Origin: Maritimibacter sp. DP1N21-5
GTDB taxonomy: Bacteria > Pseudomonadota > Alphaproteobacteria > Rhodobacterales > Rhodobacteraceae
NCBI RefSeq assembly: GCF_019218295.1
Contig: NZ_JAHUZF010000006.1
Span: 62,001 to 126,000 of the forward strand
Length of the DNA: 64,000 nt
Direction: 5' to 3'
Part shown: in pieces, positions 1-64,000 of the stretch
Numbering within the stretch: the first letter of the stretch is position 1
Layout of the letters: the number at the start of each line of letters is the position of its first letter
The notes under the pieces: generated by a model
Database searches by the model: none
The model's input: only the letters and a program-made list of their open reading frames with translations
Told to the model about the DNA's origin: nothing
Made by a program: the position numbers and the translations under genes

Positions 1-677
1 CCGAGGCCGAAGCACAGAATCAGGAGGAAGACCGCCCCCGTACAGGGCCGGATCGCGATGGAGCCGATGATGGCCGCTGCGTCGCGCCAGGACGTTACCG
101 CCGCTGCCTGCGCCGGCGTTGGCGCATGTGCATGGCCGCAGGTGCTGCAATGCCCGTGATCATCGATCTCGTGCGCGTGCGTGCGCGCGCCACGCGCGCG
201 GCGCAGGCCGCGCACCACCAGCCACAGCCCAACAAGCGCAATCGCGATATAGCTTGCGGGCGCAAGCACCTTTTCGGCGGTATCCGTCATTTCCGTCCGT
301 CCCCAGCCCAGCACAAAGGCGCCGAGTGTCACGAGGACAATCGCCGCCAGCGCCTGCGCCAGAGACGAGGCCACGGCGAGCCATGACAGCCGCCAGGCCG
401 TCACCTGCTCGGCCGCGCCATACCCGCCGATCACCAGCTTGCCATGTCCCGGCCCCGCAGCGTGGAAGAAGCCGTATGCGCCGCAGAGGCCCATCAGGCC
501 GAGCCAGGCCCCCGGCTCGCCCGCACGGACCGCGCGCAGCCCGCCCGCCAGCGCATTCTGCGCGTCACGCTGTTGCGCCGCGGCCCATTGACCGATGTCC
601 GAAGCACCGCCAAAGCCGAAGAGCCAGAGCAGTGCCGCAACGACGGTCAGAAGAACGCCGATCCTCAGCCAGAGCAT
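1..677 (-). CDS. Nickel/cobalt exporter, RcnA/NiCoT-like permease (3' end cut by window edge)
   Basis: The minus-strand frame is open from an ATG at 677 to the left edge, about 225 residues, so the C-terminus is missing. It begins with a membrane segment ([19 protein letters not shown]), then has [12 protein letters not shown], the His/Gly signature of the RcnA-like branch of Ni/Co transporters. Further membrane segments are split by a metal-ligand-rich loop ([19 protein letters not shown]). A second motif-rich segment, [17 protein letters not shown], is reached just before the edge. Members move Ni2+ or Co2+ across the inner membrane. Its start overlaps the end of the DUF1007 gene by 13 nt, so the two are translationally coupled. 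Family assignment is firm; metal and direction of transport are inferred. Confidence 0.85.
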
Positions 678-1300
678 GACAGCGTGACCGTGTCGGCAAA
701 GGCTTCACCCACCTCTGGATAGGCATCCTCGACCTCTGCTGACGGGGTGGCGTAGAGCAACTCCTCGACCAGGGTGTAGGCTGCATCCAGGTCGGCAGGC
801 TGGATCGCGGCGTTGCATGGCCCTTCGACCGCAACGGGGCCGATCAGATCGTAGGCCGTGTAGAATGTCGGGTCGTAGGCCTTGAGCACCAGACCGTCCG
901 CTGTTGCCTTGGCCGGCCGGAAATGCACGGTGGTGATCCGCCCCGCTTCTACCGAGGTCCCGCGCCCCTGCGGTTTGCCGAGCTTGACCGTCTTGCCGTT
1001 CCGAAGCGCGTAGCTGTCACCTTCGAACCCGGCGATCCACTGCAGGTCGAACCCATCGAGACGCCGCAGCTCGTTCTCGGTCAAGCGACCATCGCCATCA
1101 TTGTCGAGACCATAATCGGTCAGCAGCAGCAGGGAATAGAAGTCGTCATAGGTCCACTGCACCTCGACCCCTTGAAAGACACCGTCATCGCCAACCACCA
1201 CCCGCAGTTTCGTGTCCACGAACACATGTGGGTGTGCCGCCACCATGGTGGCGGGCAAGGCAATGGCCGACGCGAGGGCGAGTGAGCGCATGAACCGCAT
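665..1300 (-). CDS. DUF1007 family periplasmic protein paired with the Ni/Co permease
   Basis: This 211-residue protein has a Sec-type signal peptide ([20 protein letters not shown], cleavage near AHA) followed by [10 protein letters not shown], the typical start of mature DUF1007 proteins. I chose the ATG at 1300 because longer in-frame starts add an unlikely leader; an ATG at 1291 is also possible. An EF-hand-like acidic stretch ([13 protein letters not shown]) sits near the middle. DUF1007 proteins are usually encoded next to RcnA-like permeases, as here, and are thought to be accessory periplasmic metal-handling components. The molecular role is not established. It shares an intergenic region with the hydrolase gene starting at 1487. 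Confidence 0.8.
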
Positions 1301-1486
1301 GAGACCAGACTTAGGCGCAGGCGGGTGCGGCCTCAACCCCGATCTGCCATCTGCGCGAAGCTGCGCTGCATTGCATCCCAGGATTGCAGCACGAGACACT
1401 GCTTGCACTCGGAAATAGCTCTGTCACAGTGGCGTTATCGTTTACGAACGTGTTACCACAGGTTGAATTTGCCAAAGGATTTCTTG

Positions 1487-2776
1487 ATGACTGCGCTTCG
1501 CACCCCTGCTTTGGCCCTTGCCACAACTCTTGCGGCTGGTGGCGTTGCAGGCAATCCGATTGACCAGATCCGGCCTGATGCCCCTGAACTTGCACCTTAC
1601 GGCCCGTTGCCCATCGGTGTGCAAACCCTCGAGGTGACGATCCCGGACAGTGTCGATGTGCTGAATGTCGACGAGGGTGTCATCCCAAGATACGACCGCC
1701 CCCTGACGCTGGAAGTCTGGTATCCGGCGGCGGAAGGCACCGAACAGGGTGGCTCATACACCGCGATGCTGCGTGACGGTGCAACAGAAGTCACGTTGAC
1801 CGGTCGAGCCGCCCGTGATGCAACCCCGGCAAGCGGCACCCGCTATCCGTTGGTCATCATCAGCCACGGCTATCCCGGCAACCGCTACCTGATGAGCCAT
1901 TTGGGTGAGAACCTGGCCTCGAAGGGTTACGTCACCGTGTCCATCGACCACACGGACAGCCTGTATTCCGATCAGGCGGCCTTTGGCTCCACCCTTTACA
2001 ACCGTCCGCTCGATCAGGCCTTTGTCCTTGATCACATGGCGGGTCTCGACGGCCCTATTGGCGATATCATCGACGCCGAGAATACCGGTGTCATCGGGTA
2101 CTCCATGGGCGGCTATGGCGCCCTGATCTTTGGAGGGGCGGGTGTGACTCAAGCCTCGACAGAGTTCAGCTGGGGCGCGCCAAACGGTTTGTTGGAGACC
2201 CATCTGGAACAGTCCGAGAGCCACGAGGCCTTGATGGATTCACGGGTCAAGGCGATTGTCGCCATCGGCCCCTGGGGCAACAATGCAGGGTTCTGGGACG
2301 CAAGCGGCGTTGCCGATCTGCGTATTCCGACGCTGTTCATGGCCGGCAGCGATGACGACGTGTCGGTCTATGATGCGATGCGCGCCTTTTTCGCGGGTGC
2401 CGAGGGCACGGATCGGCATTTGCTGACCTTTGACTATGCCAATCACAACGCCGCTGCGCCCATGCCCGCGCCCATCGAAAGCTGGGAGCCGGTCGAAGGT
2501 CTGGAGTTCGCCCCGTTTGATCACTACGCCGACGCAGTGTGGGACACGACGCGCATGAACAACATCGCGCAGCATTTCGCGACCGCCTTTTTCGCATTGC
2601 ACCTGAAGGAGGATGCCGAGAAGGCGGAGTACCTTGAGCTGGTGCCCAACGCCGCTGACGGGATCGTAGCCGTCGATGATGCGGGCGAGCCGACCGAGGA
2701 CCATACCTACTGGAAGGGCTTTGCCCCGCGTACGGCCAAAGGTCTGCGGTTCGAGACCCTGCCCAAGGGTCAGTGA
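1487..2776 (+). CDS. Secreted alpha/beta hydrolase, dienelactone hydrolase/PAF-acetylhydrolase-like
   Basis: The product is 429 residues. The start at 1487 is chosen because AAAGGA lies 8 nt upstream and it yields a signal peptide (LALATTLAAGGVAG); upstream frame is non-coding in character. The nucleophile elbow is GYSMGGYG, an oxyanion region is HGYPGNRY, and candidate acid and base residues lie in AGSDDDVSVYD and FDYANHNAAAP. The family hydrolyses ester or lactone bonds; the substrate is unknown. The stop overlaps the next ATG (TGATG), so it is translationally coupled to the epoxide-hydrolase-like gene. Confidence 0.8.
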   Translation: MTALRTPALALATTLAAGGVAGNPIDQIRPDAPELAPYGPLPIGVQTLEVTIPDSVDVLNVDEGVIPRYDRPLTLEVWYPAAEGTEQGGSYTAMLRDGATEVTLTGRAARDATPASGTRYPLVIISHGYPGNRYLMSHLGENLASKGYVTVSIDHTDSLYSDQAAFGSTLYNRPLDQAFVLDHMAGLDGPIGDIIDAENTGVIGYSMGGYGALIFGGAGVTQASTEFSWGAPNGLLETHLEQSESHEALMDSRVKAIVAIGPWGNNAGFWDASGVADLRIPTLFMAGSDDDVSVYDAMRAFFAGAEGTDRHLLTFDYANHNAAAPMPAPIESWEPVEGLEFAPFDHYADAVWDTTRMNNIAQHFATAFFALHLKEDAEKAEYLELVPNAADGIVAVDDAGEPTEDHTYWKGFAPRTAKGLRFETLPKGQ

Positions 2777-3639
2777 TGCAGGTGACGACCCGCGCATTGG
2801 GCGGGCACGAGTTCACGGTCCGCAGTTGGGGCGATCCGTCGCTGCCGATGATCCTGATGCTGCACGGCTTTCCCGAATATGGTGGCGCGTGGGACGAGGT
2901 TGCGACACGGCTGTCCGACCAGTTTTACTGCATTGCACCGGATCAGCGTGGATACGGGGCGAGTTATGCCCCGGGTGACGTTGGCGCCTATGCCACGTCC
3001 AAGCTGGTCGGCGATATGGCGGCCCTGATCGGCGATCAGGGTCCGGTCATTGTCATGGGCCACGATTGGGGGGCTTCGGTGGCCTATGGCCTTGCGATGT
3101 TCTGCCCTGAGCTCGTGTCGCACCTGATCATTGCCAACGGTGTGCATCCCGTGCCGTTTCAACGGGCCATGGCAGCCGGAGGTGCGCAGTCGGAAGCGTC
3201 GCAATACATCAACTTCCTGCGCAGTCCCGGATCGGAAGACGCGCTGGCCGCGGACGATTTCGACAAGCTGTTGCAGCTGTTTTCAGCCAAGATGGACATG
3301 TCGTGGCTGCATGGCGACCGGTTGGACGCCTACAAGGCTGTTTGGCGCGAATCCGGGCTGAAGGGGATGATCCACTGGTACCGCGCCTCTCCGCTGATGG
3401 TGGCGGACCCCGGTGCGCCGGTGGACATGCCCGATCTGCCGCTGGACCGGTTGAAGGTGAGATGTCCGCACCTGCTGATCTGGGCCGAAGGCGACACGGC
3501 CCTGCTGCCGGTGTCGACCGAGGGTCTGGAGGAGTTTGCCCCCGACCTGACCCGCGCCCATGTGGATGGCGCAGATCACTGGCTGCTGCATCAGAAACCG
3601 GATGAGGTTGCCCGGATCGTACGGGAGTGGCTGGGCTAG
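2776..3639 (+). CDS. Alpha/beta hydrolase, epoxide hydrolase-like
   Basis: This 287-residue cytoplasmic protein carries the epoxide-hydrolase/haloalkane-dehalogenase signatures HGFPEYGGAW (oxyanion hole) and GHDWGASVAYG, where Asp is the nucleophile instead of Ser. A cap-domain HWYRASP resembles the NWYRA motif of epoxide hydrolases. The charge-relay Asp is probably in WAEGDTALLP and the His in GADHWLLHQKP. Members open epoxides to diols by a covalent ester intermediate. The ATG at 2776 overlaps the upstream stop by 1 nt; a GTG directly before it is in frame but not needed. The physiological substrate is not evident. Confidence 0.85.
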   Translation: MQVTTRALGGHEFTVRSWGDPSLPMILMLHGFPEYGGAWDEVATRLSDQFYCIAPDQRGYGASYAPGDVGAYATSKLVGDMAALIGDQGPVIVMGHDWGASVAYGLAMFCPELVSHLIIANGVHPVPFQRAMAAGGAQSEASQYINFLRSPGSEDALAADDFDKLLQLFSAKMDMSWLHGDRLDAYKAVWRESGLKGMIHWYRASPLMVADPGAPVDMPDLPLDRLKVRCPHLLIWAEGDTALLPVSTEGLEEFAPDLTRAHVDGADHWLLHQKPDEVARIVREWLG

Positions 3640-3710
3640 CCAACAGGCTTCACAGACGCATCCGTTCGCGTCATAGTCGTGTGCATATTTTGCAGCGACG
3701 GACGATTTCA

Positions 3711-4385
3711 GTGACCCATAGATACGACATTGCACGCGCGGCCCAGATGGTCGAAGCCTCTTACCTTCTGTTCAAACGCCGCCCGCCCCGCACATCACTG
3801 GATGCGAGCGTGAAGGACAAGCTGGACAAGAACCACGTGCAGGCGGTGTTCCTGAAGCAGAACATCCTGCTGATCCCGGGCTCGAACTCGGTCGGGGATT
3901 ACGTGAAGTTCAACCTGCGGGTCCTGAACTTTGGCGGCAAGAAGTACCGGTTGAACGACGAGTTGACCGACAAGTGGGGGGCGCACGATGTGATCTGGCA
4001 TCAGGGGTTCATGCGCCATGCCAAGGTGATTGCCGACTGGATGCAGGTGAAACGCTACCGTCCGAAATATATCATCGGCCATTCGCTGGGGGCGGCGGCC
4101 ACGCAGATCCTTGTGCGCACACATGATGTTCCCGGCATCGCCTTTGCCGCACCGCGGGTGACGCGCGGGATCGTGCAACCGGCGCCAGCCTCGAAATGCC
4201 TGTGCCTGAACCGCAATGACGACAAGGTCTGTGACCTGCCCGGGAGCTTCCAGCATCTGGGCGAGGTCCATGCCGGTGAAGGGGAGCGCAGGTTCCTGCG
4301 CTTTGATCACCAGATGGACCGGTATCAGGAGATGGTGACCGCGCAACAGGCAGCAGGCCATCTGGGCACCCACTGGCCTGCCTGA
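3711..4385 (+). CDS. Lipase class 3-like alpha/beta hydrolase
   Basis: The 224-residue product contains a GHSLGAAATQILVRTH nucleophile elbow, the hallmark of lipase-3-like hydrolases, and a later AFAAPRVTRG segment, as fungal-type lipases have after strand beta-6. A catalytic Asp is likely in NRNDDKVCDLPG and a His in FDHQMDRY. There is no signal peptide, so it is probably cytoplasmic. The start is uncertain: the GTG at 3711 gives a compact N-terminus (THRYDIARAAQMVEASY), while an upstream ATG at 3627 would overlap the preceding gene. It is the third hydrolase-fold gene in a row, 71 nt after the previous stop. Substrate unknown. Confidence 0.65.
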   Translation: MTHRYDIARAAQMVEASYLLFKRRPPRTSLDASVKDKLDKNHVQAVFLKQNILLIPGSNSVGDYVKFNLRVLNFGGKKYRLNDELTDKWGAHDVIWHQGFMRHAKVIADWMQVKRYRPKYIIGHSLGAAATQILVRTHDVPGIAFAAPRVTRGIVQPAPASKCLCLNRNDDKVCDLPGSFQHLGEVHAGEGERRFLRFDHQMDRYQEMVTAQQAAGHLGTHWPA

Positions 4386-4448
4386 TCACTCTTCCCCCGT
4401 CTGATCCGGTCTGGCATAGTGGCTGCCAACCAACAAAGAGCAGCTGCC

Positions 4449-6404
4449 ATGACCGACCTTCTGAGCGGGACACCCAAGTCTTCGGAATATGACGCATCTT
4501 CGATCCAGGTGTTGGAGGATATGGAGCACGTGCGCCTGCGCCCCGGCATGTATATCGGGGGCAAGGATGACCGCGCGCTGCACCACATGGTGGCCGAGAT
4601 CATCGACAACTCGATGGACGAGGCAGTTGCCGGTCATGCCACGTGGATCGAGGTGGAGCTGCACGAGAACGGCCATGTGTCGGTGCGCGACAATGGCCGC
4701 GGCATCCCAACCGATCCGCACCCGAAGGATCCGTCGAAATCGGCGCTAGAGATCATCTTCTGCACGCTGAACGCGGGTGGCAAGTTTTCGGGCGACAGTT
4801 ATGAGACGTCGGGTGGTCTGCACGGCGTTGGTTCTTCGGTGGTGAACGCCCTGTCCGACCATCTGCGGGTCGAGGTGGCGCGGAACCGAGAGCTTTATGC
4901 CATGGAGTTTGCCCGTGGTGTGCCGCAGAGCAAGCTAGAGAAGGTGGGCGCGGCCCCTAACCGGCGGGGAACAGCCGTCACCTTTCACCCCGATGCGGAG
5001 ATCTTTGGGTCGCTCAAGCTGAAGCCCGCCCGCCTGTTCAAGATGGCGCGGTCGAAGGCCTATCTGTTCTCGGGCGTGGAAATCCGCTGGAAATCCGGCA
5101 TCGACGACGGCGAGACGCCGCGCGAGGCGACGTTCCACTTTCCCGGCGGTCTGTCCGATTACCTGACCGAGGCGCTGGGCGGGGCGACCACCTATGCCGA
5201 CGCCCCCTTTGCCGGGTCGGTGTCGTTCGAGAAGTTCCAGGTGCCGGGCAAGGTCGAGTGGGCGATCAACTGGACGCCGTCGCGCGACGGGTTCATCCAG
5301 AGCTACTGTAACACCGTGCCCACGCCCGAGGGCGGCACGCATGAGGCCGGATTCTGGGCGGCGATCCTGAAGGGGATCAAGGCCTATGGCGAGTTGGTCA
5401 ACAACAAGAAGGCGGGCACCATCACGCGCGAGGATCTGACCACCGGGGCCGGTGCGCTGGTGTCCTGCTTTATCCGTGAGCCTGAGTTCGTGGGCCAGAC
5501 CAAGGACCGGCTCGCCACGGTCGAGGCCCAGCGGATGGTCGAGAATTCCGTCCGCGACCACTTTGACAACTGGCTGGCGGCGGACACGAAGTCGGCGGGT
5601 GCGATCCTTGATTTTCTGGTGCTGCGGGCCGAGGAGCGACTGCGCCGTCGGCAGGAGAAGGAAACCGCGCGCAAGTCGGCCACAAAGAAACTGCGGCTGC
5701 CAGGCAAGCTGGTGGATTGTTCGGCGACGTCGCGCGACGGGACCGAGCTGTTCATTGTCGAGGGCGACAGCGCGGGTGGCTCAGCCAAGATGGCGCGGGA
5801 CCGCAAGACGCAAGCGCTGTTGCCCCTGCGCGGCAAGATCCTGAACGTGCTGGGCGCGGCCTCGTCCAAGCTGGGGTCGAACGCCGAGATTTCCGATCTG
5901 ACGCAGGCACTTGGCGTGGGGCTGGGGGCGAAGTTCAACCTGGATGATCTGCGCTATGACAAGGTCATCATCATGACCGACGCCGACGTGGACGGCGCGC
6001 ATATCGCGGCGCTGTTGATGACCTTTTTCTACACCCAGATGCGGCCCATGATCGATGCGGGGCACCTGTACCTGGCCTGCCCGCCGCTGTTCCGGCTGAC
6101 GCAAGGTGCGCGCCGTGTCTACTGCCTTGATGAGGCCGAGAAGAACGATCTGATGGAGCGTGGTCTGGGCGGCAAGGGCAAGATCGACGTGTCGCGCTTC
6201 AAGGGTCTGGGCGAGATGGACGCGAAGGACCTGAAAGACACCACCATGAACCCCGAGACACGCAAACTGATCCGCGTGTCGATCGACGAGGATGAACCGG
6301 GCGAGACCGGCGATCTGGTCGAGCGTTTGATGGGCAAGAAGCCTGAGATGCGGTTTCAGTACATCCAGGAGAACGCGCGGTTTGTGGAGGAGTTGGATGT
6401 TTAG
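4449..6404 (+). CDS. parE: DNA topoisomerase IV subunit B
   Basis: The 651-residue ParE supplies the ATPase and TOPRIM parts of topoisomerase IV, which decatenates replicated chromosomes with ParC. The GHKL ATPase domain shows the N-box EIIDNSMDEA (about residues 50-59), DNGRGIP and the lid motif GGLHGVGSSVVNALS. The TOPRIM domain shows EGDSAGGSAKMARDR, LPLRGKILNV and MTDADVDGAHI, and the C-terminus has SRFKGLGEMD. The length is normal for ParE and it lacks the extra insert of many GyrB proteins. The ATG at 4449 is preferred over a GTG at 4419 because it is preceded by AAAGAG. parC is not in the window. Its last 4 nt overlap the convergent gene at 6401. Confidence 0.95.
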   Translation: MTDLLSGTPKSSEYDASSIQVLEDMEHVRLRPGMYIGGKDDRALHHMVAEIIDNSMDEAVAGHATWIEVELHENGHVSVRDNGRGIPTDPHPKDPSKSALEIIFCTLNAGGKFSGDSYETSGGLHGVGSSVVNALSDHLRVEVARNRELYAMEFARGVPQSKLEKVGAAPNRRGTAVTFHPDAEIFGSLKLKPARLFKMARSKAYLFSGVEIRWKSGIDDGETPREATFHFPGGLSDYLTEALGGATTYADAPFAGSVSFEKFQVPGKVEWAINWTPSRDGFIQSYCNTVPTPEGGTHEAGFWAAILKGIKAYGELVNNKKAGTITREDLTTGAGALVSCFIREPEFVGQTKDRLATVEAQRMVENSVRDHFDNWLAADTKSAGAILDFLVLRAEERLRRRQEKETARKSATKKLRLPGKLVDCSATSRDGTELFIVEGDSAGGSAKMARDRKTQALLPLRGKILNVLGAASSKLGSNAEISDLTQALGVGLGAKFNLDDLRYDKVIIMTDADVDGAHIAALLMTFFYTQMRPMIDAGHLYLACPPLFRLTQGARRVYCLDEAEKNDLMERGLGGKGKIDVSRFKGLGEMDAKDLKDTTMNPETRKLIRVSIDEDEPGETGDLVERLMGKKPEMRFQYIQENARFVEELDV

Positions 6405-6754
6405 AATGGTATTTCGTCATCATCCAGTTTGCTGATAAGCTCATCCAAGGCCTGATCCGCGCCCGAGGCTTTTCGGTCCAGCTTGGAGACAAATGCAAGA
6501 AGTGTCTTCTTCCATGAGTCTTGGTAGAACTCTTCAACTAAATCGCCATCAGAAAACTGATCGATAGTTGTACCGGTTACATCGCGAAGCCGCACTTCAA
6601 CGTGGTCATCGAAACCTTCGATCTCGACGACGAAATCGTCAATTACAGCCTGATATTCACTTACAGTTGAGGTCGGTTTCCAACTCATTTTTCCTGACTC
6701 CGTCCGTGAAAGAAGGAGTCGGGTCAGCTTTGTCCATTTGTTATTTGGGCTCAT
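6401..6754 (-). CDS. Hypothetical acidic protein, second gene of an AT-richer cassette
   Basis: This encodes 117 residues with no family I recognise. The N-terminus is basic (about residues 5-25) and the rest is acidic, with EIEGFDDHVEVRLRDV suggesting a small beta-rich domain, then a helical C-terminus ending LDDDEIPF. No signal peptide or membrane span is visible. The SD sequence GGAG lies inside the last codons of the upstream gene, and only 5 nt separate the two, so the pair forms a coupled operon. The base composition is clearly lower in GC than parE next to it, with rarer codons, which suggests acquisition by transfer. It ends tail-to-tail with parE, overlapping by 4 nt. Confidence 0.6.
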   Translation of the reverse strand: MSPNNKWTKLTRLLLSRTESGKMSWKPTSTVSEYQAVIDDFVVEIEGFDDHVEVRLRDVTGTTIDQFSDGDLVEEFYQDSWKKTLLAFVSKLDRKASGADQALDELISKLDDDEIPF

Positions 6755-6759
6755 ATTTT

Positions 6760-7263
6760 TTACATCTCCTCTGACTCAGAAAGCTCACGGATTGCCCCAG
6801 AAACAGTCTCCAAACACCCTGCCAATGCCCTTTTGGCTTTGACTATGTTTACCGGTGCGTCAGTGTGTGCAGCCTTGTCAGCCTCCTCTTGCAAGTTCGT
6901 TATCTGACCTTGGATTGAAAGCAAATCTTCCTTCACAGCATCAGGAAGGCGGATAGTTTGGCCGCGAAGGATGGACGCCAGACTTGACCGGATGAGTCCA
7001 CATTTCTCACTGATAAGTTGCCATTGAGGCTGGTCCAATCGTAACCTTAGCTCTGTTAATATCTGTTCCGTGGTTCTCAACTGTCCGACCGTGTCGACCA
7101 ATACTAGATTACGTTTTGCTTCCAATGCTGCTGACTTTGCAGCAGACGCTTTGCTACTTGCCGAGCGTGCAAACGAAATGGATGCTGCAAAGCCGACAAG
7201 AGCCAGCAAGACACCCCAGAAATCATAGCCCGGCCAATCATATAAATTATTCCAGAAACCCAT
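6760..7263 (-). CDS. Hypothetical membrane-anchored helical protein, first gene of the cassette
   Basis: The ATG at 7263 gives 167 residues: a short Trp-rich N-terminus (MGFWNNLYDWPGYDFW), one membrane span (GVLLALVGFAASISFA), an Ala/Ser/Lys-rich helix, then a long predicted helical, probably coiled-coil cytoplasmic part up to SESEEM. In-frame extension to 7389 runs into the repeat region and is unlikely. I recognise no domain. Composition is AT-richer than the surrounding genes. A single membrane anchor plus a helical cytoplasmic region, coupled to a small acidic partner, would fit a membrane-tethered sensor or effector pair, but that is inference only. Confidence 0.6.
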   Translation of the reverse strand: MGFWNNLYDWPGYDFWGVLLALVGFAASISFARSASSKASAAKSAALEAKRNLVLVDTVGQLRTTEQILTELRLRLDQPQWQLISEKCGLIRSSLASILRGQTIRLPDAVKEDLLSIQGQITNLQEEADKAAHTDAPVNIVKAKRALAGCLETVSGAIRELSESEEM

Positions 7264-7505
7264 ACTATATTGATTTGGTATTTTTGAGTTATCCGCAAGC
7301 GAATTACATGTTTTTAGGATACGCCCATCGACGGGACGCGGTGCGGCGAACCAACCTCTCCGCAGCAACGCTTTATGGCGGCCAAGCACATCTTCGATCT
7401 GAACGACGCGCTATCATCAACCATATCGCCGTGCCGGGGGGCGTTTCTCTCGCGCATCGCTTTGCGATACGCTGCCGAATGACGCGGCAAAGCCGCTGAC
7501 CCGGC

Positions 7506-7551
7506 GATGGGGCGGCGCCTGCGGCTTGATTCCGCCCTGGGTGCGTAGATC
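7506..7551. repeat. 46-bp direct repeat, copy 1
   Basis: This copy matches 7629-7674 with three mismatches by eye. It contains GGCGCCTGCGGCTTGATTCC. The start-to-start distance is 123 bp. The copies are not evenly repeated further, so this is not a CRISPR array. Confidence 0.8.
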
Positions 7552-7628
7552 GGCCCGGCCCCTCTCGGCAGATTTTGCTTCTGCAAAATCGCCTGCCGGG
7601 CGACGCGCACGGCTTTGCCGTACGCTTG

Positions 7629-7674
7629 GATGGGACGGCGCCTGCGGCTTGATTCCGCCCTAGGTGCGCAGATC
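7629..7674. repeat. 46-bp direct repeat, copy 2
   Basis: Second copy of the 7506-7551 unit. The differences are G to A after GATGGG, G to A in CCCTAGG, and T to C before AGATC. It directly follows one of the ACGGC/GCCGT hairpins, so direct repeats and hairpins belong to one composite repeat region. Confidence 0.8.
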
Positions 7675-8069
7675 AGACGGGATTGGTGCTTTGTGTGGCG
7701 AGAATTGAAACGAACCCTCTCGCGCATCACTCCGTGCTTTCTCACACATCGCGCTGCGATGTGCTGCCAAGTTACGCGCCAGCGAGCTGGCGCTTGATAC
7801 GCTGCCGGGCGACGCGCACGGCTTCGCCGTACGCTGGAAAACAGCGGAGGCTTTCGCCTCCGCCGGTACTCGCTAAGCCAACCGGACCAACATGGCCGGT
7901 GTTGCTTCCATATGCCCCTTCACTCGTTAACGACGATTTACCAAACCGGGGCATCTTCGGGGCATGTCGAAGGCGGCGGGGGACACACTCGTTAAGGGGG
8001 GACAAACGAAACGACCCTCCGCCGCGCGCGTCGCCCCCGGGACGTCCAGACAACCGGGGGCGAAACCCA

Positions 8070-8150
8070 TCAGATCGTGACGCCGACGATGGCCCACAGG
8101 CTCATCAGGCTGGCGAAGCCGAACAGGGTCGGCACAATGACTTTTGCCAT
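8070..8150 (-). CDS. 26-residue hydrophobic peptide with a near-perfect SD
   Basis: An ATG at 8150 follows AAAGGAGAAGATGAG, a strong Shine-Dalgarno sequence at normal spacing. The peptide begins MAKVIVPTLFGFASLMSLWA and is one membrane span with a single Lys near the N-terminus. It looks like one of the small single-span proteins of proteobacteria, but I do not recognise a family. In-frame extension upstream to 8321 gives polar, low-complexity sequence and is probably not translated. It is isolated: repeats on one side and the divergent lipoprotein gene (8372) on the other. Confidence 0.55.
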   Translation of the reverse strand: MAKVIVPTLFGFASLMSLWAIVGVTI

Positions 8151-8371
8151 CTCATCTTCTCCTTTCCAGGCAGGCCGGGAACCCGTGAGTGGTGGCCTGC
8201 GGTGCGTTCCGCGGAAGGTGTTTCCGCGATGATGATAAAGACGTGGGGACGCCCCTTTGACACAAACACCCCCGCTTTCATCACCTCTGATCACGGAGAT
8301 GCGACGGCTTCGTGCGCCCATCTGCGGTTTCCTGTCTTGATCCCCGGCCCGATCTGGCCCCTACTGCGACC

Positions 8372-9052
8372 ATGATCCTGCGTGCCCTTCTGATCCTGAT
8401 GCTTCTGGCCGGTTGCGGCCGTCCCCTGACGGATGCCGAGCGGGCCTTTGCCAGCACCATTCATGGCGATCAACTGAACCATGCGCGTGTGCGGCTGGTG
8501 GATGGCGCACCCACGCGCGCCGTGACTTTCAAGCGCAAGGCGCGCCCCCGCACGACCTGTCGCGAGCGCATCCTGCCGCCGCCCACCACCGACATCGTCA
8601 CCGCCAAACCGGCGGCCGTGGCCCTGTGGCAGACTGTACTGTTCGACAAGGACTGGTATCTGGACGACTATGTTCCGGACTATCCGGGTGAGATCAACCT
8701 GATCGCGGCCATGCTGCTCGCCCATGAGCTGACCCATGTTTGGCAGTGGCAGAACCGGGAGGTGACGGGATATTCGCCGCTGCGCGCCGCCCGTGAGCAT
8801 CGGTTTAGCGATGATCCCTATCTGTTCGACGTGTCGGGCAGCCGCCGCTTTCTGGATTTCGGGTTCGAGCAGCAGGGCTCGATCGTGGAAGAGTTCGTGT
8901 GCTGCCGTGCCCTTGACCCGCAGGGGGACCGGACCAAGCGCCTGCACGCTCTGATTTCACAGTCGATGCCCGTGTCCCCCCTCCCTCAGTCCCGTCAGAA
9001 CGATGTGCTGCTGCCCTGGGACGGGGTGCAGGTGAAGGGCATCTGCGGCTGA
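8372..9052 (+). CDS. Lipoprotein with HELTH (HExxH) zinc-peptidase-like motif
   Basis: The 226-residue protein starts with a lipoprotein signal (MILRALLILMLLAGC, lipid-modified Cys at residue 15). Residues 118-122 are HELTH in AHELTHVWQWQ, the zinc-binding and catalytic motif of gluzincin-like metallopeptidases. A downstream Glu that could be the third ligand may be in EEFVCCRALD. Conserved aromatic residues (KDWYLDDYVPDYPG) precede the motif. It is probably anchored in the periplasm or outer membrane. Whether it is an active protease is unproven; similar HExxH domains in this group are annotated only as domains of unknown function. The start at 8372 is chosen for the lipobox. The YdcZ-like gene follows after 24 nt. 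Confidence 0.7.
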   Translation: MILRALLILMLLAGCGRPLTDAERAFASTIHGDQLNHARVRLVDGAPTRAVTFKRKARPRTTCRERILPPPTTDIVTAKPAAVALWQTVLFDKDWYLDDYVPDYPGEINLIAAMLLAHELTHVWQWQNREVTGYSPLRAAREHRFSDDPYLFDVSGSRRFLDFGFEQQGSIVEEFVCCRALDPQGDRTKRLHALISQSMPVSPLPQSRQNDVLLPWDGVQVKGICG

Positions 9053-9076
9053 GCCATCACCACCCGGAGGAGTTCC

Positions 9077-9511
9077 ATGGCCCAATATGCCCTGATCATG
9101 CTTTTGGCCGGGATCGGCATCCCGATCCTTGCCGCGTTGAACGCCGCCCTTGGCACCCGTTTGGGCAGCCCGGCTGCTGCGGCCACGATCCTGTTCATCA
9201 TCGCCTTTGGCACGGCGGCCACCGTCTTTGTCCTGACGGGGGCGCAGGGGTTGTCCAAGGTAGCCGCTGCCCCCAAGCATCTGCTGTTGGCGGGCGTGCT
9301 GATCGCCTTCTACGTCCTCAGCATCACTTACATCGCGCCGCATTTCGGGGTGGGCAATGCCGTGTTCTTCGTGCTGCTCGGTCAGTTGATCTCGGCCGCG
9401 GCGATTGACCATTTCGGCCTGTTCGGTGCGCAGGCCACCGTTTTGAGCGCGACGCGGATGGGCGGGATCGCCTTGATGGCGGCCGGGGTGTGGCTGACGC
9501 AGTTGGCCTAG
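9077..9511 (+). CDS. Small DMT-superfamily membrane protein, YdcZ/DUF606-like
   Basis: This 144-residue, very hydrophobic protein has about five membrane segments, including ALIMLLAGIGIPILAALNAA, the GxxxPxxAxxNAxLG-type opening of DUF606/YdcZ proteins. A strong SD (CGGAGGAG) precedes the ATG at 9077. DUF606 proteins are five-helix halves of the drug/metabolite transporter fold and may work as dimers; no substrate is evident. It ends 4 nt inside the convergent Ldh-family gene. Confidence 0.75.
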   Translation: MAQYALIMLLAGIGIPILAALNAALGTRLGSPAAAATILFIIAFGTAATVFVLTGAQGLSKVAAAPKHLLLAGVLIAFYVLSITYIAPHFGVGNAVFFVLLGQLISAAAIDHFGLFGAQATVLSATRMGGIALMAAGVWLTQLA

Positions 9512-10494
9512 CTGTCCCTGCCCGCAAGCGCCAAGGCCTGTGCCCAGGCTGCGGGGTCGACCTCCACCGGGTCCGCGGGGTTGCGCAACTGGCCCGGCAT
9601 CCGGCCTGCGGGGTCTTCGGAGAGGTAGTTTTGGAACTGCTCCAGCCGGTCCATGAACGCGCCCGACGCGCTGGGGTCGATCAGGATGTAGTATTGGCCA
9701 AGGTCGTGCGGCGGCCCCTCCGGCGCCTTGAGCGGTTTGACATCGCGGCTGAGCACGCCGCCTGTCAGGCCTGCGGTCAGAAGCTCGGCCATGAGGCCAA
9801 AGCCCCAGCCCTTGGGCCCACCTGTGGAGACCAGCGATCCGGCCAGCGCCGCTTCGGGGTCGGTTGTGGGGTTGCCGTCAGCATCCACGGCCCAGCCTTC
9901 GGGGATCGATTGCCCGGCTGCCTTGGCCATGGTGATCTTGCCCAAAGCCACGGTCGTGGTGGATTGGTCGAACTGCATGGCGAGCCCGCCGTGACCATCG
10001 GGGACGGAGAACGCGATGGGGTTGGTGCCGATCATCCTTGTCTTGCCGCCGGGCGGTGCCACGATGGGCGATGCGTTGGTCATGCCAAGCCCGATGACGC
10101 CCGCGCGTGCGATCTGTTCTGTGAAGTAACCCAGCGCCGTGCAGGTGTGCGCGTGACCTACGGCGAGGCTGGCGATGCCGTATTGGCGTGCGGCGTCGAG
10201 AGCGGGGGCCAGCCCATAGGCAAAGGCAGGCTGTGCAAACCCCATCAGCGCGTCAACATACACCGTCGCGGGCCGTGGGGCGCTTACCACAGGCACGACG
10301 TCCCCTTGGACCCGGCCCGTCTGTAGCTGCTGGCAGTAGCTTTCGAGGTAATAGAGGCCGCAGATGCGGTTCCCAAGTGCTTCGGCCTGCGCGACGGCGC
10401 GCGCGACCTCGGCCGCGGGAAAGGCCCCTGCCCCATGCGCCATCAGCGCTGCCTGCACGGTGCGTTCAATTTCGGCCTGAGTGATTGCCGTCAT
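9508..10494 (-). CDS. Ldh-family NAD(P)-dependent oxidoreductase (malate/L-lactate/ureidoglycolate type)
   Basis: The 328-residue protein belongs to the Ldh family with a non-Rossmann fold. It shows GHAHTCTALGYFTEQIA (region of the catalytic His), GMTNASPIVAPPGG and a GTNPIAFSVP segment, all typical of the family. MALMAHGA near the N-terminus and GPKGWGFGLMAELLT near the middle also fit. Members reduce or oxidise 2-hydroxy acids with NAD(P). The substrate (malate, sulfolactate, ureidoglycolate or delta-1-piperideine-2-carboxylate) cannot be told from the sequence. The ATG at 10494 gives the family's usual start. It lies 64 nt downstream of lolD on the same strand. Confidence 0.85.
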   Translation of the reverse strand: MTAITQAEIERTVQAALMAHGAGAFPAAEVARAVAQAEALGNRICGLYYLESYCQQLQTGRVQGDVVPVVSAPRPATVYVDALMGFAQPAFAYGLAPALDAARQYGIASLAVGHAHTCTALGYFTEQIARAGVIGLGMTNASPIVAPPGGKTRMIGTNPIAFSVPDGHGGLAMQFDQSTTTVALGKITMAKAAGQSIPEGWAVDADGNPTTDPEAALAGSLVSTGGPKGWGFGLMAELLTAGLTGGVLSRDVKPLKAPEGPPHDLGQYYILIDPSASGAFMDRLEQFQNYLSEDPAGRMPGQLRNPADPVEVDPAAWAQALALAGRDS

Positions 10495-10557
10495 GTTTGT
10501 TCTGTCCCCAGCAGCCCATACTGCGGGGTCCAGACAGAGCAAACCGAACTGCAGCCG

Positions 10558-11256
10558 TCAAGCGGGCGCTGCTGTTCCGGTGACAAGTAGGCCCGTATCC
10601 AACCTGACAGTGCGGTCCATGCGTTGGGCTAGATCGAGATTGTGCGTGGCGATCAGCGCCGACAGCCCGGTGTCGCGCACGAGGCCCATCAGTGCGTCAA
10701 AGACCTGATCCGACGTGGCCGGGTCGAGGTTGCCCGTGGGCTCATCCGCAAGGAGCAACGCCGGGCCATTGGCAAGAGCGCGGCAAAAGGCGACGCGCTG
10801 CTGTTCGCCCCCTGACAGTTCGGCAGGTCGGTGGGTCGCGCGATGGCCGACGCCGACCTTTTCAAGTAGTTCCAATGCCCGCGCATCCGCATCGGCACGC
10901 GACGTGCCCGCAGCCAATTGCGGCAGCGCGATGTTTTCGAGGGCCGAAAACTCGGGCAGCAGGTGGTGGAATTGGTAGATGAACCCGACCTCCGCCCTGC
11001 GGGCAAGCGTGCGGCGGCGGTCGGATTGGTCGGTCAGGTTCTGGCCGTGCAACGTGACTGTCCCGGCATCAGGCGTGTCGAGCAGCCCGGCGATGTGCAG
11101 GAGTGTGGACTTGCCCGCGCCCGAGGGGGCGACGAGAGCCACGACCTCGCCCCGCTGCACCTGAAGATCGACGCCCCGCAGCACATCGACCTGCCCCGGC
11201 AGCCCCTTGTTGTAGGACTTGGTGATACCCGAAAGCGACAGGACCGCATCACTCAT
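10558..11256 (-). CDS. lolD: Lipoprotein-releasing ABC transporter ATP-binding protein LolD
   Basis: The 232-residue ATPase powers release of outer-membrane lipoproteins from the inner membrane. The Walker A box is [11 protein letters not shown] (Ala where Gly is more usual), the signature is [15 protein letters not shown] and Walker B is [12 protein letters not shown], followed by an H-loop ATHNLDLA. The start overlaps the end of the LolC/E permease gene by 8 nt, and the pair shares the proS operon. LolD-type order next to LolC/E supports this over a generic MacB-like ATPase. Confidence 0.93.
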
Positions 11257-12535
11257 AGCGCAAGGCCTCCACCGGGTTCATGCGGGCGGCGCGGCGCGCG
11301 GGGAAGATCGTGACAATGAAGGACAGGCCAAGCGACAGAGCGACGGCGCTGAGCACATCGCGCAGGTGCAACTCGGCTGGCAGCGCGTAGATGCCGCGAA
11401 TGGACGGATCCCACACGCCACCGCCCATGATCTGGTTTACCAGTGCAAAGAGCGGGTCGATGTAGATCGCAAAGAGGCATCCAAGGATCACTCCCATCGC
11501 CGTGCCGATGATCCCGGTGAACGATCCGCAGATGAAGAAGACACGCAGCACAGACCCTTCGGTCAGACCCATGGTGCGCAGGATGCCGATGTCGCGCCCC
11601 TTGTTCTTGACCAACATGATCAGGCCCGAGACGATGTTCATGGCTGCGACCAGTACGAGGATGGACAGGATGATGAACATGATATTGTCCTCGACCTCGA
11701 GCGCGCGGAGGAAGCCGCCAGAGGCGTCTTTCCATGTCCAGACTTGACCCCGTTCACCTGCGTTTTGCAGAAGGCCGGGCAGGTATTGGTCGATGGATTC
11801 CGGTTCATCCACCATCACCTCGATCTCGTCCACGACGCCCTCGCGGTTGAAGAAGCTTTGTGCTTCGGCCAGCGGCAGGTAGACGCGGACGCGGTCGATG
11901 TCATAGCGCCCGGCAGAGAAGATATAGGTTACCTCGTAGGCGTTGATGCGCGGGCTGGTGCCAAGGGCGGTGCGCACGCCGTTGGGCGAAATCAGCTTGA
12001 TCCGATCGCCCACTTGCGCGCCAAGCTCCTGTGCGACGCCCGAGCCAATGGCGACGCCCTGCTCAAAGCGTGCGATATCACCCTGCGATGTCTCCGGGTC
12101 CGCGATGCGGGGCAGTCCGGCGAGGTTTTCAGCGCTCATACCAAAGACCTGCACGCCCGCGTTGCGGCTGCGCAGGTTGGCCATGACCTGCCCCCGCACC
12201 AGCGGCGCGGTGCGGACAACGCCTGGAACTTCGGCCAGTGACGCGGCGAGTGCGTCGTAGTCGGAAATTGTGCGGTTGATGCGCCCCGTCTCGGTCACTT
12301 CGCCGATGTTGTAGACGGTCACGTGGGCGTTGGCGCCGAGGATCGTGTCCACGAATTCTGCCCGGAAGCCAGAGCGCACGGCCAGCGTGGCAATCAGGGC
12401 AAAGACGGCGAGCGTAATGCCGATCAGGCTGATCCAGGTCATGGTGCTGACCCCGCCTTCGGCCCGGCGGGCACGCAGGTAGCGCCATGCGATCATCCAC
12501 TCAAACGGGGCAAAGGGGGCTGTCTGTCTGGCCAT
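11249..12535 (-). CDS. lolC: Lipoprotein-releasing ABC transporter permease, LolC/LolE family
   Basis: The 428-residue permease has a cytoplasmic N-terminus ([20 protein letters not shown]), a first membrane span ([20 protein letters not shown]), a large periplasmic MacB-like domain, then three membrane segments from about residue 285 to the end. [16 protein letters not shown] closes the protein, a common FtsX-family ending. With LolD it moves lipoproteins to LolA. Alphaproteobacteria often have one LolC/E-type permease (LolF-like), so the letter is a convention here. It is in the operon with proS upstream. Confidence 0.9.
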
Positions 12536-12586
12536 TTACGGCTCCTGCTCGGGCTTTGGGAGATGTGGCCAGGTCAGGGGCCGAGG

Positions 12587-13093
12587 TCAAGTCCCGCGCG
12601 CGGTCTGTCGCCGTCCAGCGAAAGGCCAGAGCAGGAGTTTGAGAACCGCGGAGATCGCCGCAGCGCCCACCAGAAACCCCGCGAGAGCAAAAATCGCACC
12701 GGCCAATGTGAGGGGCACGGCAGGCTTGAACGCGCTCAGCGCGGCGCTTGCAACCTCAGTATCGGTGGAATGTGCCGCATGGTAGGCACGCATGAAGGGC
12801 CCGGCTGTTTCGAGCGCAACCAGATCGGCGCTGAGCCGGTCATAGCGGGCAAAGGTGCGCACCATGTCGGACCGGCGGCGGTCGAGAAACGCAGTGCCCT
12901 GCATCTCGGCCAGTGCGCTTTCGCGGGTGAGGCCCGCCGCTTGGGCCGAGGCGTCGAAATCGGCCACCACTTCGGCCAGCGCGTCGACGGCGCCGCCAAG
13001 CCGCTGCTGGTATTGCTGGGAAAACTCGGGGAATTGCGAGGCCATTGCGCCGCCGATGACACCACCGGCCAGCACGGCGGCGCGCAGGATCAT
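12587..13093 (-). CDS. DUF2937 family membrane protein
   Basis: This 168-residue protein has an N-terminal membrane segment (ILRAAVLAGGVIGGAMASQFPEF would include it), a helical periplasmic part beginning SQQYQQRLGGAVDAL, and a C-terminal membrane segment (LTLAGAIFALAGFLVGAAAI). This layout matches DUF2937, whose role is unknown. The ATG at 13093 overlaps the stop of the serine hydrolase gene (ATGA), so it is co-translated with it. Confidence 0.75.
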   Translation of the reverse strand: MILRAAVLAGGVIGGAMASQFPEFSQQYQQRLGGAVDALAEVVADFDASAQAAGLTRESALAEMQGTAFLDRRRSDMVRTFARYDRLSADLVALETAGPFMRAYHAAHSTDTEVASAALSAFKPAVPLTLAGAIFALAGFLVGAAAISAVLKLLLWPFAGRRQTARGT

Positions 13094-14097
13094 GGTCGGT
13101 CTCCGAACACCGCAGCGCTCAGCGTCGCATCCAGATCGCCCATTGCCCCCTCGTCGATGCATTCGTCATACATCGCAAGGACACCGACCTTGCCCTCCCA
13201 GATCACCGCAAAGCTGCCGGTGCGCAGTCGATTGGGAAAACAGAGCGCGCCGAAGTGCCAGAAGTTGTAGCTGTCGCGGAAGGGGCGGAACACCATGCCC
13301 ATGCCGTAGTAGGCTCCTCCGCCCAAGGCGACATGCGGCAGGGCAAAGGGGTCAGATGCAATCCGGCTGCCCTCTCCAAAGTGCGTCTGCATGAACTGCA
13401 GGTAACCATCCACGTCCGACGCGAGGCCGCCCCAGGGCTGGAACACGCCGCTTTCGGGGCCGGGCTGAATGCTGGCTGGCAGCTCCAGTCGCTCTGCGCA
13501 GGCCTCAAAGAACGGCTGGCCCGTGATGGTTTCGATCGCGAGCCCGAGGATCGCGTAGTTTTCATTGTTGTAGTTGTACTGGCCTCGCGTGCCGCCCAGC
13601 TCTCCCCGTGCGTTGACGAGGTCGAGCACTTGGCGGCTGAAATGGCCGCTGTCACCGGCCGTCTGGCCCAACCAGCCCAGCATCGCGATCTGGGTGACGT
13701 CCGGACCGATGCCGGAGGTGTGCGTGACCAGCTCGCCCAAGGTGACGTCAGGCGCGGGTTCGACGAAGTTGTGCAGCGGGTTGGACCAATCGGCAAGGCC
13801 GTCGTCCACAAGGTCCATCATGCAGACGGCGGTGATCGACTTCGACACGCTCGCCAGATCTGCGACCGTTGCACCTGTGTCGGCGCGCGTAATGTGGCGG
13901 TGGGTTTGCCAGCTGCCGTTCGTATCCCGGACACTCGCGCCGATCAGACCAGTGGTGCCGTTGGACCCCAGCCAGTCGACGAAGGCGCTTTCCAAAGCCT
14001 GATGCATCGCCGAGGGTTCTTCGCCCGCGTGCGGTAAAGTCGGCGCGGATACGAGGGCCGCGCAGGTCACCCATCTGAGAAACGCCTGCATTGCCAT
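13090..14097 (-). CDS. Serine hydrolase, beta-lactamase/penicillin-binding-protein fold
   Basis: The 335-residue secreted protein has an N-terminal signal (FLRWVTCAALVSAPTLPHAG). SVSK at residues 83-86 is the SxxK motif with the nucleophilic Ser and general-base Lys. THTSG precedes the second motif, YNNENYAILG supplies the Tyr-x-Asn, and GGGAYYGMGM near the C-terminus is in the place of the third motif. Members include esterases, D-aminopeptidases and class C-like beta-lactamases; activity on antibiotics is not implied. It sits between proS (7 nt away) and DUF2937 (4-nt overlap) in one operon. Confidence 0.8.
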   Translation of the reverse strand: MAMQAFLRWVTCAALVSAPTLPHAGEEPSAMHQALESAFVDWLGSNGTTGLIGASVRDTNGSWQTHRHITRADTGATVADLASVSKSITAVCMMDLVDDGLADWSNPLHNFVEPAPDVTLGELVTHTSGIGPDVTQIAMLGWLGQTAGDSGHFSRQVLDLVNARGELGGTRGQYNYNNENYAILGLAIETITGQPFFEACAERLELPASIQPGPESGVFQPWGGLASDVDGYLQFMQTHFGEGSRIASDPFALPHVALGGGAYYGMGMVFRPFRDSYNFWHFGALCFPNRLRTGSFAVIWEGKVGVLAMYDECIDEGAMGDLDATLSAAVFGDRP

Positions 14098-14104
14098 CAG
14101 GTTA

Positions 14105-15442
14105 TCACAACCCCGCGTAGATCTCCGCCACTTTCTGCACCGCTGCCTCGGGCGGCAGTTCTTCGCTTTCGCCCGTCCGGCGCGAGGTCAGTTCGACCAC
14201 GCCGTTCTTGAGCCCGCGCGGGCCGACGGTGATGCGCCAGGGCAGGCCAATCAGGTCCATGGTGGCAAACTTGCCCCCTGCCCGCTCGTTCCGGTCATCA
14301 TAGAGCGGCTCGAGCCCGAGCGCCGTCAGGCTGGCATAGAGCGCATCACACGCGGCGTCCGCTTCTTCGTCGCCTTGTTTCAGGTTCACGATCCCGCAGT
14401 GATAGGGCGTGACCCCCTCGGGCCAGATGATGCCCTTGTCATCGTGGCTCGCTTCGATGATCGCTCCCATTAGGCGGCTGACGCCGATCCCGTGCGATCC
14501 CATGTGCACAGGCACTTGCTTGCCATCCGGACCCTGGACAACGGCGTTCATCGCTTCGGAATACTTGGTCCCGAAATAGAAGATCTGTCCGACCTCGATG
14601 CCACGTGCGACGCGGCGGCGGTCTTCGGGGATGTCGTTGAACAGCGCCTCGTCATGGGTTTCGTCCGTGCGGGCGTATTTGGAAGTGAATTCTTCCAGAA
14701 CCGCCTGGCACTCCTCGACGCTATCATAGTCGATATCCCGATCCCCAAAGGTCAGATCGGTGACGGCGCTGTCATAGAACACCTCGCTCTCGCCCGTTTC
14801 GGCTAGCACAAGGAATTCATGGGTGTAGTCACCTCCAATCGGCCCACCGTCGGCACGCATCGGAATGGCCTGGAGCCCCATGCGTTCATATGTCCGCAGA
14901 TAGCTGACAAGATGACGGTTGTAGGCGTGCAACGCGTCTTCCTTGGTCAGGTCGAAATTGTACCCGTCTTTCATAAAGAACTCGCGGCCCCGCATCACGC
15001 CAAAGCGCGGGCGGATCTCGTCCCGGAACTTCCACTGGATGTGGTAAAGGGTCAGCGGCAGGTCCTTGTAGCTGCCCACGTGGGCGCGGAAGATGTCGGT
15101 GATGAGCTCTTCGTTCGTGGGGCCATAGAGCATGTCGCGATCGTGCCGGTCCTTGATGCGCAGCATTTCCTGGCCGTAGTCGTCATAGCGCCCGCTTTCG
15201 CGCCAGAGGTCCGCCGATTGCAGCGTGGGCATCAGCATCGGGATATGGCCCGCGCGCACCTGTTCCTCATGTACGATATTTTCCAGCTTGCGCAGCACCT
15301 TGAAGCCCAGCGGCAACCAGGAATAGATGCCGGCGCTTGCCTGCTTGATCATGCCTGCGCGCAGCATCAGACGGTGGCTCACAATCTGCGCCTCGCTCGG
15401 GTTCTCCTTCAGCACGGGCAGAAAATAACGGCTCAAACGCAT
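14105..15442 (-). CDS. proS: Prolyl-tRNA synthetase, short alphaproteobacterial form
   Basis: The 445-residue enzyme charges tRNA-Pro. It shows class II motifs: motif 2 [21 protein letters not shown] and motif 3 [14 protein letters not shown]. The start [20 protein letters not shown] is typical. The protein is about 125 residues shorter than E. coli ProRS because the editing insertion (INS) between motifs 2 and 3 is absent, the known alphaproteobacterial form, so mischarged Ala-tRNA-Pro must be cleared by a separate editing protein. None is in this window. It is the first gene of the operon running to lolD. Confidence 0.96.
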
Positions 15443-15504
15443 GATCGCGCTCCCTCAGAACATTTCGCCCTGATTAGGACAAAGCCCAAACGCCCGCAAT
15501 GTCC

Positions 15505-15551
15505 CCTTCTCTGTTTTGAAAAAATCCCGGGGAGTCGCGGCAGCGACGGGG
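15505..15551. repeat. Dispersed repeat with CCCGGGG core and small palindrome, copy A
   Basis: The sequence CTGTTTTGAAAAAATCCCGG is followed by a GTCGC/GCGAC stem. It aligns by eye with 61628-61676 (CTGTTTTCAACAAATCCCGG, then CGGCC/GGCCG). It lies in the 267-bp gap between proS and the AI-2E gene, where neither strand has a gene that needs a terminator. Confidence 0.6.
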
Positions 15552-15709
15552 ATTGCCATTGGAACGCCATTGGTCCGAGAGACAATGGCGATGCCCCCAA
15601 ACAAATGCAGTGCGCGTCAGCGCGCCTTTGGGTCAGGCGTGACACCAAGCCCCTTGAAGCCACGGCCAAAACCCCGCATCTCTAGGTGCAATGCAACGAT
15701 GGAATGCTC

Positions 15710-16816
15710 ATGGCCCTGCCCGTCCGTAAACAGTTCAAGTATTGGGGGGTCGCGGCAGCGATCTTCTTTCTGCTGCTCTATCTGCTGGGCGACCAGTTGC
15801 TACCTTTCTTTCTCGGCGCCGCCATTGCCTACTTTCTTGACCCGGTCGCCGACTGGCTCGAGGCGCATGGGTGCAGCCGGGGCGTGGCGACGGGGATCAT
15901 CACGATCAGCGCCATCATTATCTTCGTGATCGTCGCATTGCTGGTCATTCCGACGCTGGTGGAACAGGCGGTTCAGCTGTTCGGTGCCACACCGCAATTT
16001 GCCCGCGATCTGAGTGCGTTCCTGACCGAACGCTTCCCCAGCCTGCTCGATGAAGGCTCAACAGTGCGCCAATCAATCAACTCGCTGGGCCAGACCATCT
16101 CGGAACGTGGCGGGCAACTGCTGGAAACCGCTCTGACGTCAGCGGCCAGCCTGATCAACATTGTGGTGCTCTTTGTCATCGTGCCTGTGGTCGGTGTTTA
16201 CCTGCTGCTGGACTGGGACCGCATGATTGCCCGTGTGGATGAGCTTTTGCCGCGCGATCATGCGCCGGTGATCCGGCGCCTCGCCGGAGAGGTCGACGCG
16301 ACACTCGCCGGGTTCATCCGCGGCATGGGCACCGTTTGCCTGATCCTCGGGGCGTACTACGCCATTGCGCTCATGTTGATCGGCTTGCAGTTCGGGCTGG
16401 TCGTGGGCTTTGTCGCCGGACTTTTGACCTTCATTCCCTATGTGGGCGCCATTGTGGGCGGGTTGCTTGCGGTGGGGCTCGCCCTGTTCCAGTTCTGGGG
16501 CGAATGGTGGTGGATCGTGGCGGTCGCCGTCGTGTTTCAGATCGGCCAGATTGCTGAGGGCAATTTCCTGACGCCGAAACTCGTTGGCAACAGCGTGGGT
16601 CTGCATCCGGTGTGGCTGATCCTGGCCCTGTCGGTCTTTGGCGCGCTTTTTGGATTTGTCGGTATGTTGGTGGCTGTGCCCATGGCCGCCGCGCTCGGCG
16701 TGCTTGTCCGCTTCGTTATCGATCAATATCAGAGCAGCAGACTTTACACCGGTACATCCGGCCACACACAGGCAGAGGCGCCCGCGCCTGAAGCCACGGT
16801 CGAGACCGAGGACTGA
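15710..16816 (+). CDS. AI-2E family transporter (PerM/YdiK-like permease)
   Basis: The product is 368 residues with about eight membrane segments. It shows the family layout: two N-terminal segments (FFLLLYLLGDQLLPFFLGAA), a soluble helical region about residues 90-140 (FLTERFPSLLDEGSTV), then segments ending in FLTPKLVGNSVGLHPVWLI, a conserved family signature. The name is historic; many members export other small molecules or ions. ATGs at 15686 and 15704 are alternatives; the ATG at 15710 gives the usual short N-terminus. hdaA follows after 2 nt, so the two are co-transcribed. Confidence 0.85.
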   Translation: MALPVRKQFKYWGVAAAIFFLLLYLLGDQLLPFFLGAAIAYFLDPVADWLEAHGCSRGVATGIITISAIIIFVIVALLVIPTLVEQAVQLFGATPQFARDLSAFLTERFPSLLDEGSTVRQSINSLGQTISERGGQLLETALTSAASLINIVVLFVIVPVVGVYLLLDWDRMIARVDELLPRDHAPVIRRLAGEVDATLAGFIRGMGTVCLILGAYYAIALMLIGLQFGLVVGFVAGLLTFIPYVGAIVGGLLAVGLALFQFWGEWWWIVAVAVVFQIGQIAEGNFLTPKLVGNSVGLHPVWLILALSVFGALFGFVGMLVAVPMAAALGVLVRFVIDQYQSSRLYTGTSGHTQAEAPAPEATVETED

Positions 16817-16818
16817 TC

Positions 16819-17490
16819 ATGGCTCAACAGCTTGGTTTTGATCTTCCGGTGCGCGTCGCACTGGGGCGGGACGACTTTCTTGTCGCGCCGTCCAATGCCG
16901 TTGCGCTGTCGATGGTGGACGGCTGGCGGTCCTGGCCGCTGGGCAAGTTGGTGCTGACAGGCCCCGCGGGATCCGGCAAAACCCATCTTGCCCATGTCTG
17001 GGCCGCAGAAAGCGGTGCCCAGATCATTGCAGCGGATGCGCTTGATGCGGCTGCGCCCGAAGCGCTTTTCGACGGTCCGCTCGCGGTCGAGGATGTCGAC
17101 CGCATCGCACAGAACATCGAATGTCAGACCGCACTCTTTCACATCCACAACGCGCTGCAGGCGGCGGGCCATCCGCTTCTGATGACAGGAGAGCACGCGC
17201 CCAATCTCTGGCGGCTGAGCCTGCCCGACCTGCAAAGCCGGGTGGATGCCGCTGGCCATGCGGCGCTTGATGCGCCCGATGACAGCCTGCTGGCTGCGGT
17301 TCTCGCCAAACTCTTTGCCGACCGGCAACTCACCCCTCGCCCAGATGTCATCCCCTATCTCGTCACCCATATGGAACGCAGCTTTGCCGCCGCCCGCACG
17401 GTCGTCGCTGCCATAGATGCGCGCAGCCTTGCGCAGAAAAAGCCAATCACACGGGCACTTGCAGCGGCATGTCTGGACAATCCCCGGTGA
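16819..17490 (+). CDS. hdaA: HdaA/Hda-like DnaA regulatory ATPase
   Basis: The 223-residue protein has a DnaA-like AAA+ core: QLGFDLPVR at the start (a QL[SP]L-like beta-clamp-binding motif, as in Hda), VAPSNAVAL, Walker [15 protein letters not shown], a Walker B-like AVEDVDRI and sensor segment LPDLQSR. It lacks the DnaA DNA-binding domain IV. Hda proteins work with the sliding clamp to convert DnaA-ATP to DnaA-ADP and limit re-initiation. The assignment rests on size, clamp motif and order (AI-2E permease - hdaA - ppk), which is common in Rhodobacterales. Confidence 0.85.
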
Positions 17491-17542
17491 TCCGGCGGAT
17501 AAGTGTCACTCAACCTTTACACCCCGTCGACATAAGCCGCGC

Positions 17543-19711
17543 ATGACCAATGCTGACTTTCTCGGCTCGGAATTTCCCGAGCCCAAGCCACTTCCCGATC
17601 TGGACACCAGTGGTCCGGGGCGGTTTTTCAATCGCGAACTGAGCTGGCTGGGTTTCAACTGGCGGGTGCTGGAAGAGGCCGAGAACCCGCGCGTGCCGCT
17701 GCTGGAGCGGCTCCGTTTCCTGTCGATCAGCGCGGGCAACCTCGACGAATTTTACACGGTCCGCGTGGCGGGTCTGCGCGAATTGGCAATCGCAGGCAAC
17801 ACGACTCCGGCCGCAGACGGGCTGACGCCGGCCGAACAACTGGTCCTGATCGACGAGAACGCCCGTCAACTGATCCAGCGCCAGACCGAGGTTCTGTCGG
17901 CATTGAAGGCCGAGATGGAGGCAGAAGGTATAAGCGTCCTGACCGCGAAGGATCTTACAGACGACGATACCGCACATCTGGCCGATGTGTTCCTGAACCG
18001 CGTATTTGCCGTCCTGTCCCCGCTGGCCATCGACCCCGCACACCCCTTTCCGTTTATCCCGAACACCGGGTACGCGCTGGCACTGCAGCTTGAGCGTAGC
18101 AAGGACAAGCGCTCGCTTCAGGCCCTGCTGCCGATCCCAGGCCAGATCGACCGCTTCATCGCCCTGCCCGGTCCTGGTCACCGTTTCCTGCCGCTCGAGG
18201 AACTGCTGGTCCTTCACATTCCCAGCCTGTTTCCGGGCTACAAGCTGAAGTCCCATTTCGGGTTCCGGGTGTTGCGCGACAGCGATCTCGAGGTCGAAGA
18301 AGAGGCCGAAGACCTCGTGCGCGAGTTCGAGGTGGCCCTGAAGCGCCGCCGCCGGGGCGAGGTTGTCCGCCTGACCCACTCTGCCGGCGCACCCAAAGCC
18401 CTGAAGGCCGTGATCATGGAAGAACTGGGCGTCAGCGATGCCGAGGTGATCGAGATGGACGGCATGTTGGGCATGGCCGATCTGGGCGAATTGGTTCTCG
18501 ATGCGCGCCCCGATCTGCTCTGGCCCTCCTTCACCCCGCGTGTGCCCGAACGGGTAACGGATTTCGACGGCGACATGCTGGCCGCGATCCGGCAGAAGGA
18601 CATGCTGCTGCACCATCCTTACGAGACGTTCGACATGGTGGTGCGTTTCCTCCAGCAGGCGGCCCGCGATCCGAACGTGGTGGCGATCAAGCAGACGCTC
18701 TATCGGACGTCCAAGAACTCGCCCATCGTCGAAGCGCTGTGCGAAGCGGCCGAGGATGGCAAGTCCGTCACGGCGCTGGTCGAGCTCAAGGCCCGCTTTG
18801 ACGAGGCTGCCAACATCCGCCAATCGCGGCGGCTGGAACGGGCGGGCGCGCATGTGGTCTATGGCTTTATGGATCTAAAGACCCACGCCAAGATCAGCAC
18901 GGTGGTGCGGCGTGAGGGCAAGGACCTGGTGACCTACACGCACTATGGGACCGGCAACTACCACCCCATCACCGCGCGCATCTATACCGACCTTTCTCTG
19001 TTCACCTGCGATGCCAAGCTGGGGCGGGATGCGACCAAGGTTTTTAACTACCTGTCGGGCTATGCGCCGCCCGAGGGGCTCGACAATCTCGCCATCTCGC
19101 CGACCACGCTGAAGCCCCGCCTGCTCGATATGATCGCGGCAGAAGCTGACTACGCGCGTGCAGGCAAACCGGCCGAAATCTGGGCCAAGATGAACTCATT
19201 GATCGACAGCGAGGTGATTGACGCGCTTTATGACGCCAGCCAGGCCGGGGTGAAGATCAGTCTCGTGATCCGTGGCATCTGCGGGCTGCGGCCGGGCATC
19301 GAGGGGCTGTCGGACAACATCCGGGTCAAGTCCATCGTCGGACGGTTTCTGGAACACAGCCGCATCGTCTGTTTCGGTAACGGGCATGGACTGCCCTCGA
19401 AAAAGGCACGCGTGTTCATCTCTTCCGCCGATTGGATGGGGCGTAACCTGAACCGGCGGGTCGAAACGCTGGTCGAGATCGAGAACAACACGGTCAAGGC
19501 GCAGATCGTGAGCCAGGTGATGGCCGCAAACCTCGCCGACGTGGCGCAAAGTTGGGTGATGTCGCCCGAAGGCTCCTTTTCCCGGCCCCATCTGGCGGAA
19601 GGCACATTTGCCTTCAATTGCCACCGCTTCTTCATGGAAAACCCGTCGCTGTCCGGGCGCGGTTCCGCCGGGGCGGCAGATGTACCGAAACTGACGCATA
19701 CCGAGGCCTAG
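17543..19711 (+). CDS. ppk: Polyphosphate kinase 1
   Basis: The 722-residue PPK1 makes polyphosphate from ATP reversibly. [20 protein letters not shown] at the start is diagnostic. [35 protein letters not shown] and ARFDEAANI are conserved. Two His residues typical of PPK1 catalysis are seen in [11 protein letters not shown] (phosphorylated His region) and [22 protein letters not shown] is also diagnostic. The ATG at 17543 is chosen since the longer frame adds a non-conserved leader overlapping hdaA. ppx follows 131 nt downstream, giving a synthesis/degradation pair. Confidence 0.96.
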
Positions 19712-19842
19712 GCGCGACGGATGGGTCGGCGGGTGGGCGCCTTTCGGCGCACGCCGAAACAGAGCCACCCGACCGACAGCATCATTGACCGGCGCGGAAG
19801 GCTGGTCCATCAAAGGGTGCAAGTGCGCATCGCGGGGGCCCC

Positions 19843-21393
19843 ATGAACGTATCTGTTTCGCCACAGACGGGCGACAGCAGCCTATTTGGCAAACCCTTGT
19901 TCGAAGATCCGTCGGCACGAGCGCTCTCGCGCGTAGGCGTGGTCGATGTGGGATCGAACTCGGTCCGATTGGTTGTCTTTGATGGTGCGGCACGCTCGCC
20001 TGCATATTTCTACAACGAGAAAATCATGTGCGCCCTTGGCGCAGGCGTGTCCGACACAGGTCACTTGAGCCCCGAGGGGCGTGTGCGCGCCCTCAATGCG
20101 CTGACCCGCTTTCAGCGTCTCGCCGAAGGAATGGGCCTGTCGGACTTGTCTGTCGTTGCCACCGCCGCAGTACGTGATGCAAGCGACGGGCTCGAATTCC
20201 GCTCGGATGTGTTGCGCGAAACGGGCCTGAACGTCCGGGTCATCGACGGTCGGGAAGAGGCCCGCCTGTCCGCCCAAGGCGTGCTGCTGGGTTGGCCTGG
20301 CTCCTATGGCCTGGTCTGCGACATCGGCGGGTCCTCCATGGAACTGGCCGAGATTTCGGACGGCGAGGTGGGCCGGCGCGTCACGTCGGACCTTGGTCCG
20401 CTCAAGCTGCAAACCGTCAGGGGCGGCAAGAAAGGGCGACGCGCGCATATCAAGGACGTGATGGCGCAGCTTCACGAGGAAATGGGAGCGCAGCGCGACC
20501 GGCTGTTCCTTGTCGGCGGGTCATGGCGGGCCATTGCGCGCGTCGACATGCACCGCCGCGGCTATCCCCTGCACGTCCTGCATGAATACCGGATGACACC
20601 ACAGTCCGTGCAACGCACCGCAAAATTCATTCGCGAGCATGAGGATCACGAGGCCTTGCGTGGCGAATGCGGTATCTCCTCGGCCCGGATGGCTCTTGTT
20701 CCGCTGGCCGCAGAAGTCCTGTGGCGCCTGGTCAAGACTTTTCGCCCAAAGGACATCGCCGTCTCAAGCTACGGCATCCGGGAGGGGATGCTCTACGAAC
20801 AGATGCCACAGCGCCTGCGCGACCGTGACCCCCTGATCGAAGCCTGCCGCTTTGCCGAGGCGAAAGACGCGCGGATGCCCGGGTTCGGCAAGCTGCTCTA
20901 CCAATTCATCGAACCGATCTTCAAATCCGCGCCTGAGCAGCGCAAACGTTTGATCAAGGCGGCGTGCCTGCTGCACGACGTCAGCTGGCGCGCGCATCCG
21001 GATTACCGGGCCGAGGTCTGTTTCGACAATGCAACGCGCGCCAATCTGGGCGGATTGAAGCACGCAGAACGTGTCTTCCTGGGGCTTGCGTTGCTGCACC
21101 GCTATACGAACAAGCGCGAAGGCACGCATTTCGAGGGTCTGTACGACCTGATCGACGACAAAACCCAGCGCGACGCCGAAATCCTGGGAAAGGCGATGCG
21201 CTTCGGGGCCATGCTGTGGATGGAAAAAGATGCCGAGCGTGGCGAATTCCGCTGGTTTCCGAAGAAACGCGAACTGGAACTGCATCTGTCGCCCGACGCC
21301 ATGCCGCTCTTTGGTGAGGTGGCCGAGGCGCGGTTGAACTCGCTTGCCAACTCGCTCGAGGCGAAGGTGACGGTGAAAAAGCGCCGCCGCTAG
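19843..21393 (+). CDS. ppx: Exopolyphosphatase, Ppx/GppA family
   Basis: The 516-residue protein shows the Ppx/GppA ASKHA fold: VGVVDVGSNSVRLVVFDG (phosphate 1), AVRDASDG, IDGREEARLSAQGV, and CDIGGSSMELAEI (phosphate 2). The C-terminal part (from about residue 330, including AACLLHDVSWRAHPDYRAE) is the HD-like extension found in longer family members. It releases phosphate from polyphosphate ends or acts on pppGpp. Pairing with ppk supports the exopolyphosphatase role. Its last 4 nt overlap the convergent gene at 21390. Confidence 0.92.
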   Translation: MNVSVSPQTGDSSLFGKPLFEDPSARALSRVGVVDVGSNSVRLVVFDGAARSPAYFYNEKIMCALGAGVSDTGHLSPEGRVRALNALTRFQRLAEGMGLSDLSVVATAAVRDASDGLEFRSDVLRETGLNVRVIDGREEARLSAQGVLLGWPGSYGLVCDIGGSSMELAEISDGEVGRRVTSDLGPLKLQTVRGGKKGRRAHIKDVMAQLHEEMGAQRDRLFLVGGSWRAIARVDMHRRGYPLHVLHEYRMTPQSVQRTAKFIREHEDHEALRGECGISSARMALVPLAAEVLWRLVKTFRPKDIAVSSYGIREGMLYEQMPQRLRDRDPLIEACRFAEAKDARMPGFGKLLYQFIEPIFKSAPEQRKRLIKAACLLHDVSWRAHPDYRAEVCFDNATRANLGGLKHAERVFLGLALLHRYTNKREGTHFEGLYDLIDDKTQRDAEILGKAMRFGAMLWMEKDAERGEFRWFPKKRELELHLSPDAMPLFGEVAEARLNSLANSLEAKVTVKKRRR

Positions 21394-21764
21394 ATTTCGA
21401 TCTCGGTGTCCGTATCGGGCGTCTTCTGCAGTTCTTCCGGGGTCTTGCGACGAATGATTATGTCCCCATTTTCCAGTTTTTCGGGCGGATGGTAGACGCT
21501 CCAGTCCTCGACCTCTTCCAGAAGACCACGCAAGGCTGGTCCCATCTGCGTCGCGAAATCGCGCATGGCGGGACCAAACTCTTCGGCCAGGCCCTGCAAA
21601 TCGTCCATCGCGGGCTCCATTTCGCGCATCAGCCCTTCCATGAGCATCTGCGCCCCGCGTTCCATCAGCGACAACCCGCGCTCGTCCTCGGTCTCTTGCG
21701 CGATGGCTGAACCGGCAAGGATCGCCATGCAAGCTGCAGCAACAATCGGTTTCATGCCAAACAT
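21390..21764 (-). CDS. Small secreted hypothetical protein, acidic and Met-rich
   Basis: This 124-residue protein has a signal peptide (PIVAAACMAILAGSAIAQE), then a Met/Glu-rich helical stretch (MERGAQMLMEGLMREMEPAM) and a short C-terminus with NGDIIIRRKTPEEL. Similar small proteins are widespread in Rhodobacterales, sometimes mislabelled as AAA+ ATPases; I see no P-loop. A second ATG at 21755 is an alternative start. It is the last gene of the minus-strand operon, 7 nt after the EEP-family gene. The role is unknown; periplasmic location is likely. Confidence 0.65.
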   Translation of the reverse strand: MFGMKPIVAAACMAILAGSAIAQETEDERGLSLMERGAQMLMEGLMREMEPAMDDLQGLAEEFGPAMRDFATQMGPALRGLLEEVEDWSVYHPPEKLENGDIIIRRKTPEELQKTPDTDTEIEI

Positions 21765-21771
21765 ATGGGGA

Positions 21772-22773
21772 TCATAGCACGATATCCAAGCTCACCGGGA
21801 AATGATCCGATGCGGTGACCAAGGCATCGCGAAGCGCGGGGTCGGACCAGCATTTGGGATCATCAAGCGGGTGCCAGATGCGCCACGTGGGTGACCGCGC
21901 CGCCAGATCCGGTGAGATCATCACGTAGTCCAGCAAGGCCTGCAGAAAACGCTGTTCGGGCCGTATCCAGAACCGCGCGGTGGTCGGGGTCGCCCCAAGG
22001 CGGCGTTGCAACGCCTGTCTCGCATGCGGGTCGGACAATGCGGTGTCGCCTGCCCCCATGATAATCTCGACCGACGAGCGCCCGAAAAGATGCTCGTATT
22101 CATCGAGCCCTGGACCGTCGTTCAGATCGCCCAAGACTATCAAGGGCTCCGCATCCGCCAGAATGGCATCGACCCGCGCACGCAGCCAGATTGCCTGGGC
22201 CAATTGCTTGCGCCGGTTGGCGATTGAGATGCGCATCACCTCGTCCCGGTCGCGGGCACCGTGCGGCGCCTTGGATTTCAGATGCGCGCCGATCATCCTG
22301 AGCATGGCGCCACTTTCGCTTTCGACAAGCAACTCCAACGGGGGTTTGGAAAACACCACCTCGTCTTCGGTGGCATCGATATCGAGGTCGATCCGGAAAC
22401 TGCCGTCAAAGCGTGGCGCGCCTGCATGGACTTGCGGCGCGTGGGTGACCACCAGCACATCCGGGTCATAGAGCAGCGCGATTTCTTGCTGCGTGTCGTT
22501 CGAGAAGCCGATCACTGCCTGCCGTGCACGCAGATCGGCATGGCGGGCAAAGGTTTCCAGCGCGCGCACCGTGTCGCGGCCGCGGCTGGTGTCGGGTGCT
22601 TCGATCACCATGATCGCGTCGGCATCGAGCGCACGGAACACGGTGCGAAGCGCGTCGATTTGCGCGGCCCGCGTCACGTCATGGCGCGAAGACCATTGGT
22701 CGTCATTCAACAACGCCCCGTCATCATCGAAGAGGCTGTTCATCCATTCGACATTGTAGGTGGCAATCCGCAT
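21772..22773 (-). CDS. Endonuclease/exonuclease/phosphatase (EEP) family protein
   Basis: The 333-residue cytoplasmic protein has the EEP active-site blocks in order: TYNVEWMNSLF near the N-terminus (Asn and Glu metal ligands), VIEAPDTSRG, IGAHLKSKAPHG (catalytic His), VLGDLNDGPG (Asp and Asn), and SDHFPVSLDI at the C-terminus (Asp-His). These coordinate Mg2+ for phosphodiester or phosphomonoester cleavage. The substrate (nucleic acid or small phosphate ester) is not predictable. Its start overlaps the stop of the TerB-DnaJ gene (TGATG). Confidence 0.85.
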   Translation of the reverse strand: MRIATYNVEWMNSLFDDDGALLNDDQWSSRHDVTRAAQIDALRTVFRALDADAIMVIEAPDTSRGRDTVRALETFARHADLRARQAVIGFSNDTQQEIALLYDPDVLVVTHAPQVHAGAPRFDGSFRIDLDIDATEDEVVFSKPPLELLVESESGAMLRMIGAHLKSKAPHGARDRDEVMRISIANRRKQLAQAIWLRARVDAILADAEPLIVLGDLNDGPGLDEYEHLFGRSSVEIIMGAGDTALSDPHARQALQRRLGATPTTARFWIRPEQRFLQALLDYVMISPDLAARSPTWRIWHPLDDPKCWSDPALRDALVTASDHFPVSLDIVL

Positions 22774-23453
22774 CAGCTTCGGGTGCTCAAGATCTCTTCC
22801 CAGGCACGATTGATGTCGATCATCCGCTTCTCAGCAAGGCGCACGGCCTCCTCCGGGACACCGCGCGCCATCATTGCGTCGGGGTGGTTTTCGCGCACCA
22901 GCTTGCGCCAGGCCGTGCGGATGTCGTTCAGTTCCAACCCCGCATCGACGCCAAGAACCGAATAGGGATCAGGCGTCGCGTCAGGTACAAACCGTGCGCG
23001 CAAGGCCCGAAAATCGGCGTCGGAGATGTCGAAAATGTGCGCCACCTCCTCGAGAAATGCGTCCTCGTTGGGGTGATAGAACCCGTCTGCCATGGCGATG
23101 TGAAACAGCCCCTCAATCAGATCGGTCAGGGTTTCGGGCTGGCTTGCGAACATGGCGTGGATGCGGGTGGCATAGTCCGCGAACCCGGCGACATCCTGCC
23201 GGGCGAGGTTGAACACCTTCGCCGCCCCGGCTTCGTCCTTGGCCGCGATGTGAAACACCTCGCGAAAGGCGGTGACCTCGTCGCGCGTCACCTGGCCATC
23301 CGCCTTGGCCATCTTGGCCCCGAGTGCGATCACCGCAATGGCAAAGGCCACGCTGCGTTCCGGTGGCGCACGCAGCTTGTCGAAAACATCCGTCAGGCTT
23401 TCGCCGGCGGTCAAGGCAGCAAGTGCGTCGGATATGCGGGCCCAAAGGGACAT
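22773..23453 (-). CDS. TerB-DnaJ two-domain protein (DjlA-like)
   Basis: The 226-residue protein has an N-terminal TerB/DjlA-type helical domain (about residues 35-150, with GAKMAKADGQVTRDEVTAFR and MADGFYHPNEDAFLEEV, two acidic metal-site-like repeats) and a C-terminal J domain (about residues 160-225) with PYSVLGVDAGLELNDIRTAW and the HPD tripeptide in ENHPDAM. The HPD loop stimulates DnaK ATPase. Unlike E. coli DjlA it has no membrane anchor. It is in the middle of the five-gene operon. Confidence 0.88.
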   Translation of the reverse strand: MSLWARISDALAALTAGESLTDVFDKLRAPPERSVAFAIAVIALGAKMAKADGQVTRDEVTAFREVFHIAAKDEAGAAKVFNLARQDVAGFADYATRIHAMFASQPETLTDLIEGLFHIAMADGFYHPNEDAFLEEVAHIFDISDADFRALRARFVPDATPDPYSVLGVDAGLELNDIRTAWRKLVRENHPDAMMARGVPEEAVRLAEKRMIDINRAWEEILSTRS

Positions 23454-23462
23454 GTGTCGACC

Positions 23463-23966
23463 CTATACCGTATCTCGGGGCTTGGCGTCGGCGCTTGCCG
23501 TCGCACCCAGCCGTTTTTGCATGAGGACCAGATCAAGCCACACGCCGCCCTTTCGCCCCACCTCCGGCATATGGCCGACCCTCGAGAACCCCATGGCAGA
23601 GTGGAACGCGATGGCCGCGTCATTGGTGCCGCTGATCCCTGCCACCATGATGTGATGCCCTTCCGCCGCTGCGCGCGCTTCAAGCGCGGTCAGAAGTGCC
23701 CTGCCGTGACCGCGCCCACGCGCACCATCGGCCAACAGAATGGTATGTTCGACCGTCGCCGCATAACCCGGGCCGCTCCGGAACGGGCCATAGGTCGCAA
23801 ACCCACCCCGATCCTGCAGAACCAGAACAGCCTGGCATTCGATCATTTTTTCAATATCGGTCAACGACTTGGGCGCTGTCGTGAAGGTAATCTGCGTGTG
23901 CGTGATCACCGCATTCCAGATGTCCGCGATCCATGCTGCATCGTCGCGCGCGGCGTTGCGGATCAT
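23463..23966 (-). CDS. GNAT family N-acetyltransferase, phosphinothricin-acetyltransferase-like
   Basis: The 167-residue protein fits the GNAT fold: MIRNAARDDAAWIADIWNAV at the N-terminus, ILLADGARGRGHGRALLTAL with the acetyl-CoA pyrophosphate loop RGRGHG, and a C-terminal FSRVGHMPEVGRK typical of the PAT/YncA subgroup. It acetylates a primary amine; substrates of this subgroup include glutamate analogues and methionine sulfone. The ATG overlaps the stop of the VOC gene (ATGA). The true substrate is unknown. Confidence 0.82.
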   Translation of the reverse strand: MIRNAARDDAAWIADIWNAVITHTQITFTTAPKSLTDIEKMIECQAVLVLQDRGGFATYGPFRSGPGYAATVEHTILLADGARGRGHGRALLTALEARAAAEGHHIMVAGISGTNDAAIAFHSAMGFSRVGHMPEVGRKGGVWLDLVLMQKRLGATASADAKPRDTV

Positions 23967-24571
23967 AGGACACGTGGCCCATGTGGTGTGTCAAACTCGG
24001 CGCACATGCCGACCGCTCCAACCTCGACCGACACGCGGTCATCTGACAGGTGCGGCGCAAGCGCGGCTGCAAGAGCGTCTCCGTCCGGGTGTGAGAGCGT
24101 TAGGCGGCGCAGACGAATGCCTGTCGGTTCAAGCTGCGTTGCCGGGTGAACGCCAGCGGGCCACTCGATCAGCGCCGGCCACAGGTTGTCGAAAGGGGTC
24201 GTCCCCTCCTCCGACACCGCCATGCGCCACGCCAAGTCACCGCGACGGACGGCGACGGGCGTTCCGGCACCGCTGGGCATGTTATTGAGCGCGCGGTCCA
24301 TGTCCGACACGGAACACGCCCAGTTCGACAGCCGCGCTTGGCCTTCGAAACGGTCCAGATCGTACCAGCGCGGCCTCTTCGGTGGCGAGACCTCCGGATT
24401 GGGTGCAATGGCTTCAAGGTAGATGCCGTCCTCAAGCCCCATCAGGGCGTTATGGGTCTGAAACACCGCATGAGACCCGCCCGGCTGCATCTTGACACCC
24501 AGCGCCTCTTCAACATGTGTCCGTGCGGCTTCAAGCATCGTGGCTCCGACGACGAGATGATCAAAAAACAT
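23963..24571 (-). CDS. VOC-superfamily protein (glyoxalase-like domain)
   Basis: The 202-residue protein starts MFFDHLVVGATMLEAARTHV, the opening of a glyoxalase-like (PF13468-type) domain whose first His is a metal ligand, then GSHAVFQTHNALMGLEDGIYLEAI with His and Glu in the usual metal positions. Members may be dioxygenases, isomerases or lyases. An in-frame extension to 24715 has no homologous look, so I use the ATG at 24571. It is the first gene of the minus-strand operon ending at 21390. Confidence 0.75.
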   Translation of the reverse strand: MFFDHLVVGATMLEAARTHVEEALGVKMQPGGSHAVFQTHNALMGLEDGIYLEAIAPNPEVSPPKRPRWYDLDRFEGQARLSNWACSVSDMDRALNNMPSGAGTPVAVRRGDLAWRMAVSEEGTTPFDNLWPALIEWPAGVHPATQLEPTGIRLRRLTLSHPDGDALAAALAPHLSDDRVSVEVGAVGMCAEFDTPHGPRVL

Positions 24572-24888
24572 GAAGAATCCAAATCCGAGATCAAATGCAC
24601 CGCGCCAGAGCGCGCCATGCGATCGCAATATCGCAGCAGTGCATACGGATGAGAAGGCCATCAGCGCGGAAAAGCCCGAGATGTCGCGCAAAATCAAACG
24701 TCTCGACGATGTCACCCTGTCCGATTGTCAAGGAAAACGCCCACAAAGATAAACGCGGAAACCCGCCCAAAATGTTGACACATCGGCATAGTTTCGCCGA
24801 CAGTGGTGCGCGTAAAGATTGAATAGAACTCATTTGCACCAAATTCGTTCGAGCGGTTTTCAGCGAATGGTGCGGGAAAGGCACCGGA
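24572..24888. other. 317-bp divergent intergenic region
   Basis: It separates the minus-strand VOC operon from the Tail Collar gene. No convincing gene is seen. TTGACA at 24775-24780 could be a -35 element for the plus strand, but no clear -10 follows at 17 bp. Just before the start, GGTGC (24869-24873) and GCACC (24881-24885) can pair, which puts the SD GGGAAAGG in the loop. Confidence 0.4.
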
Positions 24889-25548
24889 ATGAAACATCTT
24901 CTGAAACTCACCACATCACTGGCTGCGGCTGCGACGGTTGCAGCATCACTGACATTCACTCCACAACAAGCGCAGGCCCAGGCGGCGGATCAATTTCTTG
25001 GTCAGATCACCTGGTTCCCCTACACATTCTGTCCTCGTGGTTGGGCAGAGACGGATGGGCGGCTTCTGGCAATTTCCCAGTACAGCGCTTTGTTCTCGCT
25101 CCTTGGCACCAACTACGGCGGCGACGGACGAACGACTTTCGGCCTCCCAGACCTGAGCGGACGCACGGCGATGGGTCAGGGCACCGGGCCCGGTCTGAGC
25201 CCGGCAATTCTTGGCCAGAAAAAGGGCTTTGAATTCACGAATTTGACAGCCGCGCAATTGCCGTCGCACAACCACCTCTTGCGTGGTGTGAATAAGAATG
25301 ACCAAGCAGGTGGCGGCTATGCAGATGCAGCCGGCCCCGGCGGGGACACGCTGGCAACCCCGGACTTTAATGCACCCGGCAACCCAAATCCGGACATCAA
25401 CATCTATTCCAACCTGAATCCGAACACGACCATGAACACGAATTCGATCACGTTCACAGGCAGCAACCAATCGGTTCCCTTGCAGGACCCGGTTCTGGTG
25501 CTGCGCCCGTGTATTGCGTTGACCGGTATCTTCCCGTCACGCAACTGA
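24889..25548 (+). CDS. Secreted Tail Collar domain protein (microcystin-dependent-protein-like)
   Basis: The 219-residue protein has a clear Sec signal (LAAAATVAASLTFTPQQAQA), so it is exported. The mature part starts DQFLGQITWFPYTFCPRGWA, followed by DGRLLAISQYSALFSLLGTN and FGLPDLSGR, the classic phage Tail Collar motifs. QLPSHNH completes it. The C-terminal half is Asn/Pro/Gly-rich (NPNPDINIYSNLNPN). No phage gene is nearby, so this is a chromosomal secreted member, not a prophage remnant. The biological role of such standalone proteins is unknown. An intrinsic terminator follows after 22 nt, so it is a single-gene unit. Confidence 0.85.
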   Translation: MKHLLKLTTSLAAAATVAASLTFTPQQAQAQAADQFLGQITWFPYTFCPRGWAETDGRLLAISQYSALFSLLGTNYGGDGRTTFGLPDLSGRTAMGQGTGPGLSPAILGQKKGFEFTNLTAAQLPSHNHLLRGVNKNDQAGGGYADAAGPGGDTLATPDFNAPGNPNPDINIYSNLNPNTTMNTNSITFTGSNQSVPLQDPVLVLRPCIALTGIFPSRN

Positions 25549-25570
25549 TAAACATCCGCTCAAACACAAA

Positions 25571-25598
25571 GGGCCGCCCCTGAAGGCGGCCCTTTTTT
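25571..25598 (+). terminator. Rho-independent terminator after the Tail Collar gene
   Basis: GGGCCGCC (25571-25578) pairs with GGCGGCCC (25585-25592) around CCTGAA, followed by six T. On the opposite strand the stem is followed by only TTT, so it may act weakly for scpA, which ends at 25600. Confidence 0.9.
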
Positions 25599-25599
25599 G

Positions 25600-27726
<2,127 letters not shown>

Positions 27727-28790
27727 ATCCATGTCCTCTTGTCAGCGGGCCATGCGGCAGGGTTTGCCCCGCTCCTCTCTGGCCCAAATCCTCTGTCAGT
27801 GTTGCAAGTCCGTCGGCACCGGCCGTCAGCCAGTGGATGTCATCGAGATACGCTTCGCGCATGGCTGCGCTTGCGGCGGGGTCAAAAGGCGCCCAGCTTT
27901 CGGAGCTGCCCCGGATCATGTCGGGATCGTTCCCGCGTTCGGCGAGGATCCCGCGCAGTTGGGTCACGCCGGGTGACCGGTTCAGCCAGGTTTCGGCTCC
28001 GGCGCGCGGGCCGTGCAGACCGGTCATCGCCCGGAACATTGCATCAGGCCGCCCCGCGGTGCGCTCGAACGGCACAACGATAAGGCGCGCGGACGGGACA
28101 GCGCAGGCAACATCCATCACCACGTCCCGCCATGCACGCGCGCCAAATGCGATGCGCACACATTGATCAGGCTCCAGCGTCGCATGGCCGCGCGCCATGC
28201 TATACGCCGCAGCCGAGGCCCAGTAGTGGTTCAACGACCGGATCGACAAGACGACCGTATCTATCCGTCCATCGAAGGCCGCGGCATAGCGCGCCATGCG
28301 CTCTCCCACGTCGTCATAAAGCGACCGCCGACGCATGTTTCGACGCATCGTGCCAATCATGTTTTCATCCGAGATGATCAGCGATTTCGTGCCATTCCGC
28401 TCGGCCTTGTTCAGGTGCAACAAGACACGCCCACGGGCCCTGCGCGTCATTTGGGGCGTTGATGTCGGCGATGGCAGAACACCGGAGAACAATCCCTTCC
28501 GGGTCCGCAGTGGCCCCCAGAAGCCCAGGCGCCGGGCACGCATGAAGTCCGCGTTTTGCCGGACGTAAGCCTGAAAGGATGTCGTTCCTGTCCGGTGCGC
28601 CCCAATGTGCAGTGTAACTTTCATGCCGCCGCGATCCCTTGCCCTGCGCGCCGATCGCCCCGTGTTGGGCCGGCGCAGATGGGTCAGCGATCGCACGGCA
28701 AGCCTTGCGGAGCGATTAAAGCTAAAATTGACGCGAGCAGCCGTCGCAATCGGGGAAAAAGCCGCTACATTGATCCCAGCAGGAGGGCAG

Positions 28791-29240
28791 ATGAAACAGC
28801 TACTACCCATTGTTCTGGTTGGACTTTTCGGCGGTTCCGTCGTCGCTGCAGCAAGTGATGACGCGCCCGAGCCTTCCATCTTTGTCACCGGCAATGTCCC
28901 GGATTTGAGCGAATTTGTCTGGGAAAAGCGGCCGATCATCGTGTTTGCCGACAGCCCGAACGATCCAAACTTCGGACAACAGATGGATTTTCTGGAAGAT
29001 CGCGCTGATGAATTGGCCGAACGGGATGTGATCGTGCTGACGGACACAGACCCCTCTGTGGACAGCGATTTGCGACTGAAATTCCGCCCGCGCGGCTTCA
29101 TGCTGGTCATTGTTGCCAAGGATGGTGGCGTTATACAGCGCAAGCCCTTCCCATGGGACGTCCGCGAAATCACACGCTCCATCGACAAGATGCCGATCCG
29201 GCAACGCGAAATCCGGGAACGGCGCGGGCGGGGTAGCTGA
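28791..29240 (+). CDS. DUF4174 family secreted protein
   Basis: The 149-residue protein has a signal peptide (MKQLLPIVLVGLFGGSVVAA) after a strong SD AGGAGGG. The mature part has FVWEKRPIIVFADSPNDP, RADELAERDVIVLTDTDP and FRPRGFMLVIVAKDGGV, the thioredoxin-like beta/alpha pattern of DUF4174, without a CxxC. It is encoded divergently from the sulfotransferase-like gene, across 166 bp. Function unknown; likely periplasmic. Confidence 0.8.
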   Translation: MKQLLPIVLVGLFGGSVVAAASDDAPEPSIFVTGNVPDLSEFVWEKRPIIVFADSPNDPNFGQQMDFLEDRADELAERDVIVLTDTDPSVDSDLRLKFRPRGFMLVIVAKDGGVIQRKPFPWDVREITRSIDKMPIRQREIRERRGRGS

Positions 29241-29291
29241 ACGCCTGCGTCACAGCACGTTAACGATTGCGGGCTAGCTGTGCCCTTGTGC

Positions 29292-29320
29292 TTGTGAAAA
29301 ACCGGTGCACAGCCTATATT
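29292..29320 (+). promoter_or_regulatory. Sigma70-type promoter before the 21-residue gene
   Basis: TTGTGA (29292-29297) and TATATT (29315-29320) are separated by 17 bp, near-consensus spacing. The nearest plus-strand start is the ATG at 29370, about 50 nt after the -10. Confidence 0.55.
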
Positions 29321-29369
29321 GTTTATGCAGTCACGGGATGGCTGCACCGTAAGAGGAAAGGAGACGGAT

Positions 29370-29435
29370 ATGTCGGATACACCCAAACGTACCACTCCCG
29401 TCACTGGTCGGAACGGGCCGAGCCCGGGTTACTGA
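29370..29435 (+). CDS. Candidate 21-residue small protein
   Basis: The ATG follows AGGAAAGGAG, a strong SD, and a promoter-like pair lies upstream. The product begins MSDTPKRTTPVTGRNGPSPG and ends in Tyr: Pro/Thr/Gly-rich, basic, without a membrane span. Its 3' half is antisense to the last 35 nt of the convergent gene ending at 29401. I do not recognise it. No other plus-strand gene follows until 37029, so it is not a leader of a downstream operon. Confidence 0.45.
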   Translation: MSDTPKRTTPVTGRNGPSPGY

Positions 29436-29988
29436 CGACCGGATCGGCGCCCATCTGGCGCAACGCTTCCACCGCGTAGGTCCGTGCGCGTTGCTTCATC
29501 TGCAAATACTCAAAGTAAGCAATCTCACGCCGTTTGCGGCTGGCCGTATCCGTGCCTTCGACAAATGGTTTGAGCCGTGAGTCCGCGATCTGCACCTCGA
29601 TGGCATTGAGTTGCGAGTAGTATTTCACAACCGGATCAATGATTGATTTCGGCAGGATGTGGATGTTCTCAAGGACCGACTGGAACACCATGTCGTTGTA
29701 TTCCGTGGGCAAAAACGGCACGTAGCCCGCAGCGATGCGGGGCTGCATCGCCTCCCAGACAGCATCGAAATCCTCGCTTTCCAGCACTTCAAGGTAATGC
29801 TTTATCTCGGCCACAAGCGCGCGCTGAACATCCTCGCGCTGCTCATGCCGCAGCCGGGCAGCCGCACGGCGGTTTTGCCTGCCGTTTACGATCCACCCCA
29901 CGGCGACGAAGAGCCCCGCAATGACAGCTTGCCAGATGCGGGGGTCAACGGCCGCCAACCCGTCAAGGATATGACGGGCCGCACTCAC
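29401..29988 (-). CDS. Hypothetical protein with one N-terminal membrane span
   Basis: The 195-residue product has a membrane segment (IWQAVIAGLFVAVGWIVNGR) and then a basic and helical cytoplasmic part (QNRRAAARLRHEQREDVQRA). No known domain is seen. The start is GTG, overlapping the pccA stop as GTGA, so it is translated with pccA. The layout (one span then a helical region) resembles the unrelated gene at 6760. A role connected to propionate metabolism is only suggested by position. Confidence 0.7.
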   Translation of the reverse strand: MSAARHILDGLAAVDPRIWQAVIAGLFVAVGWIVNGRQNRRAAARLRHEQREDVQRALVAEIKHYLEVLESEDFDAVWEAMQPRIAAGYVPFLPTEYNDMVFQSVLENIHILPKSIIDPVVKYYSQLNAIEVQIADSRLKPFVEGTDTASRKRREIAYFEYLQMKQRARTYAVEALRQMGADPVVSNPGSARSDQ

Positions 29989-32003
29989 TCGAATTCCATG
30001 ATCACATCATCGACGGCCAGGCTGTCGCCCGCGCCTGCGTTGATCTTGGACACGATGCCCTTCTTCTCGGCGCGCAGGATGTTTTCCATCTTCATCGCCT
30101 CGATCGTGCAAAGCGCTTGCCCCTCCTGCACCTCGTCACCCTCGGCCACGTCGATCTTCACGACCAAGCCCGGCATGGGGCAGAGCAGCATCTTGGACGT
30201 ATCCGGCGGCAGCTTCTCGGGCATCAGGCGTGCCAGTTCGGCCTGCCGCGGTGAGCGGACATGCACCTTCAGGTCGGCACCGCGGGTGCGGATGCGGAAC
30301 CCGCCCGATACCTTGCCCACTTTCAGAACAAGCGGTGCACCATCGACGGTCATCTCCGCCAGTTGATCCCCCGGCGTCCAATCGCCCGCGACACGAACCG
30401 CCGTCCCATTGAACGAAACGGTCGCCCCATCGTGGTCGGCGTTGACAACCACGTCATAGGACTGCCCCTGCAACGTGACGTTCCAGTCCTTGCCTACCTT
30501 GCGCTCGTGGTTGTCCATGCGGCCAGACACGCGGGCGCGGCGAATTTCCGCGACGCGGTGCATGGCAGCACAGGCGGCGGCCACACGGCGCAAGTCGCTT
30601 TCGGCCAGCTCCACACCTTCAAAGCCTTCGGGATACTCCTCGGCAATGAATGCTGTCGTCATGTCACCGGAAATGAATTTCGGATGGTCCATCACGGCGC
30701 TCAGGAACGGCAGGTTGTGGCCAATGCCTTCGACCTCGAAACTGTCGAGAGCGACGCGCATCGCTTCGATGGCCGTGGCACGGTCAGGGCCCCATGTGCA
30801 CAGCTTGGCAATCATCGGGTCATAATACATGCTGATCTCGCCGCCTTCGTAGACGCCCGTGTCGTTGCGCACGACAATGCTGTCCGGGGTCACACCGGGG
30901 CTGTAGCTCTCGGTCTCGGCCGGGGGGCGGTAGCGGGTCAGACGGCCAATTGACGGCAGAAAGCCGCGATACGGATCCTCGGCATAAAGCCGGTTTTCGA
31001 TGGCCCAGCCGTTCAGCTTCACATCGTCCTGGGTGATCGACAGCTTTTCGCCCGCAGCAACACGGATCATCTGTTCCACCAGATCGACGCCCGTGATCAG
31101 TTCGGTCACCGGGTGCTCCACCTGCAGACGGGTGTTCATTTCGAGGAAGTAGAAATTCTTATCTCCGTCCACGATGAATTCGACGGTCCCGGCGCTGGCA
31201 TAGCCGACGGCCTTGGCCAGAGCGACAGCCTGCTCCCCCATGGCTTTGCGTGTCGCTTCATCAAGGAACGGCGACGGCGCTTCCTCGACCACTTTCTGGT
31301 TCCGCCGCTGGATCGAGCATTCGCGCTCACCCAGATAGATGCCATTGCCATGACTGTCGCAGAGCACTTGAATTTCGATGTGGCGCGGTTGTGTGACGAA
31401 TTTCTCGATGAAAATCCGGTCGTCACCGAAACTGTTGGCCGCCTCGTTCTTGGAAGACTGGAAGCCCTCGCGCGCCTCCTCATCATTCCAGGCAATGCGC
31501 ATCCCCTTGCCACCGCCGCCGGCGGAGGCTTTGAGCATGACGGGATAGCCGATCTCGGTCGAGATTTTGACGGCCTCGTCTGCGTCGTCGATCAGGCCCA
31601 TATAACCGGGGACCGTGCTGACGCCCGCGTCCTGCGCGATTTTCTTCGAGGTGATCTTATCGCCCATCGACTCGATGGCGCCCTTGGGCGGGCCAACGAA
31701 AGCGACGTCCGCTTCTTCCAGCGCTTCGGCGAATTTCGCGTTCTCGGACAAAAAGCCGTAGCCGGGGTGTACAGCCTGCGCGCCCGACTGCTTGATCGCA
31801 TCCATCACCTTGTCGATGACGATATATGATTGGTTGGCGGGCGGTGGCCCGATATGGATCGCCTCGTCCGCCATCTGCACATGCAGTGCCTTGGCATCGG
31901 CATCCGAATAGATGGCAACGGTGGGAATACCCATCTTGCGCGCCGTCTTGATGACGCGGCAGGCGATCTCCCCCCGGTTGGCGATCAGGATCTTGTTGAA
32001 CAT
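29985..32003 (-). CDS. pccA: Propionyl-CoA carboxylase alpha subunit (biotin carboxylase plus biotin carrier)
   Basis: The 672-residue protein carboxylates biotin with ATP and bicarbonate and hands it to PccB. The N-terminus FNKILIANRGEIACRVIKTA and the ATP-grasp glycine loop MLKASAGGGGKGMR are diagnostic; FIEKFVTQPRHIEIQV and EMNTRLQVEHPVTE follow. The C-terminal biotinyl domain has EAMKMEN with the biotinylated Lys near residue 640. The middle BT domain distinguishes it from acetyl-CoA carboxylase AccC (about 450 residues). Alternative acyl-CoA specificity (methylcrotonyl, acetyl) is less likely given scpA and the PccR-like regulator nearby. Confidence 0.94.
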   Translation of the reverse strand: MFNKILIANRGEIACRVIKTARKMGIPTVAIYSDADAKALHVQMADEAIHIGPPPANQSYIVIDKVMDAIKQSGAQAVHPGYGFLSENAKFAEALEEADVAFVGPPKGAIESMGDKITSKKIAQDAGVSTVPGYMGLIDDADEAVKISTEIGYPVMLKASAGGGGKGMRIAWNDEEAREGFQSSKNEAANSFGDDRIFIEKFVTQPRHIEIQVLCDSHGNGIYLGERECSIQRRNQKVVEEAPSPFLDEATRKAMGEQAVALAKAVGYASAGTVEFIVDGDKNFYFLEMNTRLQVEHPVTELITGVDLVEQMIRVAAGEKLSITQDDVKLNGWAIENRLYAEDPYRGFLPSIGRLTRYRPPAETESYSPGVTPDSIVVRNDTGVYEGGEISMYYDPMIAKLCTWGPDRATAIEAMRVALDSFEVEGIGHNLPFLSAVMDHPKFISGDMTTAFIAEEYPEGFEGVELAESDLRRVAAACAAMHRVAEIRRARVSGRMDNHERKVGKDWNVTLQGQSYDVVVNADHDGATVSFNGTAVRVAGDWTPGDQLAEMTVDGAPLVLKVGKVSGGFRIRTRGADLKVHVRSPRQAELARLMPEKLPPDTSKMLLCPMPGLVVKIDVAEGDEVQEGQALCTIEAMKMENILRAEKKGIVSKINAGAGDSLAVDDVIMEFE

Positions 32004-32035
32004 AGGGCCTCACTTCTCTGGGTCTTGAAACGCAA

Positions 32036-32066
32036 AACACCGCCTTGCCCGGAGGCAAGACGGCGT
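32036..32066 (-). terminator. Second hairpin with T-run downstream of the small lipoprotein gene
   Basis: On the minus strand, CGCCGTCTTGCC, loop TCCG and GGCAAGGCGG are followed by TGTTTT. It lies between the small lipoprotein gene and pccA. The stem has one bulge. Confidence 0.5.
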
Positions 32067-32080
32067 TCCGCGTGTGACTG

Positions 32081-32102
32081 AAAAACGCGCGTCAGGCGCG
32101 CG
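32081..32102 (-). terminator. Rho-independent terminator of the small lipoprotein gene
   Basis: On the minus strand CGCGCG, loop CCTGA, CGCGCG is followed by five T. It starts about 10 nt after the stop codon at 32112, so the gene is transcribed apart from pccA. Confidence 0.75.
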
Positions 32103-32111
32103 GCGCTGGTG

Positions 32112-32315
32112 TTAGCAGCGGCTTGGGTAACGGTCGCAATAAAGCACGTTGGCACCGGCACCGACCGCTGCACCTGCAACGGCGTTGCCGCCAAGTGCTG
32201 CGGAACCGACGCCGCCGACGGCGCCACCAAGGACAGCCTGCTCACCCACCGTGTCACCACAGGCGGCCAGACCGAACGCGGCCGCGGTGGCAAGGATTGC
32301 GAATTTGATACGCAT
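32112..32315 (-). CDS. Small glycine-rich lipoprotein
   Basis: The 67-residue protein has a lipobox FGLAACG (Cys19) after MRIKFAILATAAA, so it is likely lipid-anchored. The mature part is a Gly/Ala repeat (GGAVGGVGSAALGGNAVAGA), a glycine-zipper-like helix, ending CDRYPSRC. AAGGAAG precedes the start. Similar lipoproteins are common next to pccA in Rhodobacterales, with unknown role. It is flanked by its own terminator(s), between pccA and the tail at 32316-32736. Confidence 0.75.
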   Translation of the reverse strand: MRIKFAILATAAAFGLAACGDTVGEQAVLGGAVGGVGSAALGGNAVAGAAVGAGANVLYCDRYPSRC

Positions 32316-32736
32316 AATGATCTTCCTTTATCTGACGTCTTTGTCCTGTGACAAACGCCACGGTCGATCAATCGTTCCCACCGACATGCGGTGGAACGCG
32401 CACCAGACCGCCGAAACCGGCTGGTGCGAACACCGGTTTGCCGCCGATCCGCCATATGAACCACAGATGCGCAGGATGCTGCCGCAGCATCACGCGACGG
32501 CACGAAAAAAAAGGTGGGCAGCATGATGTCTTGCGACATGTGCTGCCCACCAGGGGAAGGGGTACGGAAATGGTACACAACGCCGCAGATAACCTGGGGA
32601 AGCGGCGCTGCTTGATCACGCTCGCACGCTTTTTCGACGCGCACAAAGGGGTTGTGAGAGGACCGGCGGGAATGAGCCATGTTTCGCCAAATACGGGAAT
32701 TCGACGGCAAGAAAGCGCCGATGAGAGCTAGCAACA
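32316..32736. other. 421-bp gene-poor stretch: 3' tail, terminator and lipoprotein promoter region
   Basis: No gene is supported. The part nearest 32736 is a 185-nt tail between the stop of the 118-residue gene and the hairpin at 32513. The part 32316-32500 precedes the lipoprotein gene and should hold its promoter. A second palindrome GATGCTGCCGCAGCATC lies at 32475-32491. Confidence 0.5.
32505..32551 (-). terminator. Strong rho-independent terminator (minus strand)
   Basis: GGTGGGCAGCA (32513-32523) pairs perfectly with TGCTGCCCACC (32541-32551), with an inner ATGTC/GACAT stem around TTGC. On the minus strand it is followed directly by eight T (32512 to 32505). It terminates transcription from the 118-residue gene ending at 32737 or from an RNA within the tail. 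Confidence 0.85.
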
Positions 32737-33093
32737 TCAGTCCCACCCCTCTTGAAAAGCGTCAGGGAAAGACACACGCGCAGCAGTCTCATCAATCTGC
32801 AAAAGTGCTTCATAATCAGCAGGATCAAAGGGATCTGTGGCCGGAATCACTTCACGCCCGAAAAGCCAGGACAGGCGCCCTGCATCCAGATTGCCACGCT
32901 CGAACGGTTCAGTGCCGAAATGTGCCCACAAAGCAGCCATGAACGCCGCATCCGCACGCCGGTCTGCCGGTTTGCGATCGGCAAAACGTTCGCGCCGCTG
33001 CAGCGGTGTGACCCCCTTGGGGTTCGGACGGCGAATTGTGAATTGGAAGTCTGTGCCGGTCAGTCGACCGGGGAAACCGCGATGTTTCAGCAT
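32737..33093 (-). CDS. Conserved-looking hypothetical protein between pccA and pccB
   Basis: This encodes 118 residues, soluble, no signal peptide. It starts MLKHRGFPGRLTGTDFQFTI and contains RRADAAFMAALWAHFGTEPF and PATDPFDPADYEALLQIDET. I recognise no domain; it is Arg-rich in the first half and acidic in the second. It lies 57 nt downstream of the 47-residue lipoprotein gene on the same strand, and a strong hairpin AGGGCGGGC/GCCCGCCCT (33121-33144) without T-run separates them. Confidence 0.65.
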   Translation of the reverse strand: MLKHRGFPGRLTGTDFQFTIRRPNPKGVTPLQRRERFADRKPADRRADAAFMAALWAHFGTEPFERGNLDAGRLSWLFGREVIPATDPFDPADYEALLQIDETAARVSFPDAFQEGWD

Positions 33094-33150
33094 GCGCTGC
33101 CCCCCGCGGTGAGGGGTGTCAGGGCGGGCAGAAACGCCCGCCCTGCAGAA

Positions 33151-33294
33151 TTACTTGAACTTGCCCGTGTGGACAGGCTCTTGGCTGATGGGCTCTGGCT
33201 CGACAACGACGAACTCTTCGTTGTTGTTGCGGGCGCATGCTGCGACCAGAACCATGAGGCTAACCATGCCCAACACTTTGATGCTCTTCGACAT
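33151..33294 (-). CDS. 47-residue lipoprotein
   Basis: The ATG at 33294 follows AGGAGAGAC, a strong SD. The peptide starts MSKSIKVLGMVSLMVLVAAC, with a lipobox VAAC giving Cys20, then ARNNNEEFVVVEPEPISQEP and a basic end HTGKFK. It is a lipoprotein of only 28 mature residues, acidic and Pro-rich. Comparable tiny lipoproteins occur near pcc genes in Rhodobacterales; role unknown. Confidence 0.75.
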   Translation of the reverse strand: MSKSIKVLGMVSLMVLVAACARNNNEEFVVVEPEPISQEPVHTGKFK

Positions 33295-33472
33295 CTGTCT
33301 CTCCTGTAGTCAACTTCCAGACACGCAAAATCACGCGCCTGATGCGAGGTAAGGGGGTCTTGGGGACCCCTTGGGCTGCATATACGTGATTTTCGGGCTG
33401 AAAGATACGGGTGCAGACAGGCTTGCGCGTGTTGTGGCCTCAAAGACGCATATGCAAAATTCCGCTGAGCCA

Positions 33473-33961
33473 TCACAATGCCTCCCAGACACAACCGTTG
33501 GGCCCCGGACGGAAGGCCTCGAAAAACTGTGTCGCGTCAGGATCAGTCGTACCGAAAGCGACAGGTCGATCCATAAGCGAGATCACAACGACGTCTGCGC
33601 TCAATCCGAAGTTGGACATATATGAAAGTGCAAACCCATCGCAGAGCGCTTGAAAATCCGGCTCGGCTTCCGCGTAAGTCACGGTCCCCGACTCCCGTGC
33701 GATGTCCGGCGCCAGAAACCGGAAACGCATCCACATTTCAGCACCAACTTCATCGATCAGGACTTCGGATAGTGAAACTGGTTGGCCGGATGGCACATCC
33801 TCGGCAAACAATGGAGTTGCATAAAGCATCAAGGCCGAAACGCAGCCCCGGACCCATTCCCGTTTCCAGGTCCGGGCTCCTCCCTCCGGGGCTGCTGTGC
33901 GTGCGGTGATAACCCGTCGCACTGTTCCGTTCGGCACAGTATGTTGCCTGTCACCCTTCAT
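33473..33961 (-). CDS. DUF6497-like secreted protein
   Basis: The 162-residue frame has a hydrophobic signal-like region not at the very start (VRGCVSALMLYATPLFAEDV, about residues 37-56), followed by PVSLSEVLIDEVGAEMWMRF, FLAPDIARESGTVTYAEAEP and a C-terminal GPNGCVWEAL. The ATG at 33961 overlaps the cupin stop (ATGA), but a GTG about residue 37 would give a normal signal peptide and may be the true start. The domain resembles DUF6497. Secretion is likely; function unknown. Confidence 0.6.
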   Translation of the reverse strand: MKGDRQHTVPNGTVRRVITARTAAPEGGARTWKREWVRGCVSALMLYATPLFAEDVPSGQPVSLSEVLIDEVGAEMWMRFRFLAPDIARESGTVTYAEAEPDFQALCDGFALSYMSNFGLSADVVVISLMDRPVAFGTTDPDATQFFEAFRPGPNGCVWEAL

Positions 33962-34353
33962 CGTGCATCTTCTTCTTGCGTTGTAAAGGTCGCAGGCGAG
34001 GTGATTTCAATCAATTCGAGGTCGTCAGAGTGCCGAATCTCCCGGTGCACGATCCCTGGAGGCTGCAAAACACAGGAGCATGCACGCAGCACATGTTCCC
34101 CCTGCCCCTGATATTCAAACACCACCCAGCCCTTGATGACGTAGACCATCTGGAAGTCCAGATCATGTGAATGCCAGGTGCCGGAGCTCTCCATTCCGGG
34201 AACGGCGCGGATCACATGCGCACCATAAGCGCCCTTGGTCGCCTCGGAGATGCCAAGCTGACGATACTCGAAAAAGGGGCGGAGGCCTTCGGATTGGAAC
34301 GCGCCGCTATCCGCGTGCGAGATCGCAAAAGCCTGGTTTTTCCACAAACTCAT
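33958..34353 (-). CDS. Cupin domain protein
   Basis: The 131-residue protein has cupin motif 1-like SGTWHSHDLDFQMVYVIKGW (two His and a later Gly) and motif 2-like LQPPGIVHREIRHSDDLEL with a His. These form a single beta-barrel that usually binds a metal. The ATG at 34353 overlaps the stop of the upstream gene (ATGA), with GGGGTGG as SD. Substrate unknown; a small-molecule-binding or dioxygenase role is possible. Confidence 0.75.
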   Translation of the reverse strand: MSLWKNQAFAISHADSGAFQSEGLRPFFEYRQLGISEATKGAYGAHVIRAVPGMESSGTWHSHDLDFQMVYVIKGWVVFEYQGQGEHVLRACSCVLQPPGIVHREIRHSDDLELIEITSPATFTTQEEDAR

Positions 34354-34688
34354 GGCCGCCACCCCGCATGGCGAACCCAACGCGCGCGGTTGGAGGCGTC
34401 ATTCAAAACTGCATCGGCGCGTGCAAAAACGACCGCAGGTACCGGCCCAGCCGCACGTCCACCCGCCGTAACGCGCCAGCCCTCGGCAACGCTCTCCAGC
34501 CGCACGACCGGAGAAAAGCCCCGTACATTTTGCAATGCGCGCCAAAGATCCTGACGGATCTGGTGAGCCAGTCGAATGGCCTTCCCGCGCGGCAAAACAG
34601 TACGGGCCGCAAAATCAAACCGCGCGGGCAAATGACGGCAAAGCGTAATGCTGTCGCCGTCACTCAAGAGATGCCAGCGACGTCTCAT
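34350..34688 (-). CDS. Hypothetical protein coupled to the cupin gene
   Basis: The 112-residue basic protein starts MRRRWHLLSDGDSITLCRHL and has no signal or membrane span. RLAHQIRQDLWRALQNVRGF and SVAEGWRVTAGG suggest an alpha/beta fold, and the end is ARWVRHAGWRP. I recognise no family. It overlaps the cupin gene by 4 nt. Upstream, 121 bp separate it from the next gene on the same strand. Confidence 0.65.
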   Translation of the reverse strand: MRRRWHLLSDGDSITLCRHLPARFDFAARTVLPRGKAIRLAHQIRQDLWRALQNVRGFSPVVRLESVAEGWRVTAGGRAAGPVPAVVFARADAVLNDASNRARWVRHAGWRP

Positions 34689-34809
34689 GATTTGTCCCTC
34701 GCAGGTCCGCCGATGACCGCATCAGCGACGACACGGCGACGCCACGCAATCAAAGCTGCGCCAATTCTGACAGAAGCGCGTTCCGCACACATTCTGCGAG
34801 GGGCTTGCG

Positions 34810-35283
34810 TCATCCGAAGAACCGGATGCCGCGGCAGTTCGCATTCGAGAATGCTGGCTGAACATCAACGGAAGTACTGGACACCGAAACAAAGTCTCCA
34901 GTGTTTTTGACACGTGGCCACACCAGTTGAATCACGATCCGGCTGTAGTTACGTCCCGAAAGCTCCTGCTTCACCCGAGGCAAGAAAGTGCGGCAAACCG
35001 CAAGCATACGATTGCGAACAACTTGGCGTGACCCCGAATGACTGCCGAACATTGCGACAACGATCTCACCCGCAGCGTTCCTGCTTGATCGGGAACTGGC
35101 GCCATCGTCACGGGTCAGCGTGGTGGTGATCGATGATGTCCCTACTTCGAGCAGACAACCATAGGAGCCGTCGCCCAGGTCGAACGCTTGCTTACCACGA
35201 CACTCACGCTCCTGCTGCGCCATCGCAGGCAACGCAAAACACATCACTAGGACAGTAAGAATGTACCGCACTTTTTTCTCCAT
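34810..35283 (-). CDS. Secreted hypothetical protein
   Basis: The 157-residue protein has a signal peptide (MEKKVRYILTVLVMCFALPA, cleavage AMA/QQ). The mature part is Ser/Thr/Arg-rich with about four Cys (ERECRGK, GSYGCLLEV, AVCRTFL, NANCRGIRF), which could form two disulfides. Composition is a little AT-richer than pccB. I recognise no domain. It starts 32 nt downstream of the pccB stop, so it may be read with pccB. Confidence 0.65.
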   Translation of the reverse strand: MEKKVRYILTVLVMCFALPAMAQQERECRGKQAFDLGDGSYGCLLEVGTSSITTTLTRDDGASSRSSRNAAGEIVVAMFGSHSGSRQVVRNRMLAVCRTFLPRVKQELSGRNYSRIVIQLVWPRVKNTGDFVSVSSTSVDVQPAFSNANCRGIRFFG

Positions 35284-35315
35284 TTCCGTATTGGGGATCG
35301 CACCGTGCGATTCCC

Positions 35316-36848
35316 CTATAGCGGGATATTATCGTGCTTCTTCCACGGCATAGGAGTCTTCTTGTTGCGCAGTGACGCAAAGGCACGGCTGACCCGCTTG
35401 CGGGTCGACCGGGGCTGGATCACCTCGTCGATGAACCCACGCTCGGCCGCCACAAACGGATTGGCAAAGCGATCCTCATAGTCCTTGGTGTGCTGCGCCG
35501 TCTTCTCGGCGTCACCCAGATCGGCACGGTGGATGATCTCGGTCGCACCCTTGGCACCCATCACCGCAATCTCAGACGTGGGCCAGGCATAGTTGAAATC
35601 AGCCGCCAGATGTTTGGACGCCATCACAACGTAAGCACCGCCATAGGCTTTGCGGGTAATGACCGTCACCTTCGGCACCGTCGCCTCACCATAGGCGTAA
35701 AGCAGCTTCGCGCCGTGTTTGATCACGCCACCGTATTCCTGTGTCGTTCCGGGCAGGAAGCCGGGCACGTCAACAACGGTCAGGATCGGAATGTCGAAGC
35801 AGTCGCAGAAGCGCACAAAGCGTGCCGCCTTGCGCGCGCTGTCGATGTCCAGAACGCCCGCCAACACCATGGGCTGGTTGGCGACAACACCCACGGTGCG
35901 CCCCTCAAGTCGGATGAACCCGGTGATGATGTTCTTGGCAAACTCTTCCTGCAACTCGTAGAAGTCGCCCTCGTCCGCGAGCTTCACGATCAGCTCTTTC
36001 ATGTCGTAGGGCACGTTCGGGTTGTCGGGCACCAGCGTATCAAGGCTCGTCTCGATCCGGTCCGGCTCGTCAAAGAAGGGGCGGACGGGCGGCTTCTCAC
36101 GATTGTTGAGGGGCAGGAAGTCCACGAGGCGGCGCACTTCGGCCAGTGCTTCCACGTCGTTGTCAAAGGCCGCATCGGCCACCGACGACTTCTTGGTGTG
36201 GGTGGACGCGCCGCCCAATTCCTCGGCCGTCACCTGTTCGTTGGTCACGGTTTTCACAACGTCCGGACCCGTCACGAACATATATGAGCTGTCTTTGACC
36301 ATAAAGATGAAGTCGGTCATGGCAGGCGAATACACAGCACCACCGGCGCACGGGCCCATGATGACGGAAATCTGCGGCACCACGCCCGACGCCATGATGT
36401 TGCGCTGGAACACCTCACCATAACCGGCAAGGCTGTCGACGCCTTCCTGAATACGCGCACCACCTGAGTCGTTGATGCCGATGACCGGCGCACCGTTCTC
36501 GACTGCCTTGTCCATGATCTTGCAGATCTTGGCTGCATGAGTTGCCGACACGGATCCACCCAGAACCGTAAAGTCCTGAGAAAAGACATAGACCTGCCGT
36601 CCGTTGATCGTGCCCCAGCCGGTGACAACGCCGTCGCCTGCAGGTTTCTGCTTTTCCATCCCGAAATCGGTGCAGCGATGCGTGACGAACATGTCGAACT
36701 CTTCGAACGATCCCTCGTCCAGAAGCAGATCAATACGCTCCCGTGCGGTCAGCTTGCCGCGCCCGTGTTGCGCGTCGATCCGTTTTTGCCCGCCGCCAAG
36801 ACGCGCATCCGCGCGCCGTGATTCCAATTCGGTCAGAATATCTTTCAT
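35316..36848 (-). CDS. pccB: Propionyl-CoA carboxylase beta subunit (carboxyltransferase)
   Basis: The 510-residue protein transfers the carboxyl group from biotin on PccA to propionyl-CoA. It has both carboxyltransferase halves: [20 protein letters not shown] and [17 protein letters not shown] (N-terminal), and [29 protein letters not shown] [16 protein letters not shown] and [20 protein letters not shown] (C-terminal). The length is normal. It is first in the minus-strand pcc run; the regulator gene lies beyond the divergent MFS gene. TGCAAA-type sites about 70-110 bp upstream suggest PccR control. Confidence 0.95.
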
Positions 36849-36918
36849 GCTGTCCCCGCTGGTGGTTTGGGTGGCTTATACAGGTGCACATACGCGCGAT
36901 TGAAGGATCAATCGGAAT

Positions 36919-36960
36919 ATTTGCAAATCTTATTCAGTGGCGGTGATGCAAATTGCAAAA
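36919..36960. promoter_or_regulatory. Candidate PccR/ScfR operator upstream of pccB
   Basis: A perfect palindrome ATTTGCAAAT lies at 36919-36928, then TGCAAATTGCAAAA at 36947-36960, giving two tandem TGCAAA half-sites. It is in the region shared with the divergent MFS gene. The same arrangement precedes the regulator gene (38263-38300). From memory, PccR of Rhodobacter sphaeroides recognises TTTGCAAA-type sequences. Confidence 0.7.
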
Positions 36961-37028
36961 CAGCAAAACACACCTATGCGTGCATCACTGCACTGGACAG
37001 TTCACTTTCTCAGACATACCTCAGCCCA

Positions 37029-38246
37029 ATGCAAGCGCCGCCCAAGGTCCGATTTCTGGACCGCACGACCCCGCCACATATCATCACGCTGATCCTCTTG
37101 GCCGGAGTGTCGGCCATGGTGATGAACATGTTCCTGCCCAGCCTGCCGAACATGACGGCCTATTTCGACACCGAATATCGTCTGATGCAGCTGTCGGTCG
37201 CGCTGTACCTTGCCGTCTCGGCCATCATGCAGACGATCATCGGGCCCATCTCGGACAATCTCGGCCGGCGCAAGGTGCTGATGTGGGGAATTGGCCTGTT
37301 CATGCTTGCAACACTGGGCTGCATCTATGCGCCCAGCGCAGAGGTTTTCCTGTTCTTCCGCATGTGCCAGGCCATAATCGCCGTCGCCATGGTGCTGAGC
37401 CGCGCCATCATCCGCGACCTCTATGATCAGGATCACTCCGCCTCCATGATCGGATACGTCACCATGGGCATGGCGGTTGTGCCGATGATCTCCCCCTTCT
37501 TCGGCGGCCTGCTGGACGAAGGGCTGGGATGGAAGTCGGTATTCTGGTTCTTCTTCTTCACAGGCGCCTTGCTCTTGTGGCTCGTCCATCGGGACGTGGG
37601 CGAAACGGCGCAGCCCTCTTCTAAATCGCTGATTGGACAATTCAAGGAATACCCGGAACTCCTCCGCTCCCCCCGCTTCTGGGGTTATTCGCTGGCGGCG
37701 GCCTTCTGCTCCGGCTCGTTCTTCGCCTATCTCGGCGGCGCCCCGTTCGTGGGCACCGAAGTTTTCGGCATGACGCCAGCGGTCCTCGGCTTCTTCTTTG
37801 GCGCACCTGCCGTCGGCTACTTCGTCGGCAACGGCCTCAGCGGGCGTTACGCAACCCGTTTCGGTGTGAACCGTCTGGTCCTCTGGGGCTCCATCGCGAA
37901 TGCGTTCGGCACATTCGTATCCCTCGGCATCTTCGTGGTTGGCATGGGCACGCCCCTGTCCTTCTTCGGCATGATGACCTTCGTGGGCCTCGGCAACGGC
38001 CTCGTGATCCCGAACGCCACCGCGGGGATGCTGTCGGTGCGGCCGCATCTGGCGGGCACCGCCTCGGGCCTGGGCGGCGCGATCATGATCGGCGGCGGCG
38101 CGGCCCTTTCGGCACTGGCAGGCTTCCTACTGACGCCCGAAACCGGCGCATACCCCCTGCTCTACATCATGTGCATCACAGGCGTCTGCGCTCTACTGGC
38201 CATCGGCGCGGTCTATCGCCGCGAGCGGAGACTGGCGGTGGCGTAA
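37029..38246 (+). CDS. MFS transporter, Bcr/CflA multidrug-efflux type
   Basis: The 405-residue protein has 12 predicted membrane segments. The opening PPHIITLILLAGVSAMVMNM and FLPSLPNMTAYFDTEY (the Bcr/CflA LPxLPxxAxxF-like motif), motif A GPISDNLGRRKVLMWG and VLSRAIIRDLYDQDHSASMI identify the drug:H+ antiporter-1 family. The ATG at 37029 is used; the longer frame runs into the operator region. The divergent position next to pccB and the shared TGCAAA cluster suggest co-regulation with propionate metabolism, and export of an organic acid is possible. Confidence 0.85.
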   Translation: MQAPPKVRFLDRTTPPHIITLILLAGVSAMVMNMFLPSLPNMTAYFDTEYRLMQLSVALYLAVSAIMQTIIGPISDNLGRRKVLMWGIGLFMLATLGCIYAPSAEVFLFFRMCQAIIAVAMVLSRAIIRDLYDQDHSASMIGYVTMGMAVVPMISPFFGGLLDEGLGWKSVFWFFFFTGALLLWLVHRDVGETAQPSSKSLIGQFKEYPELLRSPRFWGYSLAAAFCSGSFFAYLGGAPFVGTEVFGMTPAVLGFFFGAPAVGYFVGNGLSGRYATRFGVNRLVLWGSIANAFGTFVSLGIFVVGMGTPLSFFGMMTFVGLGNGLVIPNATAGMLSVRPHLAGTASGLGGAIMIGGGAALSALAGFLLTPETGAYPLLYIMCITGVCALLAIGAVYRRERRLAVA

Positions 38247-38262
38247 CTCTTGCGCCCACAGC

Positions 38263-38300
38263 TTTGCAAACCTAGTGTCGCCGCACTGCAAATCTGCAAA
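38263..38300. promoter_or_regulatory. Candidate autoregulatory PccR/ScfR operator
   Basis: TTTGCAAA at 38263-38270 is followed by ACTGCAAATCTGCAAA at 38285-38300, two tandem TGCAAA half-sites 8 bp apart. The last half-site ends 11 bp before the ATG at 38312. The arrangement mirrors the pccB operator (full site then two half-sites, about 22-25 bp away). Confidence 0.7.
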
Positions 38301-38311
38301 GACGGATCGCC

Positions 38312-39712
38312 ATGGCCGCCCCAAAACTCTATGCCGGAGCAAAGCTGCGCGAGGTGCGCACCCGCGTCGGCCTCACGCAAAAGGATTTCGCCGCCAAGCT
38401 CGGCGTCTCCCTGCCCTATCTGAACCAGATGGAGAACAACAACCGGCCCGTCAGCACGACGGTCGTGCTGTCGCTGGCGCAGGAATTCGGCCTCGACGTG
38501 ACCGAGCTGAGCTCGGGCGACGGGGAACGGATCGTCTCGGACATGCGCGAGGCGCTGTCCGACCCCGTCTTTTCCAGCGACATGCCCCCCATGGCAGACC
38601 TGCGGCTCGCCGCCTCCAATGCGCCAGCGCTCGCCCACGCCTTTCTCGAACTGCACCGCGCCTACCGCCAAACCCACGAACGGCTCGCATCCCTCGACGA
38701 AGCATTGGGTCGCGAAGACGCCCGCGCACGCCCCAGCCCTTGGGAGGAAGTGCGCGATTTCTTCCACTACTGCGACAACTACATCGACGCCGTGGACCGC
38801 GCCGCCGAACACTTCGCCGGTACCGAAGGTCACCACCGCAACATCCGTGTCGCTGCTGTCTCTTCCCTCGCCCATGGCGGCGTGGAGGTCAGTTTCGAAG
38901 ACACCGACACCCTGCGGCGCTACGACCACGACGCCAGAAAACTCATCCTGTCCCACCGTGCCAGCCAGGAAAGCCAGACCTTCCAACTGCTGCTGCAAGT
39001 GGCGCTGCTGCGGCAGGACAAGCTGCTCGAAGCGACCCTCGATTTCGCCCGCTTCCAGACGGAAGAGGCACGGGCCATCGCCAAAATCGGGCTTGCCAAT
39101 TACTTCGCAGGCGCTGCGCTCATGCCCTACGGCCAGTTCCTGCACGCCGCGCAAGAAACACGGCACGACCTCGAACAACTCGCCACGCGCTTCGGCGCCT
39201 CCATCGAACAGGTCTGCCACCGGCTCTCGACGCTGCAGCGCCCAGGGGCCAAGGGCGTCCCGTTCTTCTTCGTCCGCGTCGACCAGGCGGGCACGATCAC
39301 CAAACGCCACTCCGCCACCAGACTGCAATTCGCACGTTTCGGCGGGGCCTGCCCGCTCTGGAACGTGCACCGTGCGTTCGAACAGCCTGGCCAGTTCCTG
39401 CGTCAGCTTGCCGAAACGCCCGATGGCGTGCGCTATGTCAGCCTCGCCCGCGACGTCACCAAATCCGGCGGGCGCTTCGGTGCACCAGTCCGGCGCTACG
39501 CCATCGCACTCGGATGCGAGGTGACCCATGCAGGCCAGCTTGTCTATGCCGACGGGCTCGACATCACGCGGGCCGAGGCGTTCGAACCTATCGGGATCTC
39601 CTGCCGGATCTGCGAACGCAAGATGTGTCACCAGCGCTCCGTCCCGCCGCTGGAACGCAAGCTATCGGTCGATCCGGACACGCGCGATGTGCTGCCCTAT
39701 GCGGTGAACTAG
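38312..39712 (+). CDS. pccR: Short-chain fatty acyl-CoA regulator (ScfR family), PccR-like
   Basis: The 466-residue regulator has an N-terminal XRE helix-turn-helix (about residues 8-62, with LTQKDFAAKLGVSLPYLNQM), a middle IrrE/ImmA-like region and a C-terminal DUF2083-type domain ending in a Cys-rich CRICERKMCHQRSVPPLERK. This is the ScfR family, which includes RamB and PccR. PccR controls propionyl-CoA carboxylase in R. sphaeroides. The position near pccB and the TGCAAA sites before both genes support PccR over other ScfR members. A bidirectional terminator follows its stop. Confidence 0.88.
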   Translation: MAAPKLYAGAKLREVRTRVGLTQKDFAAKLGVSLPYLNQMENNNRPVSTTVVLSLAQEFGLDVTELSSGDGERIVSDMREALSDPVFSSDMPPMADLRLAASNAPALAHAFLELHRAYRQTHERLASLDEALGREDARARPSPWEEVRDFFHYCDNYIDAVDRAAEHFAGTEGHHRNIRVAAVSSLAHGGVEVSFEDTDTLRRYDHDARKLILSHRASQESQTFQLLLQVALLRQDKLLEATLDFARFQTEEARAIAKIGLANYFAGAALMPYGQFLHAAQETRHDLEQLATRFGASIEQVCHRLSTLQRPGAKGVPFFFVRVDQAGTITKRHSATRLQFARFGGACPLWNVHRAFEQPGQFLRQLAETPDGVRYVSLARDVTKSGGRFGAPVRRYAIALGCEVTHAGQLVYADGLDITRAEAFEPIGISCRICERKMCHQRSVPPLERKLSVDPDTRDVLPYAVN

Positions 39713-39730
39713 GCGGATCAGGATCCGCCT
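39711..39730. terminator. Bidirectional hairpin between pccR and the nuclease gene
   Basis: AGGCGGATC and GATCCGCCT form a palindrome across the pccR stop region, 39711-39730, with only a short T-run on the plus strand (TTA). It may end both convergent genes. Confidence 0.5.
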
Positions 39731-39742
39731 TACGACTGCACC

Positions 39743-40393
39743 TCAACGCCGCGCAGGCCGCCACCCAGCCCGCAGCGCCTCCCCCTCGGAACAAAACCAC
39801 CGCTCGCCCCGCGCCTCGTTGATACCGGTGCGATCATAGAACTCCTGCCCCGGCACATGAAAGATCTGCCCGCTGCCAGAAATATTGCCCTTGATCCGAC
39901 AGGCCGGGTCGGGTGGCAAACGCCCCTGCCCCCGCGCCTCACGAAACGCGGCTGGGGACTGCACACGGTAACCATGCAACCCGCGCCCCGCGACATAGGC
40001 CGCCTTTTCATCCAGATCGTAGTCCATCCCGTAGCGCCGATAGGCAAAGGCCCATCCGGCGCTTACGATCTCCGCCCCCATGTCGGCACCGTCCACCCGG
40101 CACTTCGCAACCGTCCGGCCATACCGGTCCGTATCCAGCGTCTCACACCGGGCCGTTTGCCCGCCGAACCGCGCCTCGACCTGCACGGTCGCCCAAGTCC
40201 CGCAGGCAAAAGGCTGGCCTGCCGCTGTCTCACACGTCTGATCCACTTCAGGCGCATCAATGGCGTGCAACCGCACCCGGACGTCGCCCACATCCACCGT
40301 GTCGGCATCAGTCACACGCAAGACACCGCTGAAATCCGCGAACCCAAACGAGGGCAAGAGGGATAGAACAAGCACCGAACAAAGTCTTAACAT
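39743..40393 (-). CDS. Secreted thermonuclease-family (SNase-like) protein
   Basis: The 216-residue protein has a signal peptide (LRLCSVLVLSLLPSFGFA). The SNase fold shows VTDADTVDVGDVRVRLHAID with the first catalytic Arg, APEVDQTC with the catalytic Glu in APE, and CETLDTDRYGRTVAKCRVDG with the second Arg. It ends with a Trp/Gly-rich C-terminal extension (NEARGERWFCSEGEALRAGW). Ca2+-dependent DNA/RNA cleavage outside the cytoplasm is likely. Single-gene unit between pccR and betA. Confidence 0.85.
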   Translation of the reverse strand: MLRLCSVLVLSLLPSFGFADFSGVLRVTDADTVDVGDVRVRLHAIDAPEVDQTCETAAGQPFACGTWATVQVEARFGGQTARCETLDTDRYGRTVAKCRVDGADMGAEIVSAGWAFAYRRYGMDYDLDEKAAYVAGRGLHGYRVQSPAAFREARGQGRLPPDPACRIKGNISGSGQIFHVPGQEFYDRTGINEARGERWFCSEGEALRAGWRPARR

Positions 40394-40447
40394 TCCGTTA
40401 ATATGACAACGGACCTGACCGAGTTCAAACGGTGCCTGCAGCCATCC

Positions 40448-42097
40448 TTAACGCTGCGCCGTCTCCCACTCCGGATGCACCCAGGGCACGTCATTGCTGC
40501 GCGGCAGGCTACGGCCCAGAATGTGATCCGCCATCTTCTCACCCGTCATGATCGACGGCCCGTTCAGGTTGCCATTGGTGATACGCGGAAAGACCGAACT
40601 GTCCACCACGCGCAAGGCATCGACCCCGATCACACGCCCCTCCGGATCGACAACCGACATCGGATCATCGGCCCGCCCCATCCGGCAGGTCCCGCACGGA
40701 TGATACGCGCTCTCTGCATGTTCGCGGATCACCTCATCCAGCTCATCATCGCTCTGATGCGCATCACCCGGTTGGATCTCATGCTTCACAAACGGCGCAA
40801 ACGCCTCCTGCGCAAAGATCTCGCGCGTGAGCCGGATGCAGGCGCGGAAGTCCTGCCAATCCTGCTCCGTGCTCATGTAGTTGAAGCGGATCACCGGATC
40901 GTCTGCGGGATCCGCCGACCGCAACGTCACAGCACCTCGCGACGGGGACCGCATGGGGCCGACATGCGCTTGAAACCCATGCCCTTCAGCTGGCGCGTAG
41001 CCATCATACCGCACCGCCATGGGCAGGAAGTGATACTGAATGTCCGGATAGGGCACCCCGGCCCTGCTGCGAATGAAAGCCGCGCTCTCGAACTGGTTGG
41101 ACGCGCCCAGACCGGTGCCGGTAAACAGCCACTGCGCCCCGATCATCGCCTTCGAGATCAGGTTCCAGTGCTTGTAGAGCGTGATCGGCTGGCTGGAGGC
41201 ATACTGGATATACATCTCCAGATGGTCCTGCAGGTTCGCGCCCACACCGGGGCGGTCAGCCACCACATCAATCCCATGCTCGGCCAGATGCGCGCCCGAC
41301 CCAATTCCCGACAGCATCAGGATCTTAGGCGAGTTGATGGACGAGGCTGCAAGGATCACCTCCACCCGCGCCTTCACCACCTGTCCCCCGGCCAGAACCA
41401 CGCCCATTGCGCGCCCATCGGTCATCTCGGTCCGCTCGACCAGCCCACGCACCAGATCGCAATTGGGCCGCTTCAGCGCAGGCCTCAGATAGGCATTCGC
41501 CGCCGACCAGCGCCGGCCCTTGTGCACGGTCTGCTCCATGGGGCCAAAGCCTTCCTGCTTCTGCCCGTTATAATCGCCCGTGACCTCATAGCCCGCCTGC
41601 CGCCCCGCATCGACAAACGCCTTGAACAGCGGGTTCCGGCGCGGCCCGCGCGTGACGTGCAAAGGCCCATCGGTGCCGCGCCACGCCGGATCGCCCCCAT
41701 GGCCATTGCCGTCCCAGCTTTCCATCCGCTTGAAGTAAGGCAGCACGTCGGCATAGCCCCAGCCATCCGCGCCACTCTCCGCCCAATGGTCATAGTCCAG
41801 CGCATGGCCCCGCACATAGACCATCCCGTTGATGGACGACGACCCACCCACAACCTTGCCGCGCGGACAGACCAACCGCCGCCCGCCCAGATGCGGCTCA
41901 GGTTCGGACATGTAGCCCCAATCGTAGCGCTTCATGTTCATCGGATAGGACAAGGCCGCAGGCATCTGAATGAACGGCCCCGCATCGGTGCCGCCATGCT
42001 CAATTACCAGCACCGACTTGCCCGCCTCGGCCAGCCTGTAAGCCACGGCGCACCCCGCCGACCCGGCCCCCACAATCACGTAATCCGCTTCCATCAC
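40448..42097 (-). CDS. betA: Choline dehydrogenase
   Basis: The 549-residue GMC oxidoreductase oxidises choline to betaine aldehyde, using FAD. It opens [20 protein letters not shown] (FAD-binding), has [20 protein letters not shown], and the C-terminal active-site region [20 protein letters not shown] and [20 protein letters not shown], whose pattern is diagnostic of BetA. The length is normal. It is last in the bet operon, separated from betB by a 252-bp gap that holds a G-rich hairpin. Confidence 0.95.
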
Positions 42098-42286
42098 TCA
42101 CCTTCCGGTGATTCCGCGAAGGGTCAAGGATGCGCAGCACCGCGCGCAGGCGCGGCTTGTCCTTGAGGCTTCGGGGAATCGCATCTCATCCTTGAAAGGG
42201 TGTCTTGAGGCGCACAAAGCGCCCTCAAGCACCTCTCAGCACACATCCTTCACATATCTCAAACAGCGCAGCATCTGCCCCCTGCC

Positions 42287-42339
42287 CGCCCTTTTTCGGA
42301 GTGCGGGGTGGGTGGGCGGGCGCGCTCCAAAAAAGGGCG
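42287..42339. repeat. 15-bp inverted repeat with a G-quadruplex sequence in its loop
   Basis: CGCCCTTTTTCGGAG (42287-42301) pairs with CTCCAAAAAAGGGCG (42325-42339) with one mismatch. The plus-strand loop contains GGGGTGGGTGGGCGGG (42305-42320), four G-tracts with single-base loops. It lies 11 bp beyond the betB stop, between betB and betA. The bet transcript is read from the minus strand and carries the C-rich version; no T-run follows, so it is not a plain terminator. Confidence 0.85.
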
Positions 42340-42349
42340 TCCCGACCCA

Positions 42350-43801
42350 TCAAAACGGAGCCTCCAGATCGCCCATGCGCACATAAACCGACTTCACCTG
42401 GCTATAATGTTCGATCGCCGCCTTCGAATTCTCGCGCCCCACGCCCGAGGCCTTGACCCCACCAAAGGGCGCTTCAACCGGCGCATCGTTGTAGCTGTTG
42501 ATGAAACAGGTCCCCGCCTCGAACCCGGCGGCCACCCTATGCGCTCGGGTCAGATCGCTTGTGAACACACCTGCGGCCAAGCCAAATTCCGTGTCATTGG
42601 CGCGGGCCATAACGTCGGCCTCGTCTTCGAAATCCAGCACCGCCATCACCGGGCCAAAAATCTCTTCCCGCGCGATGGTCATGTCGTCCGTCACGTCGGC
42701 AAAAACGGTCGGCTCCAGAAAGAACCCGTCCCGCTCCAGCCGCTCGCCCCCGGTCACAAGCCGTGCGCCTTCGTCCTGTCCCTTGGCAATGTAGCCCTGC
42801 ACGATCTCCATCTGCCGTTCGCTGACCATCGGGCCAAAGCTCGTCTCGGGATCCTGCGGATCACCAATCACAGCAGCGCCCAGCCGCTCGGTCAAACGCG
42901 CCAGAAACGCCTCCTTGATCCCCGACTGCACAAAGACGCGGGTCCCATTGGAACAGACCTGCCCTGAGGAATAGAAGTTGCCCAGGATCGCCCCCGACAC
43001 CGCATTCTCAAGATCCGCATCGTCAAAGATGATCAGGGGCGACTTGCCCCCCAACTCCATCGTCACATGCTTCATCTCAGCCGCGGCGGCAGCATAAACC
43101 TTGCGGCCCGTCGGCACCGAACCTGTCAACGACACCTTGTCGACACGCGGGTCCGACACCAGCGCCGCGCCGACATCGCCCAGCCCCTGCACCACGTTAT
43201 AGACACCCGCAGGCGCCCCCGCCTCGTGCAGGATCTCAGCCACTTTTAATGCACAAAGCGGCGTCGTCTCGGACGGCTTGAACACCATCGTGTTGCCGCA
43301 GGCGAGCGCAGGCGCGCTCTTCCAGCAGGCAATCTGGGTCGGGTAGTTCCACGCCCCGATCCCGACGCACACACCCAAAGGCTCACGACGGGTGTAAACC
43401 CAATCCTCACCCAGCGGGATGTGCTCGCCCGTCAAGGTCGCGGCCATACCGCCAAAATACTCCAGCGCATCCGCCCCGCTGGTGGCGTCGACCACGCTTG
43501 TCTCCTGATAGGGCTTGCCGGTGTCATAGGTCTCCAGCACCGACAGATCGTGGTTCCGCTCGCGCAGGATGTCGGCAGCACGGCGCAGGATGCGGCCCCG
43601 CTCCGTACCGGTCATCGCCGCCCACTCCGCCTGCGCTGCCCGCGCGGATGTCAGGGCGTGATCTATCACCGCAGGCGTCGCGGAATACACGCGGCCAATG
43701 ACCTCTCCGGTCGCCGGATAGATCACGTCGATGGGCGTGCCCGCCGTATCTTCCACATAAGCGCCACCAATATAGTGGCTTGCTGTCGGTTGGGTCTGCA
43801 T
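42350..43801 (-). CDS. betB: Betaine aldehyde dehydrogenase
   Basis: The 483-residue enzyme oxidises betaine aldehyde to glycine betaine with NAD(P)+. It shows [57 protein letters not shown] with the general-base Glu, and [14 protein letters not shown] with the catalytic Cys. QSLHTNS-type motifs of other ALDHs are not relevant. The length is that of BetB. Between the BCCT gene and betA in the bet operon. Confidence 0.95.
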
Positions 43802-43858
43802 TCAAATCCTCTTGGTGTTGTACGGGGCGGCGGATGAAACCCGTCGCCCACGCGATGT

Positions 43859-45040
43859 CTATTCTGCGGGGGCCGCGTGCACGCTGCGCAAATCACCCAG
43901 CGTATCGCGGCGGGTCAGCACCCAGGCCAGGCACGCCACATACATCCCGATGACGGCGGTCCCGACCCACTGGATCTGCAACCACTGGCTCTGGAACAGC
44001 AGGGTCAGCACGAACAGCAGTGCGGCGTTGCCCAGCACGTATTGCACCTTGCCGTAGCAGTCGGCGGTCACGTTCAGGTTGTCGGTGTAAAGCCGGATCA
44101 GCGAGTCAAACGAGTTGATGACGAACAGGATGCCCACAACGGTCATCGACCAGTTGACCAGCCCGGTCATATCGATGCTGTTCAGGTGATACCAATAGGC
44201 CACCGTGAACCAGATGCCCAAGGGGATCGACGGAAAGATCAGGAGTGCGGCCAGCAATTGCCATGTCGCCAGCCCGCCCACGAAACGGGACGTGAACTGA
44301 CCGATCATGATCGACCAGGCGAACCACCAGAACAGGTAGAACTCGTGATAATCCGTTAGCGGAATGACGAATTTGTGGATGTTGGCGAAGTAGCCGCCGA
44401 TGTTGCTGCCGGTGGACAGGAACTCGCCAAAGCCCATGCGCGCATTGGCCCACATGCCGATGATCAGGGCAAAGAACACGAGGGTCGACGCGACTGACAG
44501 GATCTTGACGTACTTGATGTCGGTGGACGAATAGCTCGCCGCCAGGATCACCAGAAAACAAATGACATAAAACGCCGGGATCACCGTTTCGCCATCACCC
44601 ACTTCGGGGATGTAATAGGGCATGTAGATCAGGAACAGCGCGCCGGTGAATGCGCAGGTGGTGATGATCACCATGTTGTTGATCAGCTTCACGATGCCGT
44701 TCTCAAAGAATTTCACGCGCGGCTCGATGGCGCAGAAATAGAACGCTGTCAGGAAGTAGAACGCCCAGATCAGAAAGCCCCAGAAGCCAAACTCCAGCGC
44801 CAGCGGGTTGGTAAAGGCATAGGCCGGTTCAGCCGCCGTATCAGCATAGAGCGGAAAGTCAAAGGCGATCGGGAACATGATCAATCCGACATCCAGACCG
44901 GACGTGAACAGGATCGCGATAAAGACAAACAGGCTGACCGGTTGCGGCCCGGTCAGGCGCACGCTCCAGTATTTGATGGTGACGAAGCCGACCAGCACAA
45001 AGGCCAGCAGCACACCGAATGAAAGAATCGTCGTAAGCAT
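43859..45040 (-). CDS. BCCT-like choline/betaine transporter
   Basis: The 393-residue protein has about ten membrane segments. FYLFWWFAWSIMIGQFTSRF resembles the core BCCT motif (WWxxWSxxIGxFxxR) in transporters of quaternary amines. It is shorter than typical BCCT members (500 or more residues) and divergent, so it may be a distinct subgroup. In the bet operon, import of choline or choline-O-sulfate is the simplest role. No C-terminal osmosensory tail is visible. Confidence 0.75.
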   Translation of the reverse strand: MLTTILSFGVLLAFVLVGFVTIKYWSVRLTGPQPVSLFVFIAILFTSGLDVGLIMFPIAFDFPLYADTAAEPAYAFTNPLALEFGFWGFLIWAFYFLTAFYFCAIEPRVKFFENGIVKLINNMVIITTCAFTGALFLIYMPYYIPEVGDGETVIPAFYVICFLVILAASYSSTDIKYVKILSVASTLVFFALIIGMWANARMGFGEFLSTGSNIGGYFANIHKFVIPLTDYHEFYLFWWFAWSIMIGQFTSRFVGGLATWQLLAALLIFPSIPLGIWFTVAYWYHLNSIDMTGLVNWSMTVVGILFVINSFDSLIRLYTDNLNVTADCYGKVQYVLGNAALLFVLTLLFQSQWLQIQWVGTAVIGMYVACLAWVLTRRDTLGDLRSVHAAPAE

Positions 45041-45128
45041 ATAAAAGGTCCCTCCATGTTGACCCGTTGGCTGTGGCGCTTCCTAAGAACCCATCGTCTG
45101 CCCACGCCAAGGGTCTTCATGCGATGGT

Positions 45129-46637
45129 TTATTCTTCGCGGGGAAACCGCTGATTTTCCTCTAGAACATTCAAATCCATGTGATTGCGCATGTAGCGCTC
45201 CGATGCCTTCTGCAGCGGCTGGTAGTCCCAGGGGTAGTACCCACCTTGCCGCAAAGCCTCGTACACCACCCAGCGCCGCGCCTGAGATGCGCGCACGTCG
45301 GCGTCAAAACGCTCAAGATCCCAACGCGCCGCCGCTTTCGCTTGCAGTTGCATAAGCGTGCCCTGATGCGCAGGCACATCCGCAAGGTTCGTCAGCTCAT
45401 GCGGGTCGGCCTCAAGATCGAAAAGCTGATCGGGATCCAGCGCACAGCGGTTGTACTTCCACTTGCCATAGCGCAGCGACACCATGGGCGCGTAAGACGC
45501 CTCGGCCGCATATTCCATCGCCACTGGCTCCGTGCGCTCGACGCCTTGCCCCTGCGGCACCAGCGACTGACCGGTGGTCCACGGCATCACCTCGGACATG
45601 TCCACACCCGCCAGATCACAGAGCGTCGGGCACACATCGATATTGCTCACGGGGTCAGTTACCAGACCCGGCTCCATCGACGGGGCCGCAATCATCAACG
45701 GCACTCGCGACGCCCCCTCATAGAAGGACATCTTGAACCACAGCCCCCGCGCGCCCAGCATGTCGCCATGGTCGGACACGAAGAGGATAACCGCCTCCTG
45801 CCGGGTGCCTTCCAGCGCCTCCAGCACCTCCCCGATCTTGTCATCGAGATAGGAGATATTGGCGAAATACGCCCGCCGCGACCGGCGGATATCCTCATCC
45901 GATATGGTGAAGTTGTCGCGGTCGTTGGCGTCCAGAATACGCTGCGAATGCGGGTCCTGATCCTCATAGGGGATCGGCCCCACCTCCGGCATCAGGTGGT
46001 CGCAATCCTCGTAGAGATCCCAATACTTCTTCCGCGCCACATATGGATCATGCGGATGCGTGAAGCTGACGGTCAGGCACCAGGGCCGCGGATCATGCCC
46101 GCGCCCCAGATCATAGATTTTGCGCGTCGCGTGATAGGCGACCTCGTCATCGAACTCGAGCTGGTTGGTGATCTCCGCCACACCCGCGCCAGTGACGGAC
46201 CCCATATTGTGATACCACCAGTCAATCCGCTCGCCAGGCTTGCGGTAATCCGGCGTCCACCCGAAATCCGGCGGGTAAACGTCGGTGGTCAACCGCTCCT
46301 CAAAGCCATGCAACTGATCGGGGCCTACAAAGTGCATCTTGCCTGACAGACAGGTCTGATAGCCCGCCCGGCGCAGGTGATGTGCATAGGTAGGGATCGA
46401 CGACGGAAACTCGGCCGCATTGTCATAGACACCCGTGGCACTGGGCAACTGCCCCGACATAAAGCCCGCCCGCCCCGGCGCGCACAGGGGCGAGGCAGTG
46501 TAAGCGTTGCGAAACCGGGTCGACCGCGCCGCCAGCTTTTTCAGATTCGGTGCGTGCAGCCACTCAGCAGGACCATCGGGAAACAGCGTCCCGTTCAACT
46601 GATCCACCATGAAAATCAGGATGTTGGGCCGCGTCAT
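45129..46637 (-). CDS. betC: Choline sulfatase
   Basis: The 502-residue sulfatase releases choline from choline-O-sulfate. TASPLCAPGRAGFMSGQLPS holds the C-x-P-x-R motif; Cys52 is expected to become formylglycine. PNILIFMVDQLNGTLFPDG at the start has metal-binding Asp, and LFVSDHGDMLGARGLWFKMS supplies the Asp-His of the metal site. The C-terminal YEALRQGGYYPWDYQPLQKA is typical of BetC. The ATG overlaps the betI stop (ATGA). Confidence 0.94.
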   Translation of the reverse strand: MTRPNILIFMVDQLNGTLFPDGPAEWLHAPNLKKLAARSTRFRNAYTASPLCAPGRAGFMSGQLPSATGVYDNAAEFPSSIPTYAHHLRRAGYQTCLSGKMHFVGPDQLHGFEERLTTDVYPPDFGWTPDYRKPGERIDWWYHNMGSVTGAGVAEITNQLEFDDEVAYHATRKIYDLGRGHDPRPWCLTVSFTHPHDPYVARKKYWDLYEDCDHLMPEVGPIPYEDQDPHSQRILDANDRDNFTISDEDIRRSRRAYFANISYLDDKIGEVLEALEGTRQEAVILFVSDHGDMLGARGLWFKMSFYEGASRVPLMIAAPSMEPGLVTDPVSNIDVCPTLCDLAGVDMSEVMPWTTGQSLVPQGQGVERTEPVAMEYAAEASYAPMVSLRYGKWKYNRCALDPDQLFDLEADPHELTNLADVPAHQGTLMQLQAKAAARWDLERFDADVRASQARRWVVYEALRQGGYYPWDYQPLQKASERYMRNHMDLNVLEENQRFPREE

Positions 46638-47209
46638 TGATAGGCCCCCGTCAAGGTATCCAGCGCACGCAGCGCGGTCGCTTGTGCCACATCGCGCGAT
46701 GCATCCTTGGAGAGAGCTGCTCGCAGATAAAGTCCGTCGATCAGCGCCCCCAGCATTTCGGCATCCCCACGCGGATCACTGCTGATCCCGCGCAGCGCAT
46801 GGGTCAGGTTCGACCGCAATCGGCGCTGGTACAGCTCAAGCAAACGGTGCGTTTCGGGATGGGTCGTCGCCTGCGCGTAAAGCGTCATCCACGCGCCAAC
46901 GGTCGCAGGCGCAAAGCTCGAGGGTGCAAAACTGGCCGCGATCAATGCCTCGGCCCGCTTCCGCGGCGTCCGCGCGCCGCGCAGCCCGACGACAACCTCC
47001 TTGCGAAAATCAAGCAGGATCTGCCCCATCGCCGCCAGGAAAATCTGATGCTTGCCGCCGAAATAGTGATGCGCCAGCGCGGTCGACATGCCCGCCCGCT
47101 TGGCGATCTGGCCCACGGTCACATCAAGCGATCCGGCCTCGCCAATCTCGGCAATCGTCGCCTCGACCAATGCCGCCCGACGGATCGGTTCCATCCCCAG
47201 TTTCGGCAC
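46634..47209 (-). CDS. betI: TetR-family repressor BetI
   Basis: The 191-residue repressor controls the bet operon and responds to choline. It opens VPKLGMEPIRRAALVEATIA, the usual BetI start, and its helix-turn-helix is TVGQIAKRAGMSTALAHHYF. I chose the GTG at 47209 because AAAGGGG is 6 nt upstream; the ATG at 47215 would lie directly against that SD. First gene of the operon; the palindrome at 47255-47268 is its likely operator. Confidence 0.92.
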   Translation of the reverse strand: MPKLGMEPIRRAALVEATIAEIGEAGSLDVTVGQIAKRAGMSTALAHHYFGGKHQIFLAAMGQILLDFRKEVVVGLRGARTPRKRAEALIAASFAPSSFAPATVGAWMTLYAQATTHPETHRLLELYQRRLRSNLTHALRGISSDPRGDAEMLGALIDGLYLRAALSKDASRDVAQATALRALDTLTGAYQ

Positions 47210-47254
47210 GCGCATCCCCTTTCGCAAAGATGCGGCGCAAGGTGCCGGTTTTTT

Positions 47255-47268
47255 ATTGACCCGTCAAT
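47255..47268. promoter_or_regulatory. Candidate BetI operator
   Basis: ATTGACCCGTCAAT is a palindrome (ATTGAC/GTCAAT around CC) 46 bp before the betI GTG, in the 69-bp gap between betI and the EamA gene. It resembles BetI boxes, which have TTGA/TCAA arms, and would overlap the bet promoter (TTGATTGACGGGTCAATAAA on the minus strand). Confidence 0.7.
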
Positions 47269-47278
47269 CAATAAAAAA

Positions 47279-48181
47279 TTACAGCTTCGTGGCAGGGCTC
47301 GGCGGCGTGATGGGTCTGCGCTTCAGCACCGCCTCCCGCCAGGTGATGAAGGACACGGCGGCAAGGATCAGCGCGCCGCCCAGGATCACCCAGACATCCA
47401 CCGGCTCCGCGAAAACAAGCGCCCCCAGCAGAACCGCCCACACAAGCTGCAAAAACGTGACCGGCTGCGTCACGGTCACGGGGGCCGCGGCAAAGGCCAT
47501 GGTCATCGTGTAATGCCCCGCAGTCGCAAAACAGGCGACAAGGAACAACAGGCCCAGCTCCCACCCCGTCGGCCAGACCCAATTGGCAAAAGCGAAAGGC
47601 GCAAGGCAGATCGTCACCACGATGGACAGCATCGCCACCACCACCGCCGGTTTCGCTTCATCCGCCATGATCTTGGCCAGCAGGTAGGACCCCGCAAAAC
47701 TGACCGCGCAAAACAGCATGGCAATATGCCCCGGTGCCACCTCGCGAAAGCCAGGACGCAGGATCACCGCCGTCCCGATCAGCGCAACCGCAATCGCCGC
47801 AATCCGGCGCAACGCCAACCGCTCACCCAGAAACAACGCGGCGCCGATGCTCACGTAAACAGGCGCCAGATAGTTCATCGCCGTCACCTCGGCGATGGGA
47901 ATGCGCGTCATGGCAAAGAACCACAGGATCACGCCACCGGTGTGAAACGCGCCCCGCAGCGTGAACAGCTTCCACTGGCGCCCCGTCAGATGCGCCTCAC
48001 GCAGCGCGGGCAGCATCGGCAGCAAGAACACCAGCCCCAGCAGATACCGCAAAAACGCCGCCTCGGCCGGTGGAATGCGGTCGCCCATATACTTCACCAG
48101 CGCCGTCACCGCGACAAAGCAGAAGCCGGTCACCAGCATCCAGAAGATGGCAACAACAGGACGAGAGGGGGAAGACGTCAT
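47279..48181 (-). CDS. EamA/DMT-family transporter
   Basis: The 300-residue membrane protein has ten predicted segments in two EamA repeats (AIFWMLVTGFCFVAVTALVK, and a second half starting LFCAVSFAGSYLLAKIMADE). FFAMTRIPIAEVTAMNYLAP is a repeat-1 motif of the family. Exports small metabolites; substrate unknown. It ends 10 bp before the BetI operator on the same strand, so bet genes may receive read-through. The ATG at 48181 is used. Confidence 0.8.
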   Translation of the reverse strand: MTSSPSRPVVAIFWMLVTGFCFVAVTALVKYMGDRIPPAEAAFLRYLLGLVFLLPMLPALREAHLTGRQWKLFTLRGAFHTGGVILWFFAMTRIPIAEVTAMNYLAPVYVSIGAALFLGERLALRRIAAIAVALIGTAVILRPGFREVAPGHIAMLFCAVSFAGSYLLAKIMADEAKPAVVVAMLSIVVTICLAPFAFANWVWPTGWELGLLFLVACFATAGHYTMTMAFAAAPVTVTQPVTFLQLVWAVLLGALVFAEPVDVWVILGGALILAAVSFITWREAVLKRRPITPPSPATKL

Positions 48182-48220
48182 GCGCCCATCAATCCCGAAA
48201 GCGCCGCCAAGCACAAGGCG

Positions 48221-48829
48221 TCAAAGCAACAGCAATTTCAACGCGATGCCCCACATGGTCAGCGCGATGATCCCGTCCAGCACCTGCCATGCGCGCGGGC
48301 GCGCGAAAAGCGGTGCAATCACCCGTGCGCCATACCCCAGCAGAACAAAAAACAGGATGCTGGCGGCAGACGCGCCGACACCGAACGCCAAGCGGTCGGG
48401 ATATTGCGAGGACACCGATCCGATCAAGACAACGGTGTCCAGGTAAAAATGCGGGTTCAGCCACGTGATCGCCAGAACCGTCCCCACGGCGGCGCGCAGC
48501 GATTGGGTCTCGGTCCCCGACGTGTCCAGTGCGGCTCCCCCGCGCCAGGCCGACCGGGCGTTCTGCCATCCATACCACAACAGAAATGCCGCTCCGCCGT
48601 AGCGCATCAGCGGCTCGAACCACGGAACGGCCGAGGCAAGCGACCCAAATCCGAAGACGCCCGCGGCGATCAGGATCACCTCGGACACCGAACAGGCAAC
48701 GACCGTCCAGAACACATGCGCGCCGCGCAACCCTTGTCTCAGGACAAACGCATTTTGCGCCCCGATGGCAAGGATCAGAGACAACGACAGAAGGAATCCG
48801 GGAACGAAAGAAGCCATGGCACCGTTCAT
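48221..48829 (-). CDS. LysE/ArgO-family amino-acid exporter
   Basis: The 202-residue protein has six predicted membrane segments. LSLILAIGAQNAFVLRQGLRGAH (middle part AIGAQNAFVLRQGLRG) is the LysE/ArgO signature, and TWLNPHFYLDTVVLIGSVS completes it. Members export lysine or arginine. No LysG/ArgP regulator is next to it. Starts at 48829 (or ATG 48817). Confidence 0.85.
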   Translation of the reverse strand: MNGAMASFVPGFLLSLSLILAIGAQNAFVLRQGLRGAHVFWTVVACSVSEVILIAAGVFGFGSLASAVPWFEPLMRYGGAAFLLWYGWQNARSAWRGGAALDTSGTETQSLRAAVGTVLAITWLNPHFYLDTVVLIGSVSSQYPDRLAFGVGASAASILFFVLLGYGARVIAPLFARPRAWQVLDGIIALTMWGIALKLLLL

Positions 48830-49097
48830 AATTTAAGCCACAAGGACCTACCCGTATGAACTGCGCGCTGCAACCCTATCCAAGCTATACGTTTTTTGCA
48901 CAGCAGCCTTGCGCAAATAGGCAGAGCATTCCCGGTGAACACTCCCTATATCGCTGCAACCCGCGTGCAATAACACGCGCTCATTACTGCCAGCTTATGT
49001 CACCTGACACAGGTATCACGTTGATCTGATCTTTGATGATTGGCGTATGACCTTACAGACCCCATATGCTGGTCAACGATAACAAGGATGAAATCCG

Positions 49098-49334
49098 ATG
49101 CTCGACGATACGCATACCGTTGATCTTACGAAGCAGGACCTCGAATTGATCGAGGCCGCGCTGCAAACCCAGGAAAAGATCCTGTCCGTGCAAAGCCGCG
49201 CGGGCGGGGCGGCAGCGCGCACCCGATTGAATGACCTCAAGGGCCTGATGCGCCGCCTGCGCCGCCAGACACCCGCCCCCCACGCCGACAGCTCCCAAAG
49301 CTGGAGCCAGGTGGCCCGGCAACTGTTTTTCTGA
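49098..49334 (+). CDS. Hypothetical small protein
   Basis: This 78-residue helical protein starts MLDDTHTVDLTKQDLELIEA, and continues with a Gln/Arg-rich helix (LNDLKGLMRRLRRQ). It has no signal or membrane span. AAGGA lies 8 nt upstream and an intrinsic terminator follows, so it is a single-gene unit. Not recognised. Confidence 0.65.
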   Translation: MLDDTHTVDLTKQDLELIEAALQTQEKILSVQSRAGGAAARTRLNDLKGLMRRLRRQTPAPHADSSQSWSQVARQLFF

Positions 49335-49368
49335 TCTGCATCAGATCAGCGCCACAAGAGCAAACACA

Positions 49369-49398
49369 AACGCCGCTCCGGGACCGGGGCGGCGTTTT
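49369..49398 (+). terminator. Rho-independent terminator
   Basis: AACGCCGC (49369-49376) pairs with GCGGCGTT (49389-49396), followed by TT. It ends the small gene at 49098-49334. A second palindrome TGATCTGCATCAGATCA overlaps its stop region (49332-49348). Confidence 0.65.
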
Positions 49399-49488
49399 GC
49401 ATTCGTGAGTGCCAGCTTTCGATGTTAGGCTCAAAGGATGACGAGTGCCCACCACACCGGCGCACGCGCATCGGCACCATAAATCAGG

Positions 49489-50232
49489 TTATTTATCGAA
49501 CCACCCCGTCGCGAGCGCCCGCGCCCAATTCGCTCTTCCATATCGGACCGCACACGCGCTCGCTCTTTGGAAGTCATAAGGCACGGATCGAAAGGTCACT
49601 GCCCACTCCCGGCCCTCGCGCTCAACGATCGCATAGGACGCATTCGGCGTCCCGGTCTGCACAACATGATAAACCGGGGCGTCGTCGTCATATGCGGGGC
49701 ATCCGACACTTCCGGGATTGACGATGGCACGGCCATCAGGCAAGCGCACGCAGCGTGGCGTATGCGTATGCCCACACAGGATCAGGCTGGCATCCACATC
49801 ACCCGCCTCCGCGGCGACTTCTTCCAAAGACGCGGCGCGCACGGTTCCATCCGCCTCCACCCGTTCAAGCCAATAGGTCGTGTCGCTCATGGGCGTGCCG
49901 TGACACAGAAAAACATCGCCAAAAACGGTCCGAGAGGTCGGCAGAGCACCGAGCCAATCAAGCGCCTCCGCACTCAACTGATCAAAGGCCACTTGGTCCG
50001 TCGGGCCCATATCCGCCCGTTCCTGTTCCAACAAGTACCTGTCATGGTTGCCCCGGACGGACGGGAAGCTGCGCTCCATCAGCAGGTCCGCCGTACCCGC
50101 TGCATCTATGGGACCGCTGAACAGATCACCAAGATTCACAGCCTCGGTCACGCCCAGCACGTCCATGTCATGCAGCACGGCGTCCAGCGCAAAGGAATTG
50201 CCATGGATATCTGCTAGAACGGCGAACTTCAT
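49489..50232 (-). CDS. Metallophosphoesterase family protein
   Basis: The 247-residue protein shows the calcineurin-like blocks: MKFAVLADIHGNSFALDAVL (D-x-H), NLGDLFSGPID (G-D), VRGNHDRYLL (G-N-H-D), and LCGHTHTPRCVRLPDGR (G-H-T-H). It resembles YfcE/MJ0936-type phosphodiesterases. It acts on phosphate esters in a metal-dependent way; substrate unknown. Confidence 0.85.
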   Translation of the reverse strand: MKFAVLADIHGNSFALDAVLHDMDVLGVTEAVNLGDLFSGPIDAAGTADLLMERSFPSVRGNHDRYLLEQERADMGPTDQVAFDQLSAEALDWLGALPTSRTVFGDVFLCHGTPMSDTTYWLERVEADGTVRAASLEEVAAEAGDVDASLILCGHTHTPRCVRLPDGRAIVNPGSVGCPAYDDDAPVYHVVQTGTPNASYAIVEREGREWAVTFRSVPYDFQRASACAVRYGRANWARALATGWFDK

Positions 50233-50326
50233 CTTGGGCAGTCAACATCAATAGCGACAGTCTTCGCAAGCCAGCGCGGGGAAATGTGTCACTCTGCGCC
50301 GAAAAAGCAAAGCGACGCTGAAAGGC

Positions 50327-51073
50327 TTACCCGTCGAGCTGCGCCATCACCTCGTCGCTGGCCTCGAAATTGGTGGTGACGGTCTGCACATCATCGTCAT
50401 CCTCCAGCGCATCCACCAGCTTCATCAGCTTCTGCATGCCTTCCAGGTCCATCTCGGTCGTGGTGGTCGGGCGCCAGATCAGCTTGGTGCTCTCGCTTTC
50501 GCCCAACTCGGCCTCCAGCGCATTGGACACCTCGTTCAGATCCGTGTCCGCACACCAGATCACATGCCCATCCTCGGTGCTCTCCACATCCTCGGCCCCG
50601 GCCTCGATGGCGGCCATCATGACTGTATCAGCATCCCCCGCCTCAACCGGATATGACACCGCGCCCTTGCGCTCGAACATGAAGCCCACGCTCCCGGTCT
50701 CGCCCAGGTTCCCGCCATTTTTGGTAAAGGTCGAGCGCACGGTCGATGCCGTGCGGTTGCGGTTGTCCGTCATCGCCTCGACAATCACAGCAACACCGTT
50801 GGGTCCATAGCCCTCATAGCGGATTTCCTCGTAATCCTCGCCCTCGCCCGCAACCGACTTCTTGATCGCGCGATCAATATTGTCCTTGGGCATCGACTGC
50901 GACTTCGCCTCTTTCACCGCCAGACGCAGGCGCGGGTTCTTGTCGGGGTCCGGATCACCCATCTTCGCCGCGATGGTGATTTCCTTCGACAGCTTCGAAA
51001 ACAGCTTGGCGCGCAGCTTGTCCTGACGCCCCTTGCGGTGCTGGATGTTTGCCCATTTTGAGTGGCCGGCCAT
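50327..51073 (-). CDS. yebC: YebC/PmpR family protein
   Basis: The 248-residue protein opens [20 protein letters not shown] and has [20 protein letters not shown] and [20 protein letters not shown], all diagnostic of YebC. YebC-II-type members relieve ribosome stalling at proline-rich stretches, while others are described as transcriptional regulators. Acidic C-terminal [16 protein letters not shown] is typical. Single gene, start at 51073. Confidence 0.93.
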
Positions 51074-51229
51074 GCGCGCCTCCTGTCTCGCAAATTCGGT
51101 GGTCCGGGCGTCTATAGGACATCGGCCGCCACAGGGGCAAGGCCGCCCTGTGCACCCGCGCAGAGCCTGCGTGCGTGGCGCGCCCCGCCCCGCCTGCTAC
51201 CTTCAAGTCACGCAAAGAGGAGGCAGCCC

Positions 51230-52180
51230 ATGGGCGTGATGATCGACGGCGTGTACGAGGCCGAAGACCCCGGCCCCGGCAGCACGAAAAACGGCGCCTA
51301 CGAGCGCGCCAAAAGCACGCTGCGCCACTGGATCACCCCGGACGGCCCCTTCACCCCCGACCCGGGCCGCTACCACCTCTTCGTCGCCTGGAACTGCCCC
51401 TGGGCGCACCGCACCCTCCTTGTGCGCGCCATCCTCGGCCTGCAGGACGCGATCTCGATCAGCATCGCCAAACCCCGCCGCACGGACCAGGGCTGGACCT
51501 TCGACACCGACGGCGCCTTCGCAGACCCCGAGCTGCAAGCGACAGCGCTGCACGAGGTTTACGCCCGCCAACGCCCCACCTACACGGGCCGCATCACGGT
51601 CCCGGTCCTCTGGGACAAACACACCGAACAGATCGTCTCCAACGAAAGCGCCGACATCGTGCGGATGCTGGGCACGACATTCGACCCCGCCCGCCGCCTC
51701 TGCCCACCCGAGCACGAGGCAGAAATCGACCGCTGGAACACCCTCATCCACACGAAAATCAACAACGGCGTCTACCGCGCCGGGTTCGCCCGCACGCAAG
51801 AGGCTTACGACAACGCCGTCACCGACCTGTTCAAAACCCTCGACGACCTTGGATCCCACCTCACCGACCACACCACCCTCACCGGTGACACACTCACCGA
51901 AGCCGACCTGCGCCTCTTCCCCACCCTCGCCCGCTTCGATGTGGCCTACCACTACGCCTTCAAATGCAACCTCGCCAAACTCAGCGACTACCCGGCGCTC
52001 TGGGACTACGCCCGCGCGCTCTACGCGCTCCCAGGCATCGCCGCCACGGTCAAACCCGACATCTACAAGGCGGGCTACTTCTCCCCGTCAGAACTCCGCA
52101 ACCCGCTCGGCATCGTCCCCGCGGGACCAAAAGTCGACTGGACACACCCACCGCGCCGCACGATCCAACTCCCTGACTAG
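51230..52180 (+). CDS. Glutathionyl-hydroquinone reductase (ECM4/YqjG-like GST)
   Basis: The 316-residue protein has the xi-class GST signature: FVAWNCPWAHRTLLVRAILG with the catalytic Cys in CPWAHR, PVLWDKHTEQIVSNESADIV (glutathione-binding), and FARTQEAYDNAV (helical domain). These enzymes reduce glutathionyl-hydroquinones to hydroquinones. The ATG at 51230 follows AAAGAGGAGG; the longer frame back to 51062 overlaps the divergent yebC start and is not used. Confidence 0.88.
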   Translation: MGVMIDGVYEAEDPGPGSTKNGAYERAKSTLRHWITPDGPFTPDPGRYHLFVAWNCPWAHRTLLVRAILGLQDAISISIAKPRRTDQGWTFDTDGAFADPELQATALHEVYARQRPTYTGRITVPVLWDKHTEQIVSNESADIVRMLGTTFDPARRLCPPEHEAEIDRWNTLIHTKINNGVYRAGFARTQEAYDNAVTDLFKTLDDLGSHLTDHTTLTGDTLTEADLRLFPTLARFDVAYHYAFKCNLAKLSDYPALWDYARALYALPGIAATVKPDIYKAGYFSPSELRNPLGIVPAGPKVDWTHPPRRTIQLPD

Positions 52181-52185
52181 CCCTT

Positions 52186-52272
52186 TCTTCTGACTGAAAA
52201 TACGACGGGGGAGGCGCGCACGCGCCGGGGGCAGAGCCCCCAAAATAGATACCGGGGGCAGAGCCCCCTAAA
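52186..52272. repeat. Tandem GC-rich hairpin repeats after the GST gene
   Basis: GGGGGCAGAGCCCCC occurs twice, at about 52230-52244 and 52256-52270, each a GGGGGC/GCCCCC hairpin followed by AAAA or TAAAA. It is preceded by ACGGGGGAGGCGCG and a GGCGCG/CGCGCC stem, related in form to the repeats at 15505 and 61628. It may act as a terminator. Confidence 0.6.
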
Positions 52273-52359
52273 ACATGTCGTCGCGCGTCAGCGCGGCACC
52301 CGGATCGCGTGACCGAAATACAACTGGCACCGCCACGCGCACATCCCTACCCTGCCCGA

Positions 52360-54132
52360 ATGACGACAGACCAGATCATCCTCTTCACCCTTTTCGGCGC
52401 CGTCTTCGGCCTGCTGCTCTGGGGCAGGTTCCGCTACGATATCGTCGCCTTCTCGGCCCTCATGCTCGGCGTCGTCCTGGGCGTGGTCCCAAGCGAGGAT
52501 GCCTTCTCCGGCTTTGGCCACCCCGCCACACTGGTGGTTGCGCTGGTACTGGTGGTCTCCGCCGGTCTCGTGCGCTCCGGCGCAGTCTTCCTGATCACCC
52601 GCACGCTGGTCGATGCGTCCCGCTCCCTCGGCGCCCATATCACGCTCATGGGCGCCATCGGCGGCGTGCTTTCGGCCTTCATGAACAACGTGGCGGCCCT
52701 CGCCCTCCTGATGCCGGTCGACATCCAGACCGCGCGAAAGGCCGGGCGGACCCCGGGGCTCAGCCTCATGCCCCTCAGCTTCGCCACCATCCTCGGCGGC
52801 ATGGTCACGCTGATCGGCACACCGCCCAACATCATCATCGCCACCATCCGCGAGGATGCGCTTGGCGAACCCTTCCGCATGTTCGACTTCGCCCCCGTGG
52901 GCGGTGTCGCCGCCATCGCCGGGCTCGCCTTCGTGGCGCTCATCGGCTGGCGCCTGATCCCCGCGCGCGCGGACGCGACAGCCGAACTCGAGGATCTGGC
53001 AAGCTACGTCGCCGAACTGATGGTACCCGAGGACAGCAAACATATCGGCAAGCGTCTCGCGGAACTGGAAGAGGTTGCTGAAAAGACCGACGTCGCCATC
53101 GTGGGCCTTCTGCGCGACGGCAAGCGGCGCTATGGCCGCGCCCTGAACGCGGTCCTGCGTGCGGGCGATGCGCTCGTCATCGAAGCAACGCCCGACGCGC
53201 TCGACGAATTTCGCAGCGCAACCGCCCTTGCCGTGGCCGATGCCGCCCGCGAAGAACGGCTGAACGCCGCCGGAGAAGGCGTCGAGATCATTGAAGTTGT
53301 CGTGACGGAACACAGCCGCCTTGTCGGACGCACAGCACAATCGGTCGGGCTGGCCTGGCGGCACAACACGGTGCTGCTTGGCCTGTCACGCGAGGGCGTG
53401 CGCGTGATCAAGCAGATCCGCAAGACCGAAGTGAAGGCCGGCGACATCCTCCTGCTGCTGGTGCCGCGCGACACCGGCCAGGACGTGACCCAATGGCTCG
53501 GCTGTCTGCCACTGGCCGAACGCGGCCTCGCCGTGACCGCCGATGACAAGGTCTGGCTCGCCATCGGCCTCTTCGCCGGTGCGGTCGCCGCTGCAAGCGT
53601 GGGTCTCCTTTACCTGCCCATCGCCCTTGGCCTCGTTGTCGTGGCCTATGTCCTGTCCAAGATCGTACCACTCTCTGAACTCTACACCCATATCGAATGG
53701 CCGGTCGTCGTCCTGCTGGGCTCCATGATCCCGCTGGGCGCGGCGCTGGAGACCTCGGGCGGCACCGAACTCATTGCCGGATGGCTCGTCACGATGACCG
53801 ACGGCCTGCCTGCATGGGCTGTGCTGACGGTGCTGATGGTCGTCACGATGAGCCTGTCGGACGTGCTCAACAACACCGCCACAACCATTGTCGCTGCCCC
53901 CGTGGGCATCCAGATGGCACAGACGCTGGGCGTGTCGCCCGACCCGTTCCTGATGGCCGTTGCGGTCGCGGCCTCATCGGCCTTCCTCACCCCCATCGGG
54001 CACAAGAACAACACGCTGATCCTTGGCCCCGGCGGCTACCAGTTCGGGGATTACTGGCGCATCGGCCTGCCGCTTGAAGTGATCGTGATCGCCGTGTCGA
54101 TCCCCGCCATCCTCGTCTTCTGGCCGCTCTGA
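52360..54132 (+). CDS. SLC13-family permease with TrkA-C domains
   Basis: The 590-residue transporter has an N-terminal membrane bundle, two TrkA-C regulatory domains (about residues 195-370, with EVVVTEHSRLVGRTAQSVGL), and a C-terminal bundle. LGGMVTLIGTPPNIIIATIR carries the substrate/sodium-site motif (TPPN). The family imports dicarboxylates, sulfate or related anions with Na+. The ATG at 52360 is used. It leads the run to the BASS and FAD genes. Confidence 0.85.
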   Translation: MTTDQIILFTLFGAVFGLLLWGRFRYDIVAFSALMLGVVLGVVPSEDAFSGFGHPATLVVALVLVVSAGLVRSGAVFLITRTLVDASRSLGAHITLMGAIGGVLSAFMNNVAALALLMPVDIQTARKAGRTPGLSLMPLSFATILGGMVTLIGTPPNIIIATIREDALGEPFRMFDFAPVGGVAAIAGLAFVALIGWRLIPARADATAELEDLASYVAELMVPEDSKHIGKRLAELEEVAEKTDVAIVGLLRDGKRRYGRALNAVLRAGDALVIEATPDALDEFRSATALAVADAAREERLNAAGEGVEIIEVVVTEHSRLVGRTAQSVGLAWRHNTVLLGLSREGVRVIKQIRKTEVKAGDILLLLVPRDTGQDVTQWLGCLPLAERGLAVTADDKVWLAIGLFAGAVAAASVGLLYLPIALGLVVVAYVLSKIVPLSELYTHIEWPVVVLLGSMIPLGAALETSGGTELIAGWLVTMTDGLPAWAVLTVLMVVTMSLSDVLNNTATTIVAAPVGIQMAQTLGVSPDPFLMAVAVAASSAFLTPIGHKNNTLILGPGGYQFGDYWRIGLPLEVIVIAVSIPAILVFWPL

Positions 54133-54139
54133 CCGGGCG

Positions 54140-54186
54140 CCGGAATTTTTCAAAAATTCCGGTCCGTTTTCCGCCTCGGAAAACGG
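54140..54186. terminator. Two consecutive perfect hairpins after the SLC13 gene
   Basis: CCGGAATTTTT/AAAAATTCCGG (54140-54162, 11 bp around a single C) is followed by CCGTTTTCCG/CGGAAAACGG (54164-54186) around CCT. They start 8 nt after the stop codon. They probably form a terminator or a 3' stabilising structure. Confidence 0.65.
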
Positions 54187-54255
54187 CTGACCAAGGGTCA
54201 ACGTTGCGCGTTGACGATAGTCCCGTCTAACGTCGCGTGCAGGGAGAGAGAGACT

Positions 54256-55113
54256 ATGGATATACTTATCAACGTGGTGCTGCCACTGTCGCTGGCCATC
54301 ATCATGCTCAGCCTTGGCATCGGCCTGACATTCGCCGATTTCGGCCGCGTCCTGCGCACGCCCAAGGCCTTCGCCATCGGCGCCATCGCACAAATCCTTC
54401 TGTTGCCTGTGGTCACGTACGGTATTGTCCTCGGCTTCGGCCTGGGGCCGGAAATCGCCGTGGGGTTCATGCTGCTCAGCTTCTGCCCCGGCGGGGTGAC
54501 GTCCAACATGATCGCGCGGTTGTCCAAGGGTGACGTCGCCCTCTCCGTCTCCCTCACCGCCGTGGTCAGCCTGCTCAGCATCCTGACCGTGCCCATTCTC
54601 GCCGCCTGGTCGGTCGTGCATTTCATGGGTGACGCGGCACCGGACGTGTCGGTGACCGGTCTCGCCATCTCGGTCTTCATCATCGTGACACTGCCTGTCC
54701 TGATCGGTGTCCTGATCCGCCGCTTCGCGTCCGGCTTCGCCATCCGGATCGAGCCGTTCCTGTCGCGCCTTGCGACCCTGCTCTTCATCATCATCGTGGT
54801 GGCCGCCCTTGCCGCCAACTGGGACGTGTTCATCGGCAATCTCGGCACGCTCGGCCCCGCCCTGATCGTCCTGAACGCAGCGCTCCTCATCATAGGCCTG
54901 GGTCTCGCCTTGGCACTCGCCCTGCCCTGGGACCAGGCCAAGACCATCTCGGTCGAGACAGGTATCCAGAACGCCACCCTCGGCATCACCCTCGCCGCCC
55001 TGATCTCGGGCCAGTCAGAGGGCTTCAGCGCCATGGCCCTGCCCTCGGGCGTCTATGGTATCCTCATGTACATCGTCGCCGCACCCTTCGTGGCGTGGTT
55101 CCGCAGCCGGTAA
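54256..55113 (+). CDS. Bile acid:sodium symporter (BASS) family transporter
   Basis: The 285-residue protein has about nine membrane segments. FMLLSFCPGGVTSNMIARLS is the conserved BASS motif, and SVETGIQNATLGITLAALIS the second, both lining the substrate and Na+ sites. Bacterial members carry bile acids, pantoate, or other organic acids. The ATG at 54256 follows GGGAGAGAG. The FAD dehydrogenase starts 11 nt after its stop, so they are co-transcribed. Confidence 0.85.
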   Translation: MDILINVVLPLSLAIIMLSLGIGLTFADFGRVLRTPKAFAIGAIAQILLLPVVTYGIVLGFGLGPEIAVGFMLLSFCPGGVTSNMIARLSKGDVALSVSLTAVVSLLSILTVPILAAWSVVHFMGDAAPDVSVTGLAISVFIIVTLPVLIGVLIRRFASGFAIRIEPFLSRLATLLFIIIVVAALAANWDVFIGNLGTLGPALIVLNAALLIIGLGLALALALPWDQAKTISVETGIQNATLGITLAALISGQSEGFSAMALPSGVYGILMYIVAAPFVAWFRSR

Positions 55114-55124
55114 AGGAGACACTC

Positions 55125-56783
55125 ATGGATCAAGCAGACGCCATCGTCGTGGGCTCCGGCCTCGCCGGTCTCGCCGCCGCCGCCGAACTGGGCGACCGGG
55201 GCAAAAAGGTGATCATCGCCGACCAGGAACCCCGCAGCTTCCTCGGCGGTCAGGCCTTCTGGTCCTTGGGCGGCCTCTTCATGATCGACACGCCCGAACA
55301 GCGGCGCATGGGGATCAAGGACAGCCGCGCGCTGGCACTGAACGACTGGATGGGCAGCGCCCAGTTCGACCGCGACGAAGACGCCATGCCCCGCAAATGG
55401 GCCGAAGCCTATATCGACTTCGCCGCAGGCGAGATGCGCCCATGGCTCCACGCCATGGGCCTGCGCTGGTTCCCCGTCGTCGGCTGGGCCGAACGCGGCG
55501 GCAGCTACGCCGACGGGCACGGCAACTCCGTCCCCCGCTTCCACATCACATGGGGCACCGGCCCCGGCATCATCGAACATTTCGTGCGCCGCTGCGAAGA
55601 ACACGAACGCGCAGGCCTGATCCAGTTCAACTTCCGGCACCAGGTCGACCGCATCGACATGGAAAACGGCGCGGCCAAAGGCGTGAGCGGCACCATCCTC
55701 GCCGACGACAGCGCGGCACGCGGCGCCAAAACCAACCGCGACGCCATCGGCGACTTCGCCCTCCGCGCGCCCTCGGTGATCGTCACCTCCGGCGGCATCG
55801 GCGGCAATTTCGACATGGTGCGCCAGGTCTGGCCCACCGACCGGCTCGGCCCCGCACCCAAGGACATGGTGGCCGGCGTCCCCGCCCACGTCGACGGCCG
55901 CATGATCGGCATCTCGGAAGCCGCAGGCGGCCACGTCATCAACGGCGACCGCATGTGGCACTACACCGAAGGGGTCAAGAACTGGGACCCGATCTGGCCC
56001 AGCCACGGCATCCGCATCCTGCCCGGCCCCTCGTCCATGTGGTTCGACGCGGAAGGCAACCGCTTCGCCCCTCCGGCCCTGCCCGGCTTCGACAGCATGT
56101 CCACCCTGCGCGACATCCTGGCCACAGGCTACGACTACAGCTGGTTCGTCCTGACCCAGAAGATCATCAAAAAGGAATTCGCGCTGTCGGGCTCTGAACA
56201 AAACCCCGACCTCACGTCGAAAAAATGGTCCGAGGTGATCAAGCAGCGCGTGCTGTCGGGCAAGAACGCCACCGGCCCGGTCGAGGCGTTCAAGGAACGG
56301 GGAGAGGACTTCGTCGTCGCAAACGACCTCTCCACTCTCGTGCGCGGCATGAACCAGGTCGCAGGCGGCAACCTGATCGACGAGGCGAAACTGCGCGCCC
56401 AGATCGAGGCGCGGGATGCACAAATCGACAACCCGTTCTCGAAAGACGCGCAGATGATGGCGATCCACGCCGCGCGCCACTACCGGGGCGACCGGCTCCT
56501 GCGCACGGCCAAACCGCACAAGTTCCTCGATCCCGCCAACGGCCCTCTGATCGCGGTCAAACTGCACGTGCTCACGCGCAAGACGCTGGGCGGGCTGCAC
56601 ACCACGCTGGACAGCCAGATGATCGGTGCAAACGGCGCGCCCGTGCCCGGCCTCTTTGCCGCGGGCGAAGTCGCAGGCTTCGGCGGGGGCGGCTATCACG
56701 GCTACAACGCACTCGAAGGGACCTTCCTCGGCGGCTGCATCTTCTCTGGACGCAATGCAGGTCGGTCCAGCGCCATCGCCTAG
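55125..56783 (+). CDS. FAD-binding dehydrogenase (fumarate-reductase/KstD-like flavoprotein)
   Basis: The 552-residue protein begins with a Rossmann FAD motif DAIVVGSGLAGLAAAAELGD and ends with AAGEVAGFGGGGYHGYNALE, FLGGCIFSGRNAG, the C-terminal FAD motif of the FRD/SDH-like group (COG3573-type predicted oxidoreductase). It lacks a heme domain or signal peptide. Family members include 3-ketosteroid dehydrogenases and fumarate reductases; the substrate is unknown. Position after a BASS-family importer hints at oxidation of an imported compound. Confidence 0.8.
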   Translation: MDQADAIVVGSGLAGLAAAAELGDRGKKVIIADQEPRSFLGGQAFWSLGGLFMIDTPEQRRMGIKDSRALALNDWMGSAQFDRDEDAMPRKWAEAYIDFAAGEMRPWLHAMGLRWFPVVGWAERGGSYADGHGNSVPRFHITWGTGPGIIEHFVRRCEEHERAGLIQFNFRHQVDRIDMENGAAKGVSGTILADDSAARGAKTNRDAIGDFALRAPSVIVTSGGIGGNFDMVRQVWPTDRLGPAPKDMVAGVPAHVDGRMIGISEAAGGHVINGDRMWHYTEGVKNWDPIWPSHGIRILPGPSSMWFDAEGNRFAPPALPGFDSMSTLRDILATGYDYSWFVLTQKIIKKEFALSGSEQNPDLTSKKWSEVIKQRVLSGKNATGPVEAFKERGEDFVVANDLSTLVRGMNQVAGGNLIDEAKLRAQIEARDAQIDNPFSKDAQMMAIHAARHYRGDRLLRTAKPHKFLDPANGPLIAVKLHVLTRKTLGGLHTTLDSQMIGANGAPVPGLFAAGEVAGFGGGGYHGYNALEGTFLGGCIFSGRNAGRSSAIA

Positions 56784-56918
56784 CGAAATGCACCAACAAA
56801 GCCGGAAGCCACTGTTCGTATTTCAAACCCAAAGGGTGCGACACAACGGTGCAACGTGTGCAAGGCCGCTGAAACACGTCTTGTGGTTGCGTCCAATCGG
56901 GTTACAACGTTGCATGGT

Positions 56919-57395
56919 ATGAAAGCGCGGGTCTGCAAACGCGCAAAAACATGTGAACAGTGCGCGCTGGAAATGATCGAAAACACTGACCTCATCGAAA
57001 TGCGGGACCTGGGCTTTCCGGCGCCGGAACGCGCTGCCGCCATGATGTCGTGCACCCGCGATTGCGTCAAACTCCTATCTCCGGAAGGTCTGATCACCTA
57101 CATGAGCCACAATGGCAGATGCGCGATGGAGATTGACGATCTCGGCGCCATCGTAGGCCGTCGCTGGTCGGAGGTGTGGCCGTCGGAGAGCACGCCGTTG
57201 ATCGAAGGGGCCGTGACCGCCGCCTGTGACGGCAAGATGGCACATTTCATTGCAGAATGCCCGACCGCACGGCAGCGACTGGCGCGATGGGATGTGACGG
57301 TCATCGGTATTGCAGGTCAGGATGGCAGGCTTGATGAAATCATGGCCGTGTCACGGGAAACCTTGGATCCCTGCCGCCCGTTGACAATCACCTGA
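56919..57395 (+). CDS. Standalone PAS-domain protein with N-terminal Cys cluster
   Basis: The 158-residue protein has a Cys-rich start (ARVCKRAKTCEQCALEM, C-x5-C-x2-C), then a PAS fold: CVKLLSPEGLITYMSHNGRC, MEIDDLGAIVGRRWSEVWP and a C-terminal ITVIGIAGQDGR-like VTVIGIAGQDGRLDEIMAVS. No kinase, HTH or GGDEF output domain follows. It may sense a ligand or redox state and bind a partner. The ATG at 56919 is uncertain; the frame extends upstream. Confidence 0.6.
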   Translation: MKARVCKRAKTCEQCALEMIENTDLIEMRDLGFPAPERAAAMMSCTRDCVKLLSPEGLITYMSHNGRCAMEIDDLGAIVGRRWSEVWPSESTPLIEGAVTAACDGKMAHFIAECPTARQRLARWDVTVIGIAGQDGRLDEIMAVSRETLDPCRPLTIT

Positions 57396-57442
57396 CACAC
57401 AATCAGCCACACCAAGTAGATGTAACCCGCAGGACTGCGAGG

Positions 57443-57940
57443 CTACACAGTGCCGCGCGGTCGCCCTTCAATACGTGCGGGACGCGGTGGTGCAAGGTGA
57501 ACCGGCGCTTCCCCGAACAAGTGGGCAATGCCTGCTTCGTCGAACAAGGCCCAGCGCGCCGCGATCAGTTGATATTGCCTTGTTTCGCACCCCCAGGCAT
57601 CCCGGATGAAGCGTGACCGCCAGACGCCTTCAATCCGCACCGGCAACTGGACGGTGTCGATACCCTCGTCCCTCCACCCAGGCGTTTTCGTTCGCGTCTG
57701 AAACAGAAGCGACCGGAGACGCTTTTCGACCCCAAGAGCTTGCTTCGTGCGTCGTCCGGCGAACAAGACCTCTATCGCAGCGCCATCCGACAAAAAGGCC
57801 CGCACAACCAGGTCCTGCCGGTTGTTCCGATGCATCTGTGGCACCAGCCCAACCGTGATCCTGCGCACGGGCGACCGAAACAGCCCGTTGTCTTCGTAAG
57901 CAGGGGTGATGTGATGCGCGGGTCGGCGAAGGTCGGGCAT
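57443..57940 (-). CDS. Hypothetical protein
   Basis: The 165-residue basic protein has no signal or membrane span. It shows QDLVVRAFLSDGAAIEVLFA and AWGCETRQYQLIAARWALFD, which suggest a compact alpha/beta fold. Not recognised. It ends 47 bp from the PAS gene's stop (convergent) and is preceded by a 92-bp gap. Confidence 0.6.
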   Translation of the reverse strand: MPDLRRPAHHITPAYEDNGLFRSPVRRITVGLVPQMHRNNRQDLVVRAFLSDGAAIEVLFAGRRTKQALGVEKRLRSLLFQTRTKTPGWRDEGIDTVQLPVRIEGVWRSRFIRDAWGCETRQYQLIAARWALFDEAGIAHLFGEAPVHLAPPRPARIEGRPRGTV

Positions 57941-58032
57941 GCGGCAACCAAGGTGAACTTGGGCCGTCTTAGCCGTCCGACCTTAACAGGGTCTTTCCGC
58001 GCTCGCGTATTTTACCCGCGCGGACCGGTACA

Positions 58033-59811
58033 CTAGAGCGGCCAGATGAAGGGAATAACAGCAGAGGCCAACAAACCGACGCTCAGGTTCAACGGGATGC
58101 CAACCCGCATGAAATCGGTGAACTTGTAACCTCCCGGACCGTACACCAGCATGTTGGTCTGGTAGCCGATTGGTGTGGCAAAGGACGCGGATGCCGCCAC
58201 CATCACCGCGACCACCAGCGGTCTGGGGTCGATGCCAAGTGCTGTCGCAAGACCGATGGCAATGGGTGTGACCACAACAGCCACGGCGTTGTTGCTGACC
58301 AACTCGGTCAACACCGACGTCAGCAGATACACCGCCCAGACAATCAGGAATGGCGGCAGGACCATCAACCCTGGCGCAACCACATCGACGATCAAGGCAA
58401 CGGCCCCCGTTGCTTCTAGGGCCGCACCAATGGCGAGCATTGAGAAAATAAGCGCCAACAGACGCCCGTCGACAAAAGAGAACGCCTCGTCCGCATCGAT
58501 GCAGCGGGTGATCAGCACTGTGGCCACGGCCAAGACGGACAGCATCAGGATGGGTGCCACGCCAAAGGCAGCCAAAACCACAATCCCCAGAAGCGCGGCC
58601 AGCGCGATGGGCGCATGACTTCGGCGAAACTCCCGTTGCGACGGCTTTGACACGTCAACCATGTCCATTTCGCTGGCCAACCGCTGAATGTCCTCCGGCG
58701 CGCCTTCCAACAACAGCGTGTCGCCAATCTTGACGACGAGCTCGTCAAGCTGGCGTCCGATGTTCTGGTTCCGGCGATGCACGGCAAGAGGATAGACACC
58801 GTAACGGCGACGCAGCCGCAGCGCCCCCAGGCTTCGGCCTACCATCCTGCACCCGGGCGTAATCAGCACCTCGACTGTCGTGGTCTCGACCGAGCCAACC
58901 TGGTCGATCCGCTTCAGTTCCTTGTTGCGTTGCAAGCTCAACAGTTCGGTCATCTGCGTGCGCAAGACCACACGGTCACCAACCTGCAACTGAACACCGG
59001 CCATGTTGCGGCGCAGGGACTGATCGCCCCGGATCACGTCGATCAGGCGCACACCGTCCCGCTTGAACAGCTGCACACCCGTCACGTCGCGGCCAACCAG
59101 GTTGGATTCCGGTGGGATGACGGCCTCGGTGAAAAACTTCATGCGGCTGCGATCACTGAGCAAGCCTGCCATGCTGTCCCGTTCCGGCAACAGCATGGGG
59201 CCAAAAAAGCGCAGATAGATCATCCCCCAGACCACGAGAATGACACCCAGCGGGGTGACTTCAAAGATGGTGAAGGGCTCCATGCCCTGCGTCCGCGCAA
59301 CGCCGTCGACAAGCAGATTTGTTGATGTTCCGATCAAGGTCAGCGTGCCCCCCAGGATCGCCGCATAGCTGAGCGGGATCAACATCTTGGACGGGGCAAC
59401 CCCCATGGTCTTGGCCAATTGGATGATGACAGGGATCATCACTACAACCACCGGCGTATTGGACACGATGGCCGAACTGAGAATGACAAACGCCATGAGC
59501 ATGACCACCGCAAGCGCGGGATTGCTGCGTGCCTTGCGATCCGCCAACCCGGTAAACGCATCCAGCGCACCGGTTCGCACCAACGCCCCCATGATGATGA
59601 ACATAGCTGCAATCGTCCACGGGGCCGGGTTCGACAGGACACCCAACGCGTCCTCATACGGCAGCGCGCCTGACGCCAACAACAACGCCGTGCCGGTGAT
59701 GGCCACAACCTCTGTCGGAAACACCTCGCGCAAAAACAGCACAAACATGATGCCGACAACCACGAGTGTCAGAATGGCATTGCCGGTTTGCGAAAGCTCG
59801 ATCAGCCCCAT
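58033..59811 (-). CDS. SLC13-family permease with TrkA-C domains (second copy)
   Basis: The 592-residue transporter has two membrane bundles around two TrkA-C domains (EAVIPPESNLVGRDVTGVQL and LITPGCRMVGRSLGALRLRR). LGGTLTLIGTSTNLLVDGVA is the first substrate motif and FATPIGYQTNMLVYGPGGYK the second. It differs from the 52360 gene (TSTN instead of TPPN), so substrates may differ. The ATG at 59811 has AAAGG 9 nt upstream. Last gene of the mgtE run. Confidence 0.85.
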   Translation of the reverse strand: MGLIELSQTGNAILTLVVVGIMFVLFLREVFPTEVVAITGTALLLASGALPYEDALGVLSNPAPWTIAAMFIIMGALVRTGALDAFTGLADRKARSNPALAVVMLMAFVILSSAIVSNTPVVVVMIPVIIQLAKTMGVAPSKMLIPLSYAAILGGTLTLIGTSTNLLVDGVARTQGMEPFTIFEVTPLGVILVVWGMIYLRFFGPMLLPERDSMAGLLSDRSRMKFFTEAVIPPESNLVGRDVTGVQLFKRDGVRLIDVIRGDQSLRRNMAGVQLQVGDRVVLRTQMTELLSLQRNKELKRIDQVGSVETTTVEVLITPGCRMVGRSLGALRLRRRYGVYPLAVHRRNQNIGRQLDELVVKIGDTLLLEGAPEDIQRLASEMDMVDVSKPSQREFRRSHAPIALAALLGIVVLAAFGVAPILMLSVLAVATVLITRCIDADEAFSFVDGRLLALIFSMLAIGAALEATGAVALIVDVVAPGLMVLPPFLIVWAVYLLTSVLTELVSNNAVAVVVTPIAIGLATALGIDPRPLVVAVMVAASASFATPIGYQTNMLVYGPGGYKFTDFMRVGIPLNLSVGLLASAVIPFIWPL

Positions 59812-59836
59812 AGTCTTGCCTTTGTCCGCGCGCAGA

Positions 59837-60763
59837 TCAGCGCACACTGTCCCCCAAGGGACCCGGCTCTTCAACCCGGCTCCTGCGCGGTTGCACCAAA
59901 AACATGCCCAAAAGCATCAAGACAAGCGCGAGCCAAACCGTTGGTGCATAATCTTCACTCAGGATCAGGCGCGCCCAGAACACACCAAAGAGCGTGACCA
60001 GAAAACTGACCTGCACCGCAAAGACTGGACCCGCCCGTCCGACCAGCCAGACATAGCCCGCATAGACCAGCACATGGGTCGTCCCGCTCAGGACCAGCGC
60101 GGTTTCGGCCGCACCGTAGGAGAGGCGCGGATCAATCCATTGGCCGCTCAAAAGCGCCAGCGGCAGGACAATGGACGCGCCCACGATAGATGCGCCCCAC
60201 AGCACCTGGATCGCGTCCAGACCCGCCGTGCCCCAGCGCGCCACGTAGTTGCCCTCGAATGCGTAGAACAGGCCGGAGATGAGGCCAACACACACCCAAA
60301 AAACCGGTATACTACCCGTCACACCGGCACCGGGCAGCACGATCAGCATCACGGCCGACAGTCCCACGCAAAGGCCACCGAACCGTCGCCACTCGAACCG
60401 GTCGAGGCCGAGGGACAATGCAATGGGAAAGGCCCAGATGGGTATCATGCTCAGCAGAATGGAAAGGATGCCCGACGGCAGGTGCACCGCCGCCTGGTAG
60501 CTGGCCGAATTGGGCAAGACCGATCCAATCAGCGCGATCACGACGTAGACGCGGATCTGCGCTGCCCCCAGCGGCAGACGGACACCGCGCAAGGTAGCCA
60601 GCGCGGTCATCACCACCGCTCCGATTACCAACTGCCAGAAAAGCAGGCCGAAATGCTGGTAGCCGGTGCTGACTGCGATCTTGGTCAAGGGCATTGTCAG
60701 CCCCCACCCCGCCCCCAGCAGGACAAGGACGGCTGTAAATCCAAGCGCCGCGCGACCCGTCAC
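59837..60763 (-). CDS. EamA/DMT-family transporter
   Basis: The 308-residue protein has ten membrane segments. GAGWGLTMPLTKIAVSTGYQ at the start and LLSMIPIWAFPIALSLGLDR are EamA motifs. Substrate unknown. Its start overlaps the YmdB-like gene stop (60760) by 4 nt, so the two are coupled. Confidence 0.82.
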   Translation of the reverse strand: MTGRAALGFTAVLVLLGAGWGLTMPLTKIAVSTGYQHFGLLFWQLVIGAVVMTALATLRGVRLPLGAAQIRVYVVIALIGSVLPNSASYQAAVHLPSGILSILLSMIPIWAFPIALSLGLDRFEWRRFGGLCVGLSAVMLIVLPGAGVTGSIPVFWVCVGLISGLFYAFEGNYVARWGTAGLDAIQVLWGASIVGASIVLPLALLSGQWIDPRLSYGAAETALVLSGTTHVLVYAGYVWLVGRAGPVFAVQVSFLVTLFGVFWARLILSEDYAPTVWLALVLMLLGMFLVQPRRSRVEEPGPLGDSVR

Positions 60764-61569
60764 GGGCCGCTGGCCCTGAGCAGCCCTCCGTCGCGCACCA
60801 TTTCGATCCGGGTCGCGCGGCCGTCGTCACCCGTTTCGACATAAACACCCGACAGCGTGGCAGGGCCAAGCGCGGGCGCAAACCGTTCCTTGGGCATACC
60901 GGTGATGAAGCGACGCAAGGGCTCGTCCCGCTGCATCCCAATGACCGAATTGTAGTCCCCGCACATGCCCGCGTCGGTCAGGTAGGCGCAGCCTTTCGAC
61001 AAGATCATGGCATCCGCAGTTGGCACATGGGTGTGGGTGCCGACCATCAGGCTCGCGCGTCCGTCGCACCAGTGCCCCATCGCCATCTTCTCGGATGTGG
61101 CTTCGCAATGGAAATCGACGATGATCGCGTCGGCCTGTCCGCCCAGCGGGTGGGTGCGGAACACGGTTTCAAGCGCCGAGAACGGATCGTCAAAGGGCCG
61201 CTTCATGAACACCTGACCAAGCGCTTGTGCGACCAGCACCTTCTTTCCGCCCCGCGCCGTGAACAGCCGCGCACCCTTGCCCGGTGCCGCCTTGGAGAAG
61301 TTCAGCGGTCGAATGATCCGCGGCTCCTCCGCGATGAAGCCCAGCATGTCCTTCTGGTCGAACGCGTGATCGCCCAGGGTGACGCAATCGGCGCCTGCCT
61401 CAAGCAGCACCTTGGCATGCGCGCCGGACAGCCCCATGCCCGAGGTCGCATTCTCACCATTGACGACGACGAAATCGAGGTCCCAGTCGGCGCGCAGACG
61501 CGGAAGGTGTTCGGTGATCGCCTGACGGCCCGCGCGGCCCATCACATCACCCAGGAAAAGCAGTTTCAT
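60760..61569 (-). CDS. TIGR00282/YmdB-family metallophosphoesterase
   Basis: The 269-residue protein starts MKLLFLGDVMGRAGRQAITE, then FVVVNGENATSGMGLS, TLGDHAFDQKDMLGFIAEEP (where other families have GNHxWD), VDFHCEATSEKMAMG and VGTHTHVPTADAMILSKGCA, all YmdB/TIGR00282 hallmarks. Members hydrolyse 2',3'-cyclic or cyclic-di phosphodiesters. The ATG at 61569 is used. Between 5-FTHF cyclo-ligase and EamA genes. Confidence 0.88.
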   Translation of the reverse strand: MKLLFLGDVMGRAGRQAITEHLPRLRADWDLDFVVVNGENATSGMGLSGAHAKVLLEAGADCVTLGDHAFDQKDMLGFIAEEPRIIRPLNFSKAAPGKGARLFTARGGKKVLVAQALGQVFMKRPFDDPFSALETVFRTHPLGGQADAIIVDFHCEATSEKMAMGHWCDGRASLMVGTHTHVPTADAMILSKGCAYLTDAGMCGDYNSVIGMQRDEPLRRFITGMPKERFAPALGPATLSGVYVETGDDGRATRIEMVRDGGLLRASGP

Positions 61570-61627
61570 ACCTGCCCCATATGCCCCGACGCACGGGAAC
61601 GGCAAGCGAAATGCACCAGTCCACACG

Positions 61628-61676
61628 CCTTCCCTGTTTTCAACAAATCCCGGGGGACGGCCGCAGGCCGGGGGGC
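61628..61676. repeat. Dispersed repeat with CCCGGGGG core and small palindrome, copy B
   Basis: It has CTGTTTTCAACAAATCCCGG followed by CGGCC/GGCCG, aligned with 15505-15551. On the minus strand it lies just after the stop of the cyclo-ligase gene, so here a terminator role is possible. Confidence 0.6.
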
Positions 61677-61684
61677 TGGCCCCC

Positions 61685-62239
61685 TCAGACCTCGATGATG
61701 TCGCTGTCGGTCACGATCATGTCGAGCGTCTGATCGGTCGGCTCAAGCGGCAAATCAGGCATCTCCTGCGCCCCATAGGCAAACCCGATGGCCAATGTCG
61801 CGCGTTTGGCCCGGAGACCCTCGAGAGTGCGGTCATAGAACCCGCCGCCATAGCCCAACCGCCCACCGGCGCGGGTAAAGGCGACAAGGGGTACAATGAC
61901 GATCTCCGGTTCGATCAGATCCTCGACAGCCGGAACCTGCGCGCCGAACGGCCCTTCGGCCATTGGCGCATCGGGTGTCCAGCGCGAAAACACCAGCGGC
62001 TGCCCTGCTGCCCGGATCACCGGAACGGCCACGGGCCCATGTGCGGCGGCTTCCGCCATCGCAGGCAGAGGATCAATCTCCGACCGGATGGGCATATAGC
62101 CGGACAGGGGCACACCGCGATAGCCAGCGAGCACCGAGGACAACAGGCCGGAGGCCCCTCCCGCATCCAGATCAAACGCGGCCTTGCGTGCCGCGAAAGC
62201 AGCCTTGCGGATCGTGGCCTTGTCTTCGCTCAAATCCAT
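61685..62239 (-). CDS. 5-formyltetrahydrofolate cyclo-ligase
   Basis: The 184-residue enzyme turns 5-formyl-THF into 5,10-methenyl-THF with ATP. RAGGRLGYGGGFYDRTLEGL is the diagnostic motif. MDLSEDKATIRKAAFAARKA at the start supplies the N-terminal basic helix with nucleotide contacts. The length is normal. The ATG at 62239 is used. I checked the 67-bp gap to mgtE for a 6S RNA, often adjacent to this gene; it is too short. Confidence 0.92.
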   Translation of the reverse strand: MDLSEDKATIRKAAFAARKAAFDLDAGGASGLLSSVLAGYRGVPLSGYMPIRSEIDPLPAMAEAAAHGPVAVPVIRAAGQPLVFSRWTPDAPMAEGPFGAQVPAVEDLIEPEIVIVPLVAFTRAGGRLGYGGGFYDRTLEGLRAKRATLAIGFAYGAQEMPDLPLEPTDQTLDMIVTDSDIIEV

Positions 62240-62306
62240 ACGCACATCTCTACGGGACGGTGGGCGGGGCGACTTTGCGCGCAAGCGCAAACAGCGTCCG
62301 CCCCCG

Positions 62307-63701
62307 TCACAAAAGCACCGCGGCCGCGAGACCCAGGAAGGCAAAGAACCCAACCACATCCGTCACCGTGGTCACAAATGCGCCCGACGCCAGCGCCGGG
62401 TCGATCCCGATCCGGTCAAGGACGATGGGAATGCCTGTCCCCGCCAAGCCCGCCACAACCATGTTCACCACCATGGCAGCGGCAATCACGTAGCCCAAGG
62501 CGGGCGAGCCGAACCAGATGATGCCGACGACGCCCATGACAACGGCAAAGACGGCGCCGTTGATCAGTCCCACCAGCACTTCGCGACGGATAACCCGCCA
62601 CACGTTCGCGCCGGTCAGGTCCTTGGTGGCCAGCGCCCGTGTCGCCACGGTCAGCGACTGCGTGCCGGCATTGCCGCCCATCGATGCAACAATCGGCATC
62701 AGCACGGCCAGCGCCACGATCTGCGCGATAGCCGCGTCGAACTGTGCAATGACCAACGAGGCGAGGATCGACGTCACCAGGTTCACCGCCAACCACGGGA
62801 TACGCCGCTTCGTCGTCTCGCGCACGCTGTCCGACAGCGCCGATTCCTCGCCCACACCCGCCAGACGCAGGATGTCTTCCTCGTGCTCTTCATCTAGCAC
62901 CGCCATCGCGTCATCAATAGTGATCAGACCGATCAACCGCCCCTCGTCATCCACGACCGGGGCCGAGATCAAGTGGTACTGATTGAAGGCATAGGCCACA
63001 TCGCTTTCATCCTGATTGGCCGGGATGACCTGAAACGTCTCCTCCACCAGATCGGCCAGCGGCACCTCGCGGCGCGAGCGCATCAGCTTGCCCAGGGTAA
63101 CATTGCCGATGGGGTGCAGGCGCGGGTCCACCAAAACGATGTGGTAGAACTGATCGGGCAATTCATCTTCATCGGCGCTGCGCAGCCGGTCGATGGCTTC
63201 ACCGACGGTCCAGTGCTCGGGCGCCATGACGACCTCGCGCTGCATGAGGCGACCGGCAGAATATTCGGGGAAGGTCAGCGATTGCTCGACCAGCGCCCGG
63301 TCAGTGTCCTCGAGCGCGTCAAGGATCTGCTCCTGCTGCGCGTCGTCCAGATCCTCCACCAGATCCACGACGTCATCGCTGTCCAGATCACGCACCGCCT
63401 CTGCCAGAACGGCGGGCTTCAGGACCCCAATCACCTCTTCGCGGATCGACTCGTCCAATTCGCACAGGATGTCGCCATCGAACTCGCGGTCATACAGCCG
63501 GATCAGGCGCGACCGATCAAAGGCGTTGATCTGCTCCAGAAGGTCGGCAATGTCGGCCGCGTGCAGCGGCTCCATCAGCTTGGTCAGCTGATCGCGATCT
63601 TCGATATCGACCGCATAGAGGATCGCGGAAACGTCCTTGCGTTCAAGGACATAGGCGTTTTCGTCCTGGCCGGGATCGGGCACGTCGGTCTGATCTGACA
63701 T
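62307..63701 (-). CDS. mgtE: Magnesium transporter MgtE
   Basis: The 464-residue protein has an N-terminal Mg2+-sensing domain (about residues 20-150, with MEPLHAADIADLLEQINAFD), two CBS domains (about 155-275) and five membrane segments with PIVASMGGNAGTQSLTVATR, the MgtE pore motif. Mg2+ binding to the cytoplasmic domain closes the channel. The ATG at 63701 has AGGAAGGGAG 9 nt upstream; an ATG at 63710 abuts that SD. Confidence 0.95.
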   Translation of the reverse strand: MSDQTDVPDPGQDENAYVLERKDVSAILYAVDIEDRDQLTKLMEPLHAADIADLLEQINAFDRSRLIRLYDREFDGDILCELDESIREEVIGVLKPAVLAEAVRDLDSDDVVDLVEDLDDAQQEQILDALEDTDRALVEQSLTFPEYSAGRLMQREVVMAPEHWTVGEAIDRLRSADEDELPDQFYHIVLVDPRLHPIGNVTLGKLMRSRREVPLADLVEETFQVIPANQDESDVAYAFNQYHLISAPVVDDEGRLIGLITIDDAMAVLDEEHEEDILRLAGVGEESALSDSVRETTKRRIPWLAVNLVTSILASLVIAQFDAAIAQIVALAVLMPIVASMGGNAGTQSLTVATRALATKDLTGANVWRVIRREVLVGLINGAVFAVVMGVVGIIWFGSPALGYVIAAAMVVNMVVAGLAGTGIPIVLDRIGIDPALASGAFVTTVTDVVGFFAFLGLAAAVLL

Positions 63702-63814
63702 GGCCTGCATCTCCCTTCCTTGACGTTCGGACAGACCATAGGGCGCACCCCTTGGGCTGACAATGGGCCGCATTTCGCTTTGCGCTGTTCCACCCGCCTC
63801 GGCATAAGGCGGGG

Positions 63815-64000
63815 ATGACACATGCACAGCTTTTGACCGGCCATGTCCTGACCTTCTCCGACGACCCTTTCGTGGTGCCGTGGGCCGAGGCCGTGCGGAT
63901 CGAGGAAAGCAGCGCCGTGCTGGTCGAGGACGGTCGCATCGCGGCTATCGGCACCGACGCCATCGAACGGGGCGCAGGCGCCACACGCCACGACTACCCG
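63815..64000 (+). CDS. guaD: Guanine deaminase (5' part; window edge)
   Basis: The first 62 residues begin MTHAQLLTGHVLTFSDDPFV, the usual opening of GuaD amidohydrolases, followed by VLVEDGRIAAIGTDA, the N-terminal beta-sandwich. The metal-binding HxH motif comes later and lies beyond the edge. It would deaminate guanine to xanthine. Divergent from mgtE, 113 bp apart. Confidence 0.75.
   Translation, partial: MTHAQLLTGHVLTFSDDPFVVPWAEAVRIEESSAVLVEDGRIAAIGTDAIERGAGATRHDYP

What the first reader, a model, noticed from the sequence alone, without database searches (positions are those of the whole stretch)
42287..42339. G-quadruplex sequence inside a 15-bp hairpin between betB and betA
GGGGTGGGTGGGCGGG has four G3+ tracts with one-base loops, the most stable G4 type, and it is exposed in the loop of a near-perfect inverted repeat. 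It lies on the template strand of the bet operon, just after betB. It could cause transcription pausing or set betB:betA ratios, perhaps in a K+ or osmolarity-sensitive way; since bet genes serve osmoprotection, a salt-sensitive DNA switch is an attractive hypothesis.
Basis: partly seen in the sequence, partly recalled or inferred. Interest (0 to 1): 0.7.

Follow-up and report, generated by a model that had tools for sequence, protein, structure and literature searches.

The report
Quadruplex-loop hairpin family in roseobacters
The stretch after betB is one copy of a family of DNA hairpins whose loop spells a very stable four-stranded G-quadruplex; the family is scattered through one bacterial family, often just behind genes, and its sequence pattern suggests that the G-rich strand is what is kept folded.

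Summary
42287-42339 is a 19-bp inverted repeat (one mismatch) around exactly 15 nt, GGGTGGGTGGGCGGG, on the bet template strand, 10 nt after the betB stop. It is single-copy in its genome, but 17 of 75 bet loci carry such a hairpin between betB and betA. There the stem changes by compensation (15 of 17 pairs) while the C3N1 loop stays. A covariance model finds relatives in 55 of 248 family genomes, own included, often just after a stop codon. In G101, G271 and G127 the sampled hairpins keep one orientation per contig; G025, G068 and G246 fit poorly.
Stem mismatches are mostly those tolerable on the G-rich strand (63 C.A versus 16 G.T; control hairpins lean the other way). A hold-out repeated this for Y.Y versus R.R (33 versus 3); C.A versus G.T was 16 versus 9, not significant.
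Best reading: a polar element folding on the G-strand, silent to sense transcription, opposing antisense transcription. This is inference (0.38). The salt-switch idea is not supported: this quadruplex type melts at 75 C in 1 mM K+ (PMC4880955, passages), and the family also sits beside non-osmotic genes.

The parts
42287..42339 (-). Element A: quadruplex-loop hairpin, 19-bp stem, 15-nt loop; read 5'-3' on the bet mRNA strand (C-rich loop)
   Evidence: CM R1 hit 42289-42337 minus, E 6.9e-17, only significant locus in the genome (the same site on the other strand E 1e-5, next locus E 0.3)
42305..42320 (+). G-rich loop strand GGGGTGGGTGGGCGGG (four G3+ tracts, one-base pyrimidine loops), on the template strand of bet
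42321..42339 (-). 5' arm of the hairpin in mRNA sense
42287..42305 (-). 3' arm of the hairpin in mRNA sense
42350..43801 (-). betB, betaine-aldehyde dehydrogenase; stop codon 10 nt before element A
40448..42094 (-). betA, choline dehydrogenase (ATG at 42094)
42108..42240 (-). Element B: second conserved, strongly covarying element, ending just before the betA start region; no Rfam match above threshold
43859..45040 (-). divergent BCCT-like membrane protein of the bet operon (weak match only)
45129..46637 (-). betC, choline-sulfatase
46634..47227 (-). betI, repressor

Best explanation
SHOWN: the element belongs to a family, found here only in the window's bacterial family, of extragenic hairpins with a nearly perfectly paired distal stem, a looser loop-side stem (about 8 bp) and a 15-nt loop of the type (C3R)3C3 on one strand, i.e. 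(G3Y)3G3 on the other. The G-rich strand is mostly the template strand of the gene that ends before it. In three sampled genomes copies keep one orientation per contig with positive GC skew on the C-strand, i.e. the G-strand would be the leading-strand template. Stem mismatches are biased to those that the G-strand tolerates. INFERRED: the functional fold is a quadruplex-capped hairpin of the G-rich strand, as displaced DNA and/or as antisense RNA. Sense RNA polymerase, and the replicative helicase on the lagging template, do not provoke it. When the region is transcribed backwards the G-strand is displaced and the RNA is G-rich, the hairpin-quadruplex forms, and it stops that polymerase and its followers. 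It would thus be a one-way barrier protecting the 3' end of a gene from antisense or head-on transcription, while sense transcription passes; this suits its place inside operons such as betB-betA.
For: Covariation: 93.8% of cells paired, 15 of 17 pairs changed on both sides, score 0.625 vs 0.211 in shuffles. Loop: four intact CCC tracts in 13 of 17 bet hairpins; spacers purine in 296 of 303 loop positions of the first sets without G025 and 104 of 105 in the hold-out. (Apart these sets were chosen by the exact motif, so tract integrity there is by selection; spacer bases are not.) Strand signature: C.A 63 vs G.T 16 on the C-strand (P 9e-8; 61 vs 15 over 112 hairpins after removing repeats between sets); control hairpins of the same windows G.T 274 vs C.A 182, Fisher P 4e-11. 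Beyond the loop-closing pair, without G025: Y.Y 38 vs R.R 10; control 143 vs 201. Hold-out Y.Y 33 vs R.R 3, P 2e-7. Polarity: in G101 all 47 motif starts have one orientation per contig; at the 46 fetched sites C-strand GC skew is positive at 44 and the upstream gene lies on the C-strand at 41, although only 68 of 150 other genes in those windows do. G271: upstream gene on the C-strand 11 of 11 hairpins, skew 9 of 11; G127: 9 of 9 and 9 of 9. Hold-out: upstream gene 24 of 35 vs 39 of 83 other genes (P 0.008), skew 26 of 35 (P 0.006). Position: stop codon within -15 to 25 nt at 28 of 46 in G101, 10 of 11 in G271, 6 of 9 in G127, 15 of 35 in the hold-out. Four or more T in the 8 nt after the stem in only 11 of 105 hairpins in C-strand sense and 4 of 105 in G-strand sense. 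Published: (G3T) repeats form a quadruplex on in-vitro transcription only when the RNA is G-rich (PMC7023247, passages).
Against: No transcription, footprinting or folding data; antisense transcription at any of these sites is assumed. Hold-out C.A vs G.T was 16 vs 9, not significant (P 0.23; in pairs 2-8 it is 12 vs 1, a split not among the noted predictions). G246: 0 of 9 motif sites in such a hairpin; G117 2 of 7; G068: skew positive at only 6 of 11, stop nearby at 3 of 11. G025: 8 of 20 fetched sites pass the stem score, 4 of 8 upstream genes on the C-strand, 1 of 8 next to a stop, and its arms look like a true repeat. In L210 both called neighbours lie on the other strand, so the loop would be G-rich in their mRNA. 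The mismatch bias could also reflect selection for a purine-rich G-strand rather than its folding. PMC7023247 (passages) reports little leading/lagging asymmetry for (G3T)n, so the replication part rests on the genome pattern alone. Clustering at 70% identity leaves 21 groups, 12 leaning to C.A and 2 to G.T (P 0.013), a weaker test. 58 of 75 bet loci do without it.
Confidence: 0.38

Rival explanations
1. Template-strand roadblock: the quadruplex hairpin forms on the template strand and pauses or stops sense RNA polymerase behind betB, lowering betA.
For: G-strand is the template of the upstream gene at most sites; place after stops; strand signature favours the G-strand. A quadruplex sequence in the template strand lowered RNA output in vitro on linear DNA (PMC11982182, passages).
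Against: It sits inside operons with the next start codon 2-4 nt after the hairpin in L205, L213, L220 and 22-45 nt after the loop in five loci, where a block would silence the next gene; transcription giving C-rich RNA did not form the quadruplex (PMC7023247, passages).
Confidence: 0.22
2. mRNA element: the sense RNA hairpin with a C-rich loop guards the 3' end of the upstream message or attenuates read-through, perhaps through a C-tract binding protein.
For: Stable sense hairpins (-23 to -42 kcal/mol over 15 bet copies), place after stops, compensatory stem.
Against: Sense strand carries the worse mismatches; 3-1-3-1-3-1-3 spacing with purine spacers; few U-tracts; orientation per contig stricter than gene orientation in G101; fold energy with flanks not unusual.
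Confidence: 0.2
3. Chromosome-level polar element (supercoil sink, replication or segregation landmark) rather than a transcription element.
For: One orientation per contig in G101, G271, G127, including 5 sites in G101 whose called upstream gene is on the other strand.
Against: Many genomes, the window's included, show a single hit; tie to stop codons.
Confidence: 0.12
4. Neutral or selfish repeat kept by chance, orientation set only by which orientation is less prone to deletion.
For: Patchy: 58 of 75 bet loci lack it; G025 copies share arms like a mobile repeat.
Against: Unrelated stems with compensatory changes and one conserved loop are not what copying or decay gives.
Confidence: 0.08

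Closest known systems
G-quadruplex motifs in bacterial regulatory regions, e.g. nasT of Paracoccus denitrificans (PMC5123632, passages read)
   Same: G3+ tracts on DNA in a Rhodobacterales genome next to a nitrogen-metabolism gene
   Different: nasT motif has longer loops, lies 150 nt upstream of the gene, and no hairpin is described in the passages read
Intrinsic (Rho-independent) terminators
   Same: GC-rich hairpin soon after a stop codon
   Different: U-tract mostly absent, 15-nt loop with a fixed pattern, sits inside operons
REP / palindromic extragenic repeats (PMC3733652, abstract start in search listing only)
   Same: Extragenic hairpins, many copies in some genomes
   Different: Stem sequence not conserved, loop is; a single hit in many genomes
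Quadruplex-duplex hybrids studied in vitro (PMC7544226, PMC8984947; search listing only)
   Same: Quadruplex joined to a duplex hairpin
   Different: There the hairpin sits in a bulge or loop of the quadruplex; here the quadruplex sequence is the loop of the hairpin

Membership tests
Canonical G-quadruplex-forming sequence | Four G3+ tracts with loops of 1-7 nt | tested here: met
   42305-42320
Canonical G-quadruplex-forming sequence | Folds as quadruplex in K+ | not testable with these tools
   needs CD/NMR/DMS; close relative GGGTGGGTGGGTGGG does (PMC4880955, passages)
Intrinsic terminator | GC-rich hairpin | tested here: met
Intrinsic terminator | U-tract directly after the stem | tested here: not met
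   0 of 13 bet copies have 4 or more T in the 8 nt after the stem in either direction; over all sets 11 of 105 and 4 of 105. The consensus scan cannot see 15-nt loops; it lists a weak site at 42357-42338 whose T-run is the 5' arm of this hairpin
REP-type repeat | Conserved stem sequence in many copies in the genome | tested here: not met
   one significant locus in own genome (whole-gap BLAST); stems differ between loci, apart from a sub-group of near-identical copies in G101 and the G025 copies
Rfam RNA families | Match to a curated covariance model | tested here: not met
   only a sub-threshold CRISPR-DR28 match elsewhere in the gap, E 0.93
C-rich-loop RNAs of Rhodobacter with CCUCCUCCC (recalled) | CCUCCUCCC loop motif | tested here: not met
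   loop is CCCGCCCACCCACCC

The most novel reading that the evidence does not exclude
A class of genomic element for which the paper searches listed under Tried and rejected gave no description: quadruplex-capped hairpins that act as one-way transcription insulators, kept in register with both gene direction and replication direction in Rhodobacteraceae, and selected for the fold of the G-rich strand.
Probability: 0.33. Interest if true: 0.88.

Novelty: new variant of a known kind. Interest (0 to 1): 0.66.

Why it matters
It would also offer a polar genetic part that is silent one way and active the other.

Tried and rejected
Salt or K+ switch of betB:betA: rejected on stability of this quadruplex type and on gene context. 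Intrinsic terminator: rejected, U-tract mostly absent. Dispersed repeat in the own genome: rejected. Plasmid copy: no match (records near the window's genome may be left out there). Known RNA family: none. Chance: rejected. Not conserved: the first look at 23 loci found it only in the own genome, which would have led to the wrong verdict; the named-genome scan reversed it. The ten paper searches (open-access PMC only, several lists cut at 8-20 rows) listed no paper whose title or abstract start describes such a family; only passages of PMC5424462, PMC5123632, PMC4666352, PMC4880955, PMC11982182 and PMC7023247 were read.

Sites fetched: G101 46 sites (47 of 47 motif starts); G271 13 of 17, G127 10 of 26, G025 20 of 39 motif sites counted; G269 11 of 14 model hits. 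The covariance-model searches scored at most 24, 16 and 15 candidates per genome, so copy numbers are lower bounds. Replication direction is inferred from contig unanimity and local GC skew; no origin was mapped.

Full report
WHAT IS THERE. On the minus strand the window holds betI, betC, a divergent BCCT-like gene, betB and betA. Between the betB stop (42350) and the betA ATG (42094) lie 255 nt. Ten nt after the stop comes the inverted repeat 42287-42305 / 42321-42339 with a 15-nt loop. On the + (template) strand the loop is GGGTGGGTGGGCGGG, preceded by one more G. The motif GGGHGGGHGGGHGGG is expected 0.02 times in the window and is found once in the genome.

IS IT CONSERVED? Among the first 23 loci (own included) three or more C3N1 tracts within 400 nt after betB occur only in the own genome; the 20 others with betA downstream have gaps of 0-172 nt. 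A scan of named genomes gave 80 bet loci; in the closest, Tateyamaria omphalii DP5N21-5, BetB is 100% identical. Of 75 with betA downstream, 17 have a C-loop hairpin with a 15-nt loop between the two genes, 13 of them with four intact tracts, in Tateyamaria, Leisingera, Phaeobacter, Pseudophaeobacter, Thiosulfatihalobacter and others. One further case, L132 (Shimia haliotis), has a C-rich loop with two tracts broken. The stems differ strongly (CGCCCTTTTT.. in Tateyamaria, TTGCCCTTTGGG.. in L135). In the 16-sequence ungapped alignment A2, 15 of 17 pairs show changes on both sides and 93.8% of cells are paired; covariation score 0.625 against 0.211 in shuffles and at most 0.185 when the partner is slid. 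Two near relatives have one broken tract (L070 first, L072 last), so a perfect four-tract loop is not absolute.

A FAMILY. Covariance model R1 finds one locus in the own genome (E 6.9e-17; next locus 0.3), hits in 55 of 248 genomes of the bacterial family (own included) at E 1e-3, and in 2 of 385 genomes of the class at E 1e-4, both in the window's own family. Counts per genome run from 1 to 22, lower bounds because few candidates were scored per genome. In 22 of 27 best-hit loci the longest nearby open frame is on the C-strand and stops within -3 to 32 nt of the hairpin, taking arms of 20 nt. Upstream genes identified by profile: betaine-aldehyde dehydrogenase (L219), M20 hydrolase (L205, followed by agmatinase), a BCCT-like gene (L217), asparaginase II (L200, L202), an Lrp-type regulator (L212), a cupin-HTH regulator (L223), an alpha/beta hydrolase (L221), a D-amino-acid transaminase (L201). 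Others are judged from their ends only: betB before betA (L195-L197, L203, L206), betC (L199, L207), agmatinase starts (L198, L213-L215, L220). The next start codon can be 2-4 nt after the hairpin.

POLARITY. In G101, 47 motif starts all point one way on each contig: C1 18, C7 15 forward; C8 3, C9 10, C10 1 reverse. I fetched all 46 sites. 38 of 47 motif starts have a strong 15-nt-loop stem. GC skew on the C-loop strand is positive at 44 of 46. The gene before the element lies on the C-strand at 41 of 46, with its stop within -15 to 25 nt at 28 of 46, although other genes in these windows lie 68 to 82 on the two strands. G271 and G127 behave alike (11 of 11 and 9 of 9 upstream genes on the C-strand; skew 9 of 11 and 9 of 9; one orientation per contig). 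In G269, 8 of 11 fetched sites have positive skew. G025 does not fit well: 8 of 20 fetched sites pass the stem score, 4 of 8 upstream genes on the C-strand, 1 of 8 at a stop, though the listed motif sites are mostly one-way per contig (8 to 1, 1 to 4, 1 to 20).

WHICH STRAND FOLDS? A pair that is G.T on one strand is C.A on the other, so the commoner kind tells which strand's fold is kept. Over seven sets (117 hairpins, a few shared between sets), C.A on the C-strand (= G.T on the G-strand) 63, G.T 16 (P 9e-8), all seven sets leaning the same way; with repeats between sets and the window removed, 61 to 15 over 112 hairpins. 260 other hairpins of the G101, G271, G127 and G269 windows lean the other way, 274 G.T to 182 C.A (Fisher P 4e-11). 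Pyrimidine-pyrimidine mismatches on the C-strand (purine-purine on the G-strand) outnumber the reverse 38 to 10, the loop-closing pair and G025 left out; control 143 to 201. The mismatches sit mostly in the 8 loop-side pairs; pairs 11-18 are 98-100% Watson-Crick, partly because the stem is cut where pairing fails. The sets share ancestry: after clustering, 12 groups lean to C.A and 2 to G.T (P 0.013). The bias of leading strands towards C>T and A>G (recalled) would give the opposite lean.

HOLD-OUT. Predictions were noted before fetching; 60 regions of seven genomes were then taken. Four of them (L222, L210, L211, and L401, the same site as L214) had been in the earlier best-hit set. 35 regions have the hairpin; G246 had none in 9 regions and G117 2 in 7. 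Spacers purine 104 of 105; Y.Y 33 vs R.R 3 (P 2e-7); upstream gene on the C-strand 24 of 35 against 39 of 83 other genes (P 0.008); stop within -15 to 25 nt 15 of 35; skew positive 26 of 35 (P 0.006). C.A vs G.T 16 vs 9 is in the predicted direction but not significant (P 0.23); in pairs 2-8 it is 12 vs 1, a split chosen and not among the noted predictions.

HOW IT MAY WORK. PMC4880955 (passages) gives 75 C melting in 1 mM K+ for GGGTGGGTGGGTGGG and calls this fold the most stable motif. PMC7023247 (passages) reports that (G3T) repeats in plasmids form a quadruplex on in-vitro transcription only when the RNA is G-rich, and that in E. coli the (G3T)8 repeat is about 350 times less mutable in the other orientation. 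Our element has the G-strand as template: sense transcription should leave it unfolded, antisense transcription should fold it, and its antisense RNA would itself be a quadruplex-capped hairpin (ViennaRNA with its quadruplex term -67 versus -31 kcal/mol without, a model value). Hence the one-way barrier reading. That DnaB runs on the lagging template, and so would not meet a quadruplex on the leading template, is recalled knowledge offered as a reason for the polarity. The template-roadblock and mRNA readings remain open.

SECOND ELEMENT. 42108-42240 (minus) is a separate element. 51 matches aligned to model R2 give 30 of 35 pairs with changes on both sides (that alignment is fitted to the model). 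It has hits in 34 of 198 genomes of the family (own included), 16 (the number scored) in each of G011, G022 and G081. Of 29 loci looked at, 8 follow a BetB-like end and in 10 its 3' edge lies -4 to 22 nt from the end of a called gene on the other strand. In G129 elements A and B occur as a pair twice on one contig, 49 and 51 nt apart, as in the window (48 nt between the model hits).

Noticed in passing
window 42108-42240, minus strand: Element B, about 133 nt, strongly covarying two-domain fold ending just before the betA start region; hits in 34 of 198 family genomes, at least 16 in three of them; no Rfam match above threshold. Function unknown; could be a cis-regulatory RNA or a dispersed structured repeat.
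   Followed up: partly
G129:C28 5286-5511 and 7648-7873: Elements A and B occur as a pair twice on one contig with about 50 nt spacing; the first follows a BetC-like end (L199), the second a BetB-like end (L288).
   Followed up: partly
window 43859-45040, minus strand: A 393-aa membrane protein in the bet operon matches BCCT transporters only weakly (NCBIfam E 6e-5, below cut-off; no Pfam match at 1e-5); a protein of similar place in L217 matches PF02028 at 1.7e-7.
   Followed up: partly
G000:C6:265516-266958 (outside the window): A second BetB-like copy, 76% identical, in the same genome.
   Followed up: no
G000:C2:238792-238900 and from C6:208507 (outside the window): Long poly-G runs, the first ending exactly at a contig end; probably assembly artefacts.
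   Followed up: no
L018, L020, L021, gap between betB and betA: Other relatives carry a different C/G-run element with a GTATTT core in the same gap (reverse orientation in L018); I recall it as a common Rhodobacterales intergenic motif.
   Followed up: no
G025 sites (L314-L333): Here the motif lies in a repeat with shared arms (gcct ... cggcgcgcc) and mostly not at stop codons: possibly a mobile offshoot of the family.
   Followed up: partly
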